Positions 1-64,000 of a stretch of DNA of 64,000 bases are shown piece after piece (the first letter of the stretch is position 1; each line of letters opens with the position of its first letter). The notes beneath the pieces were generated by a model. It was not told the origin of the DNA. It was given only the letters and a program-made list of their open reading frames with translations, and did no database searches. Both the position numbers and the translations under genes were made by a program. The DNA comes from Syntrophobotulus glycolicus DSM 8271 (GTDB taxonomy: Bacteria > Bacillota > Desulfitobacteriia > Desulfitobacteriales > Syntrophobotulaceae), in contig NC_015172.1 of NCBI RefSeq assembly GCF_000190635.1, positions 496,001-560,000 on the forward strand, in the 5' to 3' direction.

Positions 1-789
1 AGTGTTCGTGTTATTGAATTCCAGGAGAAAAAAGATAATCGCACCTGCTAAGATCAGGATTCCTGTTGTTCTTAAGACAAGCCAGGAATGCAGACTGATC
101 TTCCGAAAACGCTTGGAATAGATTTCAGAGATGACGGCAAAACCAAGACCGCCGATAATAATCAGAGTCATTATGGTGAGATTGATCACGATGTCGTGAT
201 GAAAATCCATCAAACTATTTCCCAATAAATCGAATCCGGCATTATTAAACGCTGAGATCGCATGAAAGAGGGAAAAATAGAGGGCCTTCCCAAAGCTCAT
301 GTAGGAGGACCATCTGAGAAAAAGAATGATGACCGCTATCCCTTCAAGGATAAAGGCAAACAAAAAAACATATTTGGCCAGCTTGACAATGCCTTCCAAG
401 GAAGACTGGTTGTAAGCTTCTTGAAGGATCATTCTTTCTTTGAGATTAATTTTTCTGCCCAGGAGAATAGCAAAAAAAGAGGCGATTGTCATAAAGCCCA
501 GACCGCCGATCTGCATCAAAACCATCAGGACGATTTGGCCAAAAACGGAAAAAACAGCGCTTGTGTCCACAACAGCCAAACCGGTGACACAGACGGCAGA
601 TGTTGAAGTAAATAACGCATCAAGAAAAGTCAGCCCCAGATGATCTGCGGTAGATACAGGTAAAGTAAGTAAAAAAGTCCCGATCAGAATAACGGACAGG
701 AAACCCAAGGCTAGGATTTGCGCGGGAGATCTGCCTTGTTTTTTTGGCGTTGCTGCTGATCTGTCAGTGATTTTAAATATCTCACTCAT
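1..789 (-). CDS. ktrB: KtrB/TrkH-type potassium uptake subunit, partial (3' end outside window)
   Basis: Integral membrane translocating subunit of a Ktr/Trk K+ uptake system. Translating the minus strand from the ATG at 789 gives 263 residues that run off the window edge; the family is usually about 450 residues. The first pore-loop filter is visible (TSTSAVCVTGLAV), as is the second (FHAISAFNNAGFDL), each between hydrophobic segments. The start is set by AAGGAGAAT just upstream of ATG. The regulatory KtrA-type subunit is not seen here. The 284 bases between this gene and thyX show no clear riboswitch or promoter to me. Confidence 0.85.
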   Translation of the reverse strand, partial: MSEIFKITDRSAATPKKQGRSPAQILALGFLSVILIGTFLLTLPVSTADHLGLTFLDALFTSTSAVCVTGLAVVDTSAVFSVFGQIVLMVLMQIGGLGFMTIASFFAILLGRKINLKERMILQEAYNQSSLEGIVKLAKYVFLFAFILEGIAVIILFLRWSSYMSFGKALYFSLFHAISAFNNAGFDLLGNSLMDFHHDIVINLTIMTLIIIGGLGFAVISEIYSKRFRKISLHSWLVLRTTGILILAGAIIFFLLEFNNTNT

Positions 790-1073
790 ACCATTCTCCT
801 TAGGGAAAAAGAATAGATTTTGATGATTCAAATCTCGTCCTTAGTCTATTAAATATTAACAAAAAAAGATCAAGGAATCCAGGGAGAGCAGGAGAATAAT
901 CATCATGATCATCTTGCGGCTGCAACAATATTCAGATTGTGCTCTTATCATTTGATTTGGGATATGCTACATTAAAGAGAGGTTTCTTCTCGGATTTGGG
1001 ATATTGCAGATGGAAATACCTTAATGAAAGTGTTGAGATTTGGATGATTATCATTTGAAAAGGAGAGTCGTCG

Positions 1074-1691
1074 ATGAAAATAGTGCCTGCTTCATTTGAA
1101 ATTCTTGACAATATTAACGGAGAGGAAATGTTAAAACAAATCGAGCTTATCGGAAGAGTATGCTATAAGAGTGAAGATAGAATTACGGCCGATTCTTCGA
1201 AAAGCTTTGTTTCGAGAATATTAAAAAGTGGGCATGAATCTGTGATTGAGCATGCGAAGGTTTCGGTCAGAATCATTTGTGACCGAGGGATTACTCATGA
1301 AATCGTTCGTCACCGAATTGCCAGCTACAGTCAGGAAAGTACCCGCTACTGCAATTATGCTCAAAATAAGTTTGGAAACGAGCTGGCATTTATCAGGCCT
1401 GTGTTCTGGAAGGAAGATGAATCGAAATACCATATTTGGGTAGAGACCATGAAGCAGATAGAAATCAATTACAATACATTAATAGAAATGGGGGCTAAGC
1501 CGGAAGAGGCTAGAAGTATTCTGCCCAACAGCCTGAAGACGGAAATCGTCATGACCATGAATCTGCGCGAGTGGAGACATTTCTTCAAGCTTAGAGCTTC
1601 CACCAGGGCCCATCCCCAGCTGAGGGAAATCTCTATTCCCTTGTTGAATCAATTTAAGGGAATTTTTCCCGTAATATTTGACGACCTATAG
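1074..1691 (+). CDS. thyX: Flavin-dependent thymidylate synthase ThyX
   Basis: Makes dTMP from dUMP using methylene-tetrahydrofolate and FAD/NADPH, the alternative to ThyA. The 205-residue product carries the ThyX signature RHRx5SxR (R79-H80-R81 ... S89? T90-R91; seen as RHRIASYSQESTRY), which binds dUMP and flavin. Length fits the family. The ATG follows AAAAGGAGAG at a good distance. It is followed by a strong bidirectional terminator and appears to be a single-gene unit, convergent with the surface-protein gene downstream. Confidence 0.95.
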   Translation: MKIVPASFEILDNINGEEMLKQIELIGRVCYKSEDRITADSSKSFVSRILKSGHESVIEHAKVSVRIICDRGITHEIVRHRIASYSQESTRYCNYAQNKFGNELAFIRPVFWKEDESKYHIWVETMKQIEINYNTLIEMGAKPEEARSILPNSLKTEIVMTMNLREWRHFFKLRASTRAHPQLREISIPLLNQFKGIFPVIFDDL

Positions 1692-1723
1692 TTTACTGTC
1701 TGCTCTGACTTTGACCATTAGAC

Positions 1724-1762
1724 AAAAACCGTTTTCAAGCTTGCCGCTTGAAAACGGTTTTT
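1724..1762. terminator. Bidirectional rho-independent terminator between thyX and the CWB2-VanW gene
   Basis: A perfect 17-bp stem (1724-1740 with 1746-1762) and a 5-base loop TTGCC. The stem begins with an A-tract and ends with a T-tract, so it can serve both convergent genes. Confidence 0.9.
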
Positions 1763-1777
1763 GAAACTGATCTGTTT

Positions 1778-3517
1778 CTAATTTTCATAAATCCGCAAGG
1801 TCAAGGTATTCTCTTTAACCAGACTGCGGATGAGAAGAGGAAAGGGCTTGCTGTTTCTGAATTTAAAATCAAGATCAGGAAAGCTGACCGTGGCATCCTG
1901 ACCCGGGGGGACATAGCTTACGGGCAGGGAATGATGATGTCTTTCCAGTATGTCCAATTGAGCGAGATTCACTGCGTTGTATAAAGTGGAAGAAACCTGG
2001 CATATGCCCCCGCCCAGGCCCGGGATGTAAGAATTTCCTTCGATGATCAGGGCTTCTTTATATCCGGCCTGACTGGTTCGCTGACCGACGGTGTTATTGA
2101 AGGAAAAGATTTTCCCGGGAGCAATGATGATTTCATCGAGTGCTTTGGCAGCGAGGCGGATATTTTCCGTGCGATTAATCAAAGAAGGGTCAAAGCGGGT
2201 CGAGTATTGGGCAATCGGCAACGGTTCTTTAATGGTTAAGGTCAGCTTAACGTTTTCAGGATATCCTTCCACAGATCCATAATAACTGCTTGATCCTAAT
2301 TTTCCCGTATCGACAATACTAGGATCCCACCGGACGGGCAGTTCAACAGCAGTACTATTATACAACCGGGCTTGAACATTTTTGGGCAAAGAATAACTTT
2401 TGTTCTGCGTAACCGTGGCGGTGAGATCAGGGATAGAATAAATTTTGTTTTCTGTCGCTGTTCCGGAAATTAATTCCTTGCAGAGTTGAACAGTTTCCTC
2501 TTTGGCAACTTTGTCCCCCCCGAAAACAACGAGGTTAGGGGACAAGTGACTGGCGTTGAGCCTGGCAAAGTAAGCGGCCGCTGACTTTGGCAAGGTGGGG
2601 AGGGAAGGGTCCAGAAAGATAACAGGGTCGCCGTTCTCAGCGGCCGGAACACTGCCGGCCAAAGCATCGGCAAAGTCATACCCTGTAGCCAGATATACAG
2701 TTGAAGGATGGGGAGCAAAGCTTTCTGCCAGGATAATATTCGTATCAAAACGGGACTGGCCGGTTAGTCGCTTGACTGCGGCATGGGGCAATAGAATACT
2801 GATTTCTGCTTGCACATGGTCTGAGATTGCCCCTGACCCACCGGTCAGATAGACTTGGGACGGAGTCCTTTCCAGTAAAAAGTTTTTTATTTCCCGGGGA
2901 AGCGCATCGTGGGCAGATAACAGGATCGGCCAGCCCTTATTGGCGGCGAAACTGGAAACGCTTAAGGCATCGGGGTACTGCTCTCCTGAGGAGATGACGA
3001 CTGTGGAATCAATTCCGCCGTTCAGTAGACCGGCGATCTGATAAGATGTGTCGTATCTGTCTGCACCGGCAATTCTCACAATATCTTTAAATCCCAGGTC
3101 ATGGAGTTTACTCTCAAAATCTATGCCGATGACGGCAGTCCCCCCGACGAGATAAACAGTCCCGCTTGAATCAAGATGTTCGATGACATAATTGAAGGCA
3201 TCTGTTGAGCGGTCAACAGAAGAGTCCACTAATAAAATAGGAGCACCTTTCTCATGGGCCAGGACACTGGCAGACAAAGCATCCGGAAAATCCTTCCCCG
3301 TTGCAAGAATGACATGATCAACCTTTCCGTTGTTATAATACCCGGAAATGATTTTGGCTGTTTCATATCTTGTCTCTCCGGAGAACCTGTCTATCTTTAT
3401 ATTCGGGGGTAAGACAGTGGTTGTACCGGTGTTGTCGGCTCCTGAGAAGGCCGGTGTTTCTAAAAAAAAGCAGGCGCAGACGATCACAATCGTTAATGCA
3501 AGGATCTTTTTGCCCAT
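1778..3517 (-). CDS. Surface protein with CWB2 cell-wall-binding repeats and a C-terminal VanW domain
   Basis: Exported protein, 579 residues from the chosen start. MGKKILALTIVIVCACFFLETPAFS is a signal peptide (residues 1-25). About residues 45-335 contain three cell-wall-binding-repeat-2 modules, each with the RxxGxxRYxTA-like start (RFSGETRYETA, RIAGADRYDTS, RLTGQSRFDTN) and LATGxxFxDALS-like core. A linker domain follows, then a VanW domain (FNNTVGQRTSQAGYKEA, GGGICQVSSTLYNA) to the C-terminus. CWB2 repeats anchor proteins to secondary wall polymers; VanW function is unknown. The start at 3517 is preferred to the upstream ATG at 3532 because GAAGGAG lies correctly before it. Confidence 0.9.
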   Translation of the reverse strand: MGKKILALTIVIVCACFFLETPAFSGADNTGTTTVLPPNIKIDRFSGETRYETAKIISGYYNNGKVDHVILATGKDFPDALSASVLAHEKGAPILLVDSSVDRSTDAFNYVIEHLDSSGTVYLVGGTAVIGIDFESKLHDLGFKDIVRIAGADRYDTSYQIAGLLNGGIDSTVVISSGEQYPDALSVSSFAANKGWPILLSAHDALPREIKNFLLERTPSQVYLTGGSGAISDHVQAEISILLPHAAVKRLTGQSRFDTNIILAESFAPHPSTVYLATGYDFADALAGSVPAAENGDPVIFLDPSLPTLPKSAAAYFARLNASHLSPNLVVFGGDKVAKEETVQLCKELISGTATENKIYSIPDLTATVTQNKSYSLPKNVQARLYNSTAVELPVRWDPSIVDTGKLGSSSYYGSVEGYPENVKLTLTIKEPLPIAQYSTRFDPSLINRTENIRLAAKALDEIIIAPGKIFSFNNTVGQRTSQAGYKEALIIEGNSYIPGLGGGICQVSSTLYNAVNLAQLDILERHHHSLPVSYVPPGQDATVSFPDLDFKFRNSKPFPLLIRSLVKENTLTLRIYEN

Positions 3518-3747
3518 ACCGCACTCCTTCAATGGGATTCAGGTTAATTCAAATTATCTCATATCAGGAAAGTGAAGGATGTCGGAATAGTAATGGATCA
3601 ACTTGCTTATTAATAACGAATATGCCTTATTCAGCCGAATTTCGCCAAGATGATCTCTGAAGCAAAGAGGATGGCTGAATATCGGCAAATGATTTTTTAT
3701 CGTGTTATAATAATGTATCAATCTGTGGTAAAAGGAAAATTTTTTTG

Positions 3748-4545
3748 ATGAATAAAAATGAACTGATCAAAAGATTTGTCCAGAATCAGGAAGAGAAGAA
3801 TATGCTGGCCAGAGTCCTGGATAAGCTGGAAGCGGCTGAAAGCAAAAATATCTTAGAAAATACCAAGTTTTTAAATGAGCGCGAGCAGGACCTTGCAGAG
3901 AGAATGCTCCCTGAATGTGCGCAATTCAGATATTTGTTCCATGGCGGCTATGAAAGTGCCTCGCGAAAGGTTCTGGTTTTCTTCCCCGATTACATGAATC
4001 CGGAACAGGCCTTTCAGGGAGAAGAAAACTGTCTGGCCTGTATCCGGGCAGAATATCCGGCGGACAACGAACTTTCTCACCGGGACTTTCTGGGAAGCCT
4101 GCTGGGCTGCGGAATCAAAAGAGAAGCAATCGGCGATATTTTAGTAGGAGAAGGGAGCGCGGATATCGTCGTCCTCAAGGAGATCCTGCCTTATTTACTG
4201 GTGAATTTTGAAATGGTCGCCAGAGTAAAAGTTCATGTGGGAGAGATTACGGCGGCAGAGCTTCAAGTCCCCGAAGCAAAGTTCAGGTTGATCAAGGATA
4301 CGGTCGCTTCCCTGCGCTTGGACAATATCGCGTCGGCAGGCTTTGCGGTCAGCCGGGAAAAGGCAAGTGCAGGCATTAAAGGGGGTAAGGTAGCATTGAA
4401 CTCTTTGGAATGCACAAAGGCCGATAAGCTCGTTTCGGAAGGAGAGGTCATTTCCTGGCGGGGGATGGGGAAAATAAAGCTCCAACAAATCGGAAACCAG
4501 ACAAAAAAAGGACGAACAGCAATTGTCGTCCTCAGATATCTTTAA
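3748..4545 (+). CDS. ylmH: YlmH-family S4-domain RNA-binding protein
   Basis: 265-residue protein with a C-terminal S4 RNA-binding domain at about residues 185-245 (LRLDNIASAGFAVSREKASAGIKGGKVALN...). The N-terminal part matches the YlmH layout, with PEY/FPDYMNPEQAF-like and H-RDFLGSLLGCGIKREAIGDILV motifs. YlmH proteins bind ribosomal 50S particles and rescue stalled translation; the gene usually sits in the divIVA/ylm cluster, but here it stands alone. ATG at 3748 is chosen over the adjacent TTG. Confidence 0.9.
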   Translation: MNKNELIKRFVQNQEEKNMLARVLDKLEAAESKNILENTKFLNEREQDLAERMLPECAQFRYLFHGGYESASRKVLVFFPDYMNPEQAFQGEENCLACIRAEYPADNELSHRDFLGSLLGCGIKREAIGDILVGEGSADIVVLKEILPYLLVNFEMVARVKVHVGEITAAELQVPEAKFRLIKDTVASLRLDNIASAGFAVSREKASAGIKGGKVALNSLECTKADKLVSEGEVISWRGMGKIKLQQIGNQTKKGRTAIVVLRYL

Positions 4546-4599
4546 TATTTGGGAAATGAAACTGATCCTCAACAGGTAACCGGAATCCTCAGAAACATC

Positions 4600-5268
4600 C
4601 TAAACAACCCTTTTTGCTCCAAGATATACAGATTTCCAGTAGGTCCCGAACGTATAAGCCGTTACTCCCTTCGAGCTGGAGGCGTTAATGAACTGGTTAT
4701 TGCCGATATAGATTCCGACATGGTCAACAATGCCGCTTTTGCTGCAAGAAAAGAAGACCAGGTCGCCCGGAAGCAGGTTAGAAAAGCTGACAGAAGTCCC
4801 AACCGTATACTGATCACGGGAAATTCGCGGTAAGGTAATGCCGTTTTGGGCAAAAACATACTTTGTAAAACCTGAACAGTCAAATCCGGTCGTCGGGGAA
4901 GTACCTCCCCATTGATAAGGATAGCCATAATACTTTTGGGCAGTGGATACAATGTCATTAGCTTCGGTCGTGCGGACTTTTGCATAGGCGCTATTCAGGG
5001 CATTTTGGGTGAGCGGGCCGACAATACCGTCCGGAGTCAGGGACGTTGATGACTGAAAGGTTTTCACAGCGGCCTGAGTTTTGGGGCCAAAGATGCCATC
5101 CGCAGTCCCGGCGGAATAGCCCAGAGAACTTAGTTTGATTTGTAATTCGACGACACTCGAACCGGTAGAACCCATCTTAAGCATATTGTCTGATGCTTGG
5201 GCAATCGGGGTCAGGCAAAGAATCAAGAAAGCAAAGGCAACAAAGAATAAAGTGAAACGTCTCTTCAT
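4600..5268 (-). CDS. Secreted NlpC/P60 endopeptidase with peptidoglycan-binding domain
   Basis: 222-residue cell-wall hydrolase. Signal peptide at residues 1-25 (MKRRFTLFFVAFAFLILCL...), PG_binding_1 domain at about 30-90 (GSTGSSVVELQIKLSSLGY, DGIFGPKTQAAVKTFQ), then an NlpC/P60 domain with the catalytic Cys in FDCSGF, His in VDHVGIY and the third polar position near QFINAS. It cuts peptide stems of peptidoglycan. The start follows AGGAGGAGTTTG; the long upstream extension of the open frame has no such site. The gene is divergent from the two-component system that follows, which may control it. Confidence 0.9.
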   Translation of the reverse strand: MKRRFTLFFVAFAFLILCLTPIAQASDNMLKMGSTGSSVVELQIKLSSLGYSAGTADGIFGPKTQAAVKTFQSSTSLTPDGIVGPLTQNALNSAYAKVRTTEANDIVSTAQKYYGYPYQWGGTSPTTGFDCSGFTKYVFAQNGITLPRISRDQYTVGTSVSFSNLLPGDLVFFSCSKSGIVDHVGIYIGNNQFINASSSKGVTAYTFGTYWKSVYLGAKRVV

Positions 5269-5479
5269 CAAACTCCTCCTAAACGTTTTTGTAAGTCTAT
5301 TATAGGAAAAACCACAACAGCAAGTCCATGCATAAATAATTCCAATTGGCTTCCAGCAATGAAGTGAAAACATCAGAGAAAACGGAAAAATTGAAAACTG
5401 TTTTGGTATCTGAGAGGGAAATGAGAAGCCTTTCAGCATAGCTCGAGCTATTAATTTTTTTCCTTTAAAAGGAGAACAC

Positions 5480-6169
5480 ATGTCTAATCATCAAACGAAA
5501 ATTTTGGTTGCCGATGATGAGCCGAAGATGAGAGAATTGATCGCCTTGTACTTAAAAAGAGAAAACTTCGAAGTCACGGCTGTGGAAGACGGAATGAAGG
5601 CTCTTGCTGAGCTGGAAGAAAAAGGGGATGTATTCAGCCTCTTTATGATTGATGTGATGATGCCGAATATGGACGGATTCGCGCTTTGCCGGGAAATACG
5701 GAGCTTTTCAGATAAGCCTGTGATCTTCATTACGGCAAAGGGTGAGGAGTATGAACGCTTGATGGGTTTTGAACTCGGTGCGGATGATTATATTGTTAAA
5801 CCCTTTAGTCCCCGGGAAATGACGGCCCGGGTCAAAGCCGTCTTGAAAAGAGCAAATCCGGTCCAGGGAGAAGAACTGATCCATACCGGCCAAATAAAAA
5901 TCAATGTTGAGGGGAGAGAAGTTTCGGTCGGAGGAGAACAAATCAACCTGACCCCGAAAGAATTCGATCTTTTGGTTTTTTTAATCAACAACAAGGGCAA
6001 GGTATTATCGCGTGAGCATATCACCAGGAAAGTCTGGGATTATGATTACTTTGGGGATCAGAGAACAGTGGATACCCATATTAAAAAGCTCCGGGAAAAG
6101 CTTGGAGAAAAAGCGGGAAATGAGATCAAAACAATTTGGGGTGTCGGATACAAATTTGAGGTGAATTAA
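5480..6169 (+). CDS. OmpR/PhoB-family response regulator
   Basis: 229 residues: receiver domain (acidic pair in VADDEPKM, phospho-acceptor D58 in IDVMMPNMDGF, T and K positions in ITAKGE and VKPFSP) followed by a winged-helix DNA-binding domain (LTPKEFDLLVFL, RTVDTHIKKLREKL). Start set by AAAAGGAGAACAC before ATG. The kinase gene begins directly after its stop, so the two form one transcript. It resembles the ResD/WalR group in size and order, but the regulon cannot be read from sequence. Confidence 0.95.
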   Translation: MSNHQTKILVADDEPKMRELIALYLKRENFEVTAVEDGMKALAELEEKGDVFSLFMIDVMMPNMDGFALCREIRSFSDKPVIFITAKGEEYERLMGFELGADDYIVKPFSPREMTARVKAVLKRANPVQGEELIHTGQIKINVEGREVSVGGEQINLTPKEFDLLVFLINNKGKVLSREHITRKVWDYDYFGDQRTVDTHIKKLREKLGEKAGNEIKTIWGVGYKFEVN

Positions 6170-6175
6170 TTGTTC

Positions 6176-7924
6176 ATGAAAAGTATTGTGGCTAAATTAT
6201 GGTTGACCATCATTGTCCTCATGATCGTTGTTTTGAGTTTATTAGGGTTTGGTTTGTTTGAATTGGGAAAAAACTTTTATTACGCCCAAGTCACGGACAA
6301 CCTGAACGATCAGGGAAGACAAATCGCCGGTTTATACGCCGAAAACCCGGAAATCTTTATGAACAACGATGAAATAAACCGGTTTTCCCAGATTTTGAAT
6401 GCGCATACCATAATCCTGAATGAAAAGGGCATAATCCAGTATTGCAATGCGGAGACTCATCTGTTTCCCGGGACAGTCTTTCAGGAATCAGAACTATCCC
6501 GTATTTTTCAAGGAGAGGAAATATCCAAGATCGGTTATTATGAGCATTTTGACACTCAGATGCTGGCAATAGGCCTCCCTGTAATCAGAGAGAAGCAAGT
6601 GGTCGAAGCAATGTTTATTTACACTCCTGTAGCCCCGATATCCGCGACCCTTGATTCATTCAGGAATTTGATCGCAGGGGCTTTGCTGGCATCAATTCTG
6701 ATCGCCTCTGTACTGGCCCTGTTTCTTTCCAGATCACTCCCTAAACCCTTGTTAAGAATGAATGAGGTCGCTCTGAGCCTGGCCAAAGGAGACTACGATC
6801 AGCGGGTAACGGTCCAAAGCAGGGATGAGATGGGAGTTTTGGGCACTTCCCTGAACTACTTATCAGAGCAGCTCAAAAAGAATATGACAGAGCTTTCTTA
6901 TGAAAAAGAGAAAATTGAAAATATCCTCATTGGCATGTCGGACGGTGTGATCACTGTTGATATTGAGGGCAGAGTAGTCTTAATCAACCCGCAGGCTAAA
7001 CATTTGTTGAATATGAGCAATCTGGAAAAAAACAGCAGGATCGACAAAGATGAAAATTTAGCCCGGTTGAGTTCCCTGTTCTCCGGTGTACTTGCGCAAA
7101 AAGAGCAGGCCAAGGAAGAGATTATGATTAATGAAAAAAACCTGACAGTCAGACTTTCTCCCTTGTTTGATCCAAGTCAGCTTATTTTGACCGGAGTCAT
7201 TGCCGTTTTGCAGGATACTACAAGAGAGTACAAGCTCGAGCAAATGCGCAGGGACTTTGTGGCCAATGTTTCCCATGAATTAAGGACCCCGATCAGTCTT
7301 ATTCAGGGATATGCGGAAGCTCTGGCAGATCATGTTGAGGATTCGCCGGTCCAGCAGGACCAATTTATGAAAATCATTATTGAGGAATCCAACCGCTTAA
7401 AAAGACTGGTTGAGGACCTGTTGGAACTGTCAAGACTGCAATCGGGAAAAGCTGATTTGGAAAAAGAAGAAATCAATCTTTTCCAAGTGAGCGAGCAGGT
7501 GAAAGAAAAGTACGATCAGCTGTTTATTCAAAGGAACATCAAGTTCAAGGCTGAGATCAATCAAGACGCGGGAACGGTCTGGGCCGATAAATTCATGTTT
7601 GAACAGATTGTCTTAAACCTGATCGATAATGCGATTTGCTATGCGCCGGGAGGAACAATAACCTTGACAAGCGCCAGAACGCAAAAAGGAATTGAACTTT
7701 GCCTCTCTGATACGGGGAAGGGGATTTCTGAGGAAGATTTGCCTTATCTGTTTGAACGATTCTACCGCGCCGATAAATCAAGAAACAGGGAAAGCGGTGG
7801 AACGGGATTAGGTTTGTCTATCGTAAAAAATTTGGTTCAGGCCCATGGCGGCATAATTTCTGTGGAAAGTGAAGCAGGTAAAGGAACAAAATTCAGTTTA
7901 AAGTTCCCTTTTCAAGACAAATAA
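6176..7924 (+). CDS. Membrane sensor histidine kinase (Cache/HAMP/PAS/HisKA/HATPase)
   Basis: 582 residues. TM1 at about 8-30, extracellular sensor about 31-160, TM2 about 165-185, HAMP about 187-238, PAS about 245-350, HisKA with phospho-acceptor H367 in VSHELRTPISL, then HATPase_c with N box (NLIDNAICYAPGG), G1 (DTGKGIS), F (FERFYRAD) and G2 (GGTGLGLSIV) motifs. It is the partner of the preceding regulator. ATG at 6176 fits the GAGGTG ribosome site better than the TTG at 6170. Ligand unknown. Confidence 0.93.
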   Translation: MKSIVAKLWLTIIVLMIVVLSLLGFGLFELGKNFYYAQVTDNLNDQGRQIAGLYAENPEIFMNNDEINRFSQILNAHTIILNEKGIIQYCNAETHLFPGTVFQESELSRIFQGEEISKIGYYEHFDTQMLAIGLPVIREKQVVEAMFIYTPVAPISATLDSFRNLIAGALLASILIASVLALFLSRSLPKPLLRMNEVALSLAKGDYDQRVTVQSRDEMGVLGTSLNYLSEQLKKNMTELSYEKEKIENILIGMSDGVITVDIEGRVVLINPQAKHLLNMSNLEKNSRIDKDENLARLSSLFSGVLAQKEQAKEEIMINEKNLTVRLSPLFDPSQLILTGVIAVLQDTTREYKLEQMRRDFVANVSHELRTPISLIQGYAEALADHVEDSPVQQDQFMKIIIEESNRLKRLVEDLLELSRLQSGKADLEKEEINLFQVSEQVKEKYDQLFIQRNIKFKAEINQDAGTVWADKFMFEQIVLNLIDNAICYAPGGTITLTSARTQKGIELCLSDTGKGISEEDLPYLFERFYRADKSRNRESGGTGLGLSIVKNLVQAHGGIISVESEAGKGTKFSLKFPFQDK

Positions 7925-7948
7925 AACATTTCGGTCTCAAAAATCCGA

Positions 7949-7978
7949 CCTCAAAATGGACGAGGCCTATTTTTTTAT
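7949..7978 (+). terminator. Weak terminator after the two-component operon
   Basis: Short CCTC/GAGG stem (7949-7952 with 7962-7965) followed by a T-rich stretch to 7977. The stem is short, so this is a tentative call. Confidence 0.4.
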
Positions 7979-8029
7979 TGTCAAACCCTACTATAATCAT
8001 AGAAATTATAATTTTTTTCCCAAAAGCTA

Positions 8030-8058
8030 TTGACTTGGAAAAAAGTCGACGCTAGAAT
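8030..8058 (+). promoter_or_regulatory. Sigma-A type promoter of the sulfate-uptake operon
   Basis: TTGACT at 8030-8035 and TAGAAT at 8053-8058 with a 17-base spacer, 55 bases before the sulfate-binding protein gene. Downstream lie two small palindromes (CCTATAGG and TACTGTAGTA) that could be a regulator site; the regulator is not known. Confidence 0.6.
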
Positions 8059-8112
8059 GAAACGAAACCTATAGGGATACTGTAGTATAAACAATTTAGG
8101 GGGAAAAGTGAA

Positions 8113-9180
8113 ATGAAAGTACGAGAAAAACGAAAACAAAAGACTGTACTTGGAAAAGGAATCGTCGCCGTTCTGATTATGGCCTTACTGGCTTCCTTAG
8201 CCGGCTGCGGCAAGACGGAGCAGGCCGAACAATCCAAAGATACAAAACCTGTATCCTTACTCAATGTTTCTTATGATCCCACCCGTGAACTTTATCAGGA
8301 ATACAACACAGCCTTCTCTAAATACTGGAAGGATAAAACCGGTCAGGACGTGACAATCGAACAGTCTCACGGCGGATCCGGCAGTCAGGCCAGAACCGTT
8401 ATTGACGGAAACGAGGCCGATGTTGTGACTTTAGCTTTAGCTTATGATATCGACTCAATCAACAGTAAGGCGCCTTTAATTAATAGCAATTGGCAGCAGC
8501 GTTTACCGAATAACTCAACACCTTACACGTCAACAATTGTTTTTCTTGTGCGCAAGGGAAATCCCAAAAACATTAAGGATTGGAACGATCTCGCAAAACC
8601 CGGAATATCGGTAATTACGCCCAATCCGAAGACCTCCGGCGGCGCCCGTTGGAATTATCTTGCCGCTTGGGGCTATGTTCTGAAAAACAATGGCGACGAT
8701 GCCAAAGCAAAGGATTTTGTGAAATCTATTTTTGAAAATGTACCGGTTCTGGATTCAGGGGCACGCGGTTCCACCACAACCTTTGTTGAACGCGGAATAG
8801 GAGATGTCCTCCTGGCTTGGGAAAACGAAGCGCACTTATCGATTAAAGAATTCGGCAATGATAAGTTTGAAATTGTTTATCCCTCAATCAGCATTTTAGC
8901 CGAACCACCGGTCTCAGTCGTAGATTCCGTCGTTGATAAAAAAGGCACACGAGAAGTGGCCGAGGCGTATTTAAATTATCTCTATAGCGATGAAGGCCAG
9001 GAAATTGCCGCGAAAAATTTCTATAGACCCAGAAGCGAAGCGATAGGCCAAAAATATGCTTCTCACTTCCCGAAAATCAATCTCTTTACCATTGACGATC
9101 TTTTTGGCGGCTGGCAGAAAGCTCAAAAGGAACACTTTGCCGACGGCGGGGTATTCGATCAGATTTATACAAAAAAATAG
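8113..9180 (+). CDS. sbp: Sulfate/thiosulfate ABC transporter substrate-binding lipoprotein
   Basis: 355-residue extracytoplasmic sulfate receptor. N-terminus is a lipoprotein signal with lipobox LAGC, Cys32 being the lipidated residue. The body has the Sbp/CysP pattern: [64 protein letters not shown] and ENEAHL. First gene of the uptake operon; a terminator separates it from the permease genes, which would keep the receptor more abundant than the membrane parts. Confidence 0.95.
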
Positions 9181-9214
9181 TCCTTGAATTTAAAGATGAG
9201 TACGTTAAAGATAG

Positions 9215-9249
9215 AACGGTTCTTGACCCAAGAATCAAGAACCGTTTTT
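9215..9249 (+). terminator. Intra-operon terminator/attenuator between sbp and cysT
   Basis: 12-bp perfect stem AACGGTTCTTGA / TCAAGAACCGTT (9215-9226, 9235-9246) with an 8-base loop and a run of T. It sits between the receptor gene and the permease genes of the same pathway. Confidence 0.85.
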
Positions 9250-9310
9250 CTTTAAACTGAAGTGGGAAAAGAAAGTTCTTTTTTCTGAGCGTTCAATAAA
9301 GAGGTGCATC

Positions 9311-10162
9311 ATGAGGAAAACAGGCAAAAAATTTAGTTTGATTGAACACAGCGTAATACCGGGATTTGGAATAACGATGGGTTTTTCCCTGCTTTATCTC
9401 AGCTTGCTGGTTCTGATTCCAGTTTCCATGGTTTTTTTGAACAGCGCCAATATGGGATGGCAAAAATTTTGGGAGGTCGCCTTATCGGAAAGGGTCGTAG
9501 CTTCTTTAAAGGTATCGTTCAGTACTTCATTTTTAGCAGCTTTGGTCAATGCCATATTCGGGCTGCTCCTTGCCTGGGTCTTGGAACGATATACCTTTCC
9601 GGGCAAGAAAATAATAGACGGCTTGATCGATTTGCCTTTTGCCTTGCCCACCGCGGTCGCCGGAATAGCCCTAACCACCCTTTATTCCCCAAACGGCTGG
9701 ATAGGCAAATTATTTGCACCGTTAGGAATGAAAATAGCCTATACTCCCCTGGGCATTACCATAGCTTTGATTTTTATCAGTCTGCCTTTTGTCGTAAGGA
9801 CCGTGCAGCCTGTCTTGCAAAGCATTGACCCGGAAGTTGAGGAGGCGGCGGCTTGCTTAGGCGCGACAAGGTTTCAAACCTTCTATAAAGTGATCTTGCC
9901 GGCGCTGCTCCCGGCGGTGATTACAGGGTTTGCCCTGGCCTTCGCGCGGGCTTTGGGGGAATACGGTTCGGTTGTCTTTATTTCCGGGAATATGCCGATG
10001 TATACGGAAATTACCCCCCTCTTAATCCGGACAAAGCTTGAACAATATGACTATGCCGGAGGTACGGCTATTGCCGCCGTGATGCTGGTCATATCCTTCA
10101 TCATGCTGCTGGTGATTAATCTCATTCAGTGGTGGACAAATCACCGGGATAAAGCCAATTAG
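9311..10162 (+). CDS. cysT: Sulfate ABC transporter permease CysT (CysU)
   Basis: 283-residue membrane permease of the sulfate importer with about six membrane segments. The EAA loop that contacts the ATPase is clear ([25 protein letters not shown]). [14 protein letters not shown] and [17 protein letters not shown] are typical CysT motifs. The start ATG follows AAAGAGGTG. The next gene, cysW, follows within about ten bases. Confidence 0.95.
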
Positions 10163-10173
10163 GAGTGAGAAAA

Positions 10174-11010
10174 ATGAAGAAGAAAAATGGAAACGAATCG
10201 AAAGTTGTCAAGACACTCCTAATCACAATTGCGTTACTCTTTTTTGTGTGCATGCTTTTGTTTCCTTTGTTTTTAGTTTTCGCCAAGGCTTTCGAAAAAG
10301 GGGCCGCCTTATATTTGGCCTCCATCACAGATCCGATGGCCGGGAAAGCGATTAAGCTTACCCTTTTGACGATTGCAATTGTGGTTCCCATTAACACGGT
10401 ATTCGGTCTGGCTGCGGCCTGGGCCATTGCTAAATTCAAATTCAAGGGAAAAAATCTTTTGCTGACCTTGATTGATTTGCCGTTTGCGATTTCCCCCGTG
10501 GTTGCCGGACTGATCTTTGTTTTGCTTTTCAGCACAACCCACGGTTTATTTGCTTCAGTATTAAGTGAGTGGGGATTAAAGATTATTTTTGCTCCTCCCG
10601 GAATTGTCCTGGCGACTTTATTCGTCACTTTACCTTTTGTAGCCCGGGAACTGATCCCTTTAATGGAAGTTCAGGGAACTGCGGAAGAGGAAGCGGCGCT
10701 GACGTTAGGGGCCAGCGGATTTAAAACCTTTTTGCGTATTACTTTGCCGAATATCAAATGGGCGCTTCTCTATGGTGTCATGCTTACAGCGGCCCGGGCG
10801 GCAGGGGAGTTCGGCGCGGTTTCTGTAGTATCCGGGCATATTCGCGGCTTGACAAACACCATGTCTCTTTATGTCGAAATCTTATATAACGAGTACAAAT
10901 TTTCTGCGGCTTTTGCTGTAGCATCCTTATTGACGCTTATCGCAATCATTAATCTTGTCATCAAAAATATTGCCGATTGGAAGAACAAGAAAATCGAGGA
11001 GGAGCTATGA
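10174..11010 (+). CDS. cysW: Sulfate ABC transporter permease CysW
   Basis: 278-residue second permease. EAA loop: [26 protein letters not shown]; the CysW-type motif [19 protein letters not shown] is present. ATG at 10174 is preferred to GTG at 10165 because TTAGGAG lies about eight bases upstream. Its stop overlaps the cysA start (ATGA), which suggests translational coupling. Confidence 0.95.
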
Positions 11011-12080
11011 GTATAGAAATATTGAACATTACGAAATCGTTTGATTCCTTTAAAGCTCTAAGTCATATTGATCTGAATATCAAGACAGGGGAACTGGTTG
11101 CTTTGCTGGGGCCATCCGGTTCCGGGAAAACCACCCTGCTGAGAATTATTGCCGGTCTGGAGAACCCTGATTCCGGAAGCATTATTTTTGATGGACAGGA
11201 CAACACCGAAAAGAGCACTCAGGATCGCAAAGTAGGATTTGTTTTTCAACATTATGCTCTGTTCAAGCATATGACCGTGTTTGAGAATATTGCTTTTGGT
11301 CTGAAGGTCAGACCCTATAAGCTGAGACCCGGCAAAGAAGCGATCAACGAAAAAGTGAACGAGCTGTTGTCTCTGGTTAAGATGGAAGAACTGGCCAAAA
11401 GATACCCTTCTCAGCTTTCGGGCGGCCAACGGCAGAGAATTGCCCTGGCCCGGGCCTTGGCTGTCGAGCCCAAAGTCCTGCTCTTAGATGAACCCTTCGG
11501 TGCTCTGGATGCCAAGGTCCGGAAGGATCTCCGCCGGTGGCTGCGCAAGCTGCATGATGAATATCCGATCACCAGTGTTTTTGTAACGCATGATCAGGAA
11601 GAGGCTCTGGATGTAGCGGATAGAGTGGTTATCCTCAATCAGGGAAAAATAGAACAGATCGGCACACCGGAAGAAGTCTATGATAATCCGGTCAATCCCT
11701 TTGTTTATCATTTTTTGGGCAATGTCAATTTGTTTCACGGCAGAGTGCATGAAGGAAAGGTTGAGCTTGGTTCTTTAAAACTGGATGTACCCGAAAACAT
11801 CGGAATAAAGAATAAGGAAATTGTCAGCTATATCCGGCCGCACGATATTGAAATCAGAGTTAAGGATGAAGGAGAAGGCTTTATTGCGGCGGAGATTGTT
11901 TTCATCCGCGCCGTCGGTCCGATTGTCAATCTTGAACTGAAAAGACTGGATAGTGGAGATTATCTTGAAGCGGAGATCAGCAAAGAAGCTTTTAAAAGCT
12001 TGGAATTGCGGGAAAAACAAAAAGTTTTTCTCCGGCCTAAAGATTTCAGGGTTTTTACCCCGGAAGATTACGTGATTTAA
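11007..12080 (+). CDS. cysA: Sulfate ABC transporter ATP-binding protein CysA
   Basis: 357-residue ATPase. Walker [11 protein letters not shown] loop FVFQHYALF, signature [15 protein letters not shown], Walker [14 protein letters not shown] loop [10 protein letters not shown]. The C-terminal regulatory (TOBE-like) domain is present from about residue 235. The start overlaps cysW and follows GAGGAGGAGC. Completes the Sbp-CysT-CysW-CysA importer. Confidence 0.96.
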
Positions 12081-12163
12081 GAAAAGTATTTTTTTTCTTT
12101 ACTTGTAACTAAATTGGTTAAAAGTTTGAGGGGAGAAGGGAAGGGGGTGAATGAACAGCAGTA

Positions 12164-13363
12164 ATGAAAAATAAAAATTTGCTTCATGGTCTGAGTGACG
12201 AATCCAAGAGAATATTAAAATTGTTCCTGCATAAAGGGGCGATGACGAAAAAACAGCTTTCCAAACTTTCCGGTTTAAAGCTTACGACGTTAAATCGAAT
12301 GATGCTCCCGCTGGAGGATTTAAACTTAATCGTCAAATCGGATATTGAAAAGTCTTCAGGAGGCCGCAAGCCGGCTCTCTATGATGTCAATGTCAAAGAT
12401 TATTATTTATTGGGGGTTGATATCTCCAGGCTCTATACCCAGATTGTTCTGACCAACCTTAAGATGAAGCCCTTGGAAAAGTACCGGTTTGATATGAATC
12501 AGGAATTAACTCCTGAGGCGACGCTGAAACGGATTTTAGAATGGATCCAGAATGTCCTGGCCAAGATCAAGGACGAATCCGTACTTGGTATAGGGATTGG
12601 AACGGTGGGCCCTTTAGACAGAGAGAACGGTGTGATTATTAATCCTGAAAATTTCGAAGCTCAAGGCTGGAAAAACATTGCCGTAAAATCCATATTCGAA
12701 GAAAAATTAGGCCTGCCTGTCCTGATCGATAACGGGGCCAATGCGGCAGTGCTGGCAGAAGCCAATTACGGGATAGGCAAAGGGATTAAAAATATTATGT
12801 ACCTGAATTGCGGGGTCGGGATCAGAACCGGATTTATTTCTTCGGGGATATTTGTGAGGACGGTCAACGATTCGGAGGATACCTTCGCCCATACTGTGAT
12901 CGATGTGAAGGGAAAGGAATGCCGGTGCGGCAATCATGGCTGCATTGAAAAGTATTCCTCCATTCACGCTATTTTGGAAGAGTTTGCGGACAGAGTCCAA
13001 AAAGGCGGTGTGACCAGAGTCAGCAAGCCTGCCCGCCAAATTTCCTATCTTGATATTTGCCGGGCAGCCGAAGACGACGACCCCCTTTCAGCAGAGGTCA
13101 TTCAAAACGCGGCTCTGATCATGGGAACAGGATTGGCAAACTTTATTCAGCTTTTCAATCCGGGTATTGTTGTTTTAAGCGGGCCCCTTATCCGCTACTC
13201 CAAGCTTTTTTATGAAGAATGTGTGAGGGCCGCTCGCCGGAAAAGTTTTTGGAATCAAGGCAACAACATTAACTTCAGCAGAGGGGGATCCTTCGCTGAA
13301 AATGCCATTTCTATCGGTTCGGCGGCTCTGGTGGTTGAAAATTTGTTCAATCATACGGGTTGA
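12164..13363 (+). CDS. ROK-family transcriptional regulator
   Basis: 399 residues. An N-terminal winged HTH (about 15-70, GAMTKKQLSKLSGLKLTTLNRM) precedes a ROK domain with the sugar-kinase-like ATP motif (LLGVDISRLYTQIV), GIGTVGPLDRENGVI, DNGANAAVLAEA and the zinc cluster CRCGNHGCIEKYSS. ROK regulators usually sense sugars or sugar phosphates. Here it lies between sulfate transport and sulfate activation genes, all same strand, so a role in sulfur control is possible but inferred only from position. A 7-codon reading frame at 12151-12174, with the better ribosome site, overlaps the start. Confidence 0.85.
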   Translation: MKNKNLLHGLSDESKRILKLFLHKGAMTKKQLSKLSGLKLTTLNRMMLPLEDLNLIVKSDIEKSSGGRKPALYDVNVKDYYLLGVDISRLYTQIVLTNLKMKPLEKYRFDMNQELTPEATLKRILEWIQNVLAKIKDESVLGIGIGTVGPLDRENGVIINPENFEAQGWKNIAVKSIFEEKLGLPVLIDNGANAAVLAEANYGIGKGIKNIMYLNCGVGIRTGFISSGIFVRTVNDSEDTFAHTVIDVKGKECRCGNHGCIEKYSSIHAILEEFADRVQKGGVTRVSKPARQISYLDICRAAEDDDPLSAEVIQNAALIMGTGLANFIQLFNPGIVVLSGPLIRYSKLFYEECVRAARRKSFWNQGNNINFSRGGSFAENAISIGSAALVVENLFNHTG

Positions 13364-13407
13364 GCTTCTGAAAAACAAAAGAGAAAGTGAAAAGGAAGAG
13401 ATCGGGA

Positions 13408-14118
13408 ATGGAATTGGAGATTAAAGCCCTAAACAATAAATATGCGCAAAAAAGTCCGGAAGAGTTCCTGGGAGAAATCGTAGAAAGAGTCGGAACGGCT
13501 AAGATTGCCCTGGCTTCCAGCCTTTCCATAGAGGACCAGGTCCTGACCGCCATGCTGCTCAAAACAGAACCGAAAGCCAGAATTTTCTTTATCGACACCG
13601 GCCGGCACTTTCAAAAGACCTATGATCTGATGGAAGAAACCATGCACAGGTACCACTTTCATTATGAAGTCTATGCTCCGGAGAGTAAGGATCTGGAAGA
13701 GATGGTGGCCGGGCATGGTCCCAATCTTTTTTATGAGAGCATAGAGCTGCGGAAAAAATGCTGTGAGCTGAGAAAGGTTAAGCCCCTGCAAAGGGTTCTG
13801 AGTACGGTAGACGCCTGGATCTGCGGCTTGCGCAGGGAACAGTCCCCGACCCGGGAGGAAGTCAATCTGCTGGAGTGGGACGGCAATCAGGCCATTTATA
13901 AAGTCAACCCTCTGGCTTTTTGGAGTGAAGAAAAGATCTGGGACTACATCAGGAAGGAAAATGTCCCTTACAGCAGCTTATATGACAAGGGATTCCGCAG
14001 TATTGGCTGCCGCCCCTGTACCAGGGCGGTCAAGCCGGGAGAAGATGTGCGCGGCGGCCGGTGGTGGTGGGAGAGCCCGGATAAGAAAGAATGCGGGCTG
14101 CATATTGCCCAGCCCTGA
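13408..14118 (+). CDS. cysH: Adenylyl-sulfate (APS) reductase, CysH family
   Basis: 236 residues; reduces APS to sulfite and AMP with thioredoxin as donor. The cysteine pairs that bind the 4Fe-4S cluster are present (C118-C119 and C201/C204 in GCRPC), which marks the APS-using rather than PAPS-using type. The catalytic KECGLH motif (C229) is near the C-terminus. ATG 13408 follows AAGGAAGAG. The use of APS fits the loss of a working APS-kinase motif in the downstream cysN. Confidence 0.94.
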
Positions 14119-14183
14119 TCGTCCGAGATGTTTGGGATAACCTCATCTTTGGCATGAATACTTGCAGCACTGGAGGAAGAGAG

Positions 14184-15062
14184 ATGAATCATTTAGACAA
14201 GCTGGAAGCACAAAGCGTCTATATTCTGAGAGAAGCATACCGGGAATTCAAAAATATTTGTATGCTCTGGTCTATTGGCAAAGATAGCACAGTCCTTCTC
14301 TGGCTGGCCAGAAAAGCTTTCTTCGAACATGTTCCCATACCTCTGGTTCATATCGATACTCATTATAAAATTCCGGAAATGATTCAATACAGGGATAAGC
14401 TTGCTCATCAATGGCGGCTTACCATGATCTATGGAGAGAACAGTGAAGCTCTTCGGGAGAAAAGAACTTTTCCGGACGGCAAGGCGGACCGTCTGGCTTG
14501 CTGCCAGGCTTTAAAAACGGAAGCGCTGAAAAATACACTTTCCGGAGAATGGCCCAGATATGTGATGGATCTGAAGACCGGGAAATATATTGAAGACCAA
14601 AATAGGGAGAAATACACAGGGGTTATTGTAGGGGTAAGAGCAGATGAAGAGGGCAGCCGTTCCAAAGAAAGATATTTTTCTCCCCGGGATCAGGAAAATG
14701 ATTGGGATGTCGGGGACCAGCCCCCGGAATTTTGGAACCAGTTCAAAACGGATTTTGCTCCCGGTACCCATATCAGAATTCACCCCCTGCTCGATTGGAC
14801 AGAGCTGAATGTCTGGGAATATATCGAGAGAGAGAAAATCCCGGTAACCTCCCTGTATTTCGATCAGGGCAGCGGCAAAAGGTACCGCTCTCTGGGCTGT
14901 TACCCCTGCACCCTGCCGGTTGAGTCAACAGCCCAAAATGTAAGGGAAATCATTGAAGAATTACAAAGCGGCAAATTTGCCAACATCGCCGAAAGATCAG
15001 GACGCGCTCAGGATAAAGATGACGGCGGGCTTGAAACCTTGAGAAGAGGCGGGTATATGTAA
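14184..15062 (+). CDS. cysD: Sulfate adenylyltransferase small subunit CysD
   Basis: 292-residue ATP-sulfurylase catalytic subunit, forming APS from sulfate and ATP together with the GTPase CysN. PP-loop [15 protein letters not shown] (about residues 27-41) and the CysD hallmarks [38 protein letters not shown] and [13 protein letters not shown]. Start at ATG after GGAGGAAGAGAG. The next gene begins one base after its stop. Confidence 0.95.
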
Positions 15063-15063
15063 G

Positions 15064-16860
15064 ATGGAAACCAAAGAACAGATGAATATTGTGATTGTCG
15101 GTCATGTCGATCATGGCAAGAGCACGGTGATTGGAAGACTCCTGGCTGATACCGGTTCCCTGCCTGAGGGAAAACTGGAAGCGGTGAAAGAATACTGCCG
15201 GAAAAATTCCAGACCTTTTGAATATGCTTTCCTCTTAGATGCCTTGAAAGATGAACAGGCTCAGGGGATTACCATTGATACCGCCAGGTGCTTTTTTAAA
15301 ACGAACAAAAGAGATTATATTATCATTGATGCCCCGGGGCATATTGAATTTTTAAAAAATATGGTTACCGGAGCATCCAGGGCGGAAGCTGTCCTGTTGG
15401 TCATTGATGCCAAGGAAGGAATTCAAGAGAATTCCAAAAGACATGGCCATATTGTTTCTATGCTGGGTATTCACCAGGCAGTAGTTTTGGTGAACAAAAT
15501 GGATCTTGTTCATTTCGATCAGGGGGTCTTCGAGAAGATCACCGGAGAGTTTACGGAGTTCCTCCATAAAGTAAACATTAAGCCGGTCAATTTTATCCCT
15601 TTAAGCGCCTTCAACGGAGATAATATCGCGGTAAGATCTGAGCATACTCCATGGTACGGCGGCCCAACGGTTCTGGAGCAATTGGACCAATTCGCCAACA
15701 AAAAGGAAAACCAGGAGCTTCCGTTTAGAATGCCCGTCCAGGACATCTATAAATTCACCGAACAAGGGGATGACCGGCGGATCGTGGCGGGGACAGTCCT
15801 GAGCGGTAAAATCAGGACAGGAGATGAAGTCATTTTCCTGCCGTCCAAGAAAAGAAGCATAATTAAGAGTATCGAGGGCTTTCACGTGGCCCCCAGGACT
15901 ACGGCTTACGCAGACCAGGCCATCGGCCTTACTCTGGAAACACAAATTTATATCAAACCCGGCGAACTGCTGGTTAAAGCGGAGGAGTCACAGCCTGTCC
16001 TCAGTTCCCGCTTCAGAGCCAATATCTTTTGGGTCGGGAAAGCGCCGCTAATCAAAAACAAAAATTATAAGCTGAAAATCGGGACCATGCGGATTGGGGT
16101 TAAGCTGGTCGAAATCCTGAACATCATTGATGCGGCCGAACTCAATATTGATAGGTTCAAAGACCAGGTGGAACGGCACGATGTAGCCGAATGCATCTTA
16201 GAAACAGTGAAGCCCATAGCCTTTGATCCCATCTCGGAGCTCGAACTGACCGGAAGATTTGTGATTGTGGATAATTATGAAATATCCGGCGGCGGGATTA
16301 TTTTGGCAGGAGTCTCCGATTCCGGACATACTCTCCTGGAACATGTCCGGGACAGGGAATTCCTATGGGAAAAAGGCCTGATTTCCTCCCAGCGCAGAAA
16401 AGAAGCCTATGGACATAAGTCCAAATTTATTGTGATCACCTCAGGCAGTGAAGGCAGCGAAAAAGTCATTCAGGATATTGGCAAGGATCTGGAACAGGAG
16501 CTTTTTAACAGGAGGTATAAGACATATTATCTTGGTGTGGCCAGCCTTCTTCACGGACTTGGAGCCGAGGCCAAAGATGAATATGAAGGACGGGAGGAGC
16601 ATATCCGCCAAATCGGCGAACTGGCCAGAATCTTTACCGACTCCGGGCAGATCTTCATCACCTCGGTCTTTAACCTGGATGATTATGAAGCGGAAAAGCT
16701 GAAAGTTCTGAACCGGCCCAATGACATTTTAATCATTAATATCGGGGAAACACCATTTGACAGTTTCCGGCCCGATGCCAAGATCAACCCGGAAGGAGCA
16801 GTCAAGGCGGTGTGCGCCCTCCTACAACAGCATGAAATCATCCTCGACTATTATATTTGA
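15064..16860 (+). CDS. cysN: Sulfate adenylyltransferase large subunit CysN with a degenerate APS-kinase tail
   Basis: 598 residues. The N-terminal GTPase has G1 GHVDHGKST (13-21), G3 DAPGH and G4 NKMD, then EF-Tu-like beta domains to about residue 430. From about 435 the rest aligns in layout with CysC (APS kinase) as in CysNC fusions, but the P-loop expected as GLSGSGKST reads SGSEGSEK (460-467) with the key Gly and Lys-Ser/Thr lost, and other kinase motifs are weak. So the tail is likely a catalytically dead remnant with a structural role. This is consistent with direct APS reduction by the upstream CysH. Confidence 0.9.
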
Positions 16861-16861
16861 C

Positions 16862-16932
16862 GGCCACGGAGGGCCTAATGCCGTGGTGCCAAGGATGGCA
16901 AGGAGCGGCAAGGCCATGGAGGGCCTAACGCC
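16862..16932. repeat. Two 21-bp direct repeats between cysN and hcyS
   Basis: GGCCACGGAGGGCCTAATGCC (16862-16882, last base excluded for matching) and its near copy at 16912-16932 differ at two positions. Each contains the GGAGGGCC core; between them lies GC-rich sequence with further GGCA motifs. No gene is visible in these 105 bases. It may fold in the mRNA upstream of hcyS. Confidence 0.6.
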
Positions 16933-16965
16933 TGTAATATTATATTTAACGGAGGACAAGAAACG

Positions 16966-17175
16966 ATGGAGATTACAGCAAATGGAAATAAGGTTATCCT
17001 GGAGAAAGAGAACTCGGTAAAAGAGCTTCTGGATACCCTCAAAGTTGAAATGCCCGAATATGTAACGGTTCAAATTAATGAAGATATCATTGACCGGGCA
17101 GATTTTGAGACATTGTTGGTGAAAGAAAATGACGTGGTTGAATTTCTTTATTTTATGGGAGGGGGAGCCCGATGA
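16966..17175 (+). CDS. hcyS: ThiS/MoaD-like sulfur-carrier protein with masked C-terminus (HcyS-type)
   Basis: 69-residue beta-grasp protein (ThiS fold: MEITANGNKVILEKENSV..., VTVQINEDIIDR). Sulfur carriers must end in Gly-Gly; this one ends G65-G66-G67-A68-R69, two residues too long. In Wolinella the homologous HcyS ends in an extra Ala that a JAMM protease removes. A JAMM protease gene lies two genes downstream here. After trimming, the C-terminal Gly would be adenylated by the next gene product, turned into a thiocarboxylate and used by MetY for homocysteine. Start set by GGAGGACAAGAAACG before ATG. Confidence 0.85.
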   Translation: MEITANGNKVILEKENSVKELLDTLKVEMPEYVTVQINEDIIDRADFETLLVKENDVVEFLYFMGGGAR

Positions 17176-17984
17176 GTTTTTCTAATGAACAGCTTGAACG
17201 ATATTCCAGACACATTATTCTGAAAGACGTCGGGGTCAAAGGACAAAGAAAATTGCTGGAGGCTAAGGTTCTGATTGTAGGGACAGGGGGGCTGGGAGCA
17301 CCGGCCGCCATGTTCCTGGCCGCGGCGGGAATCGGCACGATAGGTCTGGTGGATTTTGACGCTGTTGAGTTGTCTAATCTGCAGAGGCAGATTATCCATT
17401 TGACAAAGGATGTCGGCAAGCCCAAAGTGCGATCGGGCCAAGAAACCATCAATGAAATGAATCCTGATGTTGATGTCCGCACTTACCAGGAATGGGTGAG
17501 CTCTGCCAATATTCAAGACATCATTAATGACCAGGATTATGATTTTATTATTGACGGCACAGATAATTTTCCGGCTAAATTCTTAATCAATGATGCTTGT
17601 GTTCTGAGCCAGAAACCTTTTTCCCATGCCGGAATTATCAGGTTTCAGGGCCAGACCATGACCTATGTGCCCGGACAGGGGCCCTGTTACAGGTGTGTCT
17701 TCAAAAATCCGCCGCCTCCCGATAGTGTGCCGACCTGCAAACAGGCCGGAGTGTTGGGGGTCATGGGCGGAATCATCGGGACAATTCAGGCTACCGAAGC
17801 GATCAAATCTGTGCTGGGCATAGGTGATCTGCTGACCGGGCATCTCCTGACTTACGATGCCTTGAAAATGGAGTTTAGAAAAATCAAACTGGCCAGTGAT
17901 AAAAAGTGCCGCATTTGCGGCGAAAACCCCTCTATTCATGAGCTGATCGACTATGAGCAAGCGGTTTGTGATTTTAAACATTAA
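17172..17984 (+). CDS. hcyF: E1-like ThiF/MoeB-family adenylyltransferase (HcyF-type)
   Basis: 270 residues; adenylates the C-terminal Gly of the sulfur carrier. ATP-binding GTGGLGAPAAMFLAAAGIG (about 35-53), LVDFDAVELSNLQRQ, conserved Asp in IIDGTDNF, and a zinc site from CYRC and CRIC. No rhodanese domain, so sulfide probably comes from sulfite reductase rather than from a persulfide. The start overlaps the carrier gene stop (ATGA), which couples the two. Confidence 0.92.
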   Translation: MSFSNEQLERYSRHIILKDVGVKGQRKLLEAKVLIVGTGGLGAPAAMFLAAAGIGTIGLVDFDAVELSNLQRQIIHLTKDVGKPKVRSGQETINEMNPDVDVRTYQEWVSSANIQDIINDQDYDFIIDGTDNFPAKFLINDACVLSQKPFSHAGIIRFQGQTMTYVPGQGPCYRCVFKNPPPPDSVPTCKQAGVLGVMGGIIGTIQATEAIKSVLGIGDLLTGHLLTYDALKMEFRKIKLASDKKCRICGENPSIHELIDYEQAVCDFKH

Positions 17985-18016
17985 GCTGTTAACCGGAAAG
18001 AATACAGAGTAAGTAG

Positions 18017-18448
18017 GTGTTGGAATTGATAGTGATTTCTCAACGGCAGTTCAATGAAGTCCTGAACCATACTCTTCAGGGTTTTCCCAATGAGGCCTGC
18101 GGGCTTCTGGGAGGAAAAATCGAGGGTGATCTTAAACACATTGAAAAGGTTTATCTTCTGACCAATACAGATCACAGCCCGGAACATTTCTCCATGGACC
18201 CGAAAGAGCAATTCGCGGCAATTAAGGATATGCGCACTAATGGCTGGGTGATGCTGGGAAACTTTCACAGCCACCCCGGATCACCTTCCCGCCCGTCGGA
18301 GGAGGACAAAAGATTAGCCTTTGACCCGGAGATGAGCTATTTGATCTTGTCCCTATTGGATCGGAACAACCCTGTTCTGAAGAGCTTTAAAATCTTAAAG
18401 AATACAGTGGAAGAAGAAGAAATCATATGTTCGGAGGAGGCTGGATAA
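18017..18448 (+). CDS. hcyD: JAMM/MPN metalloprotease (HcyD-type)
   Basis: 143 residues. Complete JAMM zinc motif: E26 in PNEACG, then H84-x-H86-x7-S94-x2-D97 (HSHPGSPSRPSEED). In the Wolinella pathway HcyD removes the extra residue from the carrier protein and later cuts homocysteine from the carrier-amino-acid adduct; the Mycobacterium Mec protein does the latter for CysO-cysteine. Start codon uncertain: GTG 18017, TTG 18020 or TTG 18026 are all possible behind a weak GTAGGTG site. Confidence 0.9.
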   Translation: MLELIVISQRQFNEVLNHTLQGFPNEACGLLGGKIEGDLKHIEKVYLLTNTDHSPEHFSMDPKEQFAAIKDMRTNGWVMLGNFHSHPGSPSRPSEEDKRLAFDPEMSYLILSLLDRNNPVLKSFKILKNTVEEEEIICSEEAG

Positions 18449-19315
18449 ATGCCTGAGGTTGATTATAAAGAGCTGAAAAAAGGCGGCTTTATGCGCCAGG
18501 TTCAGAAAGATCACTTTTCCTTAAGACTGAGAATTGTTGGCGGTCAGATTCAGGCCGGTCAGCTGCAAAAGGTCTATGAAATTGCCCGGGAGTACGGGCA
18601 GGGTGATATTCACATGACTTCCCGGCAAAGCATTGAGATTCCTTTTATCAAACTCAAGGATATTGATGCCGTGAAAAAAGAACTGACTGAAGCAGGCTTG
18701 CAGCCCGGAGCGTGCGGACCAAGGGTCAGAACGATCACGGCCTGTCAGGGCGGTGCGATTTGCCCCAGCGGTCTCATTGACACAGCTGTACTGGCCCGGG
18801 AATTCGACCAAAAATACTATGCCAGGGAATTGCCTCATAAATTTAAGCTGGGAATTACCGGCTGCCGCAATAATTGCCTCAAGGCTGAGGAGAATGATCT
18901 TGGGGTCAAAGGCGGAGTAAAACCGGAGTGGGGCATGGACAAATGTAATTTTTGCGGCCTTTGTGAAGCAGTATGTCCGGAAAAATCGATTCGTCTTGAT
19001 CAAGAAAACCGCAAGCTTGAGCTGAATACACGAACCTGCAATGATTGCGGACGCTGTGTCAAGGTCTGTCCGGTCGAAGCCTGGGTAGGCCAAAGCGGAT
19101 TTATTGTTTATTTTGGCGGACTGTTTGGAAACCGGATTGCCATCGGCAAACAGCTTTTCCCGATTGTTTTTTCCACGGAAGTCCTTCATCAAGTGATTGA
19201 AACCACACTTCACTTTTTTCAGCAATATGCCAAGCCCAGTGAAAGATTCCGCAATACGCTTGATCGGGTGGGCTGGGAATTGCTTGAAAAGGAATTAAAG
19301 GAGGTTGTGAAATGA
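18449..19315 (+). CDS. Small siroheme sulfite reductase with 4Fe-4S ferredoxin domain
   Basis: 288 residues. An N-terminal ferredoxin-like half-domain (MTSRQSIEIPF), then the siroheme-4Fe-4S ligands (TACQGGAICPSGL and GITGCRNNCLK), interrupted by a two-cluster ferredoxin insert (CNFCGLCEAVCPE, CNDCGRCVKVCPV). It reduces sulfite to sulfide; half-size single-repeat enzymes of this kind are found in anaerobes. The gene starts directly after the hcyD stop. It would supply bisulfide for HcyS thiocarboxylate. Siroheme is made by the downstream sirC pathway. Confidence 0.9.
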   Translation: MPEVDYKELKKGGFMRQVQKDHFSLRLRIVGGQIQAGQLQKVYEIAREYGQGDIHMTSRQSIEIPFIKLKDIDAVKKELTEAGLQPGACGPRVRTITACQGGAICPSGLIDTAVLAREFDQKYYARELPHKFKLGITGCRNNCLKAEENDLGVKGGVKPEWGMDKCNFCGLCEAVCPEKSIRLDQENRKLELNTRTCNDCGRCVKVCPVEAWVGQSGFIVYFGGLFGNRIAIGKQLFPIVFSTEVLHQVIETTLHFFQQYAKPSERFRNTLDRVGWELLEKELKEVVK

Positions 19316-19560
19316 GTGTGCAAAAAAGCGACGCTTTTGTCGATATTACCGATGTCGTCTGTCCAATCACATTTGTGAAAACAAAGGTGGCGATAGAGGA
19401 GCTGGAAAAGGGCCAGGTCCTGGAAATTCTGATGAATGAGGGAGAACCAATTCAAAATGTTCCCCGGAGTCTAAAGGACGAAAGCCATAAAATCATCAAT
19501 GTGCAAAATAATGGGAATGGGACCTATACCGTATTAGTCGAGAAGGACGGACTGGCATGA
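19312..19560 (+). CDS. TusA/SirA-like sulfurtransferase protein
   Basis: 82 residues with the TusA fold pattern and the single conserved Cys in VCPITFVKTK. TusA proteins pass sulfur as a persulfide. Its start overlaps the stop of the sulfite reductase gene and its own stop overlaps metY, so all three are co-translated. It probably handles sulfide or persulfide between the reductase and the carrier protein; this role is inferred from position. Confidence 0.88.
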   Translation: MSVQKSDAFVDITDVVCPITFVKTKVAIEELEKGQVLEILMNEGEPIQNVPRSLKDESHKIINVQNNGNGTYTVLVEKDGLA

Positions 19561-20786
19561 AATTCAATACAGCATTGCTTCATGGAAATTACTCTTCGGA
19601 TGAAAAAACCGGGGCGACAGGGATACCCATTTACCAGTCAACAGCATTTCGGCATAATACGGCGGAAGAACTGGAGAATATTTTTAAAGGGAATGCTCCC
19701 GGATTTGTTTATTCAAGGATCAATAACCCCACTGTAGATTCCTTCGAACGCAGGATAGCTTTTCTGGAAGGAGGGATTGCCGCCGTCGCTTGTGCTTCAG
19801 GGATGGCGGCAATTTCCCTTGCCGTAATGAATATTGTTCAAAGCGGGGAAGAGCTTGTTTCGGGGAGCGGGATATTTGGCGGAACATACAGTCTCTTCGA
19901 TGATCTGAGAGCCTTCGGAATTACCCCCAGATATGTTAAGGATAACAGCATCGAGAGCTATGCCCGGGAAATTAATGAAAAGACCAGACTGATTTTTGTT
20001 GAGACAATCGGCAACCCCAAACTTGATGTGCAGGACCTGCGTTCTTTAGCTGAGCTGGCCCATGCCAAAGGGATTCCCCTGGTTGTGGACAACACCGTAA
20101 CAACACCCTATCTGGTCAAACCGGTGAAGTTAGGCGCCGATATTGTTGTCCACTCAACATCCAAATATATTAATGGCGGGGGGAACTCCATCGGCGGGGT
20201 GATCATTGACAGCGGCAAATTCAAATGGGACTTCGACAAATACCCGGCTTTAAAGGATTTTAAGAAGTTCGGCGGGTTTGCCTACCTGGCTAAGTTAAGG
20301 AACGGCTTGTTCCGGAATCTTGGTTCCTGTATCGCACCGTTCAATGCTTATCTCAACAGTATTGGGTTAGAAACTCTGGGTTTAAGAATGGAAAGACTAT
20401 GTGATAATGCTTTAAAATTAGCCGAGAGCTTAAATGAAAACAAGCATGTCCTGGCTGTCAATTATCCCGGTCTGAAAAATCATGAGGATCATGAGCTGGC
20501 TAAAGAGCAGTTCAATAACAGGTTCGGAGCGATTCTCACGATCAGAGTGGGGAGCAAGGAAAGAGCCTTCAAGGTGATCAATCATCTCAGATATGCCTCA
20601 AACCTGGCCAATATAGGGGATGTCCGGACTCTGGTCATTCATCCTGCTTCCACCATATATTTAAATAACAGTATGGAAGAAAGAGAAAGAGCCGGAGTCT
20701 ATGATGATCTGATCAGAATAAGTGTCGGCCTGGAGGATATCGAAGATCTTGAAGAAGATTTCCAGAGGGCTGTTGAGGAAAAATAA
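19557..20786 (+). CDS. metY: O-acetylhomoserine sulfhydrylase MetY
   Basis: 409-residue PLP enzyme of the Cys/Met metabolism family. The Schiff-base Lys is K203 in HSTSKYINGGGNSIGG; SGMAAISLAVMNIVQSGEELV, VDNTVTTPYLVKP and TLVIHPASTIY are typical of MetY. It joins O-acetylhomoserine with sulfide, or in this cluster probably with the carrier-protein thiocarboxylate, to give homocysteine. Last gene of the sulfur operon. Confidence 0.94.
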   Translation: MKFNTALLHGNYSSDEKTGATGIPIYQSTAFRHNTAEELENIFKGNAPGFVYSRINNPTVDSFERRIAFLEGGIAAVACASGMAAISLAVMNIVQSGEELVSGSGIFGGTYSLFDDLRAFGITPRYVKDNSIESYAREINEKTRLIFVETIGNPKLDVQDLRSLAELAHAKGIPLVVDNTVTTPYLVKPVKLGADIVVHSTSKYINGGGNSIGGVIIDSGKFKWDFDKYPALKDFKKFGGFAYLAKLRNGLFRNLGSCIAPFNAYLNSIGLETLGLRMERLCDNALKLAESLNENKHVLAVNYPGLKNHEDHELAKEQFNNRFGAILTIRVGSKERAFKVINHLRYASNLANIGDVRTLVIHPASTIYLNNSMEERERAGVYDDLIRISVGLEDIEDLEEDFQRAVEEK

Positions 20787-20802
20787 CAGGATCTGAAACA
20801 GA

Positions 20803-20838
20803 GAAAGAGGATGGCTGCGGCCATCCCCCTCTTTCTTC
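20803..20838. terminator. Terminator between convergent metY and polyferredoxin genes
   Basis: GAAAGAGG-ATGGC pairs with GCCAT-(CCC)-CCTCTTTC around a TGCG loop, followed by TTCTTCT. The bulge and weak T-run lower confidence, but the convergent gene layout supports it. Confidence 0.65.
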
Positions 20839-20863
20839 TATGAAGCGATATCAGGGGTTCTCT

Positions 20864-22195
20864 TTACATTCTCATCGCCATCGGCAAAGAGAAGAGATAG
20901 ACATTGATCAGGGCTAAGAGCAGGACAAAGATGAGATGAGGGACGACACCTTTATGATGATGGGATTTCCCGATTTTGCAGATCGTCAAAGCGGAACCGG
21001 CGGTGCCAAGAAAAAGGAGAAGGTACTGTAAGGTTAAAATGGTTGAATTGCTGAAAATGGCTGCCGATGCATGATACTCTACACCAAACAAGCCCATAAA
21101 GGTGAAGAAGATGCTTTTCCCCTCGGCCAGCAGGTGAAAGAGGTTGTGGGCCAAATGGGCAGCCAGGTCCAGAGGGATCAACCCATAGCCAAAGCGGGCA
21201 AAGTTTTTGGCAATGCCTTCTCTTGTACTGAGGTTAGAGAGGAAACTGGAGAGAAATAGGGCCAAAATCGGGAGCCCCATGGCAATAATAAAGGTGATCG
21301 TAAAGGTGACAAAATAGTTTGTTGTTCCTGTAATCCTTTCCAATGTCTGGAGAAGCGGCTGCCAGATACTAAGCATGGTAATATTCTGGACGAAGACAAT
21401 GCCCATAATGACGATCGCAAGGAAGGACTCTTCAAAGACCGGTTTTTTGATCCCCCAAAGCTCCTTTGTCGGAATACGCGTTTTGACCGTGATGCTGTCA
21501 TTCGGACAAGTTTTCACACAATAACCGCACAAGTTGCATTTGGCGTTTGTGTCCATGGTTCTGGGAAATTCAAACATTGGACATCCGGGAGCCTTTTCAT
21601 TGCCATGATAACAGCTGGCGCTTTTGCAGGCAGCGCATTTCTCAGGAGTAGCCCTTAATTCTAAAGCGCCGGAACGCGAATAGTTGCCTGAAAGTCCGCC
21701 TAAAAAGCAAAGATACCGGCACCAGGTACGTCTTTCAAAGAATGCTCCGCTGAATACGACGCCGACCACGATCAGCATCAGCAGGAAAGCAGAACCGCGG
21801 GGATTCTCCACGATACCGAAGACGTGATCAGACCAGGTAATCAAAATAAAAACTGCGTCTATGATCCAAATCCCATATTTTTTTAGAAATTTTGGAACGG
21901 GCTTATTGAGGCCGACAAATTTTTGAACAACATCGCTTAACGTGGCAAAAGGGCAGATACCGCACCATAAGCGGCCAAATAAGATAAATAAAAGAGGGAG
22001 TACCGGCCACCACAAGACCCAGGTCATCGCGGTTCCAAAATTATCATGAGCCAGGATAGGGCCAAAAGCCAGTACAAAAATAATATAGGCAAATAAAAGG
22101 AGAACAGGCCATTGAATGATTCCGGGATAAAGCGGGTGAGCCAAAATCTTTTTCAGGAGATTGCTTTTTTTTGAGCTGTCTTTATTTATTGACAA
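20864..22195 (-). CDS. Membrane polyferredoxin (NapH/MauN/NosR-like 4Fe-4S protein)
   Basis: 443 residues with about eight membrane helices. Two CxxxCP motifs on cytoplasmic loops (WCGICPF, WCRYLCFLGG) are the NapH/NosR hallmark, and two 4Fe-4S clusters are likely at CAACKSASC and CNLCGYCVKTCP. Such proteins pass electrons through or along the membrane. TTG start after GAGGAGGAGATCATC; overlaps the end of the upstream Met/His-rich gene, so the two are coupled and probably work together, perhaps in copper or metal handling. Confidence 0.85.
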   Translation of the reverse strand: MSINKDSSKKSNLLKKILAHPLYPGIIQWPVLLLFAYIIFVLAFGPILAHDNFGTAMTWVLWWPVLPLLFILFGRLWCGICPFATLSDVVQKFVGLNKPVPKFLKKYGIWIIDAVFILITWSDHVFGIVENPRGSAFLLMLIVVGVVFSGAFFERRTWCRYLCFLGGLSGNYSRSGALELRATPEKCAACKSASCYHGNEKAPGCPMFEFPRTMDTNAKCNLCGYCVKTCPNDSITVKTRIPTKELWGIKKPVFEESFLAIVIMGIVFVQNITMLSIWQPLLQTLERITGTTNYFVTFTITFIIAMGLPILALFLSSFLSNLSTREGIAKNFARFGYGLIPLDLAAHLAHNLFHLLAEGKSIFFTFMGLFGVEYHASAAIFSNSTILTLQYLLLFLGTAGSALTICKIGKSHHHKGVVPHLIFVLLLALINVYLFSLPMAMRM

Positions 22196-22634
22196 GATGA
22201 TCTCCTCCTCGCTGTTTCCTTTTTAACACTGCCGCAATGATCAGAATTGCGGCAATAACCCCGCCGAAGGCTCCTATGATCAGCCAGTTAGGACCACTGT
22301 CGGCGGTTTTGTCAGGATCACCTGCGGCATGAGGGTTGCTTGCTCCATGATCCATCCCGTTCATATCCGCGCCGGAATCCATTTGGCTATGATCTGTGCC
22401 GGAATTGACCGTGCCATGATCCATATTGTGATGGTCCGGATCAGAGTCCGGCTGGGGATCACCTGTTGCTTTGTTTTCTCCTTCCATATTCATGCCATGA
22501 TGAGCATCTGTACCCGCAGCAATTTTTATCGGGAAAGACAGAAAAGTCGATTCAGTTTTTTCGGCGGCCAGAGCAGTTGCTGAAGTGAAAATAACGAGCA
22601 GCAGACTGAGAATCACAGGAATAAGTTTTTTCAT
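22182..22634 (-). CDS. Exported Met/His/Asp-rich putative metal-binding membrane protein
   Basis: 150 residues. Signal peptide MKKLIPVILSLLLVIFTSATALA, a low-complexity section rich in Met, His and Asp (HHNMDHG, DHSQMDSG, DMNGMDHG) at about residues 65-105, and a C-terminal membrane anchor (WLIIGAFGGVIAAILIIAAVL) with a KRKQR tail. MDHG-type repeats commonly bind copper. The start follows GGAAGGAGCGACCAAA. Forms an operon with the polyferredoxin gene. Confidence 0.75.
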   Translation of the reverse strand: MKKLIPVILSLLLVIFTSATALAAEKTESTFLSFPIKIAAGTDAHHGMNMEGENKATGDPQPDSDPDHHNMDHGTVNSGTDHSQMDSGADMNGMDHGASNPHAAGDPDKTADSGPNWLIIGAFGGVIAAILIIAAVLKRKQRGGDHLVNK

Positions 22635-22816
22635 TTTGGTCGCTCCTTCCATCATCTTTTGATGGAGATATTGTACTATTTAAATTTGGAGACTCTGTGA
22701 ACGAAATGTGAAAGATTTGTAAACTTCCTTAATGTTCACAAATCTTTTTAATCTTTTCTAAAATTATTGTTTACAAGCGCTTTTCAATCTGACTCCCTAA
22801 GGCATCGTTTGCCGCT

Positions 22817-22845
22817 TTGTCAGAGACGAAAGATTCATATATAAT
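22817..22845 (+). promoter_or_regulatory. Promoter of the sirC-hemA operon
   Basis: TTGTCA (22817-22822) and TATAAT (22840-22845) with a 17-base spacer, about 100 bases before sirC. The 290-base gap upstream, to the divergent metal-protein gene, shows nothing else I can name. Confidence 0.7.
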
Positions 22846-22945
22846 GGAAAACAGATCAGATATCATCGAAATAGATCAAAGGAATGGAATAGATGAAGTT
22901 AGCCCAATCGACAAGTGAATTGGCTGAAGAAGGTGACGTGAAGAA

Positions 22946-23584
22946 ATGACCAGCTATTATCCGATCAGCGTAGACATAGGGAATAAACCGGTTCTGGTCG
23001 TAGGGGGCGGACCGGTGGCCTGTCGGAAAGTAACCACACTGCTGGAGTATGGTGCACAGATCAAAGTAGTTTCTCCGGAAATTTGTGAGGAGCTTCAAGC
23101 TTTGGTTGATCAAGGATATTGCAGCTGGGCTGCAAAAAGTTACACCATAGAGGATATTCAGGAAGAGGTTTTGGTTTTTTCCTGTACGGACATGGAGCAG
23201 GTGAATGAGCAAGTCGCCCGTGATGCCCGGGCAAATTTCCGGCCGGTCAATGTCGTGGATGATCCCGGGAAATGTTCTTTTTTTGTTCCGGCGGTTCTGC
23301 GCAGGGGGGACCTGACCATTGCCGTTTCCACAGGTGGCAGCAGTCCTTTGGTCGCCCGTCAAATCCGGATAGACCTGGAGAAAATCTATGGACCGGAAAT
23401 GAAAGAGTATTTAGAGCTTTTACGTTTTTGGCGTCCCAAAATCAAGTCGGCCCTTGTACCGGCAAAGAGAATTGCGTTTTGGGCAAAGGTAACCAATGGG
23501 GAAGTATTGACACTGATTAAAAACGGTCGTCTGCCCAGAGCAAAAGAGGTGATCGAGACTTGTTTCCAGTCGTTGTTGGACTAA
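22946..23584 (+). CDS. sirC: Precorrin-2 dehydrogenase / sirohydrochlorin ferrochelatase-type siroheme protein (CysG N-terminal family)
   Basis: 212 residues. NAD-binding VLVVGGGPVACRKVTTLLEYGA (about 16-37), the Asp/Cys region of DDPGKCSFFVPAV and STGGSSPLVARQIR mark the Met8/SirC family. It oxidises precorrin-2 to sirohydrochlorin (and may insert iron), needed for the sulfite reductase encoded upstream. The last 25 bases overlap the hemA start, a common pairing in Firmicutes. Confidence 0.93.
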   Translation: MTSYYPISVDIGNKPVLVVGGGPVACRKVTTLLEYGAQIKVVSPEICEELQALVDQGYCSWAAKSYTIEDIQEEVLVFSCTDMEQVNEQVARDARANFRPVNVVDDPGKCSFFVPAVLRRGDLTIAVSTGGSSPLVARQIRIDLEKIYGPEMKEYLELLRFWRPKIKSALVPAKRIAFWAKVTNGEVLTLIKNGRLPRAKEVIETCFQSLLD

Positions 23585-24355
23585 ACCACCGGACAGCTCC
23601 TGTTGAAGTGCGGGAGAAATTAAGCTTTCACCACTCGGAGATCAGAGGGGCGCTTCAGGAGCTCTATCAAGACCCTGTTATTGAAGGGGCAGTACTGCTC
23701 AGCACCTGCAACCGCTTGGAAGTACATGCGGTTGTTGCGGAGCTGGACAGAGGGATACAATCTGTGAGGGAATTCCTGTGCAGGCACCACAGGGGAAAAC
23801 CCGGTAATCCCGATCAGAGCACCAATATCGGGCCGTATTTGTTTGTCCATGTTCTATATCCGGCCATCAGGCACTTGTTCAGGGTGACCTCCGGGCTGGA
23901 CTCCATGATCCTGGGAGAAACAGAAATACTGGGACAAGTAGCTAAAGCCTATGAAATTGCAGTTGCGGCAGGGGTGACCAATAGAACCATTAATGTTTCT
24001 TTTCAAAAAGCTTTAGCTGTTGGTAAAAAAATAAGGCTTGAGACAGGTATTGATCAAAATCCGACTTCAATCAGCCATATTGCCGTAGACTTAGCCAAAC
24101 AACTGAACGGCAGTTTAAAGGATAAGAAGATCGTTGTTTTCGGAGCCGGGGAGATGAGCTCCCTGCTGATGAAGTACTTGGCCTCGGAAGGCGCCTCTCT
24201 GGCTATTGTGTCCAACCGTTCATTAACCAGGGCCAGGGAACTGGCCCTGGAATGCCGGGGGATTGCTGTTTCCTATACCGAAATGGAAAACCGGCTGGAA
24301 GATGCCGATATTGTTTTTACGGCGACATCGGCGCAAAACTATGTGCTCGGCAGGC
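23560..24355 (+). pseudogene. hemA: hemA (glutamyl-tRNA reductase), 3' part lost at prophage left end
   Basis: First 265 residues of glutamyl-tRNA reductase, the first step of tetrapyrrole synthesis; the family needs about 420-450. Catalytic Cys50 (STCNR), GLNHRTAPVEVREKL, the MILGETEILGQVK-like segment and the NADPH site VVFGAGEMSSLL are intact. At 24356 the prophage begins; the frame runs on through 11 prophage codons to a stop ending at 24390. The lost part holds the end of the NADPH domain and the dimerisation domain, so the product should be inactive. The missing 3' half is not at the right prophage end. Confidence 0.93.
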
Positions 24356-24392
24356 TGTACTCAGACAAGATAATTGACAAAACGGGATAAGA
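24356..24392 (+). repeat. Left terminal inverted repeat of the prophage
   Basis: Begins TGTA and contains GACAAGATAATTGACAAAA and GGGATAAGA. It matches the reverse complement of 57930-57966 at 28 of 37 positions. It is the likely outermost transposase-binding site (attL). Confidence 0.88.
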
Positions 24393-25022
24393 CGGGATGT
24401 GTCGGGAGACACCGAGAAAAGACAGTATTTATGCGGGTTTGTGAGGGATATGGAAGGAAATCCGTGACAGAAATATTGAGAACGGCATCGAGTGAATTGA
24501 TGTCGTCTTTTTTATGCCTTGAGGGGGCGTGGTGGTCGTGGAGTTGTCGGGCATCGCGTCAATTATCAACTAATCAACGAGGCCGGAAAACCGCATAAAA
24601 TAAGCATTTTTACAAAGTGTGAGCCACTCAGATAGTCCCGGAAGCCCCAGCAGCAAGGGGGATAAAGGACATCATCGCGGCTCATATTTGCATTATAACA
24701 TCAAAGGACAATGAAGTCGAGACGGTCGGCGTGCTAACGGAGCGTTAGTGAGTGTTAAATGCAGCGGCGGGGCGTGCGAAGAAGTGCGAAAATACGGCAT
24801 TTCTCAGGTGTCAGCGCGTTACTTTCCCCGTGCGCGCCCGTGCGGATAACCCTCAAAAAGAGGCAAAAAGGCGGCTCATTCAAAGTGACAAAGCTATGTA
24901 ATCGCAAAAAAGCTGTCACATTGCCGTAATATCAAGGGTTTTCGGCACTTACATCGGCGCGTCAAAGGCGATTTTCAATGTGACAAAAACAGATAGATAA
25001 ATCTATCAAAGAAGCACAAAAA
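24393..25022. other. Non-coding left end of prophage with transposase/repressor-type sites
   Basis: About 630 bases without a credible gene. GTGACA boxes occur at 24885-24890, inverted at 24914-24919, and at 24980-24985; CCTCaaaaaGAGG forms a short hairpin at 24851-24863; GCGTGCTAACGG at about 24730 recurs near 39620 in the central gap. In Mu the left end holds inner transposase sites; the same is expected here. The short plus-strand frame at 24374-24598 has no ribosome site and odd composition and is not called. Confidence 0.6.
24992..25007. promoter_or_regulatory. Perfect palindromic operator-like site downstream of the repressor gene
   Basis: GATAGATAAATCTATC, a perfect 7+7 palindrome. 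A copy with two changes lies on the other side of the repressor gene at 25533-25548, inside the early promoter region. Paired sites around a repressor gene suggest binding by that repressor and possible looping. Confidence 0.55.
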
Positions 25023-25457
25023 TTAAACAGCTTCACTTGCGGCTGCCTCTTCCCCTGTTCCTCCACTCATCGAGCCGGATAACGTTCCCTTTTTAACTGC
25101 TTTACTGTAAAGCATCTCAATAGTGCTATTAACATACTCCTTGTCGCGGTCGTCCAGCGCGCGAAACATAGCAATAAGGTCGGCCTCCTTTTTGGTTAGT
25201 TCCATTAAGCCCGCCCTCTCATTTGTTGTATTAACCCTCCCTTGTTTGTTCTCACCTGTTAGAATCCATTCCATCGAAACACCCAAAGAAGAAGCAATTT
25301 TATAAAGCGAGAGCGTGTCAGGCGTGCGCTTTCCTGTGACGTACTGACTGATAGCGTTGTTAGACATTCCAGTTGCTCGGCAAAGGTCGGCCTGTATTTG
25401 ATTGAGCTCTGCGAGACGGGCCGCTATCCTTTCCCCTACCTTTTCAATTTCTATCAT
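25023..25457 (-). CDS. XRE-family prophage repressor
   Basis: 144 residues. N-terminal HTH_3 domain (about 8-65: RIAARLAELNQIQADLCRATGMSNNAISQYVTGKRTPD...SLGVSMEWILTG), then a C-terminal part typical of small phage repressors, without an autocleavage Ser-Lys peptidase that I can see. Transcribed leftward, away from the early genes, as with Mu c. Ribosome site GGGAGG before ATG. It probably keeps the prophage silent by binding the inverted repeats upstream. Confidence 0.9.
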   Translation of the reverse strand: MIEIEKVGERIAARLAELNQIQADLCRATGMSNNAISQYVTGKRTPDTLSLYKIASSLGVSMEWILTGENKQGRVNTTNERAGLMELTKKEADLIAMFRALDDRDKEYVNSTIEMLYSKAVKKGTLSGSMSGGTGEEAAASEAV

Positions 25458-25475
25458 CGTTTATCCTCCCTTCTT

Positions 25476-25519
25476 ACAACAAGTGAGAGATTTATGCTTG
25501 ACTTCCTCTCAGTTGTTGT
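25476..25519. promoter_or_regulatory. Inverted-repeat operator between repressor and early genes
   Basis: ACAACAAGTGAGAG (25476-25489) and CTCTCAGTTGTTGT (25506-25519) are inverted copies with one mismatch in 14. The right arm overlaps the spacer of the rightward early promoter, so binding would block it; the left arm lies in the repressor's own leader. Confidence 0.75.
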
Positions 25520-25526
25520 ATAAAAT
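25498..25526 (+). promoter_or_regulatory. Early rightward promoter of the prophage
   Basis: TTGACT (25498-25503), 17-base spacer, TAAAAT (25521-25526). Overlaps the operator and precedes the early transposition genes. Confidence 0.7.
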
Positions 25527-25532
25527 AAGACT

Positions 25533-25548
25533 GATAGAGAAATATATC
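25533..25548. promoter_or_regulatory. Second copy of the 16-bp operator-like site
   Basis: GATAGAGAAATATATC, 14 of 16 bases as at 24992-25007. Lies just after the early -10 box, in the likely start region of the early transcript. Confidence 0.5.
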
Positions 25549-25611
25549 AAGGAAATCATACCACACCTGAGAGGAAGATTAAAGAAAATTGAACAGGAAG
25601 GAGGTAAAATT

Positions 25612-25854
25612 TTGAAACACGGAAAGCGTCCGACACGGGCTCAGAAGATACGCCTTAAAGAGGCCGGACTGAATTATGAGAACTGGCTCGTCGTGAAGGC
25701 GACGACCGAAGGGCTCGAAGTGGTACACAAATACTCGGGTAAGACAAGAACAATCCCCGCAACGCTCGGAAAACAGAGCGGCGGCGAAAGGAGGAAACGG
25801 AATGAAAACAATCCTTCAGTACCTCAAAGAACAGAAAGATATGGCATGGCATAA
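25612..25854 (+). CDS. Small early phage protein, DUF6906-like
   Basis: 80 residues from a TTG start behind GGAAGGAGGTAAAAT. The opening KRPTRAQKIRLKEAGLNYENWLVVK followed by LEVVHKYSGKTRTI resembles the small DUF6906 family common in Firmicute phages; function unknown. First gene of the early operon. The longer frame starting at 25402 overlaps the repressor and operator and is not used. Overlaps the next gene by about 50 bases. Confidence 0.75.
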   Translation: MKHGKRPTRAQKIRLKEAGLNYENWLVVKATTEGLEVVHKYSGKTRTIPATLGKQSGGERRKRNENNPSVPQRTERYGMA

Positions 25855-26122
25855 CCGCCTTTGTTATTCCAAGACCTATGGCATGGATACCCCGAAGGAA
25901 GGCTATGAGAAGGAGTTCGCCGAGGCGGTCAGAGACTGCGAGATTGTCGAGGAGCTCATCGCATTGGTGCAAGTAAAAGAGACGCCTTCGGAACAGACGT
26001 CTCCTTGCGATTGCCCTTTCGAAAAAGACGGCGCGAAGTTGTTGAAGTTTCTCAAAGAGATTGAGAATTATGTTTTGGGTGACTCTCCCGCTCATGTTTC
26101 TCAATCGCCAGAGATGCGATAA
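25802..26122 (+). CDS. Hypothetical early phage protein
   Basis: 106 residues, acidic, no recognised domain. The pattern (MKTILQYLKEQKDMAWHNRL..., CDCPFEKDGAKLLKFLKEIENYV) looks like real coding sequence, and GGAGGAAACGG precedes the ATG. Its 3' end overlaps the convergent small gene on the minus strand, so one of the two C-termini may be misjudged. Confidence 0.65.
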   Translation: MKTILQYLKEQKDMAWHNRLCYSKTYGMDTPKEGYEKEFAEAVRDCEIVEELIALVQVKETPSEQTSPCDCPFEKDGAKLLKFLKEIENYVLGDSPAHVSQSPEMR

Positions 26123-26234
26123 GCGAAATTGCGCCGACCATTTGAGGAATTAACTCATTTTCTTCCTTGAAGTATTCAGGGTACATCTTTTTGAAGTCGG
26201 CAACCAATTCACGAGCAAAAGCTTTAGCATCCAT
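26052..26234 (-). CDS. Small hypothetical protein encoded against the early operon
   Basis: 60 residues from an ATG behind GGGGGTGGTAATA. The sequence starts MDAKAFARELVADFKKMYPEYFKEE and looks like genuine protein with amphipathic helices. No domain recognised. It runs opposite to the early operon and overlaps its neighbour's end by 71 bases. Confidence 0.55.
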   Translation of the reverse strand: MDAKAFARELVADFKKMYPEYFKEENELIPQMVGAISLIASLAIEKHERESHPKHNSQSL

Positions 26235-26361
26235 TATTACCACCCCCTCTCTATGATATGGCCGCAATCTCATTATAGAGCCAAAAGGTGGAAGTAACTA
26301 CTCGAAACACTTCACAAACTTTGAAACGGAAGTAATTCTAAGAGCGCAGGAAGGAGGATGC

Positions 26362-26583
26362 TTGATGCAGCGCAACAAGAGACAACTGACCGCCTTCGGC
26401 GTGTTGGTTAAGAAAACGCTCATAGAAAAAGGCATGACACAGGTGCAGCTCGCACAAGAGGTCGGAACAAGCAACAAGTACCTCAATCTCATCCTATACG
26501 GAGACAGGTCGGGGGATAAGTACCTCCAAGGTATCGCGAGGGTGCTTGATTTAGACCCGGAATCGTTTAAAAAAATAGCATGA
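26362..26583 (+). CDS. Small HTH (XRE/Ner-like) early regulator
   Basis: 73 residues, nearly all one helix-turn-helix: AFGVLVKKTLIEKGMTQVQLAQEVGTSNKYLNLILYGDRSG. Position before the transposase and size match Mu Ner, which turns down early transcription. TTG at 26362 or ATG at 26365 follow GGAAGGAGG. Function assigned by fold and position only. Confidence 0.8.
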   Translation: MMQRNKRQLTAFGVLVKKTLIEKGMTQVQLAQEVGTSNKYLNLILYGDRSGDKYLQGIARVLDLDPESFKKIA

Positions 26584-26596
26584 AGGAGGAATAACT

Positions 26597-26908
26597 TTGA
26601 AGAATGTCAATGAATTTCTTTTTGAGCTGGAAAGTCTCAAGGCCGGGATGGGGATGAGCGGTAAGACGCTCACCGATGAGACCAAGCTCATCATTCTGGA
26701 AAGGAAGCAGAACGAGCTCAAGCGGCAAGCCGAGCAGGTTCAAAAGGAAATCCAGAAGGATATTGAGGACTTGTTCGATTGCATCAGCTTAAAACAGGCA
26801 AACATCGAAACCTTGAGCGACATAAACACCTATCTTCATGAGGAGCTCAGGAAGGTTGAGGAGCACATCGGCAAAATCAAGTCGGCAAAGGTGACAAAAA
26901 GTGCGTGA
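26597..26908 (+). CDS. Hypothetical coiled-coil early phage protein
   Basis: 103 residues starting at TTG behind AAGGAGGAATAAC. Residues 30-60 and 75-100 are charged heptad-like helices (LILERKQNELKRQAEQVQKEI, EELRKVEEHIGKIK). No known family recognised. Lies between the Ner-like gene and the transposase. Confidence 0.65.
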   Translation: MKNVNEFLFELESLKAGMGMSGKTLTDETKLIILERKQNELKRQAEQVQKEIQKDIEDLFDCISLKQANIETLSDINTYLHEELRKVEEHIGKIKSAKVTKSA

Positions 26909-26924
26909 CCGGGGGGATGGCATC

Positions 26925-27050
26925 ATGAGGAATCAGGTCAAAAGGAAAGAGAGCCATACCGACACCACTCGAACAGGCTCTCTTACCAGAAGACTCACGA
27001 AAAATCTTCTCCTGCCATTATACCACGGCAGCGGACACGGTTCAATGTGA
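26925..27050 (+). CDS. Possible 41-residue basic peptide
   Basis: ATG behind GGGGGGATGGCATC, rich in Arg, Lys, Thr and His, ending just before the transposase ribosome site. Inside it AGAGAGCC...GGCTCTCT forms an 8-bp stem, so the stretch may instead be a structured leader or weak terminator before the transposase gene. Low confidence. Confidence 0.3.
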   Translation: MRNQVKRKESHTDTTRTGSLTRRLTKNLLLPLYHGSGHGSM

Positions 27051-27066
27051 AAGGAGGGAGAGGGGT

Positions 27067-29151
27067 TTGCCGGAAACATTCGTCACACTGGAAACAGCGG
27101 CAGAGCTTGAAGGAATCAAGTACAACACATTAGTCCAAAGAATCAAGCGCAATCCAAAAGCGTTCAAGACATTAACGGAGCCGGGAGAGAACGGCGGCAA
27201 AGACCGGGTAACGGTCGCCCTGTCCTCCCTCTCCACCAAAGCAAGGAAGGCCCACAAGGCAGCAAAAAAAGTAGACGGGAGGGATGTTGTTATCGAACAG
27301 AAGGCACAAGAGGCCCCGTGGTATCTCGATATCGACCTCAATTGGTACATAGAGAGTCACAAGCGGGAATATTATGAGGCGGTCGAGCTCTCAAAGCAGA
27401 TTCAGGAGTTCGTCGCTTATGGAGAAGGTGAGCGCACGGCTTTCGCCGAGGAGTTCGCCGCAAGGCTTGGAGTCAGTCAGCGGACGCTCTACCGCTACGC
27501 CGAGGGATACCTCGAAGCGAGCGCGTGGGCTCTGAAGCTTGAAAAGGAAGAGGGCCGGAATTTCGACTTCTTCAAGGTGCTCACCCTATGCCGGAAACCG
27601 AAGCAGTCGTACACCTTTCCAAGCTTGACGGACAAGCAGAAGGCTATTATTGAGAACATTTGGTTTAATAAGGACTTCGCACAGAATCAGGGCACGATTG
27701 AGATGCTTTACACGAAATTCGAGGAGGTCGCCAAGGAGAGCGGATGGGAAGGCTATCCCTCCATCAAGACAGTGGCCCGGTATATCAAGTACATCATGGA
27801 CGAGCTCCGGGGACGCAACGCCCACTATCTCGCCGCCAACGGAATGAGAGAGTTCAAAAATGCCCGGATGCTCAAGGGTAAGCGTGACGCTTCGGCCCTC
27901 GCGGTCATGGAGTTCGTACAGGGCGACGGCCACACCTTCGACTGCTGGGTGCAGTACACAAGCCCGAACGGGAAAATCAAGGCAATCCGACCGAAGCTTG
28001 TTGCATGGGTTGACACACGGAGCCGCTGCATCATGGGCGATGTGATGTGTGTCGACGCCAACTCGCAGATACTCAAGGAAAGCCTCGTCAAGATGCTCTA
28101 CTCCAATCCGGGCGGCGTGCCGAAACACCTGCACATTGACAACGGCAAGGACTACACAGCGGAGACCAACACAGGGCAAAACCGCAAGGAGCGCAAGATG
28201 CAGGAACTTGACTTCGACAGCGAAACAAAAGGCTTCTACCGCTCCATAGGGATTGAAGACTGGTCAAGGTCTCTCCCTTATGAGCCGTGGGGCAAGGCGC
28301 AAATGGAGCGTTTCTTCGGGACGGTGTGCAGTATGTTCACAAAATGGATGGCCTCCTATGTCGGCACACTCACCGGGTCGAAAACTTCGGGTAAGCGGAA
28401 GAAGGACATCCCCGGAATGCTTGAGCGCGGTGAGCTCCTCACAATGGAAGAGTTTTACGCACTCTGGACAAAGTGGAAGAACGAGAAGTACCACGTCCGG
28501 GAACACCGGGGCCTTAAAGATGCTCGCGAGAAATGGGTCACTCCGATTGAGCTCTTTGAGAACGCCGAGCGGTACGTCAAAGCAGCTCCTCTGAGGGAAT
28601 ATGCAGCGATGCTCCTAATGAAGGCCGACACCGCCCTCGTCCGCAATCAAGGGATTATCAAGTTCGGCACGCTCTACACGGATTATGAGCTCTGCCACTA
28701 CATCGGGCAGACCGTCAACATCAAATGGGACATCGATGACGTCACCAAGCTCTATGTCTTTGACAAGAACGGCAAGAAGATTTGCGAGGCTGTCTCGGCT
28801 GAACTACTACAGTTCGCGCCCCGCATGTCACAGGCCACGCTCGAAGAGCACCTCAAGAAGCAAAAGCGGCAGATTCGCGAGACGAAAGAAGACCTTGAGT
28901 GGTATCAAACACCATACGAGCTCCGGGTGCAGGACGGACAAGGCACTCCCGCCGTGGTCGGCGGTTTAGACCTCGCGGTCAGGGCTAAGAGGAACGACAA
29001 CCTTATCCAGCTCCCGGACGATAAGGAGTTCCGTGAGGAGCTCAAGGCCGGAAGTGTTTCTAAGAAGCAAAAGCAGCACAAGGACTCCGATGACGAGTTC
29101 TTCAATCAAAAGGCTCAATCAGTCCTTGAGAGACTGAGAGCACTCGGATAA
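27067..29151 (+). CDS. Mu-type DDE transposase (MuA)
   Basis: 694 residues, close to Mu A (663). N-terminal Mu-type DNA-binding domain (FVTLETAAELEGIKYNTLVQRIK), further HTH domains, then the catalytic core: D287 (QGDGHTF), D358 (HIDNGKDY) and E414 (AQMERFFGT). The D358-E414 gap of 56 equals that of Mu D336-E392. The C-terminal tail would contact MuB. TTG start at 27067 behind AAGGAGGGAGAGGGG. It cuts and joins the TGTA ends, for both insertion and replication. Confidence 0.96.
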   Translation: MPETFVTLETAAELEGIKYNTLVQRIKRNPKAFKTLTEPGENGGKDRVTVALSSLSTKARKAHKAAKKVDGRDVVIEQKAQEAPWYLDIDLNWYIESHKREYYEAVELSKQIQEFVAYGEGERTAFAEEFAARLGVSQRTLYRYAEGYLEASAWALKLEKEEGRNFDFFKVLTLCRKPKQSYTFPSLTDKQKAIIENIWFNKDFAQNQGTIEMLYTKFEEVAKESGWEGYPSIKTVARYIKYIMDELRGRNAHYLAANGMREFKNARMLKGKRDASALAVMEFVQGDGHTFDCWVQYTSPNGKIKAIRPKLVAWVDTRSRCIMGDVMCVDANSQILKESLVKMLYSNPGGVPKHLHIDNGKDYTAETNTGQNRKERKMQELDFDSETKGFYRSIGIEDWSRSLPYEPWGKAQMERFFGTVCSMFTKWMASYVGTLTGSKTSGKRKKDIPGMLERGELLTMEEFYALWTKWKNEKYHVREHRGLKDAREKWVTPIELFENAERYVKAAPLREYAAMLLMKADTALVRNQGIIKFGTLYTDYELCHYIGQTVNIKWDIDDVTKLYVFDKNGKKICEAVSAELLQFAPRMSQATLEEHLKKQKRQIRETKEDLEWYQTPYELRVQDGQGTPAVVGGLDLAVRAKRNDNLIQLPDDKEFREELKAGSVSKKQKQHKDSDDEFFNQKAQSVLERLRALG

Positions 29152-29168
29152 TGAAAGGGGATAACAAA

Positions 29169-30143
29169 ATGGAAGCAACGGCAGCAAAAGCCTACACAGG
29201 CGAAATTAAAACTCTTGCAGACAAGGTCAACGAGTACATTAAACGCGAAGGCAAGACCATCACAGACCTCGCGAGCACCATCAACTATTCACGGACGACG
29301 GTCTCCCGGTATCTTTCCGGGAAATACGACAGCGACGCGACGGAGCTTGAAGCGAAGCTCACCGCCTTCCTCGCGGAGGTAACGGGTGAGGAGCTCGTTG
29401 CCGCAACTGCCGAAAGAGCGAAGGTCGTCAATTTCACAAAGCGGAAGAGCTTCTTTGAGAGCCGGGACGCGCAGAACATCATCGGCGTATGCAATTCCTG
29501 TCAGGAGTACATCGGGCTCGGCATCGTGGTCGGAAAGTCTGGCTTCGGCAAGACCCACGCCCTCAAGTATTACTCCAAGATGCCCCGGGTCGCCTATATC
29601 GAATGCGACGACACCATGAGCTCAAGAGACCTCGTGGAGTCCATCGAAAGGGCTCTCGGCATCCCTACCACCTACGGGACGATATGGAAGCGCGTTAACG
29701 GAATCAGGGAGTTCTTCAACGTCAATCGCGGTTATCTGCTTATTATCGACGAGGCGGACAAGCTCATCTCCAAGTACACACAAAAGAAGATGGAAATTCT
29801 CCGGGCCATATTCGACCAGTCCGATGTCGGCATGGTCATCGCGGGCGAGCCGAAGCTCGAAGCGCAGATAAAGTCCTACCTCACCCGCTTCGCGAATCGC
29901 GTCGACTTTTACGCAAGCCTCAAGGGGCTCTCCGGCAAGGAGGTCGATAACTTCCTCGAAGGTTACGAAGTCGAGGAGGACGCCCTTGCGGAGCTGAAGT
30001 CCCGGGCGTGCAACCATCAAACAGGCTGCTTCCGACTCCTCGACCGCACGCTCAACAACGTTTTCCGCATCATGAAGGAGCGCGGGGAGTCCAGAATCAC
30101 GCTGACCATCATCAATCAAGCATCTAACATGATGATGCTTTAA
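29169..30143 (+). CDS. MuB-type AAA+ ATPase, transposition target selector
   Basis: 324 residues. N-terminal HTH (about 12-60: ITDLASTINYSRTTVSRYLSGKYDSDA), then AAA+ with Walker A GKSGFGKT (122-129) and Walker B LLIIDEAD (D194-E195). MuB coats target DNA and activates MuA. ATG 29169 chosen because AAAGGGG sits 10 bases upstream; the ATG at 29151 overlaps the transposase stop and lacks a site. Confidence 0.94.
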   Translation: MEATAAKAYTGEIKTLADKVNEYIKREGKTITDLASTINYSRTTVSRYLSGKYDSDATELEAKLTAFLAEVTGEELVAATAERAKVVNFTKRKSFFESRDAQNIIGVCNSCQEYIGLGIVVGKSGFGKTHALKYYSKMPRVAYIECDDTMSSRDLVESIERALGIPTTYGTIWKRVNGIREFFNVNRGYLLIIDEADKLISKYTQKKMEILRAIFDQSDVGMVIAGEPKLEAQIKSYLTRFANRVDFYASLKGLSGKEVDNFLEGYEVEEDALAELKSRACNHQTGCFRLLDRTLNNVFRIMKERGESRITLTIINQASNMMML

Positions 30144-30163
30144 GGACGGAAGGAGGATAAACA

Positions 30164-30472
30164 ATGAGAAGCACAGCGGCATTAAAAATCGACGAGGCCG
30201 TAACGGTCGGCCTCACCTGCCTCGAACAAGGGCTCGACAGCAAGGCGACGGTCAAGCAGAACATTCTCACAGCGGTCTCGATGAACTGCCTCCCCATCAG
30301 GGAGGCTCAGTCCGTTGAGGAGCTCCCGGTCGAAGTCTTTGAACTGTTTCACAGGCAGCTCGGCCTCGGGTTCGAGGTTCGGGCCGGGAAGGTCGTCGGG
30401 GTGAGCTTCACTACCCCGGAAGGCAAACTCGCAACCGTCACACTATCAGACATCGAAAGAGGTGAAAAGTAA
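30164..30472 (+). CDS. Hypothetical early phage protein
   Basis: 102 residues; no known domain recognised. Regular coding pattern, ribosome site GGAAGGAGGATAAACA. Lies between MuB and Gam. Its stop overlaps the gam start. Confidence 0.7.
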   Translation: MRSTAALKIDEAVTVGLTCLEQGLDSKATVKQNILTAVSMNCLPIREAQSVEELPVEVFELFHRQLGLGFEVRAGKVVGVSFTTPEGKLATVTLSDIERGEK

Positions 30473-30984
30473 TGGCAAGGACAAGAATCAAGGAGGCCCC
30501 GGTCTATAAGACATGGGAAGAGGTCGACGCCGCCCTCAAGGAAATCGCCGAGGCTGAGCTTGACCTCGTGGACATAGAGGGCGAAATGAACAAGCAGATT
30601 CAAGGCATTAAGCTCACGGCGGCGCAGGAGGCGAAACCTATTCAAGACCGCATCGCCGCTATCGGCAAGGACATCAAGGCGTTTGTTGAGGAGCACCGGG
30701 GAGAGCTCGACGGCAAGACAAAGACGCTGAACTTCGGAAAGACGGGCTTCCGCATGAGCACGAAGGTTATACTCCCGAAGGCGAAGGAAAAGCTCGCGGC
30801 AATCATCAAGAGCCTCAAGTCCCGCAAGATGAACGACTGCATCGTTGTTACCGAGACCATCAACAAGGACATACTCAAGAAGTACACCGAGGACGAAATC
30901 CTCCGGGTCGGAGCGTCGCTGAAAAAAGAAGACACCTTTTGGTATGAGACCGACCGGGAGAAGCTGCAAGCTTTACAGCGTTAG
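30472..30984 (+). CDS. gam: Gam-like host-nuclease inhibitor
   Basis: 170 residues. Charged helical N-terminal half, then the Mu Gam core (TKTLNFGKTGFRMSTKVILPK, LKSRKMNDCIVVTETINKD). Mu Gam is a Ku-like protein that binds double-strand ends and protects linear phage DNA from exonucleases. Position after MuB agrees with this. Confidence 0.9.
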   Translation: MARTRIKEAPVYKTWEEVDAALKEIAEAELDLVDIEGEMNKQIQGIKLTAAQEAKPIQDRIAAIGKDIKAFVEEHRGELDGKTKTLNFGKTGFRMSTKVILPKAKEKLAAIIKSLKSRKMNDCIVVTETINKDILKKYTEDEILRVGASLKKEDTFWYETDREKLQALQR

Positions 30985-30995
30985 GAGGCGGTGTT

Positions 30996-31466
30996 ATGGC
31001 AGGGAAAGCATATGGGGGGCGCAATCGCCCCCGCTATTCTATCCGCACCATTTGGGGGCTCGCGAAGTCCCCGGAGCTCTCCCTTGACGATGAAGACCTG
31101 TACGGCATCATCGGGCGGGAGACGGGCAAGGACAGCATGAGGAAGCTGACGCAGGGCGAAGTCGACAAGGTGTGCCGGGTACTCTCCAACATGAAGGACG
31201 ATGTCAACCGGGCTGAGCGCGGCAAGCGGACGGACGAGGGCGGCAATCCTCAGACCGAGAAGCTCCGCCGCAAGATTTACGCCCTCACCGGGGAGCTCGG
31301 ATGGAACAACAACAATGACCGAATCAACGGCTTTGTCAAAAAGATGTTCAAGGTCGACCGCATCGAATGGCTGACAGTTCCGCAGAGCCACAAGCTCATT
31401 GAGGCCCTCAAGAAGATGGTCGACAGGAAGGAGGAAGGCGATGCCGGGGAAAACAAAGAAACCTAA
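30996..31466 (+). CDS. gemA: GemA-like regulatory protein (Mu gp16 family)
   Basis: 156 residues; the family pattern includes the KLTQGEVDKVCRVL segment and LRRKIYALTGELGWNN...INGFVKKMFKVDRIEWLT. In Mu GemA alters host gene expression and DNA topology. Start after AGGAGGCGGTGTT. Overlaps the start of the next gene by 26 bases. Confidence 0.85.
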   Translation: MAGKAYGGRNRPRYSIRTIWGLAKSPELSLDDEDLYGIIGRETGKDSMRKLTQGEVDKVCRVLSNMKDDVNRAERGKRTDEGGNPQTEKLRRKIYALTGELGWNNNNDRINGFVKKMFKVDRIEWLTVPQSHKLIEALKKMVDRKEEGDAGENKET

Positions 31467-31827
31467 GAAAATGACCGCACGCGAGAAGGCGGCCCGGGCT
31501 GAGGCTAAAAAGAGACTTCAGGAAAAGGGCGTCATCCCTCCCGACAAGCCAAAGCTCAACCGCAAGAAGTTTGCAAAGGAAATCCTCACAGAGTGGGAGG
31601 CCGCCGAAGAAAAAGCAGACCTCGCATTCTACCTTTACCAGGCCGTCTTCAACATGGTCGGCAAGGACATGCGAGAGGTCACGCCGGAGCAGGTCGGAGT
31701 CCTCAAGGCCCTCAAGATTGCGCTTGAGACAAGGAAGTTCACGGAGGCCCTCAAAGCGGAGGGTCGCGCACAATACACCATCGGAGAGTATGTCGATAAG
31801 GTATTTGCTCCAATTATGAGATTATAA
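31441..31827 (+). CDS. Hypothetical phage protein
   Basis: 128 residues; strongly basic N-terminus (MPGKTKKPKKMTAREKAARAEAKKR) then a mixed helical domain. No family recognised. ATG 31441 follows GGAAGGAGGAAGGCG and lies inside the end of gemA. Confidence 0.65.
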   Translation: MPGKTKKPKKMTAREKAARAEAKKRLQEKGVIPPDKPKLNRKKFAKEILTEWEAAEEKADLAFYLYQAVFNMVGKDMREVTPEQVGVLKALKIALETRKFTEALKAEGRAQYTIGEYVDKVFAPIMRL

Positions 31828-31839
31828 GGAGGAATCGGT

Positions 31840-33330
31840 ATGAAAAAAGTAACCATCGACCCCGGCCACGCTCCGGGGAATGTGAATAAAGGCCCTACCG
31901 GGTATTATGAATATGCCGGGATGTGGAAGCTCTCAAACTTCCTCAGAAACGCCCTCATCAGGTGCGGGATTGATGCCAGTCTGACAAGGTCGGAAAACGA
32001 AGACCCGAGTCTTGATGAGCGCGGCAAGCGTGCCAAAGGGAGCGACGTCTTCATCAGCGAACACTCCAACGCCGCCAATGGTCAAGCCCGTGGAGTAGAG
32101 TGCTTCTATTCAGTCCGCATCGCCCAAGACAAGGCTTGGGCCGGAAAACTTTCGGCAGCGGTCTCAAAGGTCATGGGGAATAATGACCGGGGAGCCAAGA
32201 CAAGAGAATCGGAGACAACCAAAGGATATGATTATTACGGAGTTATCCGTTCCGCCGTGGCTGCTGGCGTGCCGCACGTATTCCTGATTGAAAACGGGTT
32301 CCACGACAACGCAGTGGACGAGGCGTTCCTGAAGGTGGACGCTAACCTTGAAAGCATGGCTGAGGCTCAAGTAAAGGTCATTTGCGAGCTCCTCGGCGTG
32401 ACGTACATTGAAAAGGGCGCAGTTCCCGCAGAGCAGCTCTACAGGGTGCGGAAAACTTGGGAGGATGCAAAGTCTCAGGTTGGAGCGTACAGAATCCTTG
32501 AGAATGCAAAGGTGGAATGCGACAAGAATCCGGGGTACAGCGTGTTTGATGAGAAGGGCCAAAAGGTTTATCCTCTTTCCTCCTCTGTACCGCAGCCGCC
32601 GAAGGAAGAGCCAAAGGAACAGGGGACGCTCATCATGGGCAAGACGGAGGCGACGGCGGCGCAGATGGCAGCCTACGCGCTGAAGGTAAATCCAAAACCT
32701 CTCCTTCCCTCCTGCACTATTGAGGAGCTGGCGAAGATATTCGTCGAGGAGGCAGAAGTTGAAGGTGTGAGGGCGGATGTTGCTTGGGCTCAGTCCCTCA
32801 AGGAGACAGGGTGCTTCAAATATGGCGGCATCGTCCTTCCTGAGCAAAACAATTACGCAGGTATCGGAGCCTTAAACGGAAACAGCCAAGGACAGGCCGC
32901 AAGCTTTGAGAGCCCGAGACTCGGAGCCAGGGCACAAATACAACACCTGAAGGCGTATGCCAGCACAGAAGCGTTAAAACAGGCGTGCGTCGACCCTCGC
33001 TTCGGTTTAGTCAAGAGAGGCTCCGCAATATATATTGAGTGGCTGGGAGCCGGAGACAATCCCAACGGGGCCGGATGGGCGTATCCGGGCAACGGCTACG
33101 GAGCCGACATCATCAAGATACTCAATGCCATATTGAAGGAGCCCGTTGTCCTCCCTCCTCCCCAAGAAACGCCGCAGGAGGAGTCAAGCGTTCCCCGGTG
33201 GCAGCGCGACGGCTTTGACAAGCTGGTCGCGGCGGGCGTCATCAGTAGCCCGGAATACTGGTCGGCCAAGCTCGGGGACACAATCACAATCGGGGAGGTC
33301 TTCGGGATACTCGGCAAAATGTGTAAATAA
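31840..33330 (+). CDS. Modular endolysin: amidase_3 plus glucosaminidase-type domain
   Basis: 496 residues. N-terminal N-acetylmuramoyl-L-alanine amidase (1-185) with zinc/catalytic residues H10, E24, H75 and E151 (DPGH, SEHSNA, IENGFHDN). Linker with YRVRKTWEDAKSQVGAYRI repeat (about 200-245). Second domain about 265-430 resembles GH73 glucosaminidase (AWAQSLKETG, NNYAGIGALNGNSQGQAASF). C-terminal 45-residue tail as in clostridial lysins. Two cutting activities in one lysin, made without a signal peptide, so it needs the holin. Confidence 0.92.
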   Translation: MKKVTIDPGHAPGNVNKGPTGYYEYAGMWKLSNFLRNALIRCGIDASLTRSENEDPSLDERGKRAKGSDVFISEHSNAANGQARGVECFYSVRIAQDKAWAGKLSAAVSKVMGNNDRGAKTRESETTKGYDYYGVIRSAVAAGVPHVFLIENGFHDNAVDEAFLKVDANLESMAEAQVKVICELLGVTYIEKGAVPAEQLYRVRKTWEDAKSQVGAYRILENAKVECDKNPGYSVFDEKGQKVYPLSSSVPQPPKEEPKEQGTLIMGKTEATAAQMAAYALKVNPKPLLPSCTIEELAKIFVEEAEVEGVRADVAWAQSLKETGCFKYGGIVLPEQNNYAGIGALNGNSQGQAASFESPRLGARAQIQHLKAYASTEALKQACVDPRFGLVKRGSAIYIEWLGAGDNPNGAGWAYPGNGYGADIIKILNAILKEPVVLPPPQETPQEESSVPRWQRDGFDKLVAAGVISSPEYWSAKLGDTITIGEVFGILGKMCK

Positions 33331-33348
33331 GATTCAGGAGGTCGCGGT

Positions 33349-33678
33349 ATGGACGCATTAGCAAAAGAGCTCACGCTCGAACAGATTCCCGAGGGCCTTT
33401 ACAGGGAAATAGCGGAAGCAATCGGCGTCGAGAATCTCGTCAAGCTCACACAGCTCGTCGGCGGTTCAACGATATACCTGCCGAAGACTGAAAGTGTCGT
33501 CCGCCCGGTCAGAGACGCGAGGATTAGAGAGGAGTTCAACGGGTACAATCACATGGAGCTCGCCAAGAAGTACGATGTAACCGAGCGATGGGTACGACAG
33601 TTATGCGGCGACGGCCACGCCGAAGGTCAGCTTTCCCTCTTTGATTTGCCCGGCCCGGGGGATGAAAAGGCCGTGTAA
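33349..33678 (+). CDS. mor: Mor/C-family transcription activator
   Basis: 109 residues with the Mor domain: dimerisation segment (LVKLTQLVGGSTIYLPK) and HTH (IREEFNGYNHMELAKKYDVTERWVRQL). In Mu, Mor and C turn on middle and late promoters. Only one such gene is present here, so it probably turns on the whole late region. Start after TCAGGAGGTCGCGGT. Confidence 0.9.
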   Translation: MDALAKELTLEQIPEGLYREIAEAIGVENLVKLTQLVGGSTIYLPKTESVVRPVRDARIREEFNGYNHMELAKKYDVTERWVRQLCGDGHAEGQLSLFDLPGPGDEKAV

Positions 33679-33737
33679 TAAGAATCAATTCTCAGAAGTG
33701 CTACACATATAAACTTCACAAGGCATAAGGTAACATT

Positions 33738-33771
33738 AACCATAGGAGCTTCGCTCCTATGGTTATTTTAT
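33738..33771 (+). terminator. Terminator between mor and the late operon
   Basis: 12-bp perfect stem AACCATAGGAGC/GCTCCTATGGTT (33738-33749, 33753-33764), tiny TTC loop and T-rich tail ATTTTATT. Closes the early/middle transcript. The late promoter must lie at 33679-33737 (then read through) or in the few bases after the stem; I cannot place it. Confidence 0.85.
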
Positions 33772-33798
33772 TCCCAAAATTGCAAAGGAGGAGTCAAG

Positions 33799-34233
33799 AT
33801 GGAAACCATTCAGACAATGGCAAGCGATGTCGTCGTCACCCTCGTCCTCGCCCTCATCGGTCTTCTTGCGGCGTATGCTACATACGGCATCCGAAAGCTG
33901 ACCGAAAAGGTGAAGGCGCAAACCGCGCAGCTCAAAGACGAGGAAGCGCGCCGCCTGCTCAACAACGCCCTTCAGGATGTCGAAGAGCTGACGACCGTCA
34001 CCGTGGCCGCCATTGAGCAGACCACGGCAAAGAGTCTCAGGGAAGCCGTCAAAGACGGCAAGGTCGACCGTTCCGAGCTTGTCGCCCTGTCAAAACAGGC
34101 GGCGGAAGAAATCTCGGCGGCATTAAAGCCGGAGGCTCAAAAAATCATCGAGGAAAACCTCGGCAGCTTCAAGGACTATCTCTCCAAGCTCATTGAGGAG
34201 AAGGTGCTCGAACTGAAGGCGATGACGCAATAA
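33799..34233 (+). CDS. Holin-like protein (LLH-type)
   Basis: 144 residues: N-terminal membrane helix (VVVTLVLALIGLLAAYATYGI, about 11-31) and a long charged helical tail. Resembles LL-H-family holins, which open the membrane for the endolysin. Ribosome site AAAGGAGGAGTCAAG. Assigned by topology and place near the lysin. Confidence 0.65.
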   Translation: METIQTMASDVVVTLVLALIGLLAAYATYGIRKLTEKVKAQTAQLKDEEARRLLNNALQDVEELTTVTVAAIEQTTAKSLREAVKDGKVDRSELVALSKQAAEEISAALKPEAQKIIEENLGSFKDYLSKLIEEKVLELKAMTQ

Positions 34234-34245
34234 AGGAGTGAGGGC

Positions 34246-34542
34246 ATGGAAGCAAGTCAAATTTTCATGTTCGCGCTTCAGACCATCACGACGCTTGTCA
34301 TCGCGCTCATTGGTTGGGCGGTCAAGACCGCAATCGGTGACATGAAGGACGCAATCAAGAAAAACTCGGATGACATTGAGAAGGTCAAGACCGAGCTTTC
34401 CGAGCTGAAGAGTGACCTCCCTCTTGTCTATGTCTTAAGGGAGGACTTCATCCGAACGCTCAACAACGTCGACAAGCAGATGGGCGACATGAACGCAAAG
34501 CTTGATAAGATACTGCACTACAAAGTAACAAAGGAGGGGTGA
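34246..34542 (+). CDS. Small membrane protein with coiled coil (DUF2730/XhlA-like)
   Basis: 98 residues; membrane helix at about 7-27 (MFALQTITTLVIALIGWAV) followed by a coiled coil (KKNSDDIEKVKTELSELKSDL). Layout as in Mu gp25-region and XhlA-type lysis accessory proteins. Start after AAAGGAGTGAGGGC. Confidence 0.6.
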   Translation: MEASQIFMFALQTITTLVIALIGWAVKTAIGDMKDAIKKNSDDIEKVKTELSELKSDLPLVYVLREDFIRTLNNVDKQMGDMNAKLDKILHYKVTKEG

Positions 34543-34546
34543 CAAC

Positions 34547-34861
34547 ATGGATGAGATGAATGAGCTTGAGGTTAGCCGCAATAAGGCGATTCGCGGCTAT
34601 ATCATCAGGAGCCTCGTCAAGGGTCATCAAAACACGCTGCTCCTCCGGCAGATAACGAACGCACTCGTCGCGGACGGAATGATTGTCTCCCCGGACATCA
34701 GCAAGCATCTCGATTATCTGAAGGAGGGCGAATACATCGCTTTTGTCGACAGGTCGGTTAATGCGTACAACGCATACCGCAAGGATGCGGTCATCAAACT
34801 CACGAAAAAAGGAGTTGACCTCGTCGAAGGGACAATCGACGACCCGGGAGTTGATGTGTAA
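34547..34861 (+). CDS. Winged-helix phage protein (Mu gp26-position)
   Basis: 104 residues; winged-helix-like pattern (ITNALVADGMIVSPDISKHLDYLKEGEYIAF...IKLTKKGVDLVEGTI). Found in Mu-like phages just before the small terminase gene; exact role unknown. Ribosome site AAGGAGGGGTGACAAC. Confidence 0.7.
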   Translation: MDEMNELEVSRNKAIRGYIIRSLVKGHQNTLLLRQITNALVADGMIVSPDISKHLDYLKEGEYIAFVDRSVNAYNAYRKDAVIKLTKKGVDLVEGTIDDPGVDV

Positions 34862-35421
34862 TGGCCGAGAGAAGACGGACAAGGGTCAGCTCAAAAATCA
34901 CACAGCTCCCGGACGACATCAAGGAGCAGCTCGACGCGCAGCTCCTCGACACGTCCAACACCTACGAAGAGATTGCAGCATGGCTCAAGTCGGAGGGTTA
35001 CAACGTCAGCAAAAGCGCGGTCGGGCGGTATGCTATCCGTGCGAATCAGGCGGCGCAGCGTGTCGCCGAGACCCTTGAACGGACAAAAGCAATCGCCGCA
35101 GCCGTCGAGAAAAATCCCGACCTCGACTTCACAAAGGCGTCGAGGATGGTCTTGATGGACGGCTTGATGCAGAGGGTGTCAACGGCGGAGGATGACTTCG
35201 CGGAGATGCCGCTTGACAAGGCCGGGCGGCTCATCGCCTCCCTTTCCCGTGTGGGAGTTTATGAGCAGAAGGTCAAACGGGATTATAAAACTAAGATGGA
35301 GCTTGCTTTCGAGGCCCTTGAGGACGACCTGACAAAGGCAATCAAGTCAGACCCGCAGCTCACCCGAGAGCTGCACGCAGTCCTCCAAAAGGCCCGTGAG
35401 AAGATACTGACAGATGATTAA
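34861..35421 (+). CDS. Small terminase subunit, DUF3486 (Mu gp27-like)
   Basis: 186 residues; N-terminal HTH-like segment (NTYEEIAAWLKSEGYNVSKSAVGRYAIR) followed by a helical part. DUF3486 proteins are the DNA-recognition subunit of Mu packaging. Start overlaps the stop of the previous gene (TAATG); end overlaps the large terminase gene. Confidence 0.88.
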   Translation: MAERRRTRVSSKITQLPDDIKEQLDAQLLDTSNTYEEIAAWLKSEGYNVSKSAVGRYAIRANQAAQRVAETLERTKAIAAAVEKNPDLDFTKASRMVLMDGLMQRVSTAEDDFAEMPLDKAGRLIASLSRVGVYEQKVKRDYKTKMELAFEALEDDLTKAIKSDPQLTRELHAVLQKAREKILTDD

Positions 35422-37174
35422 CCTCAAGGAATACATCGAAAAACTTGAAGAGCCGGAAGACCGCGAGGAGGTCGCCAATAGGCAATATCAGCGGGAGCTT
35501 TTCGAGACATACGCGACACGGGAAGGCAAACACCAAAAGGAACGGGCGCAGCTCTTCAAGGAGTACCAAGACGGAGCCGAGCTCACAGGTGAGAAGGGAC
35601 TGAGGAAACGCCTCGGGGCCTTCGACCTTGAATATTTTGGCCGGGCATACCTCCCCCACTATTTTGTCAGGGAGTCCCCGAAGTTTCACGGGGAGCTTGA
35701 CGACATTTGGGAGGATGGCGTGATGAAGGGCAAGAACGCAATCCGGGACGCGAAAGAAATCTCCCGGGCGGAAGGATGCCGGAGAGCGATTGAGGCTCCC
35801 CGTGGTCACGCCAAGTCGACGACGTTCACCTTCAAGGACACCGTCCACGCTTCGGCCTACGGTTACAAGCATTACATCATCATCCTCTCGGACAGCTCCG
35901 AACAGGCCGAGGGGTTCCTCACCGACATCAAGACGGAGTATGAGGAAAACGCAGCTCTCCGGGAAGACTTCGGGGATATGCAGGGCAAGGTTTGGAAGGC
36001 CGGAGTCATCCTGCTTTCAAACGGCGTGAAGATTGAGGCTATCGGCAGCGGCAAGAAAATCCGTGGACGGCGTCACAAGCAATGGCGTCCTGACCTTATC
36101 CTTTGCGACGACCTCGAAAACGACGAGAACGTCAACACCCCGGAGCAACGGAAAAAGCTCCGCAATTGGTTTTATAAGGCCGTGTCGAAGGCGGGCGACA
36201 CCTACACCGACATTGTATATATCGGGACGCTCCTCCACTTCGACGCGCTGCTCGCCAATGTTGCGAAGAATCCGCAGTACAAGACGGTCAAGTATAGGGG
36301 CGTCATCAGTTTTGCAAAGAATGAAAAGCTCTGGTCGGCATGGGAGGCAATTTATACCGACCTAAACAATGACGACAGGCAGGAAGACGCGAAGGCGTTC
36401 TTTGAGGCGAATCGCGAGGAGATGCTCGAAGGGACGGAGGTTTTGTGGGAAGCCAAGCTCTCTTATTACGACCTCATGGTTATCCGGGTATCTGAAGGCG
36501 AGAGCAGCTTCAACAGTGAAATCCAGAACGACCCTATCGACCCCGAAAGCTGTGCATTCAACGAGGAATGGTTCAGTTATTACAAAGACGACGAGGTCGA
36601 CTTCTCGGATGGCCGCTTCCTCTTTGTGGGGGCGAATGACCCATCCCTCGGCAAGAACAAGAAGAGCGACACGTCGGCAATCATCGGCCTCGCGAAGGAC
36701 ACCCGCACGGGCTATATGTATGTGGTCGTCGCCTCTATTGAGAAGCGCAAGCCGGATGTCATCATCGAAGACGCAATCGAGACCTCAAAGCGGCTCCGGC
36801 GTGACTACAAAAAGCCCTTTGCCAAGTTCCGGGTCGAGACGGTGCAGTTTCAGCACTTTTTCAAGGACGTCATGGCGCAGCGCAGCGCGGAGGCCGGAGA
36901 GTACCTCCCGATTGAGGAGGTCAACAGCATCCAAAACAAGGACTTGAGAATTCAGTCCTTGCAGCCGTTCGTCAAGAACGGGTACATCAAATTCAACGAG
37001 AAGCACAAGACCCTCCTTCAGCAGATGAAGGAATACCCGATGGGCAAGAACGACGACGGGCCGGACGCTCTTGAGATGGCCGTGAGGGCCGCCCTTGAGC
37101 TGAAGGTCGGGACAAAGGTCGATTACAAGTCCGTCATCAGCCGGGCTCTCAAATTCAGAAACGGCTCGTATTAA
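35414..37174 (+). CDS. Large terminase subunit (Mu gp28-like)
   Basis: 586 residues. ATPase Walker A APRGHAKST (128-136), Walker B LILCDDLEND, and RNase H-like nuclease with acidic residues in GANDPSLG and DGPDALEMA. It pumps prophage DNA into the head; Mu packages from left end by headful, taking host DNA at the right. Confidence 0.93.
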   Translation: MINLKEYIEKLEEPEDREEVANRQYQRELFETYATREGKHQKERAQLFKEYQDGAELTGEKGLRKRLGAFDLEYFGRAYLPHYFVRESPKFHGELDDIWEDGVMKGKNAIRDAKEISRAEGCRRAIEAPRGHAKSTTFTFKDTVHASAYGYKHYIIILSDSSEQAEGFLTDIKTEYEENAALREDFGDMQGKVWKAGVILLSNGVKIEAIGSGKKIRGRRHKQWRPDLILCDDLENDENVNTPEQRKKLRNWFYKAVSKAGDTYTDIVYIGTLLHFDALLANVAKNPQYKTVKYRGVISFAKNEKLWSAWEAIYTDLNNDDRQEDAKAFFEANREEMLEGTEVLWEAKLSYYDLMVIRVSEGESSFNSEIQNDPIDPESCAFNEEWFSYYKDDEVDFSDGRFLFVGANDPSLGKNKKSDTSAIIGLAKDTRTGYMYVVVASIEKRKPDVIIEDAIETSKRLRRDYKKPFAKFRVETVQFQHFFKDVMAQRSAEAGEYLPIEEVNSIQNKDLRIQSLQPFVKNGYIKFNEKHKTLLQQMKEYPMGKNDDGPDALEMAVRAALELKVGTKVDYKSVISRALKFRNGSY

Positions 37175-37188
37175 GGAGGTGAGACGGA

Positions 37189-38802
37189 TTGAGCAAAAAG
37201 AAACAAAGGCAGCAGCAGACGAAAGCTCCGGCCCTGAGAAGGCCCGACCTCACGGAAATCGCGGTCGCACAGGTACAGGACAAATATTCGGACTACCCGA
37301 GCAACGGCCTCACGCCCGTCAAGCTGGCAACCATCTTCAAGGAAGCGGACGCCGGGGATGTCCTCCGGCAGATGGAGCTCTTCGAGGAGATGGAGGAAAA
37401 AGACCCGCATCTCTTCTCGCAGCTTCAGACCCGCAAGAACGCCGTCACGGGCCTCGACTTTGAAGTTATCCCCTTTGATGCGGATGACGAGCGGGACAAG
37501 GAAATCGCCGAGTTCGTGGCGCAGGAAATCGAGAGCCTCGAAAACTTCGAGGACATGGCGATGGACTTGCTTGACGCAATCGGCAAAGGCATCGCGGTCT
37601 CTGAAATCATATGGGACTATGACGATGGCCGAGTCGTTGTCAAGGAAATCAAGAACAGACATCAGAAGCGTTTCTTTTGGGATGCGGAGGACAACTTCAA
37701 AGTCGTCACCAAGGAATACCCGAGCGGCATCATTGTCCCTGAGAACAAGTTTATAATCCACCGCTACAAGGCCCGCAGCGGACACCCGTCAAGGGCGGGC
37801 GTTCTGAGGGTCGTCGCGTGGATGTACCTCTTCAAAAACTACGACCTGAAGGATTGGGTCAGCTTTTGCGAGGTCTTCGGGATGCCCCTTCGCCTCGGCA
37901 AGTACGCCCAGGGCGCAAGCGAGGAAGACAAGGCCGCTCTCATGCGAGCCCTCGTTCAGATCGGCTCCGATGCGGCGGGCATCATCCCGGACGGGACGGA
38001 AATCGAGTTCAAGGAGTCCAGCAAGACATCAAGCCTCGACATATACGAACGGCTCGCCCGGTACTGTGACGAGCAGATGTCAAAAGCTATCCTTGGACAG
38101 ACGCTCACCAGCGACTCCGGGGGCGGCAGCTACGCACAAAGCAAGACGCACAACGAAGTCCGTCACGACCTCACGGTCGCAGACTGCAAGGCTCTTGCCG
38201 CGACGCTCCGCCGTGACCTTATCCGACCCCTCGTCCTCTTCAATTTTGGCGAGGACAGGCGCATTCCGTACATCCGTTACGATTGCGAGGAGGCCGGAGA
38301 CCTCAAGGAAACGGTCGACATCTATGAGAAACTGATTTGCAGTATTGGGCTCAAAGTCCCGACCTCTCACCTATATAAGAAGTTCTCCATCCCGAAGCCG
38401 GAAAACGGTGAGGAAGTGGCAGCTCCGAGCAAAGGCTCCGCCCTACCCATCCCGATGAAGGAGCAAACGGCGGAGGTCGTCACCAATGAAGCAACGGCAG
38501 CCGGAGCCGAAAAGGTCGAACTCAAGGGACAGGCAGCCGGAGAGCCGGGAACGCAGCAGCGCATCGACGGCCTCACGGCAGCGGCAATCAAACAGAGCTC
38601 GGGCCTGTTCAAGAAGCTTTTCGCTCCCGTTCTCAAGATGCTTGACAACACCGAAGACCTCGACGCTGTCAAGAAACTCTTTGAAAACGAGGAGCTCGTC
38701 GAGCGGCTTGCCGGGGAAATGGATGTCAAAGACATTGAGGAGCTCCTTCAAAAGGCGATGCTATATGCAGACCTTGAGGGGCGGGTGATACGGGATGAAT
38801 GA
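37189..38802 (+). CDS. Portal protein, DUF935 (Mu gp29-like)
   Basis: 537 residues; family pattern LTEIAVAQVQDKYSDYPSNGLTP, RKNAVTGLDFEVIPFD, GKGIAVSEIIWDY, HRYKARSGHPSRAGVLRVVAW and LGQTLTSDSGGGSYAQSKTHNEV. Forms the head vertex pore. TTG start behind AAGGAGGTGAGACGGA. Its end overlaps the next gene by 8 bases. Confidence 0.93.
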   Translation: MSKKKQRQQQTKAPALRRPDLTEIAVAQVQDKYSDYPSNGLTPVKLATIFKEADAGDVLRQMELFEEMEEKDPHLFSQLQTRKNAVTGLDFEVIPFDADDERDKEIAEFVAQEIESLENFEDMAMDLLDAIGKGIAVSEIIWDYDDGRVVVKEIKNRHQKRFFWDAEDNFKVVTKEYPSGIIVPENKFIIHRYKARSGHPSRAGVLRVVAWMYLFKNYDLKDWVSFCEVFGMPLRLGKYAQGASEEDKAALMRALVQIGSDAAGIIPDGTEIEFKESSKTSSLDIYERLARYCDEQMSKAILGQTLTSDSGGGSYAQSKTHNEVRHDLTVADCKALAATLRRDLIRPLVLFNFGEDRRIPYIRYDCEEAGDLKETVDIYEKLICSIGLKVPTSHLYKKFSIPKPENGEEVAAPSKGSALPIPMKEQTAEVVTNEATAAGAEKVELKGQAAGEPGTQQRIDGLTAAAIKQSSGLFKKLFAPVLKMLDNTEDLDAVKKLFENEELVERLAGEMDVKDIEELLQKAMLYADLEGRVIRDE

Positions 38803-39538
38803 AGTTGAGAGCGTTATCTCCCGGAACAAGGAGATAACCTTCGAGGAGGCGGTCGAATACTTCAGGGGTAAAATCCCTGTCACAGCGAAGCAGTTCTCGG
38901 AAATCGCGGCGGAGTATCAGTCCCTCGCCTTCACCGTCTCGGGCTATACAAAGGTTCAAGTTCTCAAGAAGTTTCACGACGAGCTCCTCCGGGCGATTGA
39001 GGAAGGAGAAACGATGCGGAGCTTCCGGGACAGAATGAACGGGTTCCTTGAGGCTCAAGGGTACGAAGGAATTACGAACTTCCAAGCGGACAATATCTTC
39101 AGGACGAACATTCAAACGGCGTATCAAGTCGGGCACTACAGGCAAATGACCGACCCGGATGTCCTGAAGCTCCGGCCTTATTGGATATATGACGCAGTGA
39201 ACGACACGAGCACCCGTCCCTCACACCTTGCGATGGACGGAAGGGTCTTCCCGGCAGATTCCCCGGTATGGGACACATGGTATCCGCCGAACGGCTTCCG
39301 ATGCCGCTGCACCGTGCGCTCGCTCTCCAAAAGACAGGTCGAGCAGCGGGGGCTCAAGGTGGAGACAGAGAATCCGAAGGCGGCAGAGCTCCGGGACGGA
39401 CGCTTCGTGAACATCCTGCCCGACCCGAGCTTCTCGACGAATCCCGCGAAGGTGCAGTTTACACCCGACCTCAAGGGATACCCGGAAACCTTGAAGAAGG
39501 CATTTGAGAGGAGCGTGAAAGCCAAAGACAAACAATAA
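38795..39538 (+). CDS. Mu gpF-like minor head protein
   Basis: 247 residues; central NIFRTNIQTAYQVGHYRQM and C-terminal WIYDAVNDTSTRPSHLAMDGRVFPADSPVWDTWYPPNGFRCRC pattern of the Mu F/SPP1 gp7 family with Cys and His pairs. Head morphogenesis protein attached to the portal. Confidence 0.93.
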   Translation: MNEVESVISRNKEITFEEAVEYFRGKIPVTAKQFSEIAAEYQSLAFTVSGYTKVQVLKKFHDELLRAIEEGETMRSFRDRMNGFLEAQGYEGITNFQADNIFRTNIQTAYQVGHYRQMTDPDVLKLRPYWIYDAVNDTSTRPSHLAMDGRVFPADSPVWDTWYPPNGFRCRCTVRSLSKRQVEQRGLKVETENPKAAELRDGRFVNILPDPSFSTNPAKVQFTPDLKGYPETLKKAFERSVKAKDKQ

Positions 39539-39675
39539 GCGTTAAAAGGCCCAATTTAGTAGTTTATCCATCGAGTAAGGCAAAATATACCTAAAAGAAT
39601 TCTAACGGGCGTTATAACGCGTGCTAACGGGGTTAGAAGCGATTCTAAGAAGCAAGGTGATAGCGAGGTGAGCAA
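39539..39675. promoter_or_regulatory. Central non-coding gap with nested palindromes, candidate gyrase site or promoter
   Basis: 137 bases between gpF-like and protease genes in an otherwise gapless operon. GCGTTATAACGC (39609-39620) is a perfect palindrome, enclosed by TTCTAAC (39600-39606) and GTTAGAA (39632-39638). The gap lies about 45% into the prophage. In Mu the strong gyrase site also lies near the centre, in the gap before gene I. Function here is inferred from position. Confidence 0.45.
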
Positions 39676-40731
39676 ATGGCAAAATTATTCGCCTGTAGAG
39701 GCGGTCAGTCAGAAGTAAACGGAGCACCCGAGAAGGTGAAGCTCCTCCCCCTCGGACACGTCAAGAGTCAAAAGGGCGACTTCGACGTCGATGAGGAAAG
39801 CTTCCGTTTGATGAAGCAGACTTTTCTCGAACGGGGTAACGACATCGTGATTGACTATGAGCATCAGACGCTCAAAGATGTACAGGCTCCGGCGGGCGGA
39901 TGGATTAAAGACCTATCCATTGAGGACGGAGCGATTGTGGCTAAAGTGGAATGGACTCCGCAGGGAAAGAAGTATCTCGAAAACCGGGAATACCGCTATC
40001 TCTCGCCCGTTGTCCTCGTCCGCAAGTCGGACGGCAAGGCAATAGTCCTACACTCGGCAGCATTGACGAACACACCCGCCATTGACGGGATGTTTCCGAT
40101 AATCAATTCCATCAAACTTGATGATTATGAAGGAGGTAACGACATGGACATCATTAAAAAGCTCGCGGCTCTGCTCGGACTCGGTGAGGACGCAACCGAA
40201 GAGCAGGTCACGGAAGCCCTCAAGGCAGCCGTCGCGGATGCCAAGAAGTTCAAGGAGGGCACAGAGAACAAGAATCCTGAAGGCGGTTCGGAGGATGAAG
40301 GCAAGGTCGTCTCAAACAAGGTGATTTGCGAGATGCTCGGGCTGAAGGCCGGAGCCAAGACCGAAGACGTGGCCGCCGCAATCGTGGCGCTCACAAACAA
40401 GAAGCCGGAGGGCTCTGTTTCTGAGAAGGAGTTCAAAGAGCTCAAGGACAAAATCGCCCGCAGGGATGCAGACGACGCCGTCCTCATGGCCCTGAAGGCC
40501 GGGAAACTGACTCCGGCTCAAAAGGATTGGGCGACGCAGTACGCACTCAAAGACCCGGAGGGATTCAAGTCCTTCGTTGAGAAGGCCCCCCAGGGCGTCC
40601 CGATGGGCGAGCTTGACATCGAGACCAAGGCGAACAAAGAGGAAACCTTCGACGAGGCGACGCTGCTCATTTGCAAGCAGCTTGGCGTCAGCGAGGACGA
40701 CCTCAAGAAGTACGGAAAGGATGTGAGATAA
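39676..40731 (+). CDS. Mu gpI-like head protease with C-terminal scaffold
   Basis: 351 residues. N-terminal about 150 residues form the protease (IDYEHQTLKDVQAPAGGWIKDL, REYRYLSPVVLV, LHSAALTNTPAIDGM). The rest is acidic/helical scaffold. The same frame has a strong internal start at 40144 (next entry), as in Mu I/Z. It matures the procapsid. Confidence 0.9.
   Translation: MAKLFACRGGQSEVNGAPEKVKLLPLGHVKSQKGDFDVDEESFRLMKQTFLERGNDIVIDYEHQTLKDVQAPAGGWIKDLSIEDGAIVAKVEWTPQGKKYLENREYRYLSPVVLVRKSDGKAIVLHSAALTNTPAIDGMFPIINSIKLDDYEGGNDMDIIKKLAALLGLGEDATEEQVTEALKAAVADAKKFKEGTENKNPEGGSEDEGKVVSNKVICEMLGLKAGAKTEDVAAAIVALTNKKPEGSVSEKEFKELKDKIARRDADDAVLMALKAGKLTPAQKDWATQYALKDPEGFKSFVEKAPQGVPMGELDIETKANKEETFDEATLLICKQLGVSEDDLKKYGKDVR
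40144..40731 (+). CDS. Internal in-frame scaffold protein (Mu gpZ-like)
   Basis: 195 residues made from an ATG inside the protease gene, preceded by AAGGAGG at 40130-40136 with a 7-base spacer. It begins MDIIKKLAALLGLGEDATEEQVT and is helical and acid-rich. In Mu, Z is the separately started scaffold inside gene I. The ribosome site is as strong as any in the operon, so a separate product is likely. Confidence 0.75.
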   Translation: MDIIKKLAALLGLGEDATEEQVTEALKAAVADAKKFKEGTENKNPEGGSEDEGKVVSNKVICEMLGLKAGAKTEDVAAAIVALTNKKPEGSVSEKEFKELKDKIARRDADDAVLMALKAGKLTPAQKDWATQYALKDPEGFKSFVEKAPQGVPMGELDIETKANKEETFDEATLLICKQLGVSEDDLKKYGKDVR

Positions 40732-40732
40732 C

Positions 40733-41143
40733 ATGGCACTCACAGCAGGAAGGAACACGCCGGAGCTTGCAGAAGGCGGGAGAATTGTCGTCCTCCCGGT
40801 GGCGGCAGGTGCGGTCATTTATGACGGCGGGCTTGTCGTGCTCGATGCGAGCGGCAACGCAAAGGCCGCTGTCAAGGCCGAGGGCCTTACGGCAGCGGGC
40901 CGCGCCGAGGAATACGTCGACAACACGGGAGGCGCAGCCGGAGACAAGACCGTCAAGGTCAGAAGAGGCGTCTTCGTTTGGGACAATACCACGGTAGCAG
41001 CCAACAAAATAAAAGCCGAACACGTCCTCAAGGACTGCTATATCGTCGACGACTGCACCGTGACCGCATTGGCGACAGGCAGCTCCCGGGCAGGAAAAGT
41101 CATCGCAGTAACAGACGACGGCGTCGCCGTCGAAACCCTATAA
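40733..41143 (+). CDS. Capsid decoration/cement-like protein (DUF2190-like)
   Basis: 136 residues, Ala/Gly/Val-rich beta pattern (ELAEGGRIVVLPVAAGAVIYDGGLVVLD). Such proteins sit between scaffold and major capsid genes and bind the outside of the head. Family assignment tentative. Confidence 0.65.
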   Translation: MALTAGRNTPELAEGGRIVVLPVAAGAVIYDGGLVVLDASGNAKAAVKAEGLTAAGRAEEYVDNTGGAAGDKTVKVRRGVFVWDNTTVAANKIKAEHVLKDCYIVDDCTVTALATGSSRAGKVIAVTDDGVAVETL

Positions 41144-41170
41144 CAGGGAGAAAAGGAGGATTAAAGCACT

Positions 41171-42058
41171 ATGATAGTTAATCAGCAAGCACTCCGGGGC
41201 ATTTTTACCGGGTTCAAGACCATCTTTGCCAAAGCCTTTGACGAAACAAAGCCCCTCTATGACAGGGTGGCGACGGTCGTCCCTTCCGTTACAGGGGAAG
41301 AGAATTACAAATGGCTCGGCACTATCCCCATGATGCGGGAATGGATTGGAGACCGTCAGATTAAAAGTTTGACGGCATCCGATTACACCATCAAGAACAA
41401 GGACTTCGAGGTAACGGTCGGCGTTCCCCGCAACGACATCGAGGACGACCGTGTCGGGCTCTACACTCCGGCGATTCAGTCCCTCGGTCAGAGCGCGGCC
41501 CTGCATCCCGACGAGCTTGTCTTCGTACTGCTCCCGGGCGGATTCACAAACAAATGCTATGATGGGCTGCCGTTTTTCTCGGACGCCCACAAGGTCGGCA
41601 AAAAGACCTTCAGCAACAAGGGAACGGCCAAACTTTCGCCGGAATCCTATGCAGCGGCGAGGGCGGCAATCATGTCGGTAACGGACGAACACGGCAAGCC
41701 TCTCAAGATTGTCCCCGACCTTCTCGTCGTTGGCCCGGCCTTAGAGACCGAAGCGAGGAAGATTCTTCTCGCCGACCAGATTGACGGCACAACCAACATC
41801 CTGAAGGGAACGGCGGAGCCGCTGGTTGTTCCCGACCTGGCCGGAAATGATTCGATGTGGTTCCTGCTTTGCACCAAGAAGCCCATCAAGCCTCTCATTT
41901 ACCAAGAGAGACAGAAGCCGAAGTTTGTGAGCCTGACCAACGAGACCGACGAGAACGTCTTCATGAGAAAAGAATTCCTCTACGGAGCCGACTCTCGCGG
42001 AAATTCCGGGTATGCCTTCTGGCAAATGGCCTACGGCAGCGACGGTACAGCACAGTAA
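41171..42058 (+). CDS. Major capsid protein (Mu gpT-like)
   Basis: 295 residues; gpT signature: MIVNQQALRGIFTGFKTIFAKAF, YKWLGTIPMMREWIGDRQIKSLTASDYTIKNKDFEVTVGVPRNDIEDD and the C-terminal GYAFWQMAYGSDG. HK97-type head subunit. Ribosome site AAAGGAGGATTAAAGCACT. Confidence 0.95.
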   Translation: MIVNQQALRGIFTGFKTIFAKAFDETKPLYDRVATVVPSVTGEENYKWLGTIPMMREWIGDRQIKSLTASDYTIKNKDFEVTVGVPRNDIEDDRVGLYTPAIQSLGQSAALHPDELVFVLLPGGFTNKCYDGLPFFSDAHKVGKKTFSNKGTAKLSPESYAAARAAIMSVTDEHGKPLKIVPDLLVVGPALETEARKILLADQIDGTTNILKGTAEPLVVPDLAGNDSMWFLLCTKKPIKPLIYQERQKPKFVSLTNETDENVFMRKEFLYGADSRGNSGYAFWQMAYGSDGTAQ

Positions 42059-42072
42059 AGGAGTGAGTCGGC

Positions 42073-42522
42073 GTGGCATATTGTGAGACCGCAGAAGTCC
42101 GCTCCATGATTAAGGATGATGCCCTCAACACCATCATCGGCAGCGACTACATAGAAGACGAGGCCGAGCGTGAGGCGAAAATCATCCCCATCATTGAAGG
42201 GGCAATCGCGGACGCAGGGGCGGAGATTGACGGATACCTCGCTAAGAGATACCCTCTCCCTCTCTCCCCTGTCCCACAGGTTATCAATAAGTTCGCAAAG
42301 GACATCGCCGTCTATAACCTGTATTCCCGCATCGGTATCGACGAGAGTGACAGAGAAAAGAACTACTTAAACCGCTACAAGGCGGCGATTCGGTTCTTTG
42401 AACTGCTGGCGGAGGGTAAGGTCGAAATCGGAGCCGTCGACACCACCACCGCAGCGCGAACAGGCTTCTCGGTCGCATCAAGTCCGCGCCTCTTCTCCCG
42501 CGACAAGCTGAAGGGGATGTAA
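42073..42522 (+). CDS. Head-tail connector, DUF1320 (Mu gp36-like)
   Basis: 149 residues, GTG start behind AAAGGAGTGAGTCGGC. Helical protein with the pattern VINKFAKDIAVYNLYSRIGIDESDREKNYLNRYKAAIRFFELLAEGK. Joins head and tail in Mu-like phages. Confidence 0.88.
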   Translation: MAYCETAEVRSMIKDDALNTIIGSDYIEDEAEREAKIIPIIEGAIADAGAEIDGYLAKRYPLPLSPVPQVINKFAKDIAVYNLYSRIGIDESDREKNYLNRYKAAIRFFELLAEGKVEIGAVDTTTAARTGFSVASSPRLFSRDKLKGM

Positions 42523-43023
42523 ATGTACAGCATCAGACTTGACGGCGACACAAGAAGCTTGATGAAAAGGCTCCGGCAGCTCGCGGACATCGACAAGAAA
42601 GGCATTAACGCCTCCATTGCCGAGGCTATCCGCGAGTCGACCGTCGAACGGTTCCGAACGGAAAAAGGCCCGGACGGGAAGAAATGGAAGCAATCCATCA
42701 GGGCGGCGCAGGAAGGCGGCGTCACGCTCGTCAAAAGCGCAGGGCTTAAGAATTCCATCAAGACTACGTCCGACGCCTCCGGGTTCGCGGTCGGCACGAA
42801 CAAAATATATGCATCGACGCATCAGCTTGGGGCCAAGAACAGGAGAATCACCATCCGGGCCAAGACCTCGAAGGGCCTTGTCTTTCAAGTGGATGGCCGC
42901 TGGATACGGAAGAAGCAAGTCACCGTCAGAATCAACATCCCGGCCCGTCCCTTCCTCGGCCTCAGCGATGACGACATGCAGGAAATCAAGGGCACTCTTG
43001 AGGATTACTTCAGGGAGGATTAG
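42523..43023 (+). CDS. Phage virion morphogenesis protein (Mu gpG-like)
   Basis: 166 residues; pattern GPDGKKWKQSIRAAQEGGVTLVKSAGLKNSIKTTSDASGFAVGTNKIYASTHQLGAKN...PARPFLGLSDDD is that of the tail-completion/virion morphogenesis family. Directly follows the connector gene. Confidence 0.9.
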   Translation: MYSIRLDGDTRSLMKRLRQLADIDKKGINASIAEAIRESTVERFRTEKGPDGKKWKQSIRAAQEGGVTLVKSAGLKNSIKTTSDASGFAVGTNKIYASTHQLGAKNRRITIRAKTSKGLVFQVDGRWIRKKQVTVRINIPARPFLGLSDDDMQEIKGTLEDYFRED

Positions 43024-43025
43024 AA

Positions 43026-43538
43026 ATGTTTACGGAATGCAGGGAACACCTCATCGAAAAGCTGAAGGGAGCAGGAATCCGCTCGAAGCCCTACACAAGC
43101 ATGAAAAAGCTCCGGGCATCACAGGAGGCCCATATCGGGGCCGTGCTCTTCGAGGAGGAAACCTTCGACCGAAGCGGCGCAAAAAAACTATACAGTGACC
43201 AAACAGGCGCGCAGCACAAGAGGCGAAAGGTTTTCTCCCGGGAGACGACCTTCAGCGTGATAATCGGAGACCCCGACCCCAAGAAGACGGAGGAGTTCTT
43301 TGAAGCGTTTCTCAGAGCCCTTGACAAAGGCATCTATATCGACGGGAACTATACCCCGATTGAGGTCGTGGAGGCGGAATGGGTTGACGAGGATGACAGC
43401 ATCCTGAAGGCAAAAGTCGCCGTCAATGTCAAAGTCAAATTCATGGGCGGCGTTTATAAGGACACAGACTTCGCGAAGCTCACGGACGTCGAAGTCGAAT
43501 CAGTTATCAAGGGAAAGGAGACTCAAGATGGCGAGTAA
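43026..43538 (+). CDS. Tail terminator-like protein (Mu gp37-position)
   Basis: 170 residues, DUF1834-like place and size. Mixed alpha/beta pattern (TFSVIIGDPDPKKTEEFFEAFLRAL, IEVVEAEWVDEDD). Likely fixes tail length and joins the head; assigned by order. Confidence 0.65.
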   Translation: MFTECREHLIEKLKGAGIRSKPYTSMKKLRASQEAHIGAVLFEEETFDRSGAKKLYSDQTGAQHKRRKVFSRETTFSVIIGDPDPKKTEEFFEAFLRALDKGIYIDGNYTPIEVVEAEWVDEDDSILKAKVAVNVKVKFMGGVYKDTDFAKLTDVEVESVIKGKETQDGE

Positions 43539-43746
43539 AAACCAACAGCCGGAAACGGCTGACACAGCAGCTCCGAAGCTATTTAGCATTGAGGAGCTCA
43601 AAGACAAGAAAAAAACGCCCGCCCCCATCTTCAGCGGTATGTGTGCCGCCCTCGGATGGAAGCCGGGCAAGATGGTCACGGAGGAAGACTTCGACGCAGC
43701 GGTCGGAAAATTCTCCGGCAGTCCCATCGGAAAGAAGGTGAAGTAA
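43528..43746 (+). CDS. Small tail protein (Mu gp38-position, DUF2635-like)
   Basis: 72 residues, ATG behind AAAGGAGACTCAAG, overlapping the previous gene by 11 bases. No firm family; in Mu a similar small protein precedes the sheath gene. Confidence 0.6.
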   Translation: MASKNQQPETADTAAPKLFSIEELKDKKKTPAPIFSGMCAALGWKPGKMVTEEDFDAAVGKFSGSPIGKKVK

Positions 43747-45177
43747 ATGCTTAGAGATGTCACAACAAACATTACTGACGGATTGCTCGGACTGGCAACC
43801 GAAAAGGGCGAGGGTGTCCATGTGAAAATCGGTGTCTCCCCCGTTACGTCGGACACGCCTATCATCATTACGGGCAACATGACGGCGGCGAAAATCAAGG
43901 AACGCCTCGGCCTGAGCCCGCTTGCTGACAAGGTCATGGATTCGGTGGAGAACGGTTCCAACCGGATTTACTGCATCCCGGTCTCGGCATCCACGGCAGG
44001 AAGCCGGGGAATGGTCGAAAAGACAGGCACGGGCTCGGGTTCCCTAACCGCTGACGGGAGTCCTTACAATGCCTTTGACGTAATTGTCAGAATCACCGGG
44101 CAAGGCCGCAGAAATACCGCCCTGTTCGTGTATTCGATTGATGGCGGGTACAGCTATTCCGACGAGTCCACCGTGCCGCTGACGGGAGCCTTCGAAATCC
44201 CCCTGACGGGCCTGACTGTGACGTTTACGGAAGGTGCGCAGCCGAATGAGGAGACATCCTTCCTTGTGGGCGACGTCTTCCGTTTCAAGACAACGGCCCC
44301 CACCATGACCAACGCCGACGCGCTGGCGGCCATTGACAAGCTCAAGAACTTCAACGAGCCCTATGAATTGGTTCATATCGTCGGGGAATCGCAGAAAGCA
44401 TTATGGTCGGCGGTATCGGAGCAGCAGCGGGAGCTCGCGGCAACCTATCACAAGCCCCTCCTCTTTGTGCTTGAGGCATACGTCCCGGACAACGAGGAGG
44501 ATGTCGCCGACTACGCCTTGAGGCTTGAGGCCGACAAGAAGGACATCAAGAACACCGACATTCAGGTCGTGGCAGCGCGCTCCCTCTATGTCGGCATGGA
44601 CGGCATCACAAGGGAAATCAACAACGCCGGAATCGTGTGCGGCCTGTACTCCAAGACCAAAGTTCATCAGAGTATCGGCAAGACCCGGGACACGGCGGGC
44701 ATGGGAATCTCTAAAAGCAAGATGCTAGAGCTCCGGCCCGCGGGGATTGAGGAATATATCGAGCTGCTTGATGCCGCAAAATACCTCACCTTCCGGGAAT
44801 ACGACGGGCTTGAGGACTACTTTGTCACCAATGCTCGCGTGATGTCCCCGGACGGCTCGGATTACCGTTATGCCGAGGATGTCCGGGTCAAGAACAAAAT
44901 CATCAAGGAAGTCCGCAAAGAGGGCCTTCAGCTCTTGCAGGACGACATCGACCTTGAAGATATGCAAAACGAGCTCGAAACAAGGGCGAAGTTCATGCAG
45001 ACTCCTCTCGACGAGATGGTCAAGCTGAAGGAAATCTCCTCGGCCACAATCACAGTCCCGGAAGGACAGGACATCATCACGACCGAGAAAATGCCCGTCA
45101 CCATCCGCTATGTGTCCAGAGGATACATCAGGGAAATCGAAGTCGACCTCGGCAGAACGAAGCCGAGCGCAAGCTAA
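43747..45177 (+). CDS. Contractile tail sheath protein (Mu gpL-like)
   Basis: 476 residues; C-terminal sheath pattern (LTFREYDGLEDYFVTNARVMSPDGSDYRYAEDVRVKNKIIKEVRKEGLQLLQDDIDLE). Shows that the phage is a myophage with a contractile tail. Followed by the tube gene. Confidence 0.9.
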   Translation: MLRDVTTNITDGLLGLATEKGEGVHVKIGVSPVTSDTPIIITGNMTAAKIKERLGLSPLADKVMDSVENGSNRIYCIPVSASTAGSRGMVEKTGTGSGSLTADGSPYNAFDVIVRITGQGRRNTALFVYSIDGGYSYSDESTVPLTGAFEIPLTGLTVTFTEGAQPNEETSFLVGDVFRFKTTAPTMTNADALAAIDKLKNFNEPYELVHIVGESQKALWSAVSEQQRELAATYHKPLLFVLEAYVPDNEEDVADYALRLEADKKDIKNTDIQVVAARSLYVGMDGITREINNAGIVCGLYSKTKVHQSIGKTRDTAGMGISKSKMLELRPAGIEEYIELLDAAKYLTFREYDGLEDYFVTNARVMSPDGSDYRYAEDVRVKNKIIKEVRKEGLQLLQDDIDLEDMQNELETRAKFMQTPLDEMVKLKEISSATITVPEGQDIITTEKMPVTIRYVSRGYIREIEVDLGRTKPSAS

Positions 45178-45196
45178 GAAAGGAGGCTTGATTAGG

Positions 45197-45634
45197 ATGT
45201 CATTGAAAGTAAACGGCAAAACATACGATTGGGCCGACGTCGATATTAAGCTCCCGGGTCTCACGATTGAGTTTCAGGAAATTTCCTACGACGACGAGCT
45301 GGAAAAGGAGCTCGCCTACGGCAAGGGTCAGAAACCGAGAGGCTACGGAGAAGGCAACTACAAGGCCGAAGGCAAGGTCAGCCTCCTCCGCGACGATTAT
45401 GACGCGCTGCTTGACTACTGCAAAAGCAAAGGGACACCGCTCTTCAAGCTGGTCATCCCGAAGATTGTCGTCTCCTACGCCAACGAGGGAGACCGCACAA
45501 GGAGCGATGTGCTCAATACCGTCACGTTCACCAAACGCAGCAACAAGGCGGCGCAGGGAGACAAAAGCATCAAGGTTGACCTTGACATGCTTATCGTGGA
45601 CGGAATCGAGAGCGACGGCGTTAAAGCCCTGTAA
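45197..45634 (+). CDS. Tail tube protein (Mu gpM-like)
   Basis: 145 residues, ATG behind AAAGGAGGCTTGATTAGG. Beta-rich tube subunit (LKVNGKTYDWADVDIKLPGLTIEFQEISYDDELEKELAYG, KVDLDMLIVDGIESDG). Position after the sheath supports this. Confidence 0.85.
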   Translation: MSLKVNGKTYDWADVDIKLPGLTIEFQEISYDDELEKELAYGKGQKPRGYGEGNYKAEGKVSLLRDDYDALLDYCKSKGTPLFKLVIPKIVVSYANEGDRTRSDVLNTVTFTKRSNKAAQGDKSIKVDLDMLIVDGIESDGVKAL

Positions 45635-45668
45635 TATCTCAAAATAAATGTCAAAGGAGGATTATGCA

Positions 45669-46049
45669 ATGGAAGACAAGAGCATCAAAACCAACGAGGC
45701 CGAGGTTAAAAAAGGCGGGTCTGGAGCACTTAACACCGAGGAGCTCAAGACAAAACACGGCAAGGTTTATCAGCTTGATTTAACCCTCACCCCGGACGAT
45801 GACACGGAGATTGAGGTCTCCTATATCTTCAAGAAGCCGACCACGGCGAGCTATGACCGTTATGTTAAGACGGCGGCCAACGGAATGACGAAGGCGCTCA
45901 AGACCTTCATGTTTGACAACATCATCCCTGAGCACCGCGACAGATTGGAGGCCGACCTTGAGGAATACCCGGCCCTTACCTTGAGCGCGGGCGAAAAGCT
46001 GCTCTCCATGCTCGGGCTGTCTAAGACCGCAAATTTAATGAAGCTGTAG
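45669..46049 (+). CDS. Tail assembly chaperone, upstream frame
   Basis: 126 residues, ATG behind AAAGGAGGATTATGCA (the earlier ATG at 45648 lacks a site). Pattern like DUF6848/gp41-type chaperones. It ends at a stop just after the slippery heptamer AAATTTA (46031-46037), where a -1 shift would join it to the next frame. Works on the tape measure during tail building. Confidence 0.85.
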   Translation: MEDKSIKTNEAEVKKGGSGALNTEELKTKHGKVYQLDLTLTPDDDTEIEVSYIFKKPTTASYDRYVKTAANGMTKALKTFMFDNIIPEHRDRLEADLEEYPALTLSAGEKLLSMLGLSKTANLMKL

Positions 46050-46255
46050 AAGAGCAGCTCGGGAGGGTGAGGACGGACTTTGTTGAGGCGGCGACGCTTG
46101 AGATTTACAGGTTCGTCCCCCCTGCTCTTCTGCCGGATAATATCGGGGAGCTGCATTTTGATGAATTCCTTGCGCTCCTCGCCCGGGCAAGGTACATCGA
46201 AGAGGTTGAGGAGGACATTGTTGCGAGAGCTATCTCGAAGGTGTTCTCGGAATAA
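46037..46255 (+). CDS. Tail assembly chaperone, -1 frameshift extension
   Basis: Frame open from 46025 to the stop at 46255 in the -1 phase relative to the upstream chaperone. The fused product would read through AAT at 46037 (N-E-A-V-E-E-Q-L-G-R-V...) and have about 195 residues. A free-standing GTG at 46067 has no good ribosome site. The heptamer A-AAT-TTA is in the correct phase for tandem slippage. Confidence 0.82.
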   Translation, partial: NEAVEEQLGRVRTDFVEAATLEIYRFVPPALLPDNIGELHFDEFLALLARARYIEEVEEDIVARAISKVFSE

Positions 46256-46258
46256 AAA

Positions 46259-46284
46259 ACCGACCTCTTTATCAAAGGGTCGGT
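46259..46284. terminator. Hairpin terminator for the antisense membrane-protein gene
   Basis: ACCGACC/GGTCGGT stem (46259-46265 with 46278-46284); on the minus strand it is followed by six T. It overlaps the stop codon of the minus-strand gene and lies directly after the chaperone stop on the plus strand. Confidence 0.75.
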
Positions 46285-46511
46285 GTTTGTCTGGTAATCC
46301 ATGCTTTATATAGTTTGGTCGCGTTCCTCCCGGCCTGGAAGATGCTCTCTTTGTCCTTGTCCTTCTGCCTTCCCATCGTGTTTTGATGGCCTACCCATAA
46401 GGCATAGGGAATCGTATAGACCATAAGCGGAACATATACAAGGACGGAGATGGCAGCTCCGGCGCACAGGGCGAATATGAGAACTTTGAGCATTACGATT
46501 ATCAAGGTCAT
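46272..46511 (-). CDS. Small two-helix membrane protein encoded antisense in the tail operon (moron candidate)
   Basis: 79 residues: hydrophobic segments at about 3-24 (LIIVMLKVLIFALCAGAAISVLV) and 26-40 (YVPLMVYTIPYALWV), then a basic soluble tail. Ribosome site AAAGGAGGGATTACC. It has its own extended -10 promoter and terminator, and lies between chaperone and tape-measure genes against the direction of the operon. That is the pattern of a moron, an added gene expressed from the lysogen. Its function is unknown; immunity or superinfection exclusion is a guess. Confidence 0.8.
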   Translation of the reverse strand: MTLIIVMLKVLIFALCAGAAISVLVYVPLMVYTIPYALWVGHQNTMGRQKDKDKESIFQAGRNATKLYKAWITRQTPTL

Positions 46512-46531
46512 GGTAATCCCTCCTTTGCCTA

Positions 46532-46540
46532 ATTATACCA
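46532..46540 (-). promoter_or_regulatory. Extended -10 promoter of the antisense gene
   Basis: On the minus strand TGGTATAAT, a perfect -10 box with the TGn extension; the -35 region is weak. Lies about 20 bases before the gene. Confidence 0.7.
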
Positions 46541-46562
46541 TACGAAAGGGGTGAGGAATAGT

Positions 46563-49001
46563 GTGAGCTTAGAATCCGTTTTCAAGCTGTCCCTCATTAT
46601 GAACATGGTCGACCACCTGACAGGCCCGATGGGCCGTGTGCAGTCTTCGGTCGGCGGCTCTGTCTCGAAGCTTCAGAGCATGGAGCAGACCTTCGGCGAC
46701 ATGACCAAGACCGGGGCGGCGATGGCGGGTATCGGCGCACAGATAACCGCCTCAGCTCTCGCCCCGGTGGAGGCAACCTTCGCGACAAAAAGGGCTCTCG
46801 GTGAGCTTGCCTCGGTGGGCGTCAAAGACCTCGGCGTCCTTGAGGATGCGGCGCGCAGCTTCTCCGAACAGTGGGCCGGGACATCGAAAGCCGACTTCAT
46901 CACGGCGGCCTATGACATCAAGAGCGGCATCTCCTCCCTTACGGATGCGGGCGTCGCCGGGTATACGGAGCTTGCAGGTATCACCGCGAAGGGAACAAAG
47001 TCCAGCATCGCGGAGATGACAAACCTCTTCGCCACGGGTTACGGCATATACAAGAACTTCTATTCCGACCTTTCGGATATGGAGTTCGGGGAAGTGTTCT
47101 CGGCGGGGATTGCGGCTTCGGTCAAGAACTTCAAGACCACGGGCTCAGGGATGGCACAAGCGATTCAGACCCTCGGGGCCTCGGCAACGACGGCCAACGT
47201 GCCCCTTGAGGAGCAGCTCTCTATATTGGGTATGCTTCAGGCCACAATGAGCGGAGCCGAGGCGGGAACGAAATACAAAGCTTTCCTCCGCTCGGCTGTC
47301 AAAGGCGGCGAGGAGCTCGGCCTCAAGTTCACGGACGCGAACAACCAGCTCCTCTCTATGCCGGAAATCCTCGGTAAACTCCGGGGCAAGTTCGGAGAGA
47401 CGATGGACGCAGCCGAAAAAATGCAACTGCAAAAAGCTTTCGGTGATACGGAGGCGGTCGCCCTCATTGACCTCATGTACTCCAAGACGGGAGACTTGCA
47501 GAACAACATCCTCGGCCTTTACTCGTCGATGGGCGAAGGAGTCGGGGCCGCCCGGGAAATGGCGTCGGCTATCAACGACACGGAGCCCGAGAAGTACCAG
47601 CGGTTACAGCAACGCATCCAGAACGTCAAGGAGTCCATCGGCAACAGCCTCCTCCCCACCGTCAACGAACTGCTCGGCAGGGGCGAGGAAGTCCTGACAA
47701 AGGTTGGCTCATGGATTGAGAAGAATCAGGAGCTCGTCAAAGTCATCATGATTATTGTGCTCGCACTGGGAGGCTTCCTGATGGTGGCCGGGACGACAAT
47801 CGCGGTCGTCGGCGGCGTGGGGCTTGTGTTCACCAAGACGGCGGGACTTGCGACAGGTTTTTACCGGGCGATACGGGGAATCCCCGACCTGCTTACAACT
47901 ATCCAAATAAAGGCCCTGTATGCCGGGGACGGTCTAAAGAGAGGCTTCAGCGCGGTTAAGACCTTTGCCTCGTCGGCGGTTACTGGCATCAGAAACGTCG
48001 CCGTCAATATCGCAAGCATGGCGAGGACGGCAGCCATTAACGGGGTCACGGCATTAAAGAACATGGCCCTCGGCCTTGTGGGGATGGCAAAGCAAGCAAT
48101 CACGACGGCGGTGACAGCGATGCCCGAGCTTATCGCCTCGGTGTGGAGCTTCACGGCGGCCCTGCTCGCGAATCCTATCACGTGGATTATTATAGGCATC
48201 GTCGCTTTAGTGGCCGCGATTATTCTACTCTGGCGGAATTGGGACTCGGTGGTCTCGTGGATACAAGGCGTTTGGAACGGCTTCGTCAACGGCATAAAGG
48301 CCGGGTTTGACTGGATTCGGAATCTCTTCTCGGGGATGCCGACCTGGCTGCAAATAGCAATCGCCGCATTCCTGCCGTTCATAGGGATTCCGATGCTCAT
48401 TATCACGCATTGGGACTCAATAGTCGCCTTCTTCTCGAATATGTGGACCCGCATCAAGGAAGGCTTTGTCAACGGCATCAATGCAATCAAGGAATTCTTT
48501 ATGGGTGTTCCGGCGTTCTTCAGGGAAAGCGGCGCGAGAATCATCGACACCCTCGTTGAAGGCATCAAGAGCGCGGCCATGAAGCCCGTCGAGGCGGTAA
48601 AAGGCATCTTCCAGAAGGTTAGAAAGCTTCTTCCGTTCTCGGATGCGAAGGAAGGGCCTCTCGCGGAGCTGACGCTTTCGGGGCACAGGACAATGTCCAC
48701 GCTGGCGCAGGGCATCGAACAGGGTGCAGACCTCCCGGCTCAAGCCGTGGAGAAGGGGCTCGGCAAAATTGACACGACAGGAGGCCGGGAGCCTGTCAAG
48801 AAGGTCAACCTCAAGGAAATCTCCCGGGAGAAAGAAACATCGGAGACGACCACGGAAAGAGACAGGCGCATCATCATCGAGAAACTGCTCCTAAACGTGG
48901 ACTTCTCCAAAATCAAAGAGCTCCCGCTGCTCCTCAAGCTCCTCAAGGAGATTGAGGACTACGTCAACAGCAACGGGCTCGTCGCTGAAGGGGAGGGATA
49001 A
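46563..49001 (+). CDS. Tail tape measure protein
   Basis: 812 residues from GTG 46563 behind AAAGGGGTGAG. N-terminal core of the phage tape-measure family (FATKRALGELASVGVKDLGVLEDAARSFSEQWAG, GAEAGTKYKAFLRSAVKGGEELG), long helices, two clusters of membrane-like segments (about 395-430 and 535-620), C-terminal coiled coil. Sets tail length and may form the pore for DNA entry. Confidence 0.93.
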   Translation: MSLESVFKLSLIMNMVDHLTGPMGRVQSSVGGSVSKLQSMEQTFGDMTKTGAAMAGIGAQITASALAPVEATFATKRALGELASVGVKDLGVLEDAARSFSEQWAGTSKADFITAAYDIKSGISSLTDAGVAGYTELAGITAKGTKSSIAEMTNLFATGYGIYKNFYSDLSDMEFGEVFSAGIAASVKNFKTTGSGMAQAIQTLGASATTANVPLEEQLSILGMLQATMSGAEAGTKYKAFLRSAVKGGEELGLKFTDANNQLLSMPEILGKLRGKFGETMDAAEKMQLQKAFGDTEAVALIDLMYSKTGDLQNNILGLYSSMGEGVGAAREMASAINDTEPEKYQRLQQRIQNVKESIGNSLLPTVNELLGRGEEVLTKVGSWIEKNQELVKVIMIIVLALGGFLMVAGTTIAVVGGVGLVFTKTAGLATGFYRAIRGIPDLLTTIQIKALYAGDGLKRGFSAVKTFASSAVTGIRNVAVNIASMARTAAINGVTALKNMALGLVGMAKQAITTAVTAMPELIASVWSFTAALLANPITWIIIGIVALVAAIILLWRNWDSVVSWIQGVWNGFVNGIKAGFDWIRNLFSGMPTWLQIAIAAFLPFIGIPMLIITHWDSIVAFFSNMWTRIKEGFVNGINAIKEFFMGVPAFFRESGARIIDTLVEGIKSAAMKPVEAVKGIFQKVRKLLPFSDAKEGPLAELTLSGHRTMSTLAQGIEQGADLPAQAVEKGLGKIDTTGGREPVKKVNLKEISREKETSETTTERDRRIIIEKLLLNVDFSKIKELPLLLKLLKEIEDYVNSNGLVAEGEG

Positions 49002-49003
49002 TC

Positions 49004-49597
49004 TTGATATTTGTCGACGACAGTTCGATTAAAGTGAGCGGGGTTATCCTCCCCGGCCTCATCAAGAGTATAGAGGTCAGGGATGACGCTCTCATCGAAG
49101 AGCAGACAGTCGAAGGGAGCTCCGCGAAGGCGAAACAGGCAGAGGGGTACGAGGACGCAAAGGTGACGATTGAGCTCATCCTAGAAGACGGCCCCAACGC
49201 CACGAGGAAAGAGAAGCTCGACAAGATACAAAACCTTTTCAAAAAGGCAGGACAGGAGAAGCCTGTCGTTCATGAAATCATCAACGAGCACACGGCAGCG
49301 CGCCGGGTCAAGAAGGTCATCTTCAAGAGCCTCAGCTCGAAGGAGGAAAGCAAAAAGGAGCAGCTCACGGTGAGCCTTGAGTTCTGGTCGTACAATCCAA
49401 TGACCATCACGGCGACAAAATCCAAGAGCGGCAGCTCGCAGACGAGCACCTCATCGGCGGTAAGCAAGCTCGACCCGGCATATCAAAGCTATTTGAGCGG
49501 CAGCCGGGGGACGGCTCCCAAGACCAACAACTCCCCCGCTGTGGATGACGTAAGCACGACGGCCTATGCGAACAGGCTCTCAATGATGCCGTACTAA
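49004..49597 (+). CDS. Baseplate/tail protein (Mu gp43-position)
   Basis: 197 residues, TTG start behind GAAGGGGAGGGATAATC. N-terminal beta part (VEGSSAKAKQAEGYEDAKVTIELILEDG) and a Ser/Thr-rich tail. DUF6046-like; the position is that of the Mu N protein. Exact role not clear. Confidence 0.65.
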   Translation: MIFVDDSSIKVSGVILPGLIKSIEVRDDALIEEQTVEGSSAKAKQAEGYEDAKVTIELILEDGPNATRKEKLDKIQNLFKKAGQEKPVVHEIINEHTAARRVKKVIFKSLSSKEESKKEQLTVSLEFWSYNPMTITATKSKSGSSQTSTSSAVSKLDPAYQSYLSGSRGTAPKTNNSPAVDDVSTTAYANRLSMMPY

Positions 49598-49613
49598 GGA
49601 AGTGATTCTAAGA

Positions 49614-50369
49614 GTGGAAACGGCTGAATTATTCTATCCCGAAATCAGCGTAGAGCTCGGGAAATACACCTTCAGGGAAGGCGTAGAAATCGAGGTTTAT
49701 TCAAGCAAAGACAGTTACTTTGATTGGGCGAAGGTGAGGTTTACCCGGCAGTTCAAAGAGAAGCTCACTCTCGACGTCAAAGAAAAGGCCCTCATCCAGC
49801 TCGGTTACAACGGGGTTTTCGACGATGTCTTCGAAGGATATATCACCAAGCCGTATGACAGCGGCGGTTACATGAACGAAATCCTCCTCAAGGACGACAT
49901 GATTCTCCTTGAGGAAACGGCCATTAACAACACGTTTTTAGATGCGACGCCGCAGGAGATTATCTCCTTTTGCCTCGCAAAGGCCGGGGTTCAGAAGATG
50001 AAGCTTTCGGCGGCGGCACATCCGGCAAAGGCGCGAATCCCCATCTTTCAAAAGAACGTGGTCTCGGTCATTAACGAGATACACGCCGCATGGGGAATCG
50101 CTGAGAAGTTTTTCTTTTCGGGCGGAGTCTTCTATTGGGGAGAGAAGCCCGAACAAACAAAGGTTTTCTCGTTTGAGTACGGGACGAACATCATCACCCT
50201 CAACAGGCCGGGGGGCGTGTGGGAACTCGAAACGGTCTCCGCACCGTTCATCAAGCACTCGCACAAAATAAGCGTTTCACACCCGCAGGTGTCCGGCGAG
50301 TTCGAGGTCAAGAAGGTCGTCTTTACTACCAACGAGGCGGGGTTCATCCGCACCTACATCTATTTTTAA
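49614..50369 (+). CDS. Baseplate hub protein (Mu gp44/gpP-like)
   Basis: 251 residues, GTG start after TAAGGAAGTG. Hub pattern: FTRQFKEKLTLDVKEKALIQLGYNGVFDDVFEGYITKPY, FCLAKAGVQKM. Size smaller than Mu gp44, but content and order fit a late-control/hub protein. Confidence 0.75.
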   Translation: METAELFYPEISVELGKYTFREGVEIEVYSSKDSYFDWAKVRFTRQFKEKLTLDVKEKALIQLGYNGVFDDVFEGYITKPYDSGGYMNEILLKDDMILLEETAINNTFLDATPQEIISFCLAKAGVQKMKLSAAAHPAKARIPIFQKNVVSVINEIHAAWGIAEKFFFSGGVFYWGEKPEQTKVFSFEYGTNIITLNRPGGVWELETVSAPFIKHSHKISVSHPQVSGEFEVKKVVFTTNEAGFIRTYIYF

Positions 50370-50386
50370 CCGAAGGAGGGAGAGCA

Positions 50387-50671
50387 ATGCTTGAGGAAAT
50401 GGTCAAAAGTGTAATAGCAAAGCAGCTCGCCGCCGACTTCCCTCACTTGCAGCTCCCCGGCCTTATGCGTGCAAGGGTCACAAGAGCAGCGTCCACGGGC
50501 GAGTGGTACGAATACAGCCTCAAGATTCTTGACAAAACGGGCGAGATTGACGAACGCTTCCCGGAGATTCCCGGAGTGCTTTCCAAGGTAAACGTCGAGC
50601 TCGGGAAAACCGTCGCGGTCGGCCTTCTGTACGGTGAGCTCAATCCGTGCATTATCGGGGAGGTGGTTTGA
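50387..50671 (+). CDS. Small baseplate-associated protein (gp45-position)
   Basis: 94 residues, ATG behind AAGGAGGGAGAGCA. Beta-rich (LPGLMRARVTRAASTGEWYEYSLKILDKTGEIDERFPEIPGV, GKTVAVGLLYGELNPCIIGEV), OB-fold like. Takes the place of the Mu spike gene gp45, but is much shorter; no spike tip is visible. Confidence 0.6.
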   Translation: MLEEMVKSVIAKQLAADFPHLQLPGLMRARVTRAASTGEWYEYSLKILDKTGEIDERFPEIPGVLSKVNVELGKTVAVGLLYGELNPCIIGEVV

Positions 50672-51084
50672 TGGCAGGGTTAAACGACACAGACATTAAG
50701 CTTGACCCCTCGTGGCAGCTCACCCAGGCGGCCACTGGCGACGCGCCTCTTGTGTCCGGGTTCGACTGCATCATGCAGGACATCCGGCTTGAGGCTATGA
50801 CACAGGCGGGCGAGCTCTTCTATGATACTGAGTGGGGATGGTCGCTTCTCGACTTCGTGCAGAGCGAGGACGACGAGCTCACCATCATAGAGGTCGGGGA
50901 GCGCATAAGAGAAAAGCTTGAAAGAAGAGAAATCGTCGACTCTGAGACCATCTCAACCGAGGTAAAGCTTGAGGATGACGCGCTCAAGGTGTTCACTACC
51001 TTTTGCTTTATCGGGGATTCTCAGACCTACAGCGTGAGCGTCACGGTCGACAGGGTAAATGTGGAGGTGATTGAAATTGATTGA
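50671..51084 (+). CDS. Baseplate wedge protein, gp25/DUF2634-like (Mu gp46)
   Basis: 137 residues; GELFYDTEWGWSLLDFVQSEDDELTIIEVGERIREKLERREIVDSE is the gp25-like lysozyme-fold pattern. Start overlaps the stop of the gene before. Confidence 0.85.
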   Translation: MAGLNDTDIKLDPSWQLTQAATGDAPLVSGFDCIMQDIRLEAMTQAGELFYDTEWGWSLLDFVQSEDDELTIIEVGERIREKLERREIVDSETISTEVKLEDDALKVFTTFCFIGDSQTYSVSVTVDRVNVEVIEID

Positions 51085-52207
51085 TGAAAAGGTTCTTGAC
51101 GAGATTCTTCCCGTCCCGGACATCGAGAAGCTCAAGGAGGAGACGGTCGCGCAGCTTAAAAGCGAGGGCTTCTCAATAACGAACTTCAGCTCGGGCGGCA
51201 TCTTTTACACCCTCTTGATGATAGTCCTCCGCATCCGCATCGAGCTCATCAACCTCCTCCGCCGTGTGCTCAATAACATGTTTGTCGCTCATGCTGAGGG
51301 GATATGGCTCAAGCTCAAAGCGGCGGACTTCGGCAAGAAACAAAAGGAAGCCCTCAAAACGCAAGGCTATGTCACTGTGACAAGGGGAGAAGGCGCGGAG
51401 GCCGTTCGCATTGCCAAAGGGCACGTCTTCAAGACCATCAAGGACGTCAACGGCGAGGAGCTCCGATTCTTTGTCCTGAAGGATACCGTCCTTCAGAAGG
51501 GCGCGGAGACGGTCGGCGTCCTCGTGGAGGCCGAACGGGAGGGCTCAAGGTACAATGTACCACCCGGGCAGATAACGCGCTCCCTGACGCATTTAGAGGG
51601 CGGCTGCACGGTCTCCAATGGTTCTGACTGGATAGTCCGGGAAGGCAGCGACATTGAGGACGTTGAGAGCCTCCGGGAGCGCACCCTCCGCTCGTGGTCT
51701 GAGCTTGCCACAAGGCCCATCGCCGAGAAGTATCAAAACGCTTGTGAACAGGTTCCGGGCGTGCTCTTTGTCAAGGTGAACGATATGCACCCGAGAGGTC
51801 AAGGAACGGTCGACATCATCGTCACAGGGACGGCGGGAGAAGCGACGGAGGGCCTCCTTGCACAGGTGCGGGCCGAGGTCGACAAGATTATCGGCAACTA
51901 TGACGACGTGCTCGTGAAGAGCTCTACGACCATAGAGCAGCCTGTCTCCGTAACCGTGACCATCCCGGACACCGTTTCGGATGACGGCATCGCCGACAGC
52001 GTGAAGGCTGCTATCTCGGAGCTGCTTCAGATACGGAAAAACCGGGAGCTCAACGAGCTCACTCACGCCGACATCGTCCACGCTGTCAAAAGCAAGGTCG
52101 CATCCGTCCGCAATGTCAAGGTTACGGTTCCAAGTGAGGACGTCTTCCTTGACAGCGACAAGGTCATCATCCTCGGTGAGGTATCGGTGACAGTGGAAAG
52201 GACGTGA
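51077..52207 (+). CDS. Baseplate J-like protein (Mu gp47)
   Basis: 376 residues, TTG start with GGAGGTG eight bases upstream. Baseplate J pattern: FVAHAEGIWLKLKAADFGKKQKEALKTQGYVTVTR, DIEDVESLRERTLRSWSELATRPIAEKYQNACEQVPGV, GTVDIIVTGTAGEA. Forms the wedge ring. Confidence 0.92.
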   Translation: MIDEKVLDEILPVPDIEKLKEETVAQLKSEGFSITNFSSGGIFYTLLMIVLRIRIELINLLRRVLNNMFVAHAEGIWLKLKAADFGKKQKEALKTQGYVTVTRGEGAEAVRIAKGHVFKTIKDVNGEELRFFVLKDTVLQKGAETVGVLVEAEREGSRYNVPPGQITRSLTHLEGGCTVSNGSDWIVREGSDIEDVESLRERTLRSWSELATRPIAEKYQNACEQVPGVLFVKVNDMHPRGQGTVDIIVTGTAGEATEGLLAQVRAEVDKIIGNYDDVLVKSSTTIEQPVSVTVTIPDTVSDDGIADSVKAAISELLQIRKNRELNELTHADIVHAVKSKVASVRNVKVTVPSEDVFLDSDKVIILGEVSVTVERT

Positions 52208-52211
52208 GGCG

Positions 52212-53051
52212 ATGGCGAGATTTGAGAGGTTCGGCGAGTACATGTTCAGCCTCCTCTTTACTCCGCTGAGGAAAGGGAAAAAGGCAGCGAATCAGTTCTA
52301 TATCTTTTTCAAGGTCGTCGGGAAGCTGTTTGACGACACCAAGAGGGACATCTTCCGGGTGCGGGCCGAGTCAATGGTCATCAGCGCAAGCGAGGTCATG
52401 CTCCCGGAACACGGTAAAGACCGGGAAATGCCCCGGCTCAAGGGCGAGGATGCCGAAGCCTACAGGACACGGCTTTCCATGAAGGCCATTATCGCGGAGC
52501 AGGCCGGGACAAGGCCGGGCGTCCTCCTTGCCCTCAAGGCTCTCGGATATGAACAATCCTACATAGAGCCGTTTTATAAGACAGACCCGGAGAGATGGGC
52601 TGAGTTTATCATCTTCCTCCGGGGCAAGAATCCGAGTGGCGTCAATGACATCCGCATCATAGACGCCGAGGTGATGAAGGTCAAGGAAGCGAGTGCAAAG
52701 CCTAACTACGGTGTGGACAGCGGAAACGTCATCGGAATCCGTTCCAAGGAGCAGACGGGATTTTCCCGTTATCCCCTTTGCGGGACTATCGTGTGCGGCG
52801 TCTTCCCGATCGCGGTGTGTGTCGGCCATATGGTCGCCTCGGCGGGCGTGGCTCAGTCCCAAAGCGGCGGAGCTATCAAGGATTATCCTCTGACAGGCCG
52901 GACAATGACATCGCGGAGGATATACCACGAGGAGAATTGTTCGCTTTATTATGGCTTTGATTCCGTCTCGGAGGTCAAGTCTTCGGCCCGCGATGGTGAA
53001 GTGACTTATCCTCTCGCATCAGAGAAAACCATGACGAAAGGAGATGAATGA
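52212..53051 (+). CDS. Tail protein I-like/DUF2313 baseplate protein (Mu gp48-like)
   Basis: 279 residues; links fibre to baseplate. N-terminal helical part (NQFYIFFKVVGKLFDDTKRDIFRVRAESMVI), then a beta part with Cys residues. Order after the J protein supports the call. Confidence 0.75.
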   Translation: MARFERFGEYMFSLLFTPLRKGKKAANQFYIFFKVVGKLFDDTKRDIFRVRAESMVISASEVMLPEHGKDREMPRLKGEDAEAYRTRLSMKAIIAEQAGTRPGVLLALKALGYEQSYIEPFYKTDPERWAEFIIFLRGKNPSGVNDIRIIDAEVMKVKEASAKPNYGVDSGNVIGIRSKEQTGFSRYPLCGTIVCGVFPIAVCVGHMVASAGVAQSQSGGAIKDYPLTGRTMTSRRIYHEENCSLYYGFDSVSEVKSSARDGEVTYPLASEKTMTKGDE

Positions 53052-53377
53052 CCATGAAGACATTGACGGGCATCGGCCTAAACAAACAGGCCCAAAGGTT
53101 CGCGAGCTCTATCCATCATGCGGCGTACAGCCTCAACGGAGCTCCGCAGACAAGGCCGATTTTCAAGTCTATCGTTGAAGGAGACGTCGTGAAGATTTAC
53201 GTCTACTTTGACGATGCGGTTGTCGGCAGCGTCTCAAACGTGCAGCTCGTCGACAATGACGGCGATGTGGTCGCGCTGACCGACAGGGTCTTTACGAAAC
53301 CACAAAGCAAGGGGCTCTATGTAGCCTTTAAGTACCGCTTTACAGAAATGGAGGTTGAAAGTGTTGAATCCTTATAG
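53048..53377 (+). CDS. Hypothetical tail protein
   Basis: 109 residues; start ATG behind AAAGGAGATGA, overlapping the previous stop. Beta-rich (IVEGDVVKIYVYFDDAVVGSVSNVQLVDNDGDVVAL). No family recognised. Confidence 0.65.
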   Translation: MTMKTLTGIGLNKQAQRFASSIHHAAYSLNGAPQTRPIFKSIVEGDVVKIYVYFDDAVVGSVSNVQLVDNDGDVVALTDRVFTKPQSKGLYVAFKYRFTEMEVESVESL

Positions 53378-53675
53378 CAAAGTCGGATGGAAAGACCATG
53401 TCGTCGACGAGGAAACGGGCGAAGTCATCCAGAACGGGACGCCGCTGAGCGAGAACAATCTCGGTCATATGGACGACGGCATCCAGGCAGTCACCGCGCA
53501 GACCATAACTCAGGATGCCTCTATTGCACAGCTTCAGGCTGAGCTCAAGGTCGTCAAGGATGCAACCTTGAATAATATGACCAACAACGTGTTTATTGAG
53601 AACTTCAGCTCGCTCAGCAACATCAAGCTCAGCAACGGCATCTATGACCCGGTGGCGCGGAAAATCTATGTATAA
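53361..53675 (+). CDS. Short tail-fibre-type protein
   Basis: 104 residues, GTG 53361 or TTG 53364 after GGAGGTTGAAA. The opening NPYSKVGWKDHVVDEETGEVIQNGTPLSENNLGHMDDGI is common at the N-terminus of Firmicute phage fibre proteins, followed by a coiled coil (ITQDASIAQLQAELKVVKDATL). It stops where a long fibre would go on, directly before the DGR. Confidence 0.7.
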   Translation: MLNPYSKVGWKDHVVDEETGEVIQNGTPLSENNLGHMDDGIQAVTAQTITQDASIAQLQAELKVVKDATLNNMTNNVFIENFSSLSNIKLSNGIYDPVARKIYV

Positions 53676-53706
53676 AGTGGCGTGCCCGAGGAGGGAGCTG
53701 AGCTGC

Positions 53707-53937
53707 ATGATAGGGAACTTGTTCAGTGAATTGGTTCCTTTATGCGACGGTGATTGCTCCGGCCTCAAGGATGATGACTTCATCATCTCCGGCATCATCA
53801 CAGGGACAGACAAGAAAGCGACAATCAAGCTCACCGACTACGGATGCGAGTATTACGGAGACGTCCAAGAACTTGAGAGATTGCGGGAAAAGAGGTGTTT
53901 GATTCGTGGAGCCTTCCATGCTTCAGAAGAAAGCTGA
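53707..53937 (+). CDS. Small protein upstream of avd, unknown
   Basis: 76 residues, ATG after GAGGAGGGAGCTG. Beta-rich (FIISGIITGTDKKATIKLTDYGCEYYGDV) with two early Cys. No family recognised. Overlaps the avd start by about 30 bases, so it may belong to the DGR transcript. Confidence 0.6.
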   Translation: MIGNLFSELVPLCDGDCSGLKDDDFIISGIITGTDKKATIKLTDYGCEYYGDVQELERLREKRCLIRGAFHASEES

Positions 53938-54253
53938 AATCTTCCTTGACAGGATTTATCCCCTTTTGAGGAACTTCCCGCAGTCCGAGAAGTTTTGCCT
54001 CTGCCAAGAGATAAAACAGGCATGTTACAGGGTCATCCGAAACACTATGATGTACAGCGCACTCAAGACGGATGACCGCATCCATTACCTCCGGGAGGTG
54101 GACGCAGACCTGAAGCTCCTGCTCATTCATTTTGGGATGGCGAGGAATCAGAAGTACATCACCCAAAAGAAAGCCTATGAGCTGCAAGAGAAAATCTCCG
54201 AGCTCGGGCGCATATGCGGGGGTCTGATAAAGGCCCACTACGGGAAAAAGTAA
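53906..54253 (+). CDS. avd: DGR accessory variability determinant (Avd)
   Basis: 115 residues from GTG 53906 (or 111 from ATG 53918). An all-helical four-helix-bundle pattern with basic faces (FLDRIYPLLRNFPQSEKFCLCQEIKQACYRVIRNTM, ADLKLLLIHFGMARNQKYITQKKAYELQEKISELGRICGGLIK) is typical of bAvd. Avd pentamers bind the RT and template RNA and are needed for mutagenic homing. It lies 26 bases before the template repeat. Confidence 0.88.
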   Translation: MEPSMLQKKAEIFLDRIYPLLRNFPQSEKFCLCQEIKQACYRVIRNTMMYSALKTDDRIHYLREVDADLKLLLIHFGMARNQKYITQKKAYELQEKISELGRICGGLIKAHYGKK

Positions 54254-54278
54254 CTACTCACAGGGTTGTCCCTGTTTG

Positions 54279-54372
54279 ACCGCTAACCGTGCGATTCGCG
54301 GCTACAATTCGGCCCGCTATTGGAACAACAATGGGCAGTCGAATCGCAACGACAACGTCGGCTGGCGGCCCG
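54279..54372 (+). repeat. DGR template repeat (TR)
   Basis: 94 nt matching 56152-56245 except at five places, all A here: VR has C, C, T, C and T in their stead. 22 of the 94 bases are A, mostly in AAC/AAT codons, which give the widest amino-acid choice when A is changed. The 3' end is GC-rich and unchanged (GTCGGCTGGCGGCCCG), as expected for the initiation site. In the VR frame the TR goes on to A-L-stop (TAA at 54378). Confidence 0.96.
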
Positions 54373-54389
54373 CCCTGTAAGTCTTTCGT

Positions 54390-54413
54390 CCGATGCGGTC
54401 ACGGCTTCATCGG
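54390..54413 (+). other. Small hairpin after the TR
   Basis: CCGATG/CATCGG (54390-54395 and 54408-54413) with a 12-base loop, 17 bases after the TR. May be part of the structured template RNA that RT and Avd bind; tentative. Confidence 0.4.
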
Positions 54414-54521
54414 CGAGTCCTTGTTATACTTCAAGGGAGGGGCAATCCTTCACTGTGGAAACGGTGTAAACACATGAACAATGTCATAACTGCCAAGCCG
54501 CTTCATGAAAGGGATGCCATT

Positions 54522-55640
54522 ATGACGAACACTACTAAAAGCCCGCTGTTTGACGCAGTTGTTGACTACGACAACATAGCGAAAGGATACCGTGAGACAC
54601 AACGAGGAGCGCGGAAATTCCAAAAGGAAGCCGTCATCTTCGATATGTGCAGGGAGAGGAATCTCGTCCACTTGTGGCGAGACCTCAAGGATGAAGAATA
54701 TGAGGTCGGGAAGTACATTCGATTCAAGGTTTTCGAGCCGAAAGAGAGAAATATCTCCGCTCCTCATATTCGGGACAAGACCGTGCAATTCGCGGTTCAC
54801 AGCGTTCTCAAGGAAGTCTATAAGCCGGTATTTATCAAAGGCTCGTTTGCTTGCCAAGAGGACAAAGGGAATCACAGGGCGGTCGAACACCTTCAGCATA
54901 ACATGAGGTTGTGCAAATGGAAGCACGGCGGAGGATGGATTCTCAAAATAGATGTCAAAAAGTTCTTTTACTCTATCGACAGGGACATCCTGAAGAGAAT
55001 CCTTCAAAAGAAAATCAAGGACGAAAAACTTCTCCGGCTCCTTAACAAAATCATTGACTCAAGCCCGGAAGGAGAAAAAGGAATACCGCTCGGGAACGTG
55101 ACCTCGCAGGACATGGCGAACATCTACCTCGACAAGCTCGACCAGTATTGCGTGAGGTTCCTCAAGGTGAAGTATTACACCCGGTACATGGACGATGTTT
55201 GCATCGTGACGCCAACGAAGGAACAGGCCCAGGAGTACCTCAAAAAAATCAAGACGTTCCTTGAGGAGCGACTCGGGCTTGAGACTAACCAAAAGACCAA
55301 GATTTTCCCGTTGGAGCAGGGCGTCAATGCCTATGGCTTCAAAATCTGGACGACTCACCGCCTATTGAGGGATAAATCAAAACAGGCGATGAAGCGACGC
55401 ATTAAGCGTATGGACGAAAAGCAAAAGGCCGGGGAAATGACCAAGAAGGAAGTCGTTCAGGCCGTGAGCTCATGGCTCGGATATGCACGCTGGTCATGCA
55501 GCTTCAACCTCTGCAAGAAGATTTTCGCACCATACCCCTATATCAAAGTGGAAGGAGAGATTTATTTTGGCAGAATATCTCGGAACAATCAATCTCGGCG
55601 GCCTGTACAAGAGCGGAGTAATCCAACCTCGCCCCACTAA
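54522..55640 (+). CDS. DGR reverse transcriptase
   Basis: 372 residues from ATG 54522 (AAAGGGATGCC upstream); ATG 54474 is an alternative. RT motifs in order: D144 in LKIDVKKFFYSID, L190-G191-N192-V193-T194-S195-Q196 (the LGxxxSQ form typical of DGR RTs, where group II introns have QGxxxSP), Y222-M223-D224-D225 catalytic box, then thumb-like C-terminus (GVNAYGFKIW, SWLGYARWS). No maturase or endonuclease domain. It copies TR RNA with errors opposite adenine. Confidence 0.95.
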   Translation: MTNTTKSPLFDAVVDYDNIAKGYRETQRGARKFQKEAVIFDMCRERNLVHLWRDLKDEEYEVGKYIRFKVFEPKERNISAPHIRDKTVQFAVHSVLKEVYKPVFIKGSFACQEDKGNHRAVEHLQHNMRLCKWKHGGGWILKIDVKKFFYSIDRDILKRILQKKIKDEKLLRLLNKIIDSSPEGEKGIPLGNVTSQDMANIYLDKLDQYCVRFLKVKYYTRYMDDVCIVTPTKEQAQEYLKKIKTFLEERLGLETNQKTKIFPLEQGVNAYGFKIWTTHRLLRDKSKQAMKRRIKRMDEKQKAGEMTKKEVVQAVSSWLGYARWSCSFNLCKKIFAPYPYIKVEGEIYFGRISRNNQSRRPVQERSNPTSPH

Positions 55641-57435
55641 ACCGTGGCGCATCAGCTCCGCGCCGACAGGTCAGAGTACAGTCGGAGACATTGCCGACTT
55701 TAACACCTTGACCACGATGTCAAGCTGGACTATCGGCAACACTCCGGGAACTGAAGCGAATCAGCTCAAATGGCACAAAATCAAGGACGGAGACAAGACC
55801 CTTCTTATTTGTGACAGGGTCATCCTGGCTAATGTGTCGTGGGACGACCTCAACGGCGACAATCGTATTTTTGGCAAAACCATCACTATTGACGGGGCCG
55901 AGTACAAGCTGAGAGCTCTGACGGGCGGCAGCAACTACAGGAGCGGAACGGACGCCTACTCCGGCGGTTCTCCGGCTACAAACGAGTGGGACAGATTCGT
56001 CACCCGCGAGGAGGTCATCACAGGGCTCCCTGCTCCCACTTCGGCAGACCTTGACTCTACCCTTGCAACGGCTGACTACACGAGCACTCATGGCGATTTT
56101 TGGCATTGGGCGGGTATGTATTCATGGTGTCAAGAGACCTACACAGGCAACACCGCTACCCGTGCGCTTCGCGGCTACATTTCGGCCCGCTATTGGAACA
56201 ACAATGGGCAGTCGAATCGCACCGACATCGTCGGCTGGCGGCCCGTCCTTGAAGTACTGAATACTGCCCCATTGATTTCTGACATAGACCGAAATCTCGG
56301 GGACAAAAACGCGGACTTTGTAATCACCTACACGGTCAATGACACCGATGCGTCCGACGTGCTCACAGTAACGGAATACCGCGACGGCGTGCAGACAAAC
56401 ACCTTCACGAATGCAGTCCGGGGGCAAACATACAGCATCAACGTCCCGGTCACAAGCCTCAGCCTCGGCACTCATACCGTCTCCGTAACGGTCAATGACG
56501 GCAAGGGCGGCACGGCTACAAGAGTATGGACGTTCCAAAGAGTGAACGCAGCTCCGACCGTCTCGGGAAGTGACCAAAACCTCGGGGATAAAAACCTCGG
56601 CTTTCAGATTGAGTACACGGTTAATGACACGGACGGAGACACACTGACAGTTGTCGAGAAACTCAATACTGAAACGCTCAGAACGATAAACAACGCCCCG
56701 AAAGGACAGACGCTCACGCTTGAAATCACGAACGAAAAGCTCTTCAGCTTAGCTCTCAACTCGGTCAACACGGCTCGGATTGAGGTCAGCGACGGCAAGG
56801 GTGGCACGGCGTACAGGACATACACTTTCAAGCGCGTAAACGCCGCGCCGAGCATCTCGGGAGTGGATGAAGACCTCGGTCAACAGACGGGAGCCTTCTC
56901 AAAGACCTACATTGTGAACGACGTCGAAGGCGATGCGGTGATTATCACCGAAAAAATTGACGATACTGTCATCCGAGCATACACCGCAGAGCTCGGCACA
57001 GAGGCCACAATCACCCTCACGGAGGAAAAGTGGCTCATGCTGACAAACGGGTCACACTCCCTCAAGATTGAGGCTGTAGACACCAATTTTGCGACGTCGA
57101 TTAGAGTCTTCAACTTCAGCAAGAACGAGACGGAAATCCTGTTCGAGTTCCCGACTCCGTTCGAGACCGATGCGATGGCAACCAAAGTCCTTGTCACTCC
57201 AACATGGCACATCGAGGGCGCGGAGGCCTACGTGTACGCTTGTAATAACGCTTTTGACGACAATCCGACATGGGAAGACATCACAGCGCAGGTCTTCATC
57301 AACCGAGTCTATAACTTCATCAATGCGGAGAAAACGGCGACAAGATGGGGCGTAAACATCCGCTTCCATATTGTCAAAAACCCCGGATATGAAGGCGAAG
57401 TCTCAATAAATGGATTTGGAGGTGCGTTTGAGTAA
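55567..57435 (+). CDS. DGR target: tail-fibre-like variable protein with Ig-like repeats
   Basis: 622 residues from TTG 55567, preceded by AAGGAG with nine bases between; the longer frame from 55483 lies inside the RT gene. Residues 1-about 230: N-terminal part and C-type-lectin-like fold ending in the variable region (196-227; RYWNNNGQSNRTDIVGWRP). Three about 95-residue Ig-like repeats follow, each starting NTAP/NAAP + (S/T)-(I/V)-S-x-x-D-x-(D/N)-L-G, then a C-terminal domain of about 105 residues (PTWHIEGAEAYVYACNNAFDDNPTWEDITAQ). It probably forms the receptor-binding fibre; varied residues would change the host surface it binds. Confidence 0.9.
   Translation: MAEYLGTINLGGLYKSGVIQPRPTKPWRISSAPTGQSTVGDIADFNTLTTMSSWTIGNTPGTEANQLKWHKIKDGDKTLLICDRVILANVSWDDLNGDNRIFGKTITIDGAEYKLRALTGGSNYRSGTDAYSGGSPATNEWDRFVTREEVITGLPAPTSADLDSTLATADYTSTHGDFWHWAGMYSWCQETYTGNTATRALRGYISARYWNNNGQSNRTDIVGWRPVLEVLNTAPLISDIDRNLGDKNADFVITYTVNDTDASDVLTVTEYRDGVQTNTFTNAVRGQTYSINVPVTSLSLGTHTVSVTVNDGKGGTATRVWTFQRVNAAPTVSGSDQNLGDKNLGFQIEYTVNDTDGDTLTVVEKLNTETLRTINNAPKGQTLTLEITNEKLFSLALNSVNTARIEVSDGKGGTAYRTYTFKRVNAAPSISGVDEDLGQQTGAFSKTYIVNDVEGDAVIITEKIDDTVIRAYTAELGTEATITLTEEKWLMLTNGSHSLKIEAVDTNFATSIRVFNFSKNETEILFEFPTPFETDAMATKVLVTPTWHIEGAEAYVYACNNAFDDNPTWEDITAQVFINRVYNFINAEKTATRWGVNIRFHIVKNPGYEGEVSINGFGGAFE
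56152..56245 (+). repeat. DGR variable repeat (VR)
   Basis: 94 nt, in frame, residues 196-227 of the fibre protein. Compared with the TR five codons differ: N to T, I to L, N to I, N to T, N to I, all by change of a template A. No other base differs. The unchanged 3' end is the likely initiation-of-homing site. Confidence 0.96.
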
Positions 57436-57623
57436 TGCCTGAATTGTTAAATCCAAAGCCTCTCTCTGAAATCAAGAGGGAAAAGGTAGAAAAGGCCCAA
57501 GAACTAAATATCGACCTCTATGAGGCCGTGGCCGGACTGTTTGAGGAATTGCTTGAAGCAAATGCAAGGATTGCCGCGCTTGAAGAGCGTGTCAATACAC
57601 TAACACAAGGAGGCGGGCAGTAA
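57435..57623 (+). CDS. Small coiled-coil protein downstream of the fibre
   Basis: 62 residues: helix with heptads (LFEELLEANARIAALEERVNTLTQ). Start overlaps the fibre stop (TAATG), so translation is coupled. May be a fibre chaperone or trimerisation aid; unproven. Confidence 0.65.
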   Translation: MPELLNPKPLSEIKREKVEKAQELNIDLYEAVAGLFEELLEANARIAALEERVNTLTQGGGQ

Positions 57624-57760
57624 TGGCAGCAGTCAAGAATTACATGATTCCCGTATACGCTGCACTCATTAAGAGGGAGAAAAGGGACATCGAGTCCCTC
57701 CCTGAAGAGTACATCGTCCCGGTGGCTGAGTATCTGGCGGCTGAAGTGGAAGGCGCATAG
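57623..57760 (+). CDS. CD1375-like small phage protein
   Basis: 45 residues, start overlapping the previous stop (TAATG) behind AAGGAGGCGGGCAG. Pattern YMIPVYAALIKREKRDIESLPEEYIVPVAEYL fits the small CD1375 family found at the end of Firmicute phage tail operons. Function unknown. Last prophage gene. Confidence 0.7.
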   Translation: MAAVKNYMIPVYAALIKREKRDIESLPEEYIVPVAEYLAAEVEGA

Positions 57761-57916
57761 ACCGCTTAAACCGGGCAAGACAAAAGGAGGGGCGGCCTCG
57801 CGGCTGCTCCCTCCCGGATGTCTTAAATGGCCTCGCTCTTTTGCATGAATCACCCCCTCCGGGGCGGTCGATGCAAGCGAACGATACCTCGGAAATACTT
57901 CTGAGAAACGGTGTAA

Positions 57917-57960
57917 TTTTTGCCAAAAATCTTGTCCCTTTTTGCCAAAAATTTTGTCCG
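57917..57960. repeat. Tandem 22-bp repeats at the right prophage end (transposase sites)
   Basis: TTTTTGCCAAAAATCTTGTCC and TTTTTGCCAAAAATTTTGTCC follow each other at a period of exactly 22 bases (57917-57938, 57939-57960), with two differences. The outer one is part of the inverted terminal repeat. Like R1/R2 of Mu, they probably bind MuA. Between the last gene and here lies about 155 bases with a GC-rich GGAGGG...CCCTCC hairpin. Confidence 0.8.
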
Positions 57961-57966
57961 GCTACA
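57930..57966 (-). repeat. Right terminal inverted repeat of the prophage
   Basis: Reverse complement begins TGTAGCCGGACAAAATTTTT; matches the left end at 28 of 37 positions. The last base, 57966, is the host junction (attR). Confidence 0.88.
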
Positions 57967-58420
57967 TAAATGCGCTTATATATTTGTTATATATAACAGC
58001 GCTCTCCCTATCTGAAAAAAATTCTTTGACCTTAGTTATTTTTTGTTGGACATTTTTATCCGAAGCCGAATAATTTTCAAAAATACGAACTGGAAAATAT
58101 CTCAATATACTTTTGAATCCTGATTCAGTCAATAAATTTTCAATTTGGGCATAATCATTTTTTGTGCCGGCCAATGCAATGATTATTGTTATTTCCTCTT
58201 TTTCTGCTTTTGTAAATTTTTCTTCAAGCTGTTTTGGGGGTATTACAGGAATGTTATCGTACATTTTCCCTTCGAATGTGTTTTTATCGAAAAAGAATTT
58301 GACGTAAATGTGATTGTTTTTTAATATTTGATAAAGCTGTTTTCCCGCCCTGCCGTTGCCGTATATCACTACAGCCTTGCCAGATAGGCTTTCTATAAGA
58401 TCACTACTATCCCCGTTCAA
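57967..58420 (-). pseudogene. FkbM-type methyltransferase-like gene, truncated at the prophage right end
   Basis: 151 host-coded residues, TTG start behind GGAGATGGGG; the frame ends in the prophage end (ATG-TAG). An N-terminal Rossmann-like domain (AVVIYGNGRAGKQLYQILKNN, VKFFFDKNTFEGKMYDNIPVI, ITIIIALAGTKNDYAQIENLL) matches that of the two FkbM genes upstream, and the last part (SDRESAVIYNKYISAF) aligns with their hinge before the methyltransferase domain. So the whole catalytic domain is missing. It could also be a complete small sugar-binding protein with a lost tail. Confidence 0.8.
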
Positions 58421-58496
58421 TTTTCCCCATCTCCTGTTTCATTATTTTATGTCATATCAAATTTAAACCGAACAGTCTTAAAAGCTCTGCTCTATT

Positions 58497-60305
58497 TTAT
58501 TCTATTGGTTTAATCAATTCGCCCGCAAAGTAAATATTTTGAACATTAGGATAGGTATGCTTTATAATATCGTAAATTTCACTTGCCACTGATGTAGATA
58601 TGGGAATAATAACTGATTTTATATTCATTGAACGGATTACTTCGGGAGAGTAAACCTTTTTCCCAAATATCTCGTTACCTTGTTTAAACGGAGAAGAGTC
58701 TACTATGTAAGCATCAGTACTTTGCAATGAAGGAGCCTTTGCAAAAACATTTACAAGCGTGTACGTCACCGGCCAGACTGCAACCTTTCCTCTTTTCAAA
58801 AGGAGCTTTATATTATCATCAAATGTATTGTCAATATAATCTGCAACTAAAATGTTCATCACTTTTTTGCAGTCGCCGCAAACAATATTAGTCATAGGCC
58901 AGAACACGTCAAGATTAGTCCACTTGTTTTCACTTTCACAATTAGGGCATGAGCTTATGATATCCACCTTTCCATAACTTTTATAATGAATTTTGACATT
59001 GCTTTTGAAATTAATTCTGTTTGGAGAGATGGTATCAAGTTTTTGGGAAAGCTGTTTAAATTCGTCGTCAGACATTTTGGAAACATTAATATATGGGCAC
59101 CCATCCTTGATATATTGAACTTTATCTTTAATTATGCCCTTTTCGCAAGCAACCTTATAAAGATATGAACCCGGATAAACCACAATCCAGTGCAGATGAA
59201 TTTGATATTGTGGATGCGCCTCCCACCATCTTATGGTGTTGCTTGCCGTCTCAAGGGTTTCCTCAAGGTCACCAAAGATAAAATTACCCTGCGCGTTGAG
59301 CCCAACTTCATACAAAATAGATAATGCGTTGTCTATCTGTTCAATAGTAATATTTTTACGCATACTTTTTAATATCCGGTTATCCGCACTTTCAAGTCCG
59401 AGATTAACTGACAGGCAGCCACTATCCCTCAGCATTGTAGCTAGTTCCTTGCTCACAATATCAACTCGCAGGGAAACAATCCAACCAATGTTGTACTGTT
59501 TTATGCGTTTGCAAAATTCAGCCGCATATTCAAAATTCCGAGCAAAAAGTTCGTCGGTAATTGCCAAATTATTTATCGTATAATTGCTAATCAGATAATC
59601 AAGCTCGGTAAATACACTGTCAAGTGAGCGCTGACGATATTTTGAACCGCTTGGATGAAAGCAGAAGGTACAGTTATAAGGGCAAGATCTACCAAATGTC
59701 ATGGTAAGTACATTACTGTCCATAAAAGAATAGATATCCGATGGTTTCTTTGAAAGAACTTCACCATACTCAAATCCCTCATAGTCCGGATATGGCAATG
59801 AGTCAAGATCCATAATTTCTTTTCTCGGTTTAGTAATAGACCACTCAGTGCCGTTATGAAATACGATTCCATCAACGAGAGTTAGGTCCGTATGATTCTC
59901 TAACACCCCTGCAAGCTCACACATGGTTATTTCTCCTTCTCCGATAACTCCATAATCGGCAGTCTCTAGTGCTTGCATCCCCGGAATAGGGTCGCTCGTA
60001 ATAATCCCGCCGCCGACAATTGTGATAATGTCCGACTTGATAGATTTTGCGGTGTCTACTATTTCTTTAAGCATGTTATATTGCGAAGTCAGTCCACCAA
60101 CTGTAATAACATCAATGTCATTATTGAGTATCGTCTGCTTTAAGATATCTAAGGGGGTCTCCTTATAATTAAGATTAAGCGTAGTAACATTGCGCCCGCT
60201 AGCTTTAAGGCTTGACGATACATAGGCTGTCCCTATAGGAAATATATAATACTGATCCTTTATTTGTGTAATTTGCGGCATTACAATTAAGTAATTTAAG
60301 TTCAT
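58497..60305 (-). CDS. B12-binding radical SAM protein
   Basis: 602 residues from the ATG behind AAGGAGAATATC. N-terminal cobalamin-binding Rossmann domain (about 1-135; PIGTAYVSSSLKASGRNVTTLNL, ITIVGGGIITSDP), radical SAM core with CPYNCTFC (CxxxCxxC) near 200-410, zinc-ribbon-like CPNC...CGDC at about 450-490, and a C-terminal Rossmann-like half-domain (SVIIPISTSVASEIYDIIKHTYP). May methylate or rearrange an unreactive carbon, perhaps of a sugar or lipid made in this operon. Substrate unknown. Confidence 0.88.
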   Translation of the reverse strand: MNLNYLIVMPQITQIKDQYYIFPIGTAYVSSSLKASGRNVTTLNLNYKETPLDILKQTILNNDIDVITVGGLTSQYNMLKEIVDTAKSIKSDIITIVGGGIITSDPIPGMQALETADYGVIGEGEITMCELAGVLENHTDLTLVDGIVFHNGTEWSITKPRKEIMDLDSLPYPDYEGFEYGEVLSKKPSDIYSFMDSNVLTMTFGRSCPYNCTFCFHPSGSKYRQRSLDSVFTELDYLISNYTINNLAITDELFARNFEYAAEFCKRIKQYNIGWIVSLRVDIVSKELATMLRDSGCLSVNLGLESADNRILKSMRKNITIEQIDNALSILYEVGLNAQGNFIFGDLEETLETASNTIRWWEAHPQYQIHLHWIVVYPGSYLYKVACEKGIIKDKVQYIKDGCPYINVSKMSDDEFKQLSQKLDTISPNRINFKSNVKIHYKSYGKVDIISSCPNCESENKWTNLDVFWPMTNIVCGDCKKVMNILVADYIDNTFDDNIKLLLKRGKVAVWPVTYTLVNVFAKAPSLQSTDAYIVDSSPFKQGNEIFGKKVYSPEVIRSMNIKSVIIPISTSVASEIYDIIKHTYPNVQNIYFAGELIKPIE

Positions 60306-60369
60306 GATATTCTCCTTAATTCTCCGTATCTTGCTTATTACCAAATTAATAACAAATTGCCAGCTTCAG

Positions 60370-61503
60370 TTAGCATGTAGCATAAAGGACGGTTTGAATT
60401 GTCGCTATGTAATGGCATCTCATATAGAGCTTATATTCTGGTACAATCTCGTGAATCATCAGGGGTATTCGCCATAAATCTGTTAAACGGTGATAAACGC
60501 AAATTGCTAAATCAGGCTTACTATTTTTTATGATATCTTTGCAACCCTTCAACGCATCAATTTCCGCACCCTCTATATCCATTTTTATCATTGTGGGGTT
60601 TACATTTATCAACAATTCGTCAAGCTTTACCACCAGAACGGTCTGCTTACCATCTTCACTCAAACTGCTTCTTGCATTTAGCTCGGCATCAAAGCTCGTA
60701 TAAAAGGTTTTATCCCCTACGGCACATGGGTATAAAAATGCGACAGTATCCCCAGCTTCGTTCTTCACCGTGTCCAGTAGCCGCTTATATATTTCACCGC
60801 TGGGCTCGAACCCAATATAGGAATCCATGTTATGATGTTTCTTTATATCCTGAAAGGTGTCGCCAGTAAAAGCACCGCAATCAACAAAACGTGCAAAGCC
60901 CTTATTCAGGGTTAGCCCGGGCCTTACATAATCTATGCAGCCTTTGCTCATAAAGGTATGGTCAAATTCTGAGGTCGCATATGCACGCAGATAACTGCAA
61001 AACGCCTCCCTGCTATGGTCATCCTCTAAAAGTTCAAGCGCCTTGTTAATTTCCGATTCCTCTTGTTTTAGATCAACTATAGGTATGTTAAATGTGGTGT
61101 TGATATTGTAATAATTTGCCTTACATAAAAGATGGTTACTATAAATTACATCTTTAAAGCCAAGATCATTTAAATAAGAAACAATTTCATTTATATTGCA
61201 TTTAAATCTATCCAGGGCAATTATTATTCTATGATCCTTATAACAGCGAGGTACTTTTTCACTATCTGCACAATGTACCGGCAAATCAAAAAGCATTTGA
61301 GCAGGTTTCGCCGCTCTGTCGAGAAACGCAACCACACTAATGCCTAAAAATCTGAGATAACTGTAGAACAGCTTTCCGTTCCCGCCTGCTCCGTAAATGA
61401 TAATATTTTTACCTTGAGTAATATCTTCTTTCAATTGATAATTTGGAGCAGATTGCATTTGCATCGATTCTGAAATGTGATTCCTTGCTTCTGCAATATT
61501 CAT
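60370..61503 (-). CDS. FkbM-family methyltransferase, copy 1
   Basis: 377 residues. N-terminal Rossmann-like module (IIIYGAGGNGKLFYSYLRFLG, about 30-130) and a C-terminal SAM methyltransferase of FkbM type (FVDCGAFTGDTFQDIKKHH, IGFEPSGEIYKRL, IKMDIEGAEIDALKG). FkbM enzymes O-methylate sugars or other hydroxyl groups. A close paralogue is upstream in the operon, so the pair arose by duplication. Confidence 0.9.
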   Translation of the reverse strand: MNIAEARNHISESMQMQSAPNYQLKEDITQGKNIIIYGAGGNGKLFYSYLRFLGISVVAFLDRAAKPAQMLFDLPVHCADSEKVPRCYKDHRIIIALDRFKCNINEIVSYLNDLGFKDVIYSNHLLCKANYYNINTTFNIPIVDLKQEESEINKALELLEDDHSREAFCSYLRAYATSEFDHTFMSKGCIDYVRPGLTLNKGFARFVDCGAFTGDTFQDIKKHHNMDSYIGFEPSGEIYKRLLDTVKNEAGDTVAFLYPCAVGDKTFYTSFDAELNARSSLSEDGKQTVLVVKLDELLINVNPTMIKMDIEGAEIDALKGCKDIIKNSKPDLAICVYHRLTDLWRIPLMIHEIVPEYKLYMRCHYIATIQTVLYATC

Positions 61504-61555
61504 GTTCTATATCCCTCTTAAATTATAAAAATATATCATGGTAAAAGTAATTATG

Positions 61556-62692
61556 TTAGTGTGTACCATACAGCACAGTCTCAAGAGTGGCTATACTATG
61601 GCATCTCATATAAAGCTTATATTCCGGCTCGAATTCGTGTATAAGCAGAGGAATTCGCCACAGGTCTGTCAAACGGTGATAAACACAAATCGCTAAATCA
61701 GGTTTGTTCTCTTTAATTATGCCCTTGCAGCCATTGAGCGCGTCTATCTCAGCACCCTCGACATCCATTTTTATCAGGGTGGGATTTGCGTTTTTGAGTA
61801 CATCGTCCAGCTTCACCACCTGAACGGTCTGCTTGCCTTTTTCACTCAAGGTGCTTCCCCCGTTCAACTCGTCGTTAAAACTGGCGTAATAAGCCTTGTC
61901 TCCAACCGCGCAGGGGTATAGAAAAGCGGTCGTTTGATTGTCGTCACTGCTCTCTACAGTCTCTGTCAGCTTTTTAAAAATTTCTGCGTTTGGCTCAAAG
62001 CCAATATAAGTATTCACTTTGTAATATTTCTTTACTTCCTCATAGGTATCTCCCGTATAAGCGCCGCAATCGACAAAACAAGAGAAACCCTTGTTCAGGG
62101 TAATACCCGTTTTTACATAATCAACATAACCCGCACTGATGACCGTATTATCGAACTCCGAAGTGGCATAAGCACGCAGAAAGCTGCAAAACACATCCCT
62201 GCTCTGGTCGTCCCCCATCAGTTCAAGGGCCTGTAATATTTCTTTTTCTTCTTGTCTCAGATTGACTCCCGGGGTGTTGTACGTGTTGTTGAAATGGTAG
62301 TAATTGGACATACACATAACAGAGTGGCTGTATATAACATCTGTAAAACCGAGCTCGTTAAGATAGGCTGTAATATCCCCTATGCTGTACTTAAAGCGGT
62401 CAAGGGCTATGATTACCTTGAAATTCTTATATTCTTGAGGCATATTCATATCATCGGCCTTATATACCGGTAGGCCGTAAAGCAGCTGCCCGGGTGTTGC
62501 CGACCGATCAAGAAAGGCGGCGACAGGAGTTCCCAGAAACTTCAATATATTAAATACCAGCTTGCCGGTAATACCCGCACTGTAAATCAGAATCTTTTTA
62601 CCCTGTGCTATATCTTCTTTTAAGTGATAATCAGGCGGAACCTGAATTTTTATGGACTCAGCTACATGATGCCTTGCTTCAATCAAATTCAT
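61556..62692 (-). CDS. FkbM-family methyltransferase, copy 2
   Basis: 378 residues, same layout as copy 1 and alike along the full length (ILIYSAGITGKLVFNILKFLG, FVDCGAYTGDTYEEVKKYY, IKMDVEGAEIDALNG, CVYHRLTDLWRIPLLIHE). Starts after AGGAGTTGTAAGCC. In this copy the first glycine motif is YSAGITGK rather than YGAGGNGK. Likely O-methylation of a surface glycan. Confidence 0.9.
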   Translation of the reverse strand: MNLIEARHHVAESIKIQVPPDYHLKEDIAQGKKILIYSAGITGKLVFNILKFLGTPVAAFLDRSATPGQLLYGLPVYKADDMNMPQEYKNFKVIIALDRFKYSIGDITAYLNELGFTDVIYSHSVMCMSNYYHFNNTYNTPGVNLRQEEKEILQALELMGDDQSRDVFCSFLRAYATSEFDNTVISAGYVDYVKTGITLNKGFSCFVDCGAYTGDTYEEVKKYYKVNTYIGFEPNAEIFKKLTETVESSDDNQTTAFLYPCAVGDKAYYASFNDELNGGSTLSEKGKQTVQVVKLDDVLKNANPTLIKMDVEGAEIDALNGCKGIIKENKPDLAICVYHRLTDLWRIPLLIHEFEPEYKLYMRCHSIATLETVLYGTH

Positions 62693-62709
62693 TGGCTTAC
62701 AACTCCTAT

Positions 62710-64000
62710 TTATTTTTCAATGTAAAACAAGTAATCCTTTATTGTTAACCGGACAATCGATTCATTTGAGTCTGCTGCAAATTGAGCGCCCTCAATAAGA
62801 GCAGTTATCAAGTCTTCTATATTTTTGTCTATATTATGCATTTCAAAACCGGTTTGAACATTTGCGAATCTAAAGCTGCCAAGTATCTTGATAAAATCAT
62901 CAATTAATATATCCACAGGAGTCTCGGTGTCACAGAGATCGTTTCTGCCTAATGTTGTAAACAGTTTGCGCACGTCATTGGTATTTCTGAGCTTAATAAG
63001 CAGTTTTCCACCCTTTTTTATCAAGGATAAAAGTTTCTTAATCAAATTCAAAGGGTTTGGATAAAGATTTACCGGCTCACCCAAAATCAGATAATCAAAA
63101 GATTCTGCCTCGAAGTGTTCCTGTATAGCATCAATCCGGTCACTATATACTTCACCGTCACAGATTGTCGCAAGTTCGGAATAATAGATGGCTTTTGTGG
63201 TGAAAGCGGAAGACCTTGTCTTTAAAACACCCGATTCACGAAGCTTGTTTTTAATCTCCAAAATCGGGGTGCCCATCCGGATATCGACGCCCAATATTTG
63301 AGGACAGTTATTTTGCGCGGACGGCTGGGGAAGCATATTTATAAGCGGTCTCTCAAAGTTATTTACATCGTCCCAGGCATCAAGACCGTGGTATTTGTCC
63401 TTATAATTCTGTCTGCCCATATTCAATGAATTTTGAAATTCAACCGGATCTTTATCCTCCATGTTTCGAAAATCATGGTCGTGATGAATATAAGTGTCTT
63501 CGCATAAGATTAATTTATAACCGGCACGTCTTATGCGAATAGCCAAATCATCCTCCGCAAAGTCATGAAAATAACCTGCATCTGTTTTGCCAACAATATC
63601 CAGTATCTCGCGAGAAAATATAACGATTGTGGTTATTAGTCGCATTCTTTCCTTCCATTTGAGAGAGTTAGAGTGATTATATTCTTTTGCCACTTCCTCC
63701 ATTTCTTCAAGCGAGTCAAACCTCCAACCTGGGTCCTGCAAATTGCTCACGTTTGAAGACAACGGTATAACCATACCGATTCTAACGTCGGACTCAAAAC
63801 AAGTCAGCAAATTGGACAACCAATGATGCGTGACAACGATGTCATTACTTACAATAACAAAATATTTGCCTTTAAAATTATTATACAAATAAAAACTGGG
63901 GAACGCTGCACCGACATTTTTGGTAACACGCACAATTTTTTTATCATGATAATCCACCGACTGAAAGAATTCATAAGTGCCGTCGGTTGAACCATTGTCA
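62710..64000 (-). CDS. GT2 glycosyltransferase with methyltransferase-like C-terminal domain, partial (5' end outside window)
   Basis: The frame runs past the window edge: reading on gives DNGSTDGTYEFFQSVDYHDKK before the internal Met. GT-A motifs: DNGSTDGT (nucleotide-sugar site) and the DxD-like VSNDIVV; then ETDAGYFHDFAEDDLAIRIRRAGYKLILCEDTYIHH typical of GT2. From about 230 residues after that Met a SAM-binding-like domain follows (ILGVDIRMGTPILEIKNKL, FDYLILGEPVNLYPNPLNLIKKLLSLIKKGGKLLIKLRN). Builds a surface glycan or glycosylates a surface protein. Confidence 0.85.
   Translation of the reverse strand, partial: DNGSTDGTYEFFQSVDYHDKKIVRVTKNVGAAFPSFYLYNNFKGKYFVIVSNDIVVTHHWLSNLLTCFESDVRIGMVIPLSSNVSNLQDPGWRFDSLEEMEEVAKEYNHSNSLKWKERMRLITTIVIFSREILDIVGKTDAGYFHDFAEDDLAIRIRRAGYKLILCEDTYIHHDHDFRNMEDKDPVEFQNSLNMGRQNYKDKYHGLDAWDDVNNFERPLINMLPQPSAQNNCPQILGVDIRMGTPILEIKNKLRESGVLKTRSSAFTTKAIYYSELATICDGEVYSDRIDAIQEHFEAESFDYLILGEPVNLYPNPLNLIKKLLSLIKKGGKLLIKLRNTNDVRKLFTTLGRNDLCDTETPVDILIDDFIKILGSFRFANVQTGFEMHNIDKNIEDLITALIEGAQFAADSNESIVRLTIKDYLFYIEK

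Follow-up and report, generated by a model that had tools for sequence, protein, structure and literature searches.

The window, a stretch of 64,000 nucleotides from Syntrophobotulus glycolicus DSM 8271, carries a cluster of sulfur metabolism genes composed of the following:

13387 to 14118, + strand: CysH, an APS-type reductase (CC...CxxC; TIGR02055, 262.1 bits over a cut-off of 235.3)
14184 to 15062, + strand: CysD, catalytic subunit of ATP sulfurylase (NF003587, 352 bits over 195)
15064 to 16860, + strand: CysN, large subunit of ATP sulfurylase, with a pseudo-APS-kinase tail (598 residues, open frame)
16966 to 17175, + strand: ThiS-like sulfur carrier protein (Pfam ThiS, 42.9 bits)
17172 to 17984, + strand: ThiF/E1-like activating enzyme (Pfam ThiF, 282.8 bits)
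18017 to 18448, + strand: JAB-type metalloprotease (Pfam Prok-JAB, 81.6 bits)
18449 to 19315, + strand: small sulfite reductase with a ferredoxin domain (Pfam NIR_SIR, 96.9 bits)
19312 to 19560, + strand: TusA/SirA-like sulfurtransferase (Pfam TusA, 66.9 bits)
19557 to 20786, + strand: Cys/Met-metabolism PLP enzyme (Pfam Cys_Met_Meta_PP, 397 bits)

The cysteine motif and TIGR02055 score agree with an earlier note on this DNA, which had called the CysH of the cluster APS-type. cysD stops one base before cysN. The genes that follow cysN (16966 to 20786), the last of which we take to encode a MetY-like O-acetylhomoserine sulfhydrylase, suggest protein-bound sulfide transfer to homocysteine, a process carried out by such a gene set in Wolinella. 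A comparable sulfur metabolism operon with ThiS/MoaD, JAB, E1, and SirA genes was recorded in 2006, together with an adenylylsulfate kinase product (row 4e of Table 1, in the accessible part of PMC1779556); the window holds the same kind of set, with the dead CysN tail described below as its sole kinase-like part. A ROK-family gene at 12164 to 13363, located between a sulfate transporter ATPase gene and cysH, is a candidate regulator, and a homologue occupies the same place in two relatives (L069 and L070). The host genome is a single contig, 99.99% complete, with one CysN, and its single APS_kinase match is the tail of that CysN; searches of it turned up neither a second APS kinase nor a Sat-type ATP sulfurylase (PF01747) nor a Sulfotransfer_1 protein (PF00685).

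The CysN frame scored above the cut-off of the CysN model TIGR02034 (352.7 versus 336.1 bits). Residues 1 to 413 form the GTPase part, with GTPase motifs at residues 13, 89, and 144. In structural comparisons, the predicted full-length model (pLDDT 81.1) best matched Pseudomonas syringae CysN (1zun_B; Z 30.5, 386 aligned residues, rmsd 2.9), with elongation factors ranking below it (Z 26.9); by sequence alone, one archaeal EF-1alpha (271 bits) stood slightly above 1zun_B (266 bits). Pfam APS_kinase (PF01583) matched residues 455 to 536 with 34.2 bits, above its cut-off of 21.1, while the NCBIfam APS kinase model TIGR00455 (40.6 bits; cut-off, 138.7) and the bifunctional CysNC model NF004035 (434 bits; cut-off, 715) both remained below theirs. 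The tail contains the following features:

16330 to 16857, + strand: tail, residues 423 to 598, a linker helix followed by a domain of predicted APS-kinase fold (Pfam APS_kinase, AF2 model, and structural match)
16441 to 16464, + strand: degenerate P-loop SGSEGSEK, residues 460 to 467 (0 of 5 P-loop positions kept)
16531 to 16551, + strand: site of the lost LDGDNxR motif, residues 490 to 496, LGVASLL (alignment with intact kinases)
16588 to 16647, + strand: retained helix alpha2, residues 509 to 528, assigned by the order of structural elements (mean conservation 0.682, versus 0.728 in intact kinases)
16681 to 16719, + strand: retained helix alpha3, residues 540 to 552 (mean conservation 0.639, versus 0.564 in intact kinases)
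16744 to 16785, + strand: stump of the deleted nucleotide lid, residues 561 to 574 (alignment with intact kinases)

The earlier note had described the C-terminal tail as shaped like CysC and had proposed a structure prediction with comparison; both the Pfam match and the predicted fold bear this out. Modeled alone with AF2 (pLDDT 81.6), the tail was matched by VIA to the human PAPSS1 kinase (1xnj) with a Z of 19.9 over 155 residues (rmsd 2.0). APS kinases and the kinase-like domains of ATP sulfurylases, including that of Penicillium ATP sulfurylase (1m8p; Z 15.6), matched at Z values of 15 to 20, and the first entry belonging to neither group had a Z of 13.2. Thus, as predicted by the model, the CysN tail is of the APS-kinase fold. 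A tail without kinship to CysC was rejected on the basis of the fold and profile matches.

To score the kinase site, we used 17 positions invariant in 16 intact kinases (one of them in 15 of 16): five in the P-loop, three in LDGDNxR, two in RxxNIRR, one in FISP, and six in the lid and substrate loop. Intact kinases keep 16 or 17 of these positions, whereas the 39 aligned tails from the window's family have between 0 and 5 (median, 1). Where intact kinases show GLSGxGKS, the window has SGSEGSEK, as had been claimed from the letters alone; by eye two glycines and a lysine remain, but in the alignment none of the five P-loop positions is kept. The P-loop site carries different letters among the relatives, and the GxxGxGK[ST] pattern is absent from all 39 family tails. 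The earlier note had named only the P-loop; that loss stands, but its extent proved wider, since LDGD, the arginine after it, FISP, and the KGLYxKAR...FTG...PYE lid are gone as well. The first LDGD aspartate and the arginine are each kept in 0 of 39 tails and the second aspartate in 1; the lid Arg and Tyr, the KAR Lys, the FTG Phe, and the PYE Tyr are each kept in none, and one lid Lys in 1 of 39. The window tail keeps two positions, the Arg of RxxNIRR (equivalent to Arg497 of Mycobacterium tuberculosis CysC and kept in 33 of 39 family tails) and a lysine of the lid stump whose alignment is doubtful. With residue roles taken from the accessible part of PMC4373884, the equivalents of M. tuberculosis D480, R483, S524, K562, and F576 each survive in no more than 1 of the 39 tails, although S524 works through its main chain, so that a change of letter there says little, and Phe492 and Ile523 lie outside the scored set. 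A profile built from the 16 intact kinases, which include the kinase domains of intact CysN tails, gave 317 to 348 bits for intact CysN tails, 25 to 82 bits for dead tails, and about 0 for other tails. Judging from these sequence losses and the predicted fold, the window tail is almost certainly no longer an active kinase.

A search for the P-loop-less variant in relatives, also suggested in the earlier note, was carried out as a contig scan with a tail alignment of six near relatives and two short peptide patterns. It yielded 33 loci with near full-length tails of the same type in 32 genomes, a lower bound because the scan relied on two short patterns. By record title, the relatives are Clostridia, Omnitrophota, Lentisphaerae, Kiritimatiellae, Verrucomicrobia, Planctomycetota, Syntrophobacterales, and one Bacteroidetes bin; many are metagenome bins, which may be misbinned or incomplete, and L077 and L078 come from one such bin. 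The full-length alignment left out L064 and L067, which lack a full-length CysN frame under the start choice used, and L087, which is cut by a contig end; the tail alignment left out the near copy L070, and the 39 family rows contain the near-identical pairs L069/L070 and L172/L176. CysD precedes CysN in all 33 loci. CysH is complete in 30 loci, each time with the CC...CxxC of APS reductases and directly upstream of CysD, at spacings from a 4-base overlap to 337 bases; of the other three, two lack CysH on the contig and the third has a CysH fragment. No intact APS kinase was found in 24 of the 32 genomes, and one was present in the other 8. The dead tails exceed the Pfam APS_kinase cut-off in 31 of 32 genomes. 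Within the window's order, the tail type occurs in 6 of 73 genomes, each without another APS_kinase match, and in the phylum of locus L082, going by profile score only, 31 of 288 genomes gave tail-profile matches of at least 170 bits, the next match being at 85 bits.

The tail is under purifying selection. Its dN/dS was 0.07 to 0.20 in six of eight pairs of relatives, with synonymous sites saturated in the other two, and that of the GTPase part was 0.02 to 0.11 in the seven pairs in which it was computable; several of these values depend on a dS close to 1 or higher. Compared with the window, 30 relatives were 40 to 76% identical in the tail and 59 to 86% identical in the GTPase part, showing that the tail evolves faster. 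Sequencing error or a pseudogene was ruled out by the open frames in relatives from several phyla together with the low dN/dS. Twelve tail positions are invariant in the 39 family rows, all of them outside the old active-site loops, and 31 are identical in at least 37 rows, 17 of which differ from the commonest residue of intact kinases. In the old catalytic loops, conservation averages 0.730 for intact kinases and 0.440 for family tails, while alpha2 and alpha3 together stand at 0.665 in the family and 0.664 in intact kinases. Of 136 circular shifts of the mask, 4 equalled the contrast between helices and loops; 12 equalled the excess of the two helices over the remainder of the domain, which by itself is not striking and may simply reflect the fold core. 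Conservation was gained relative to intact kinases in the linker helix (+0.25) and in the last eight residues (+0.37). In M. tuberculosis CysC, alpha2 and alpha3 make up the dominant part of the dimer interface, as described in the portion of PMC4373884 available. Taken with that interface, the conservation of the two helices hints at a role in pairing, although part of this signal could come from the fold core.

To place the tail among CysN proteins, 398 genomes of the window's phylum, drawn evenly and including the window's own, were surveyed. The survey gave 51 CysN matches in 48 genomes, with an intact kinase tail in 8, a dead kinase tail in 24, and other, short, or no tails in 19; the last group divides into 3 with no or only a short tail and 16 with an unrelated or unrecognized one. 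A 2007 survey distinguished CysN from NodQ by the Pfam APS_kinase domain, and Escherichia coli CysN has none (both from the accessible part of PMC1780047). Because some CysN proteins, that of E. coli among them, lack a kinase-fold tail, CysN in general does not require one. In an 84-row tree built on the GTPase part (without L064, L067, and L180, the window's duplicate, and with near-identical pairs kept), the window's family forms one side of a well-supported branch (37 rows; support, 100/89). Dead tails with differing erosion occupy separate parts of the tree, and the dead-tail label requires at least four changes by starred branches, a count that cannot separate loss from regain. The GTPase tree nests L181, a CysN with an intact kinase, among dead-tail CysN proteins. 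In the tail tree, which contains one misframed row, L067, as a very long branch, the kinase of L181 instead joins the intact kinases. This conflict makes a domain replacement possible in L181, from a dead tail to a working one.

Close to the window's family on the CysN tree are two sister groups, one of 10 and one of 5 CysN proteins (15 in all, from 13 genomes), each with its own type of dead tail; family and sister groups come together in 54 rows (100/99). All members of the ten-member type keep the first Gly, the last Gly, and the Lys of the P-loop, and none keeps the Ser or the LDGD, lid, or PYE positions. This less eroded P-loop makes residual nucleotide binding possible there. An intact stand-alone CysC is present on the fetched stretch in 10 of the 15 sister loci and was not found on it in the other 5; if CysC is taken to begin at its first in-frame start, it shares 7 bases with the end of cysN in L184, L187, and L193. 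The sister neighbor table, which alone covers L183, used the window's CysH as its sole reductase query and missed other reductases. In locus L185, the APS reductase that lies between CysC and CysD is AprA-like (NF005331, 946 bits), and an entry of "no CysH" in that table therefore does not mean that an APS reductase is absent.

The reading that we prefer, with a probability of roughly 0.5, is that the tail is a structural pseudokinase retained for assembly. It combines a predicted fold with computed losses, selection, and gene order, and adds pairing and a larger complex, which we infer. The tail would descend from an APS kinase fused to CysN (CysNC) and would now be a pseudokinase that has kept the fold and lost the ATP site, the APS site, and the lid. 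CysD-CysN would make APS, and no part of the cluster would convert it to PAPS. We put the odds at about even that the tail has been retained as a protein-protein module. It would still pair, most likely via alpha2 and alpha3, as true APS kinase dimers do, in a model that borrows its interface helices from the kinase of another species. Tail pairing would join CysD-CysN units in a larger complex, and the APS made there could pass to the neighboring APS reductase; a transfer of this kind from CysN to CysH is possible.

The earlier note had argued that PAPS is not needed beside an APS-type CysH. The 24 genomes without an intact kinase agree with this, but the 8 with one elsewhere and the CysC in 10 of 15 sister loci do not. 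Since dead tails persist whether or not PAPS is made, a lack of need for PAPS is not the whole story, which favors a noncatalytic job. The further idea that the tail was kept for assembly or for channeling APS is reasonable given that selection maintains it, but the evidence does not single out either role.

As in Penicillium ATP sulfurylase, whose corresponding domain is kinase-dead, the tail might instead be an allosteric sensor that binds a nucleotide (PAPS, APS, ADP, or product) and tunes CysD-CysN. Precedent in another ATP sulfurylase, the fold match to 1m8p, and the conserved equivalent of Arg497 are consistent with this. The loss of most scored kinase-type APS contacts and of the lid, however, speaks against a kinase-like ligand site, and in 24 of the 32 genomes no intact kinase was found that could supply PAPS; we regard a sensor as rather unlikely. 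A similarly low likelihood attaches to a docking platform, on which the tail would recruit CysH in the window's family, or stand-alone CysC in the sister groups, and pass APS directly. CysH directly upstream in all 30 loci with a complete CysH, the CysC genes near sister cysN, the three 7-base overlaps given the first in-frame start, and the possibility that a kinase-fold tail pairs with CysC as kinases do with each other would all fit. Nonetheless, gene order is evidence of coexpression at most, and the fetched stretch of five sister loci yielded no CysC.

An unneeded kinase could also be decaying slowly and persist as a passive remnant only because its deletion would unfold CysN. The varied erosion of dead tails in separate parts of the CysN tree and the faster evolution of the tail are compatible with decay, but the low dN/dS of the tail, near full-length tails across several phyla, family-specific near-invariant residues, and the existence of tail-less CysN proteins make it quite improbable. 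A working kinase with an unusual active site is scarcely credible, since the tail lacks Walker A, both LDGD aspartates, the Arg and Lys of the lid, and the Phe that stacks on APS, even though Pfam still assigns APS_kinase and the modeled fold is kept.

A structural or docking role is thus probable for the dead domain, and the structural pseudokinase remains our best reading. More tentatively, and with the chances rather against it, in complexes found across phyla the dead APS kinase may act as a coupler, holding CysD-CysN together and handing APS to CysH or, in the sister groups, to CysC; loss of the kinase would then have given a dedicated APS-to-sulfite assembly line.

Like CysNC/NodQ of M. 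tuberculosis and Sinorhizobium, the window protein has the same domain order and fold with an intact GTPase part; unlike them, it has lost nearly all scored kinase-site positions and the lid, and it has a new conserved linker and C terminus. Dead APS-kinase domains were known before on fungal ATP sulfurylases (Penicillium chrysogenum and yeast), likewise at the C terminus. There, however, the catalytic part is of the unrelated Sat type (PF01747), whereas the host here is the GTPase subunit CysN, and the origin is therefore presumably independent. The kinase-like domains of other ATP sulfurylases act as an allosteric part or as an essential component of the hexamer, according to the accessible parts of PMC3734648 and PMC3779200. 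Entamoeba histolytica APS kinase also retains a dead partner domain of the sulfate activation pair, as a mirror image of the window, with the sulfurylase domain dead and the kinase alive; that domain is described as oligomer stabilizing and regulatory in the available portion of PMC13213808. Among the papers listed in a search largely without the subscription literature, none dealt with a kinase-dead CysN tail by title or abstract opening. Dead kinase domains on a bacterial GTPase subunit, scattered over its tree, make a pseudokinase role in sulfate activation testable in bacteria. Databases that credit these CysN proteins with a second enzyme, APS kinase, are probably wrong; because dead tails pass the Pfam APS_kinase cut-off, PAPS synthesis can be predicted where none exists.

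Other tails were encountered in the survey. By eye, the tails of L157, L158, and L153 (112 to 139 residues) resemble further eroded kinase remnants, for which the kinase profiles gave no support (E 0.045 or worse). Thirteen of the 51 CysN proteins (L160 to L162, L166, L168 to L171, L173, L175, and L177 to L179) carry a different C-terminal domain of about 150 to 165 residues in the place of the kinase, often with a DEYYY motif. Two of these tails were compared with Pfam and had no match at cut-off, and the kinase profiles did not find the type. The thirteen fall into two far-apart CysN clades, and a profile of one set finds the other (E 1e-39 to 1e-43). Two genomes each carry two dead-tail CysN genes: G151 (L174 and L183) and G423 (L167 and L182).
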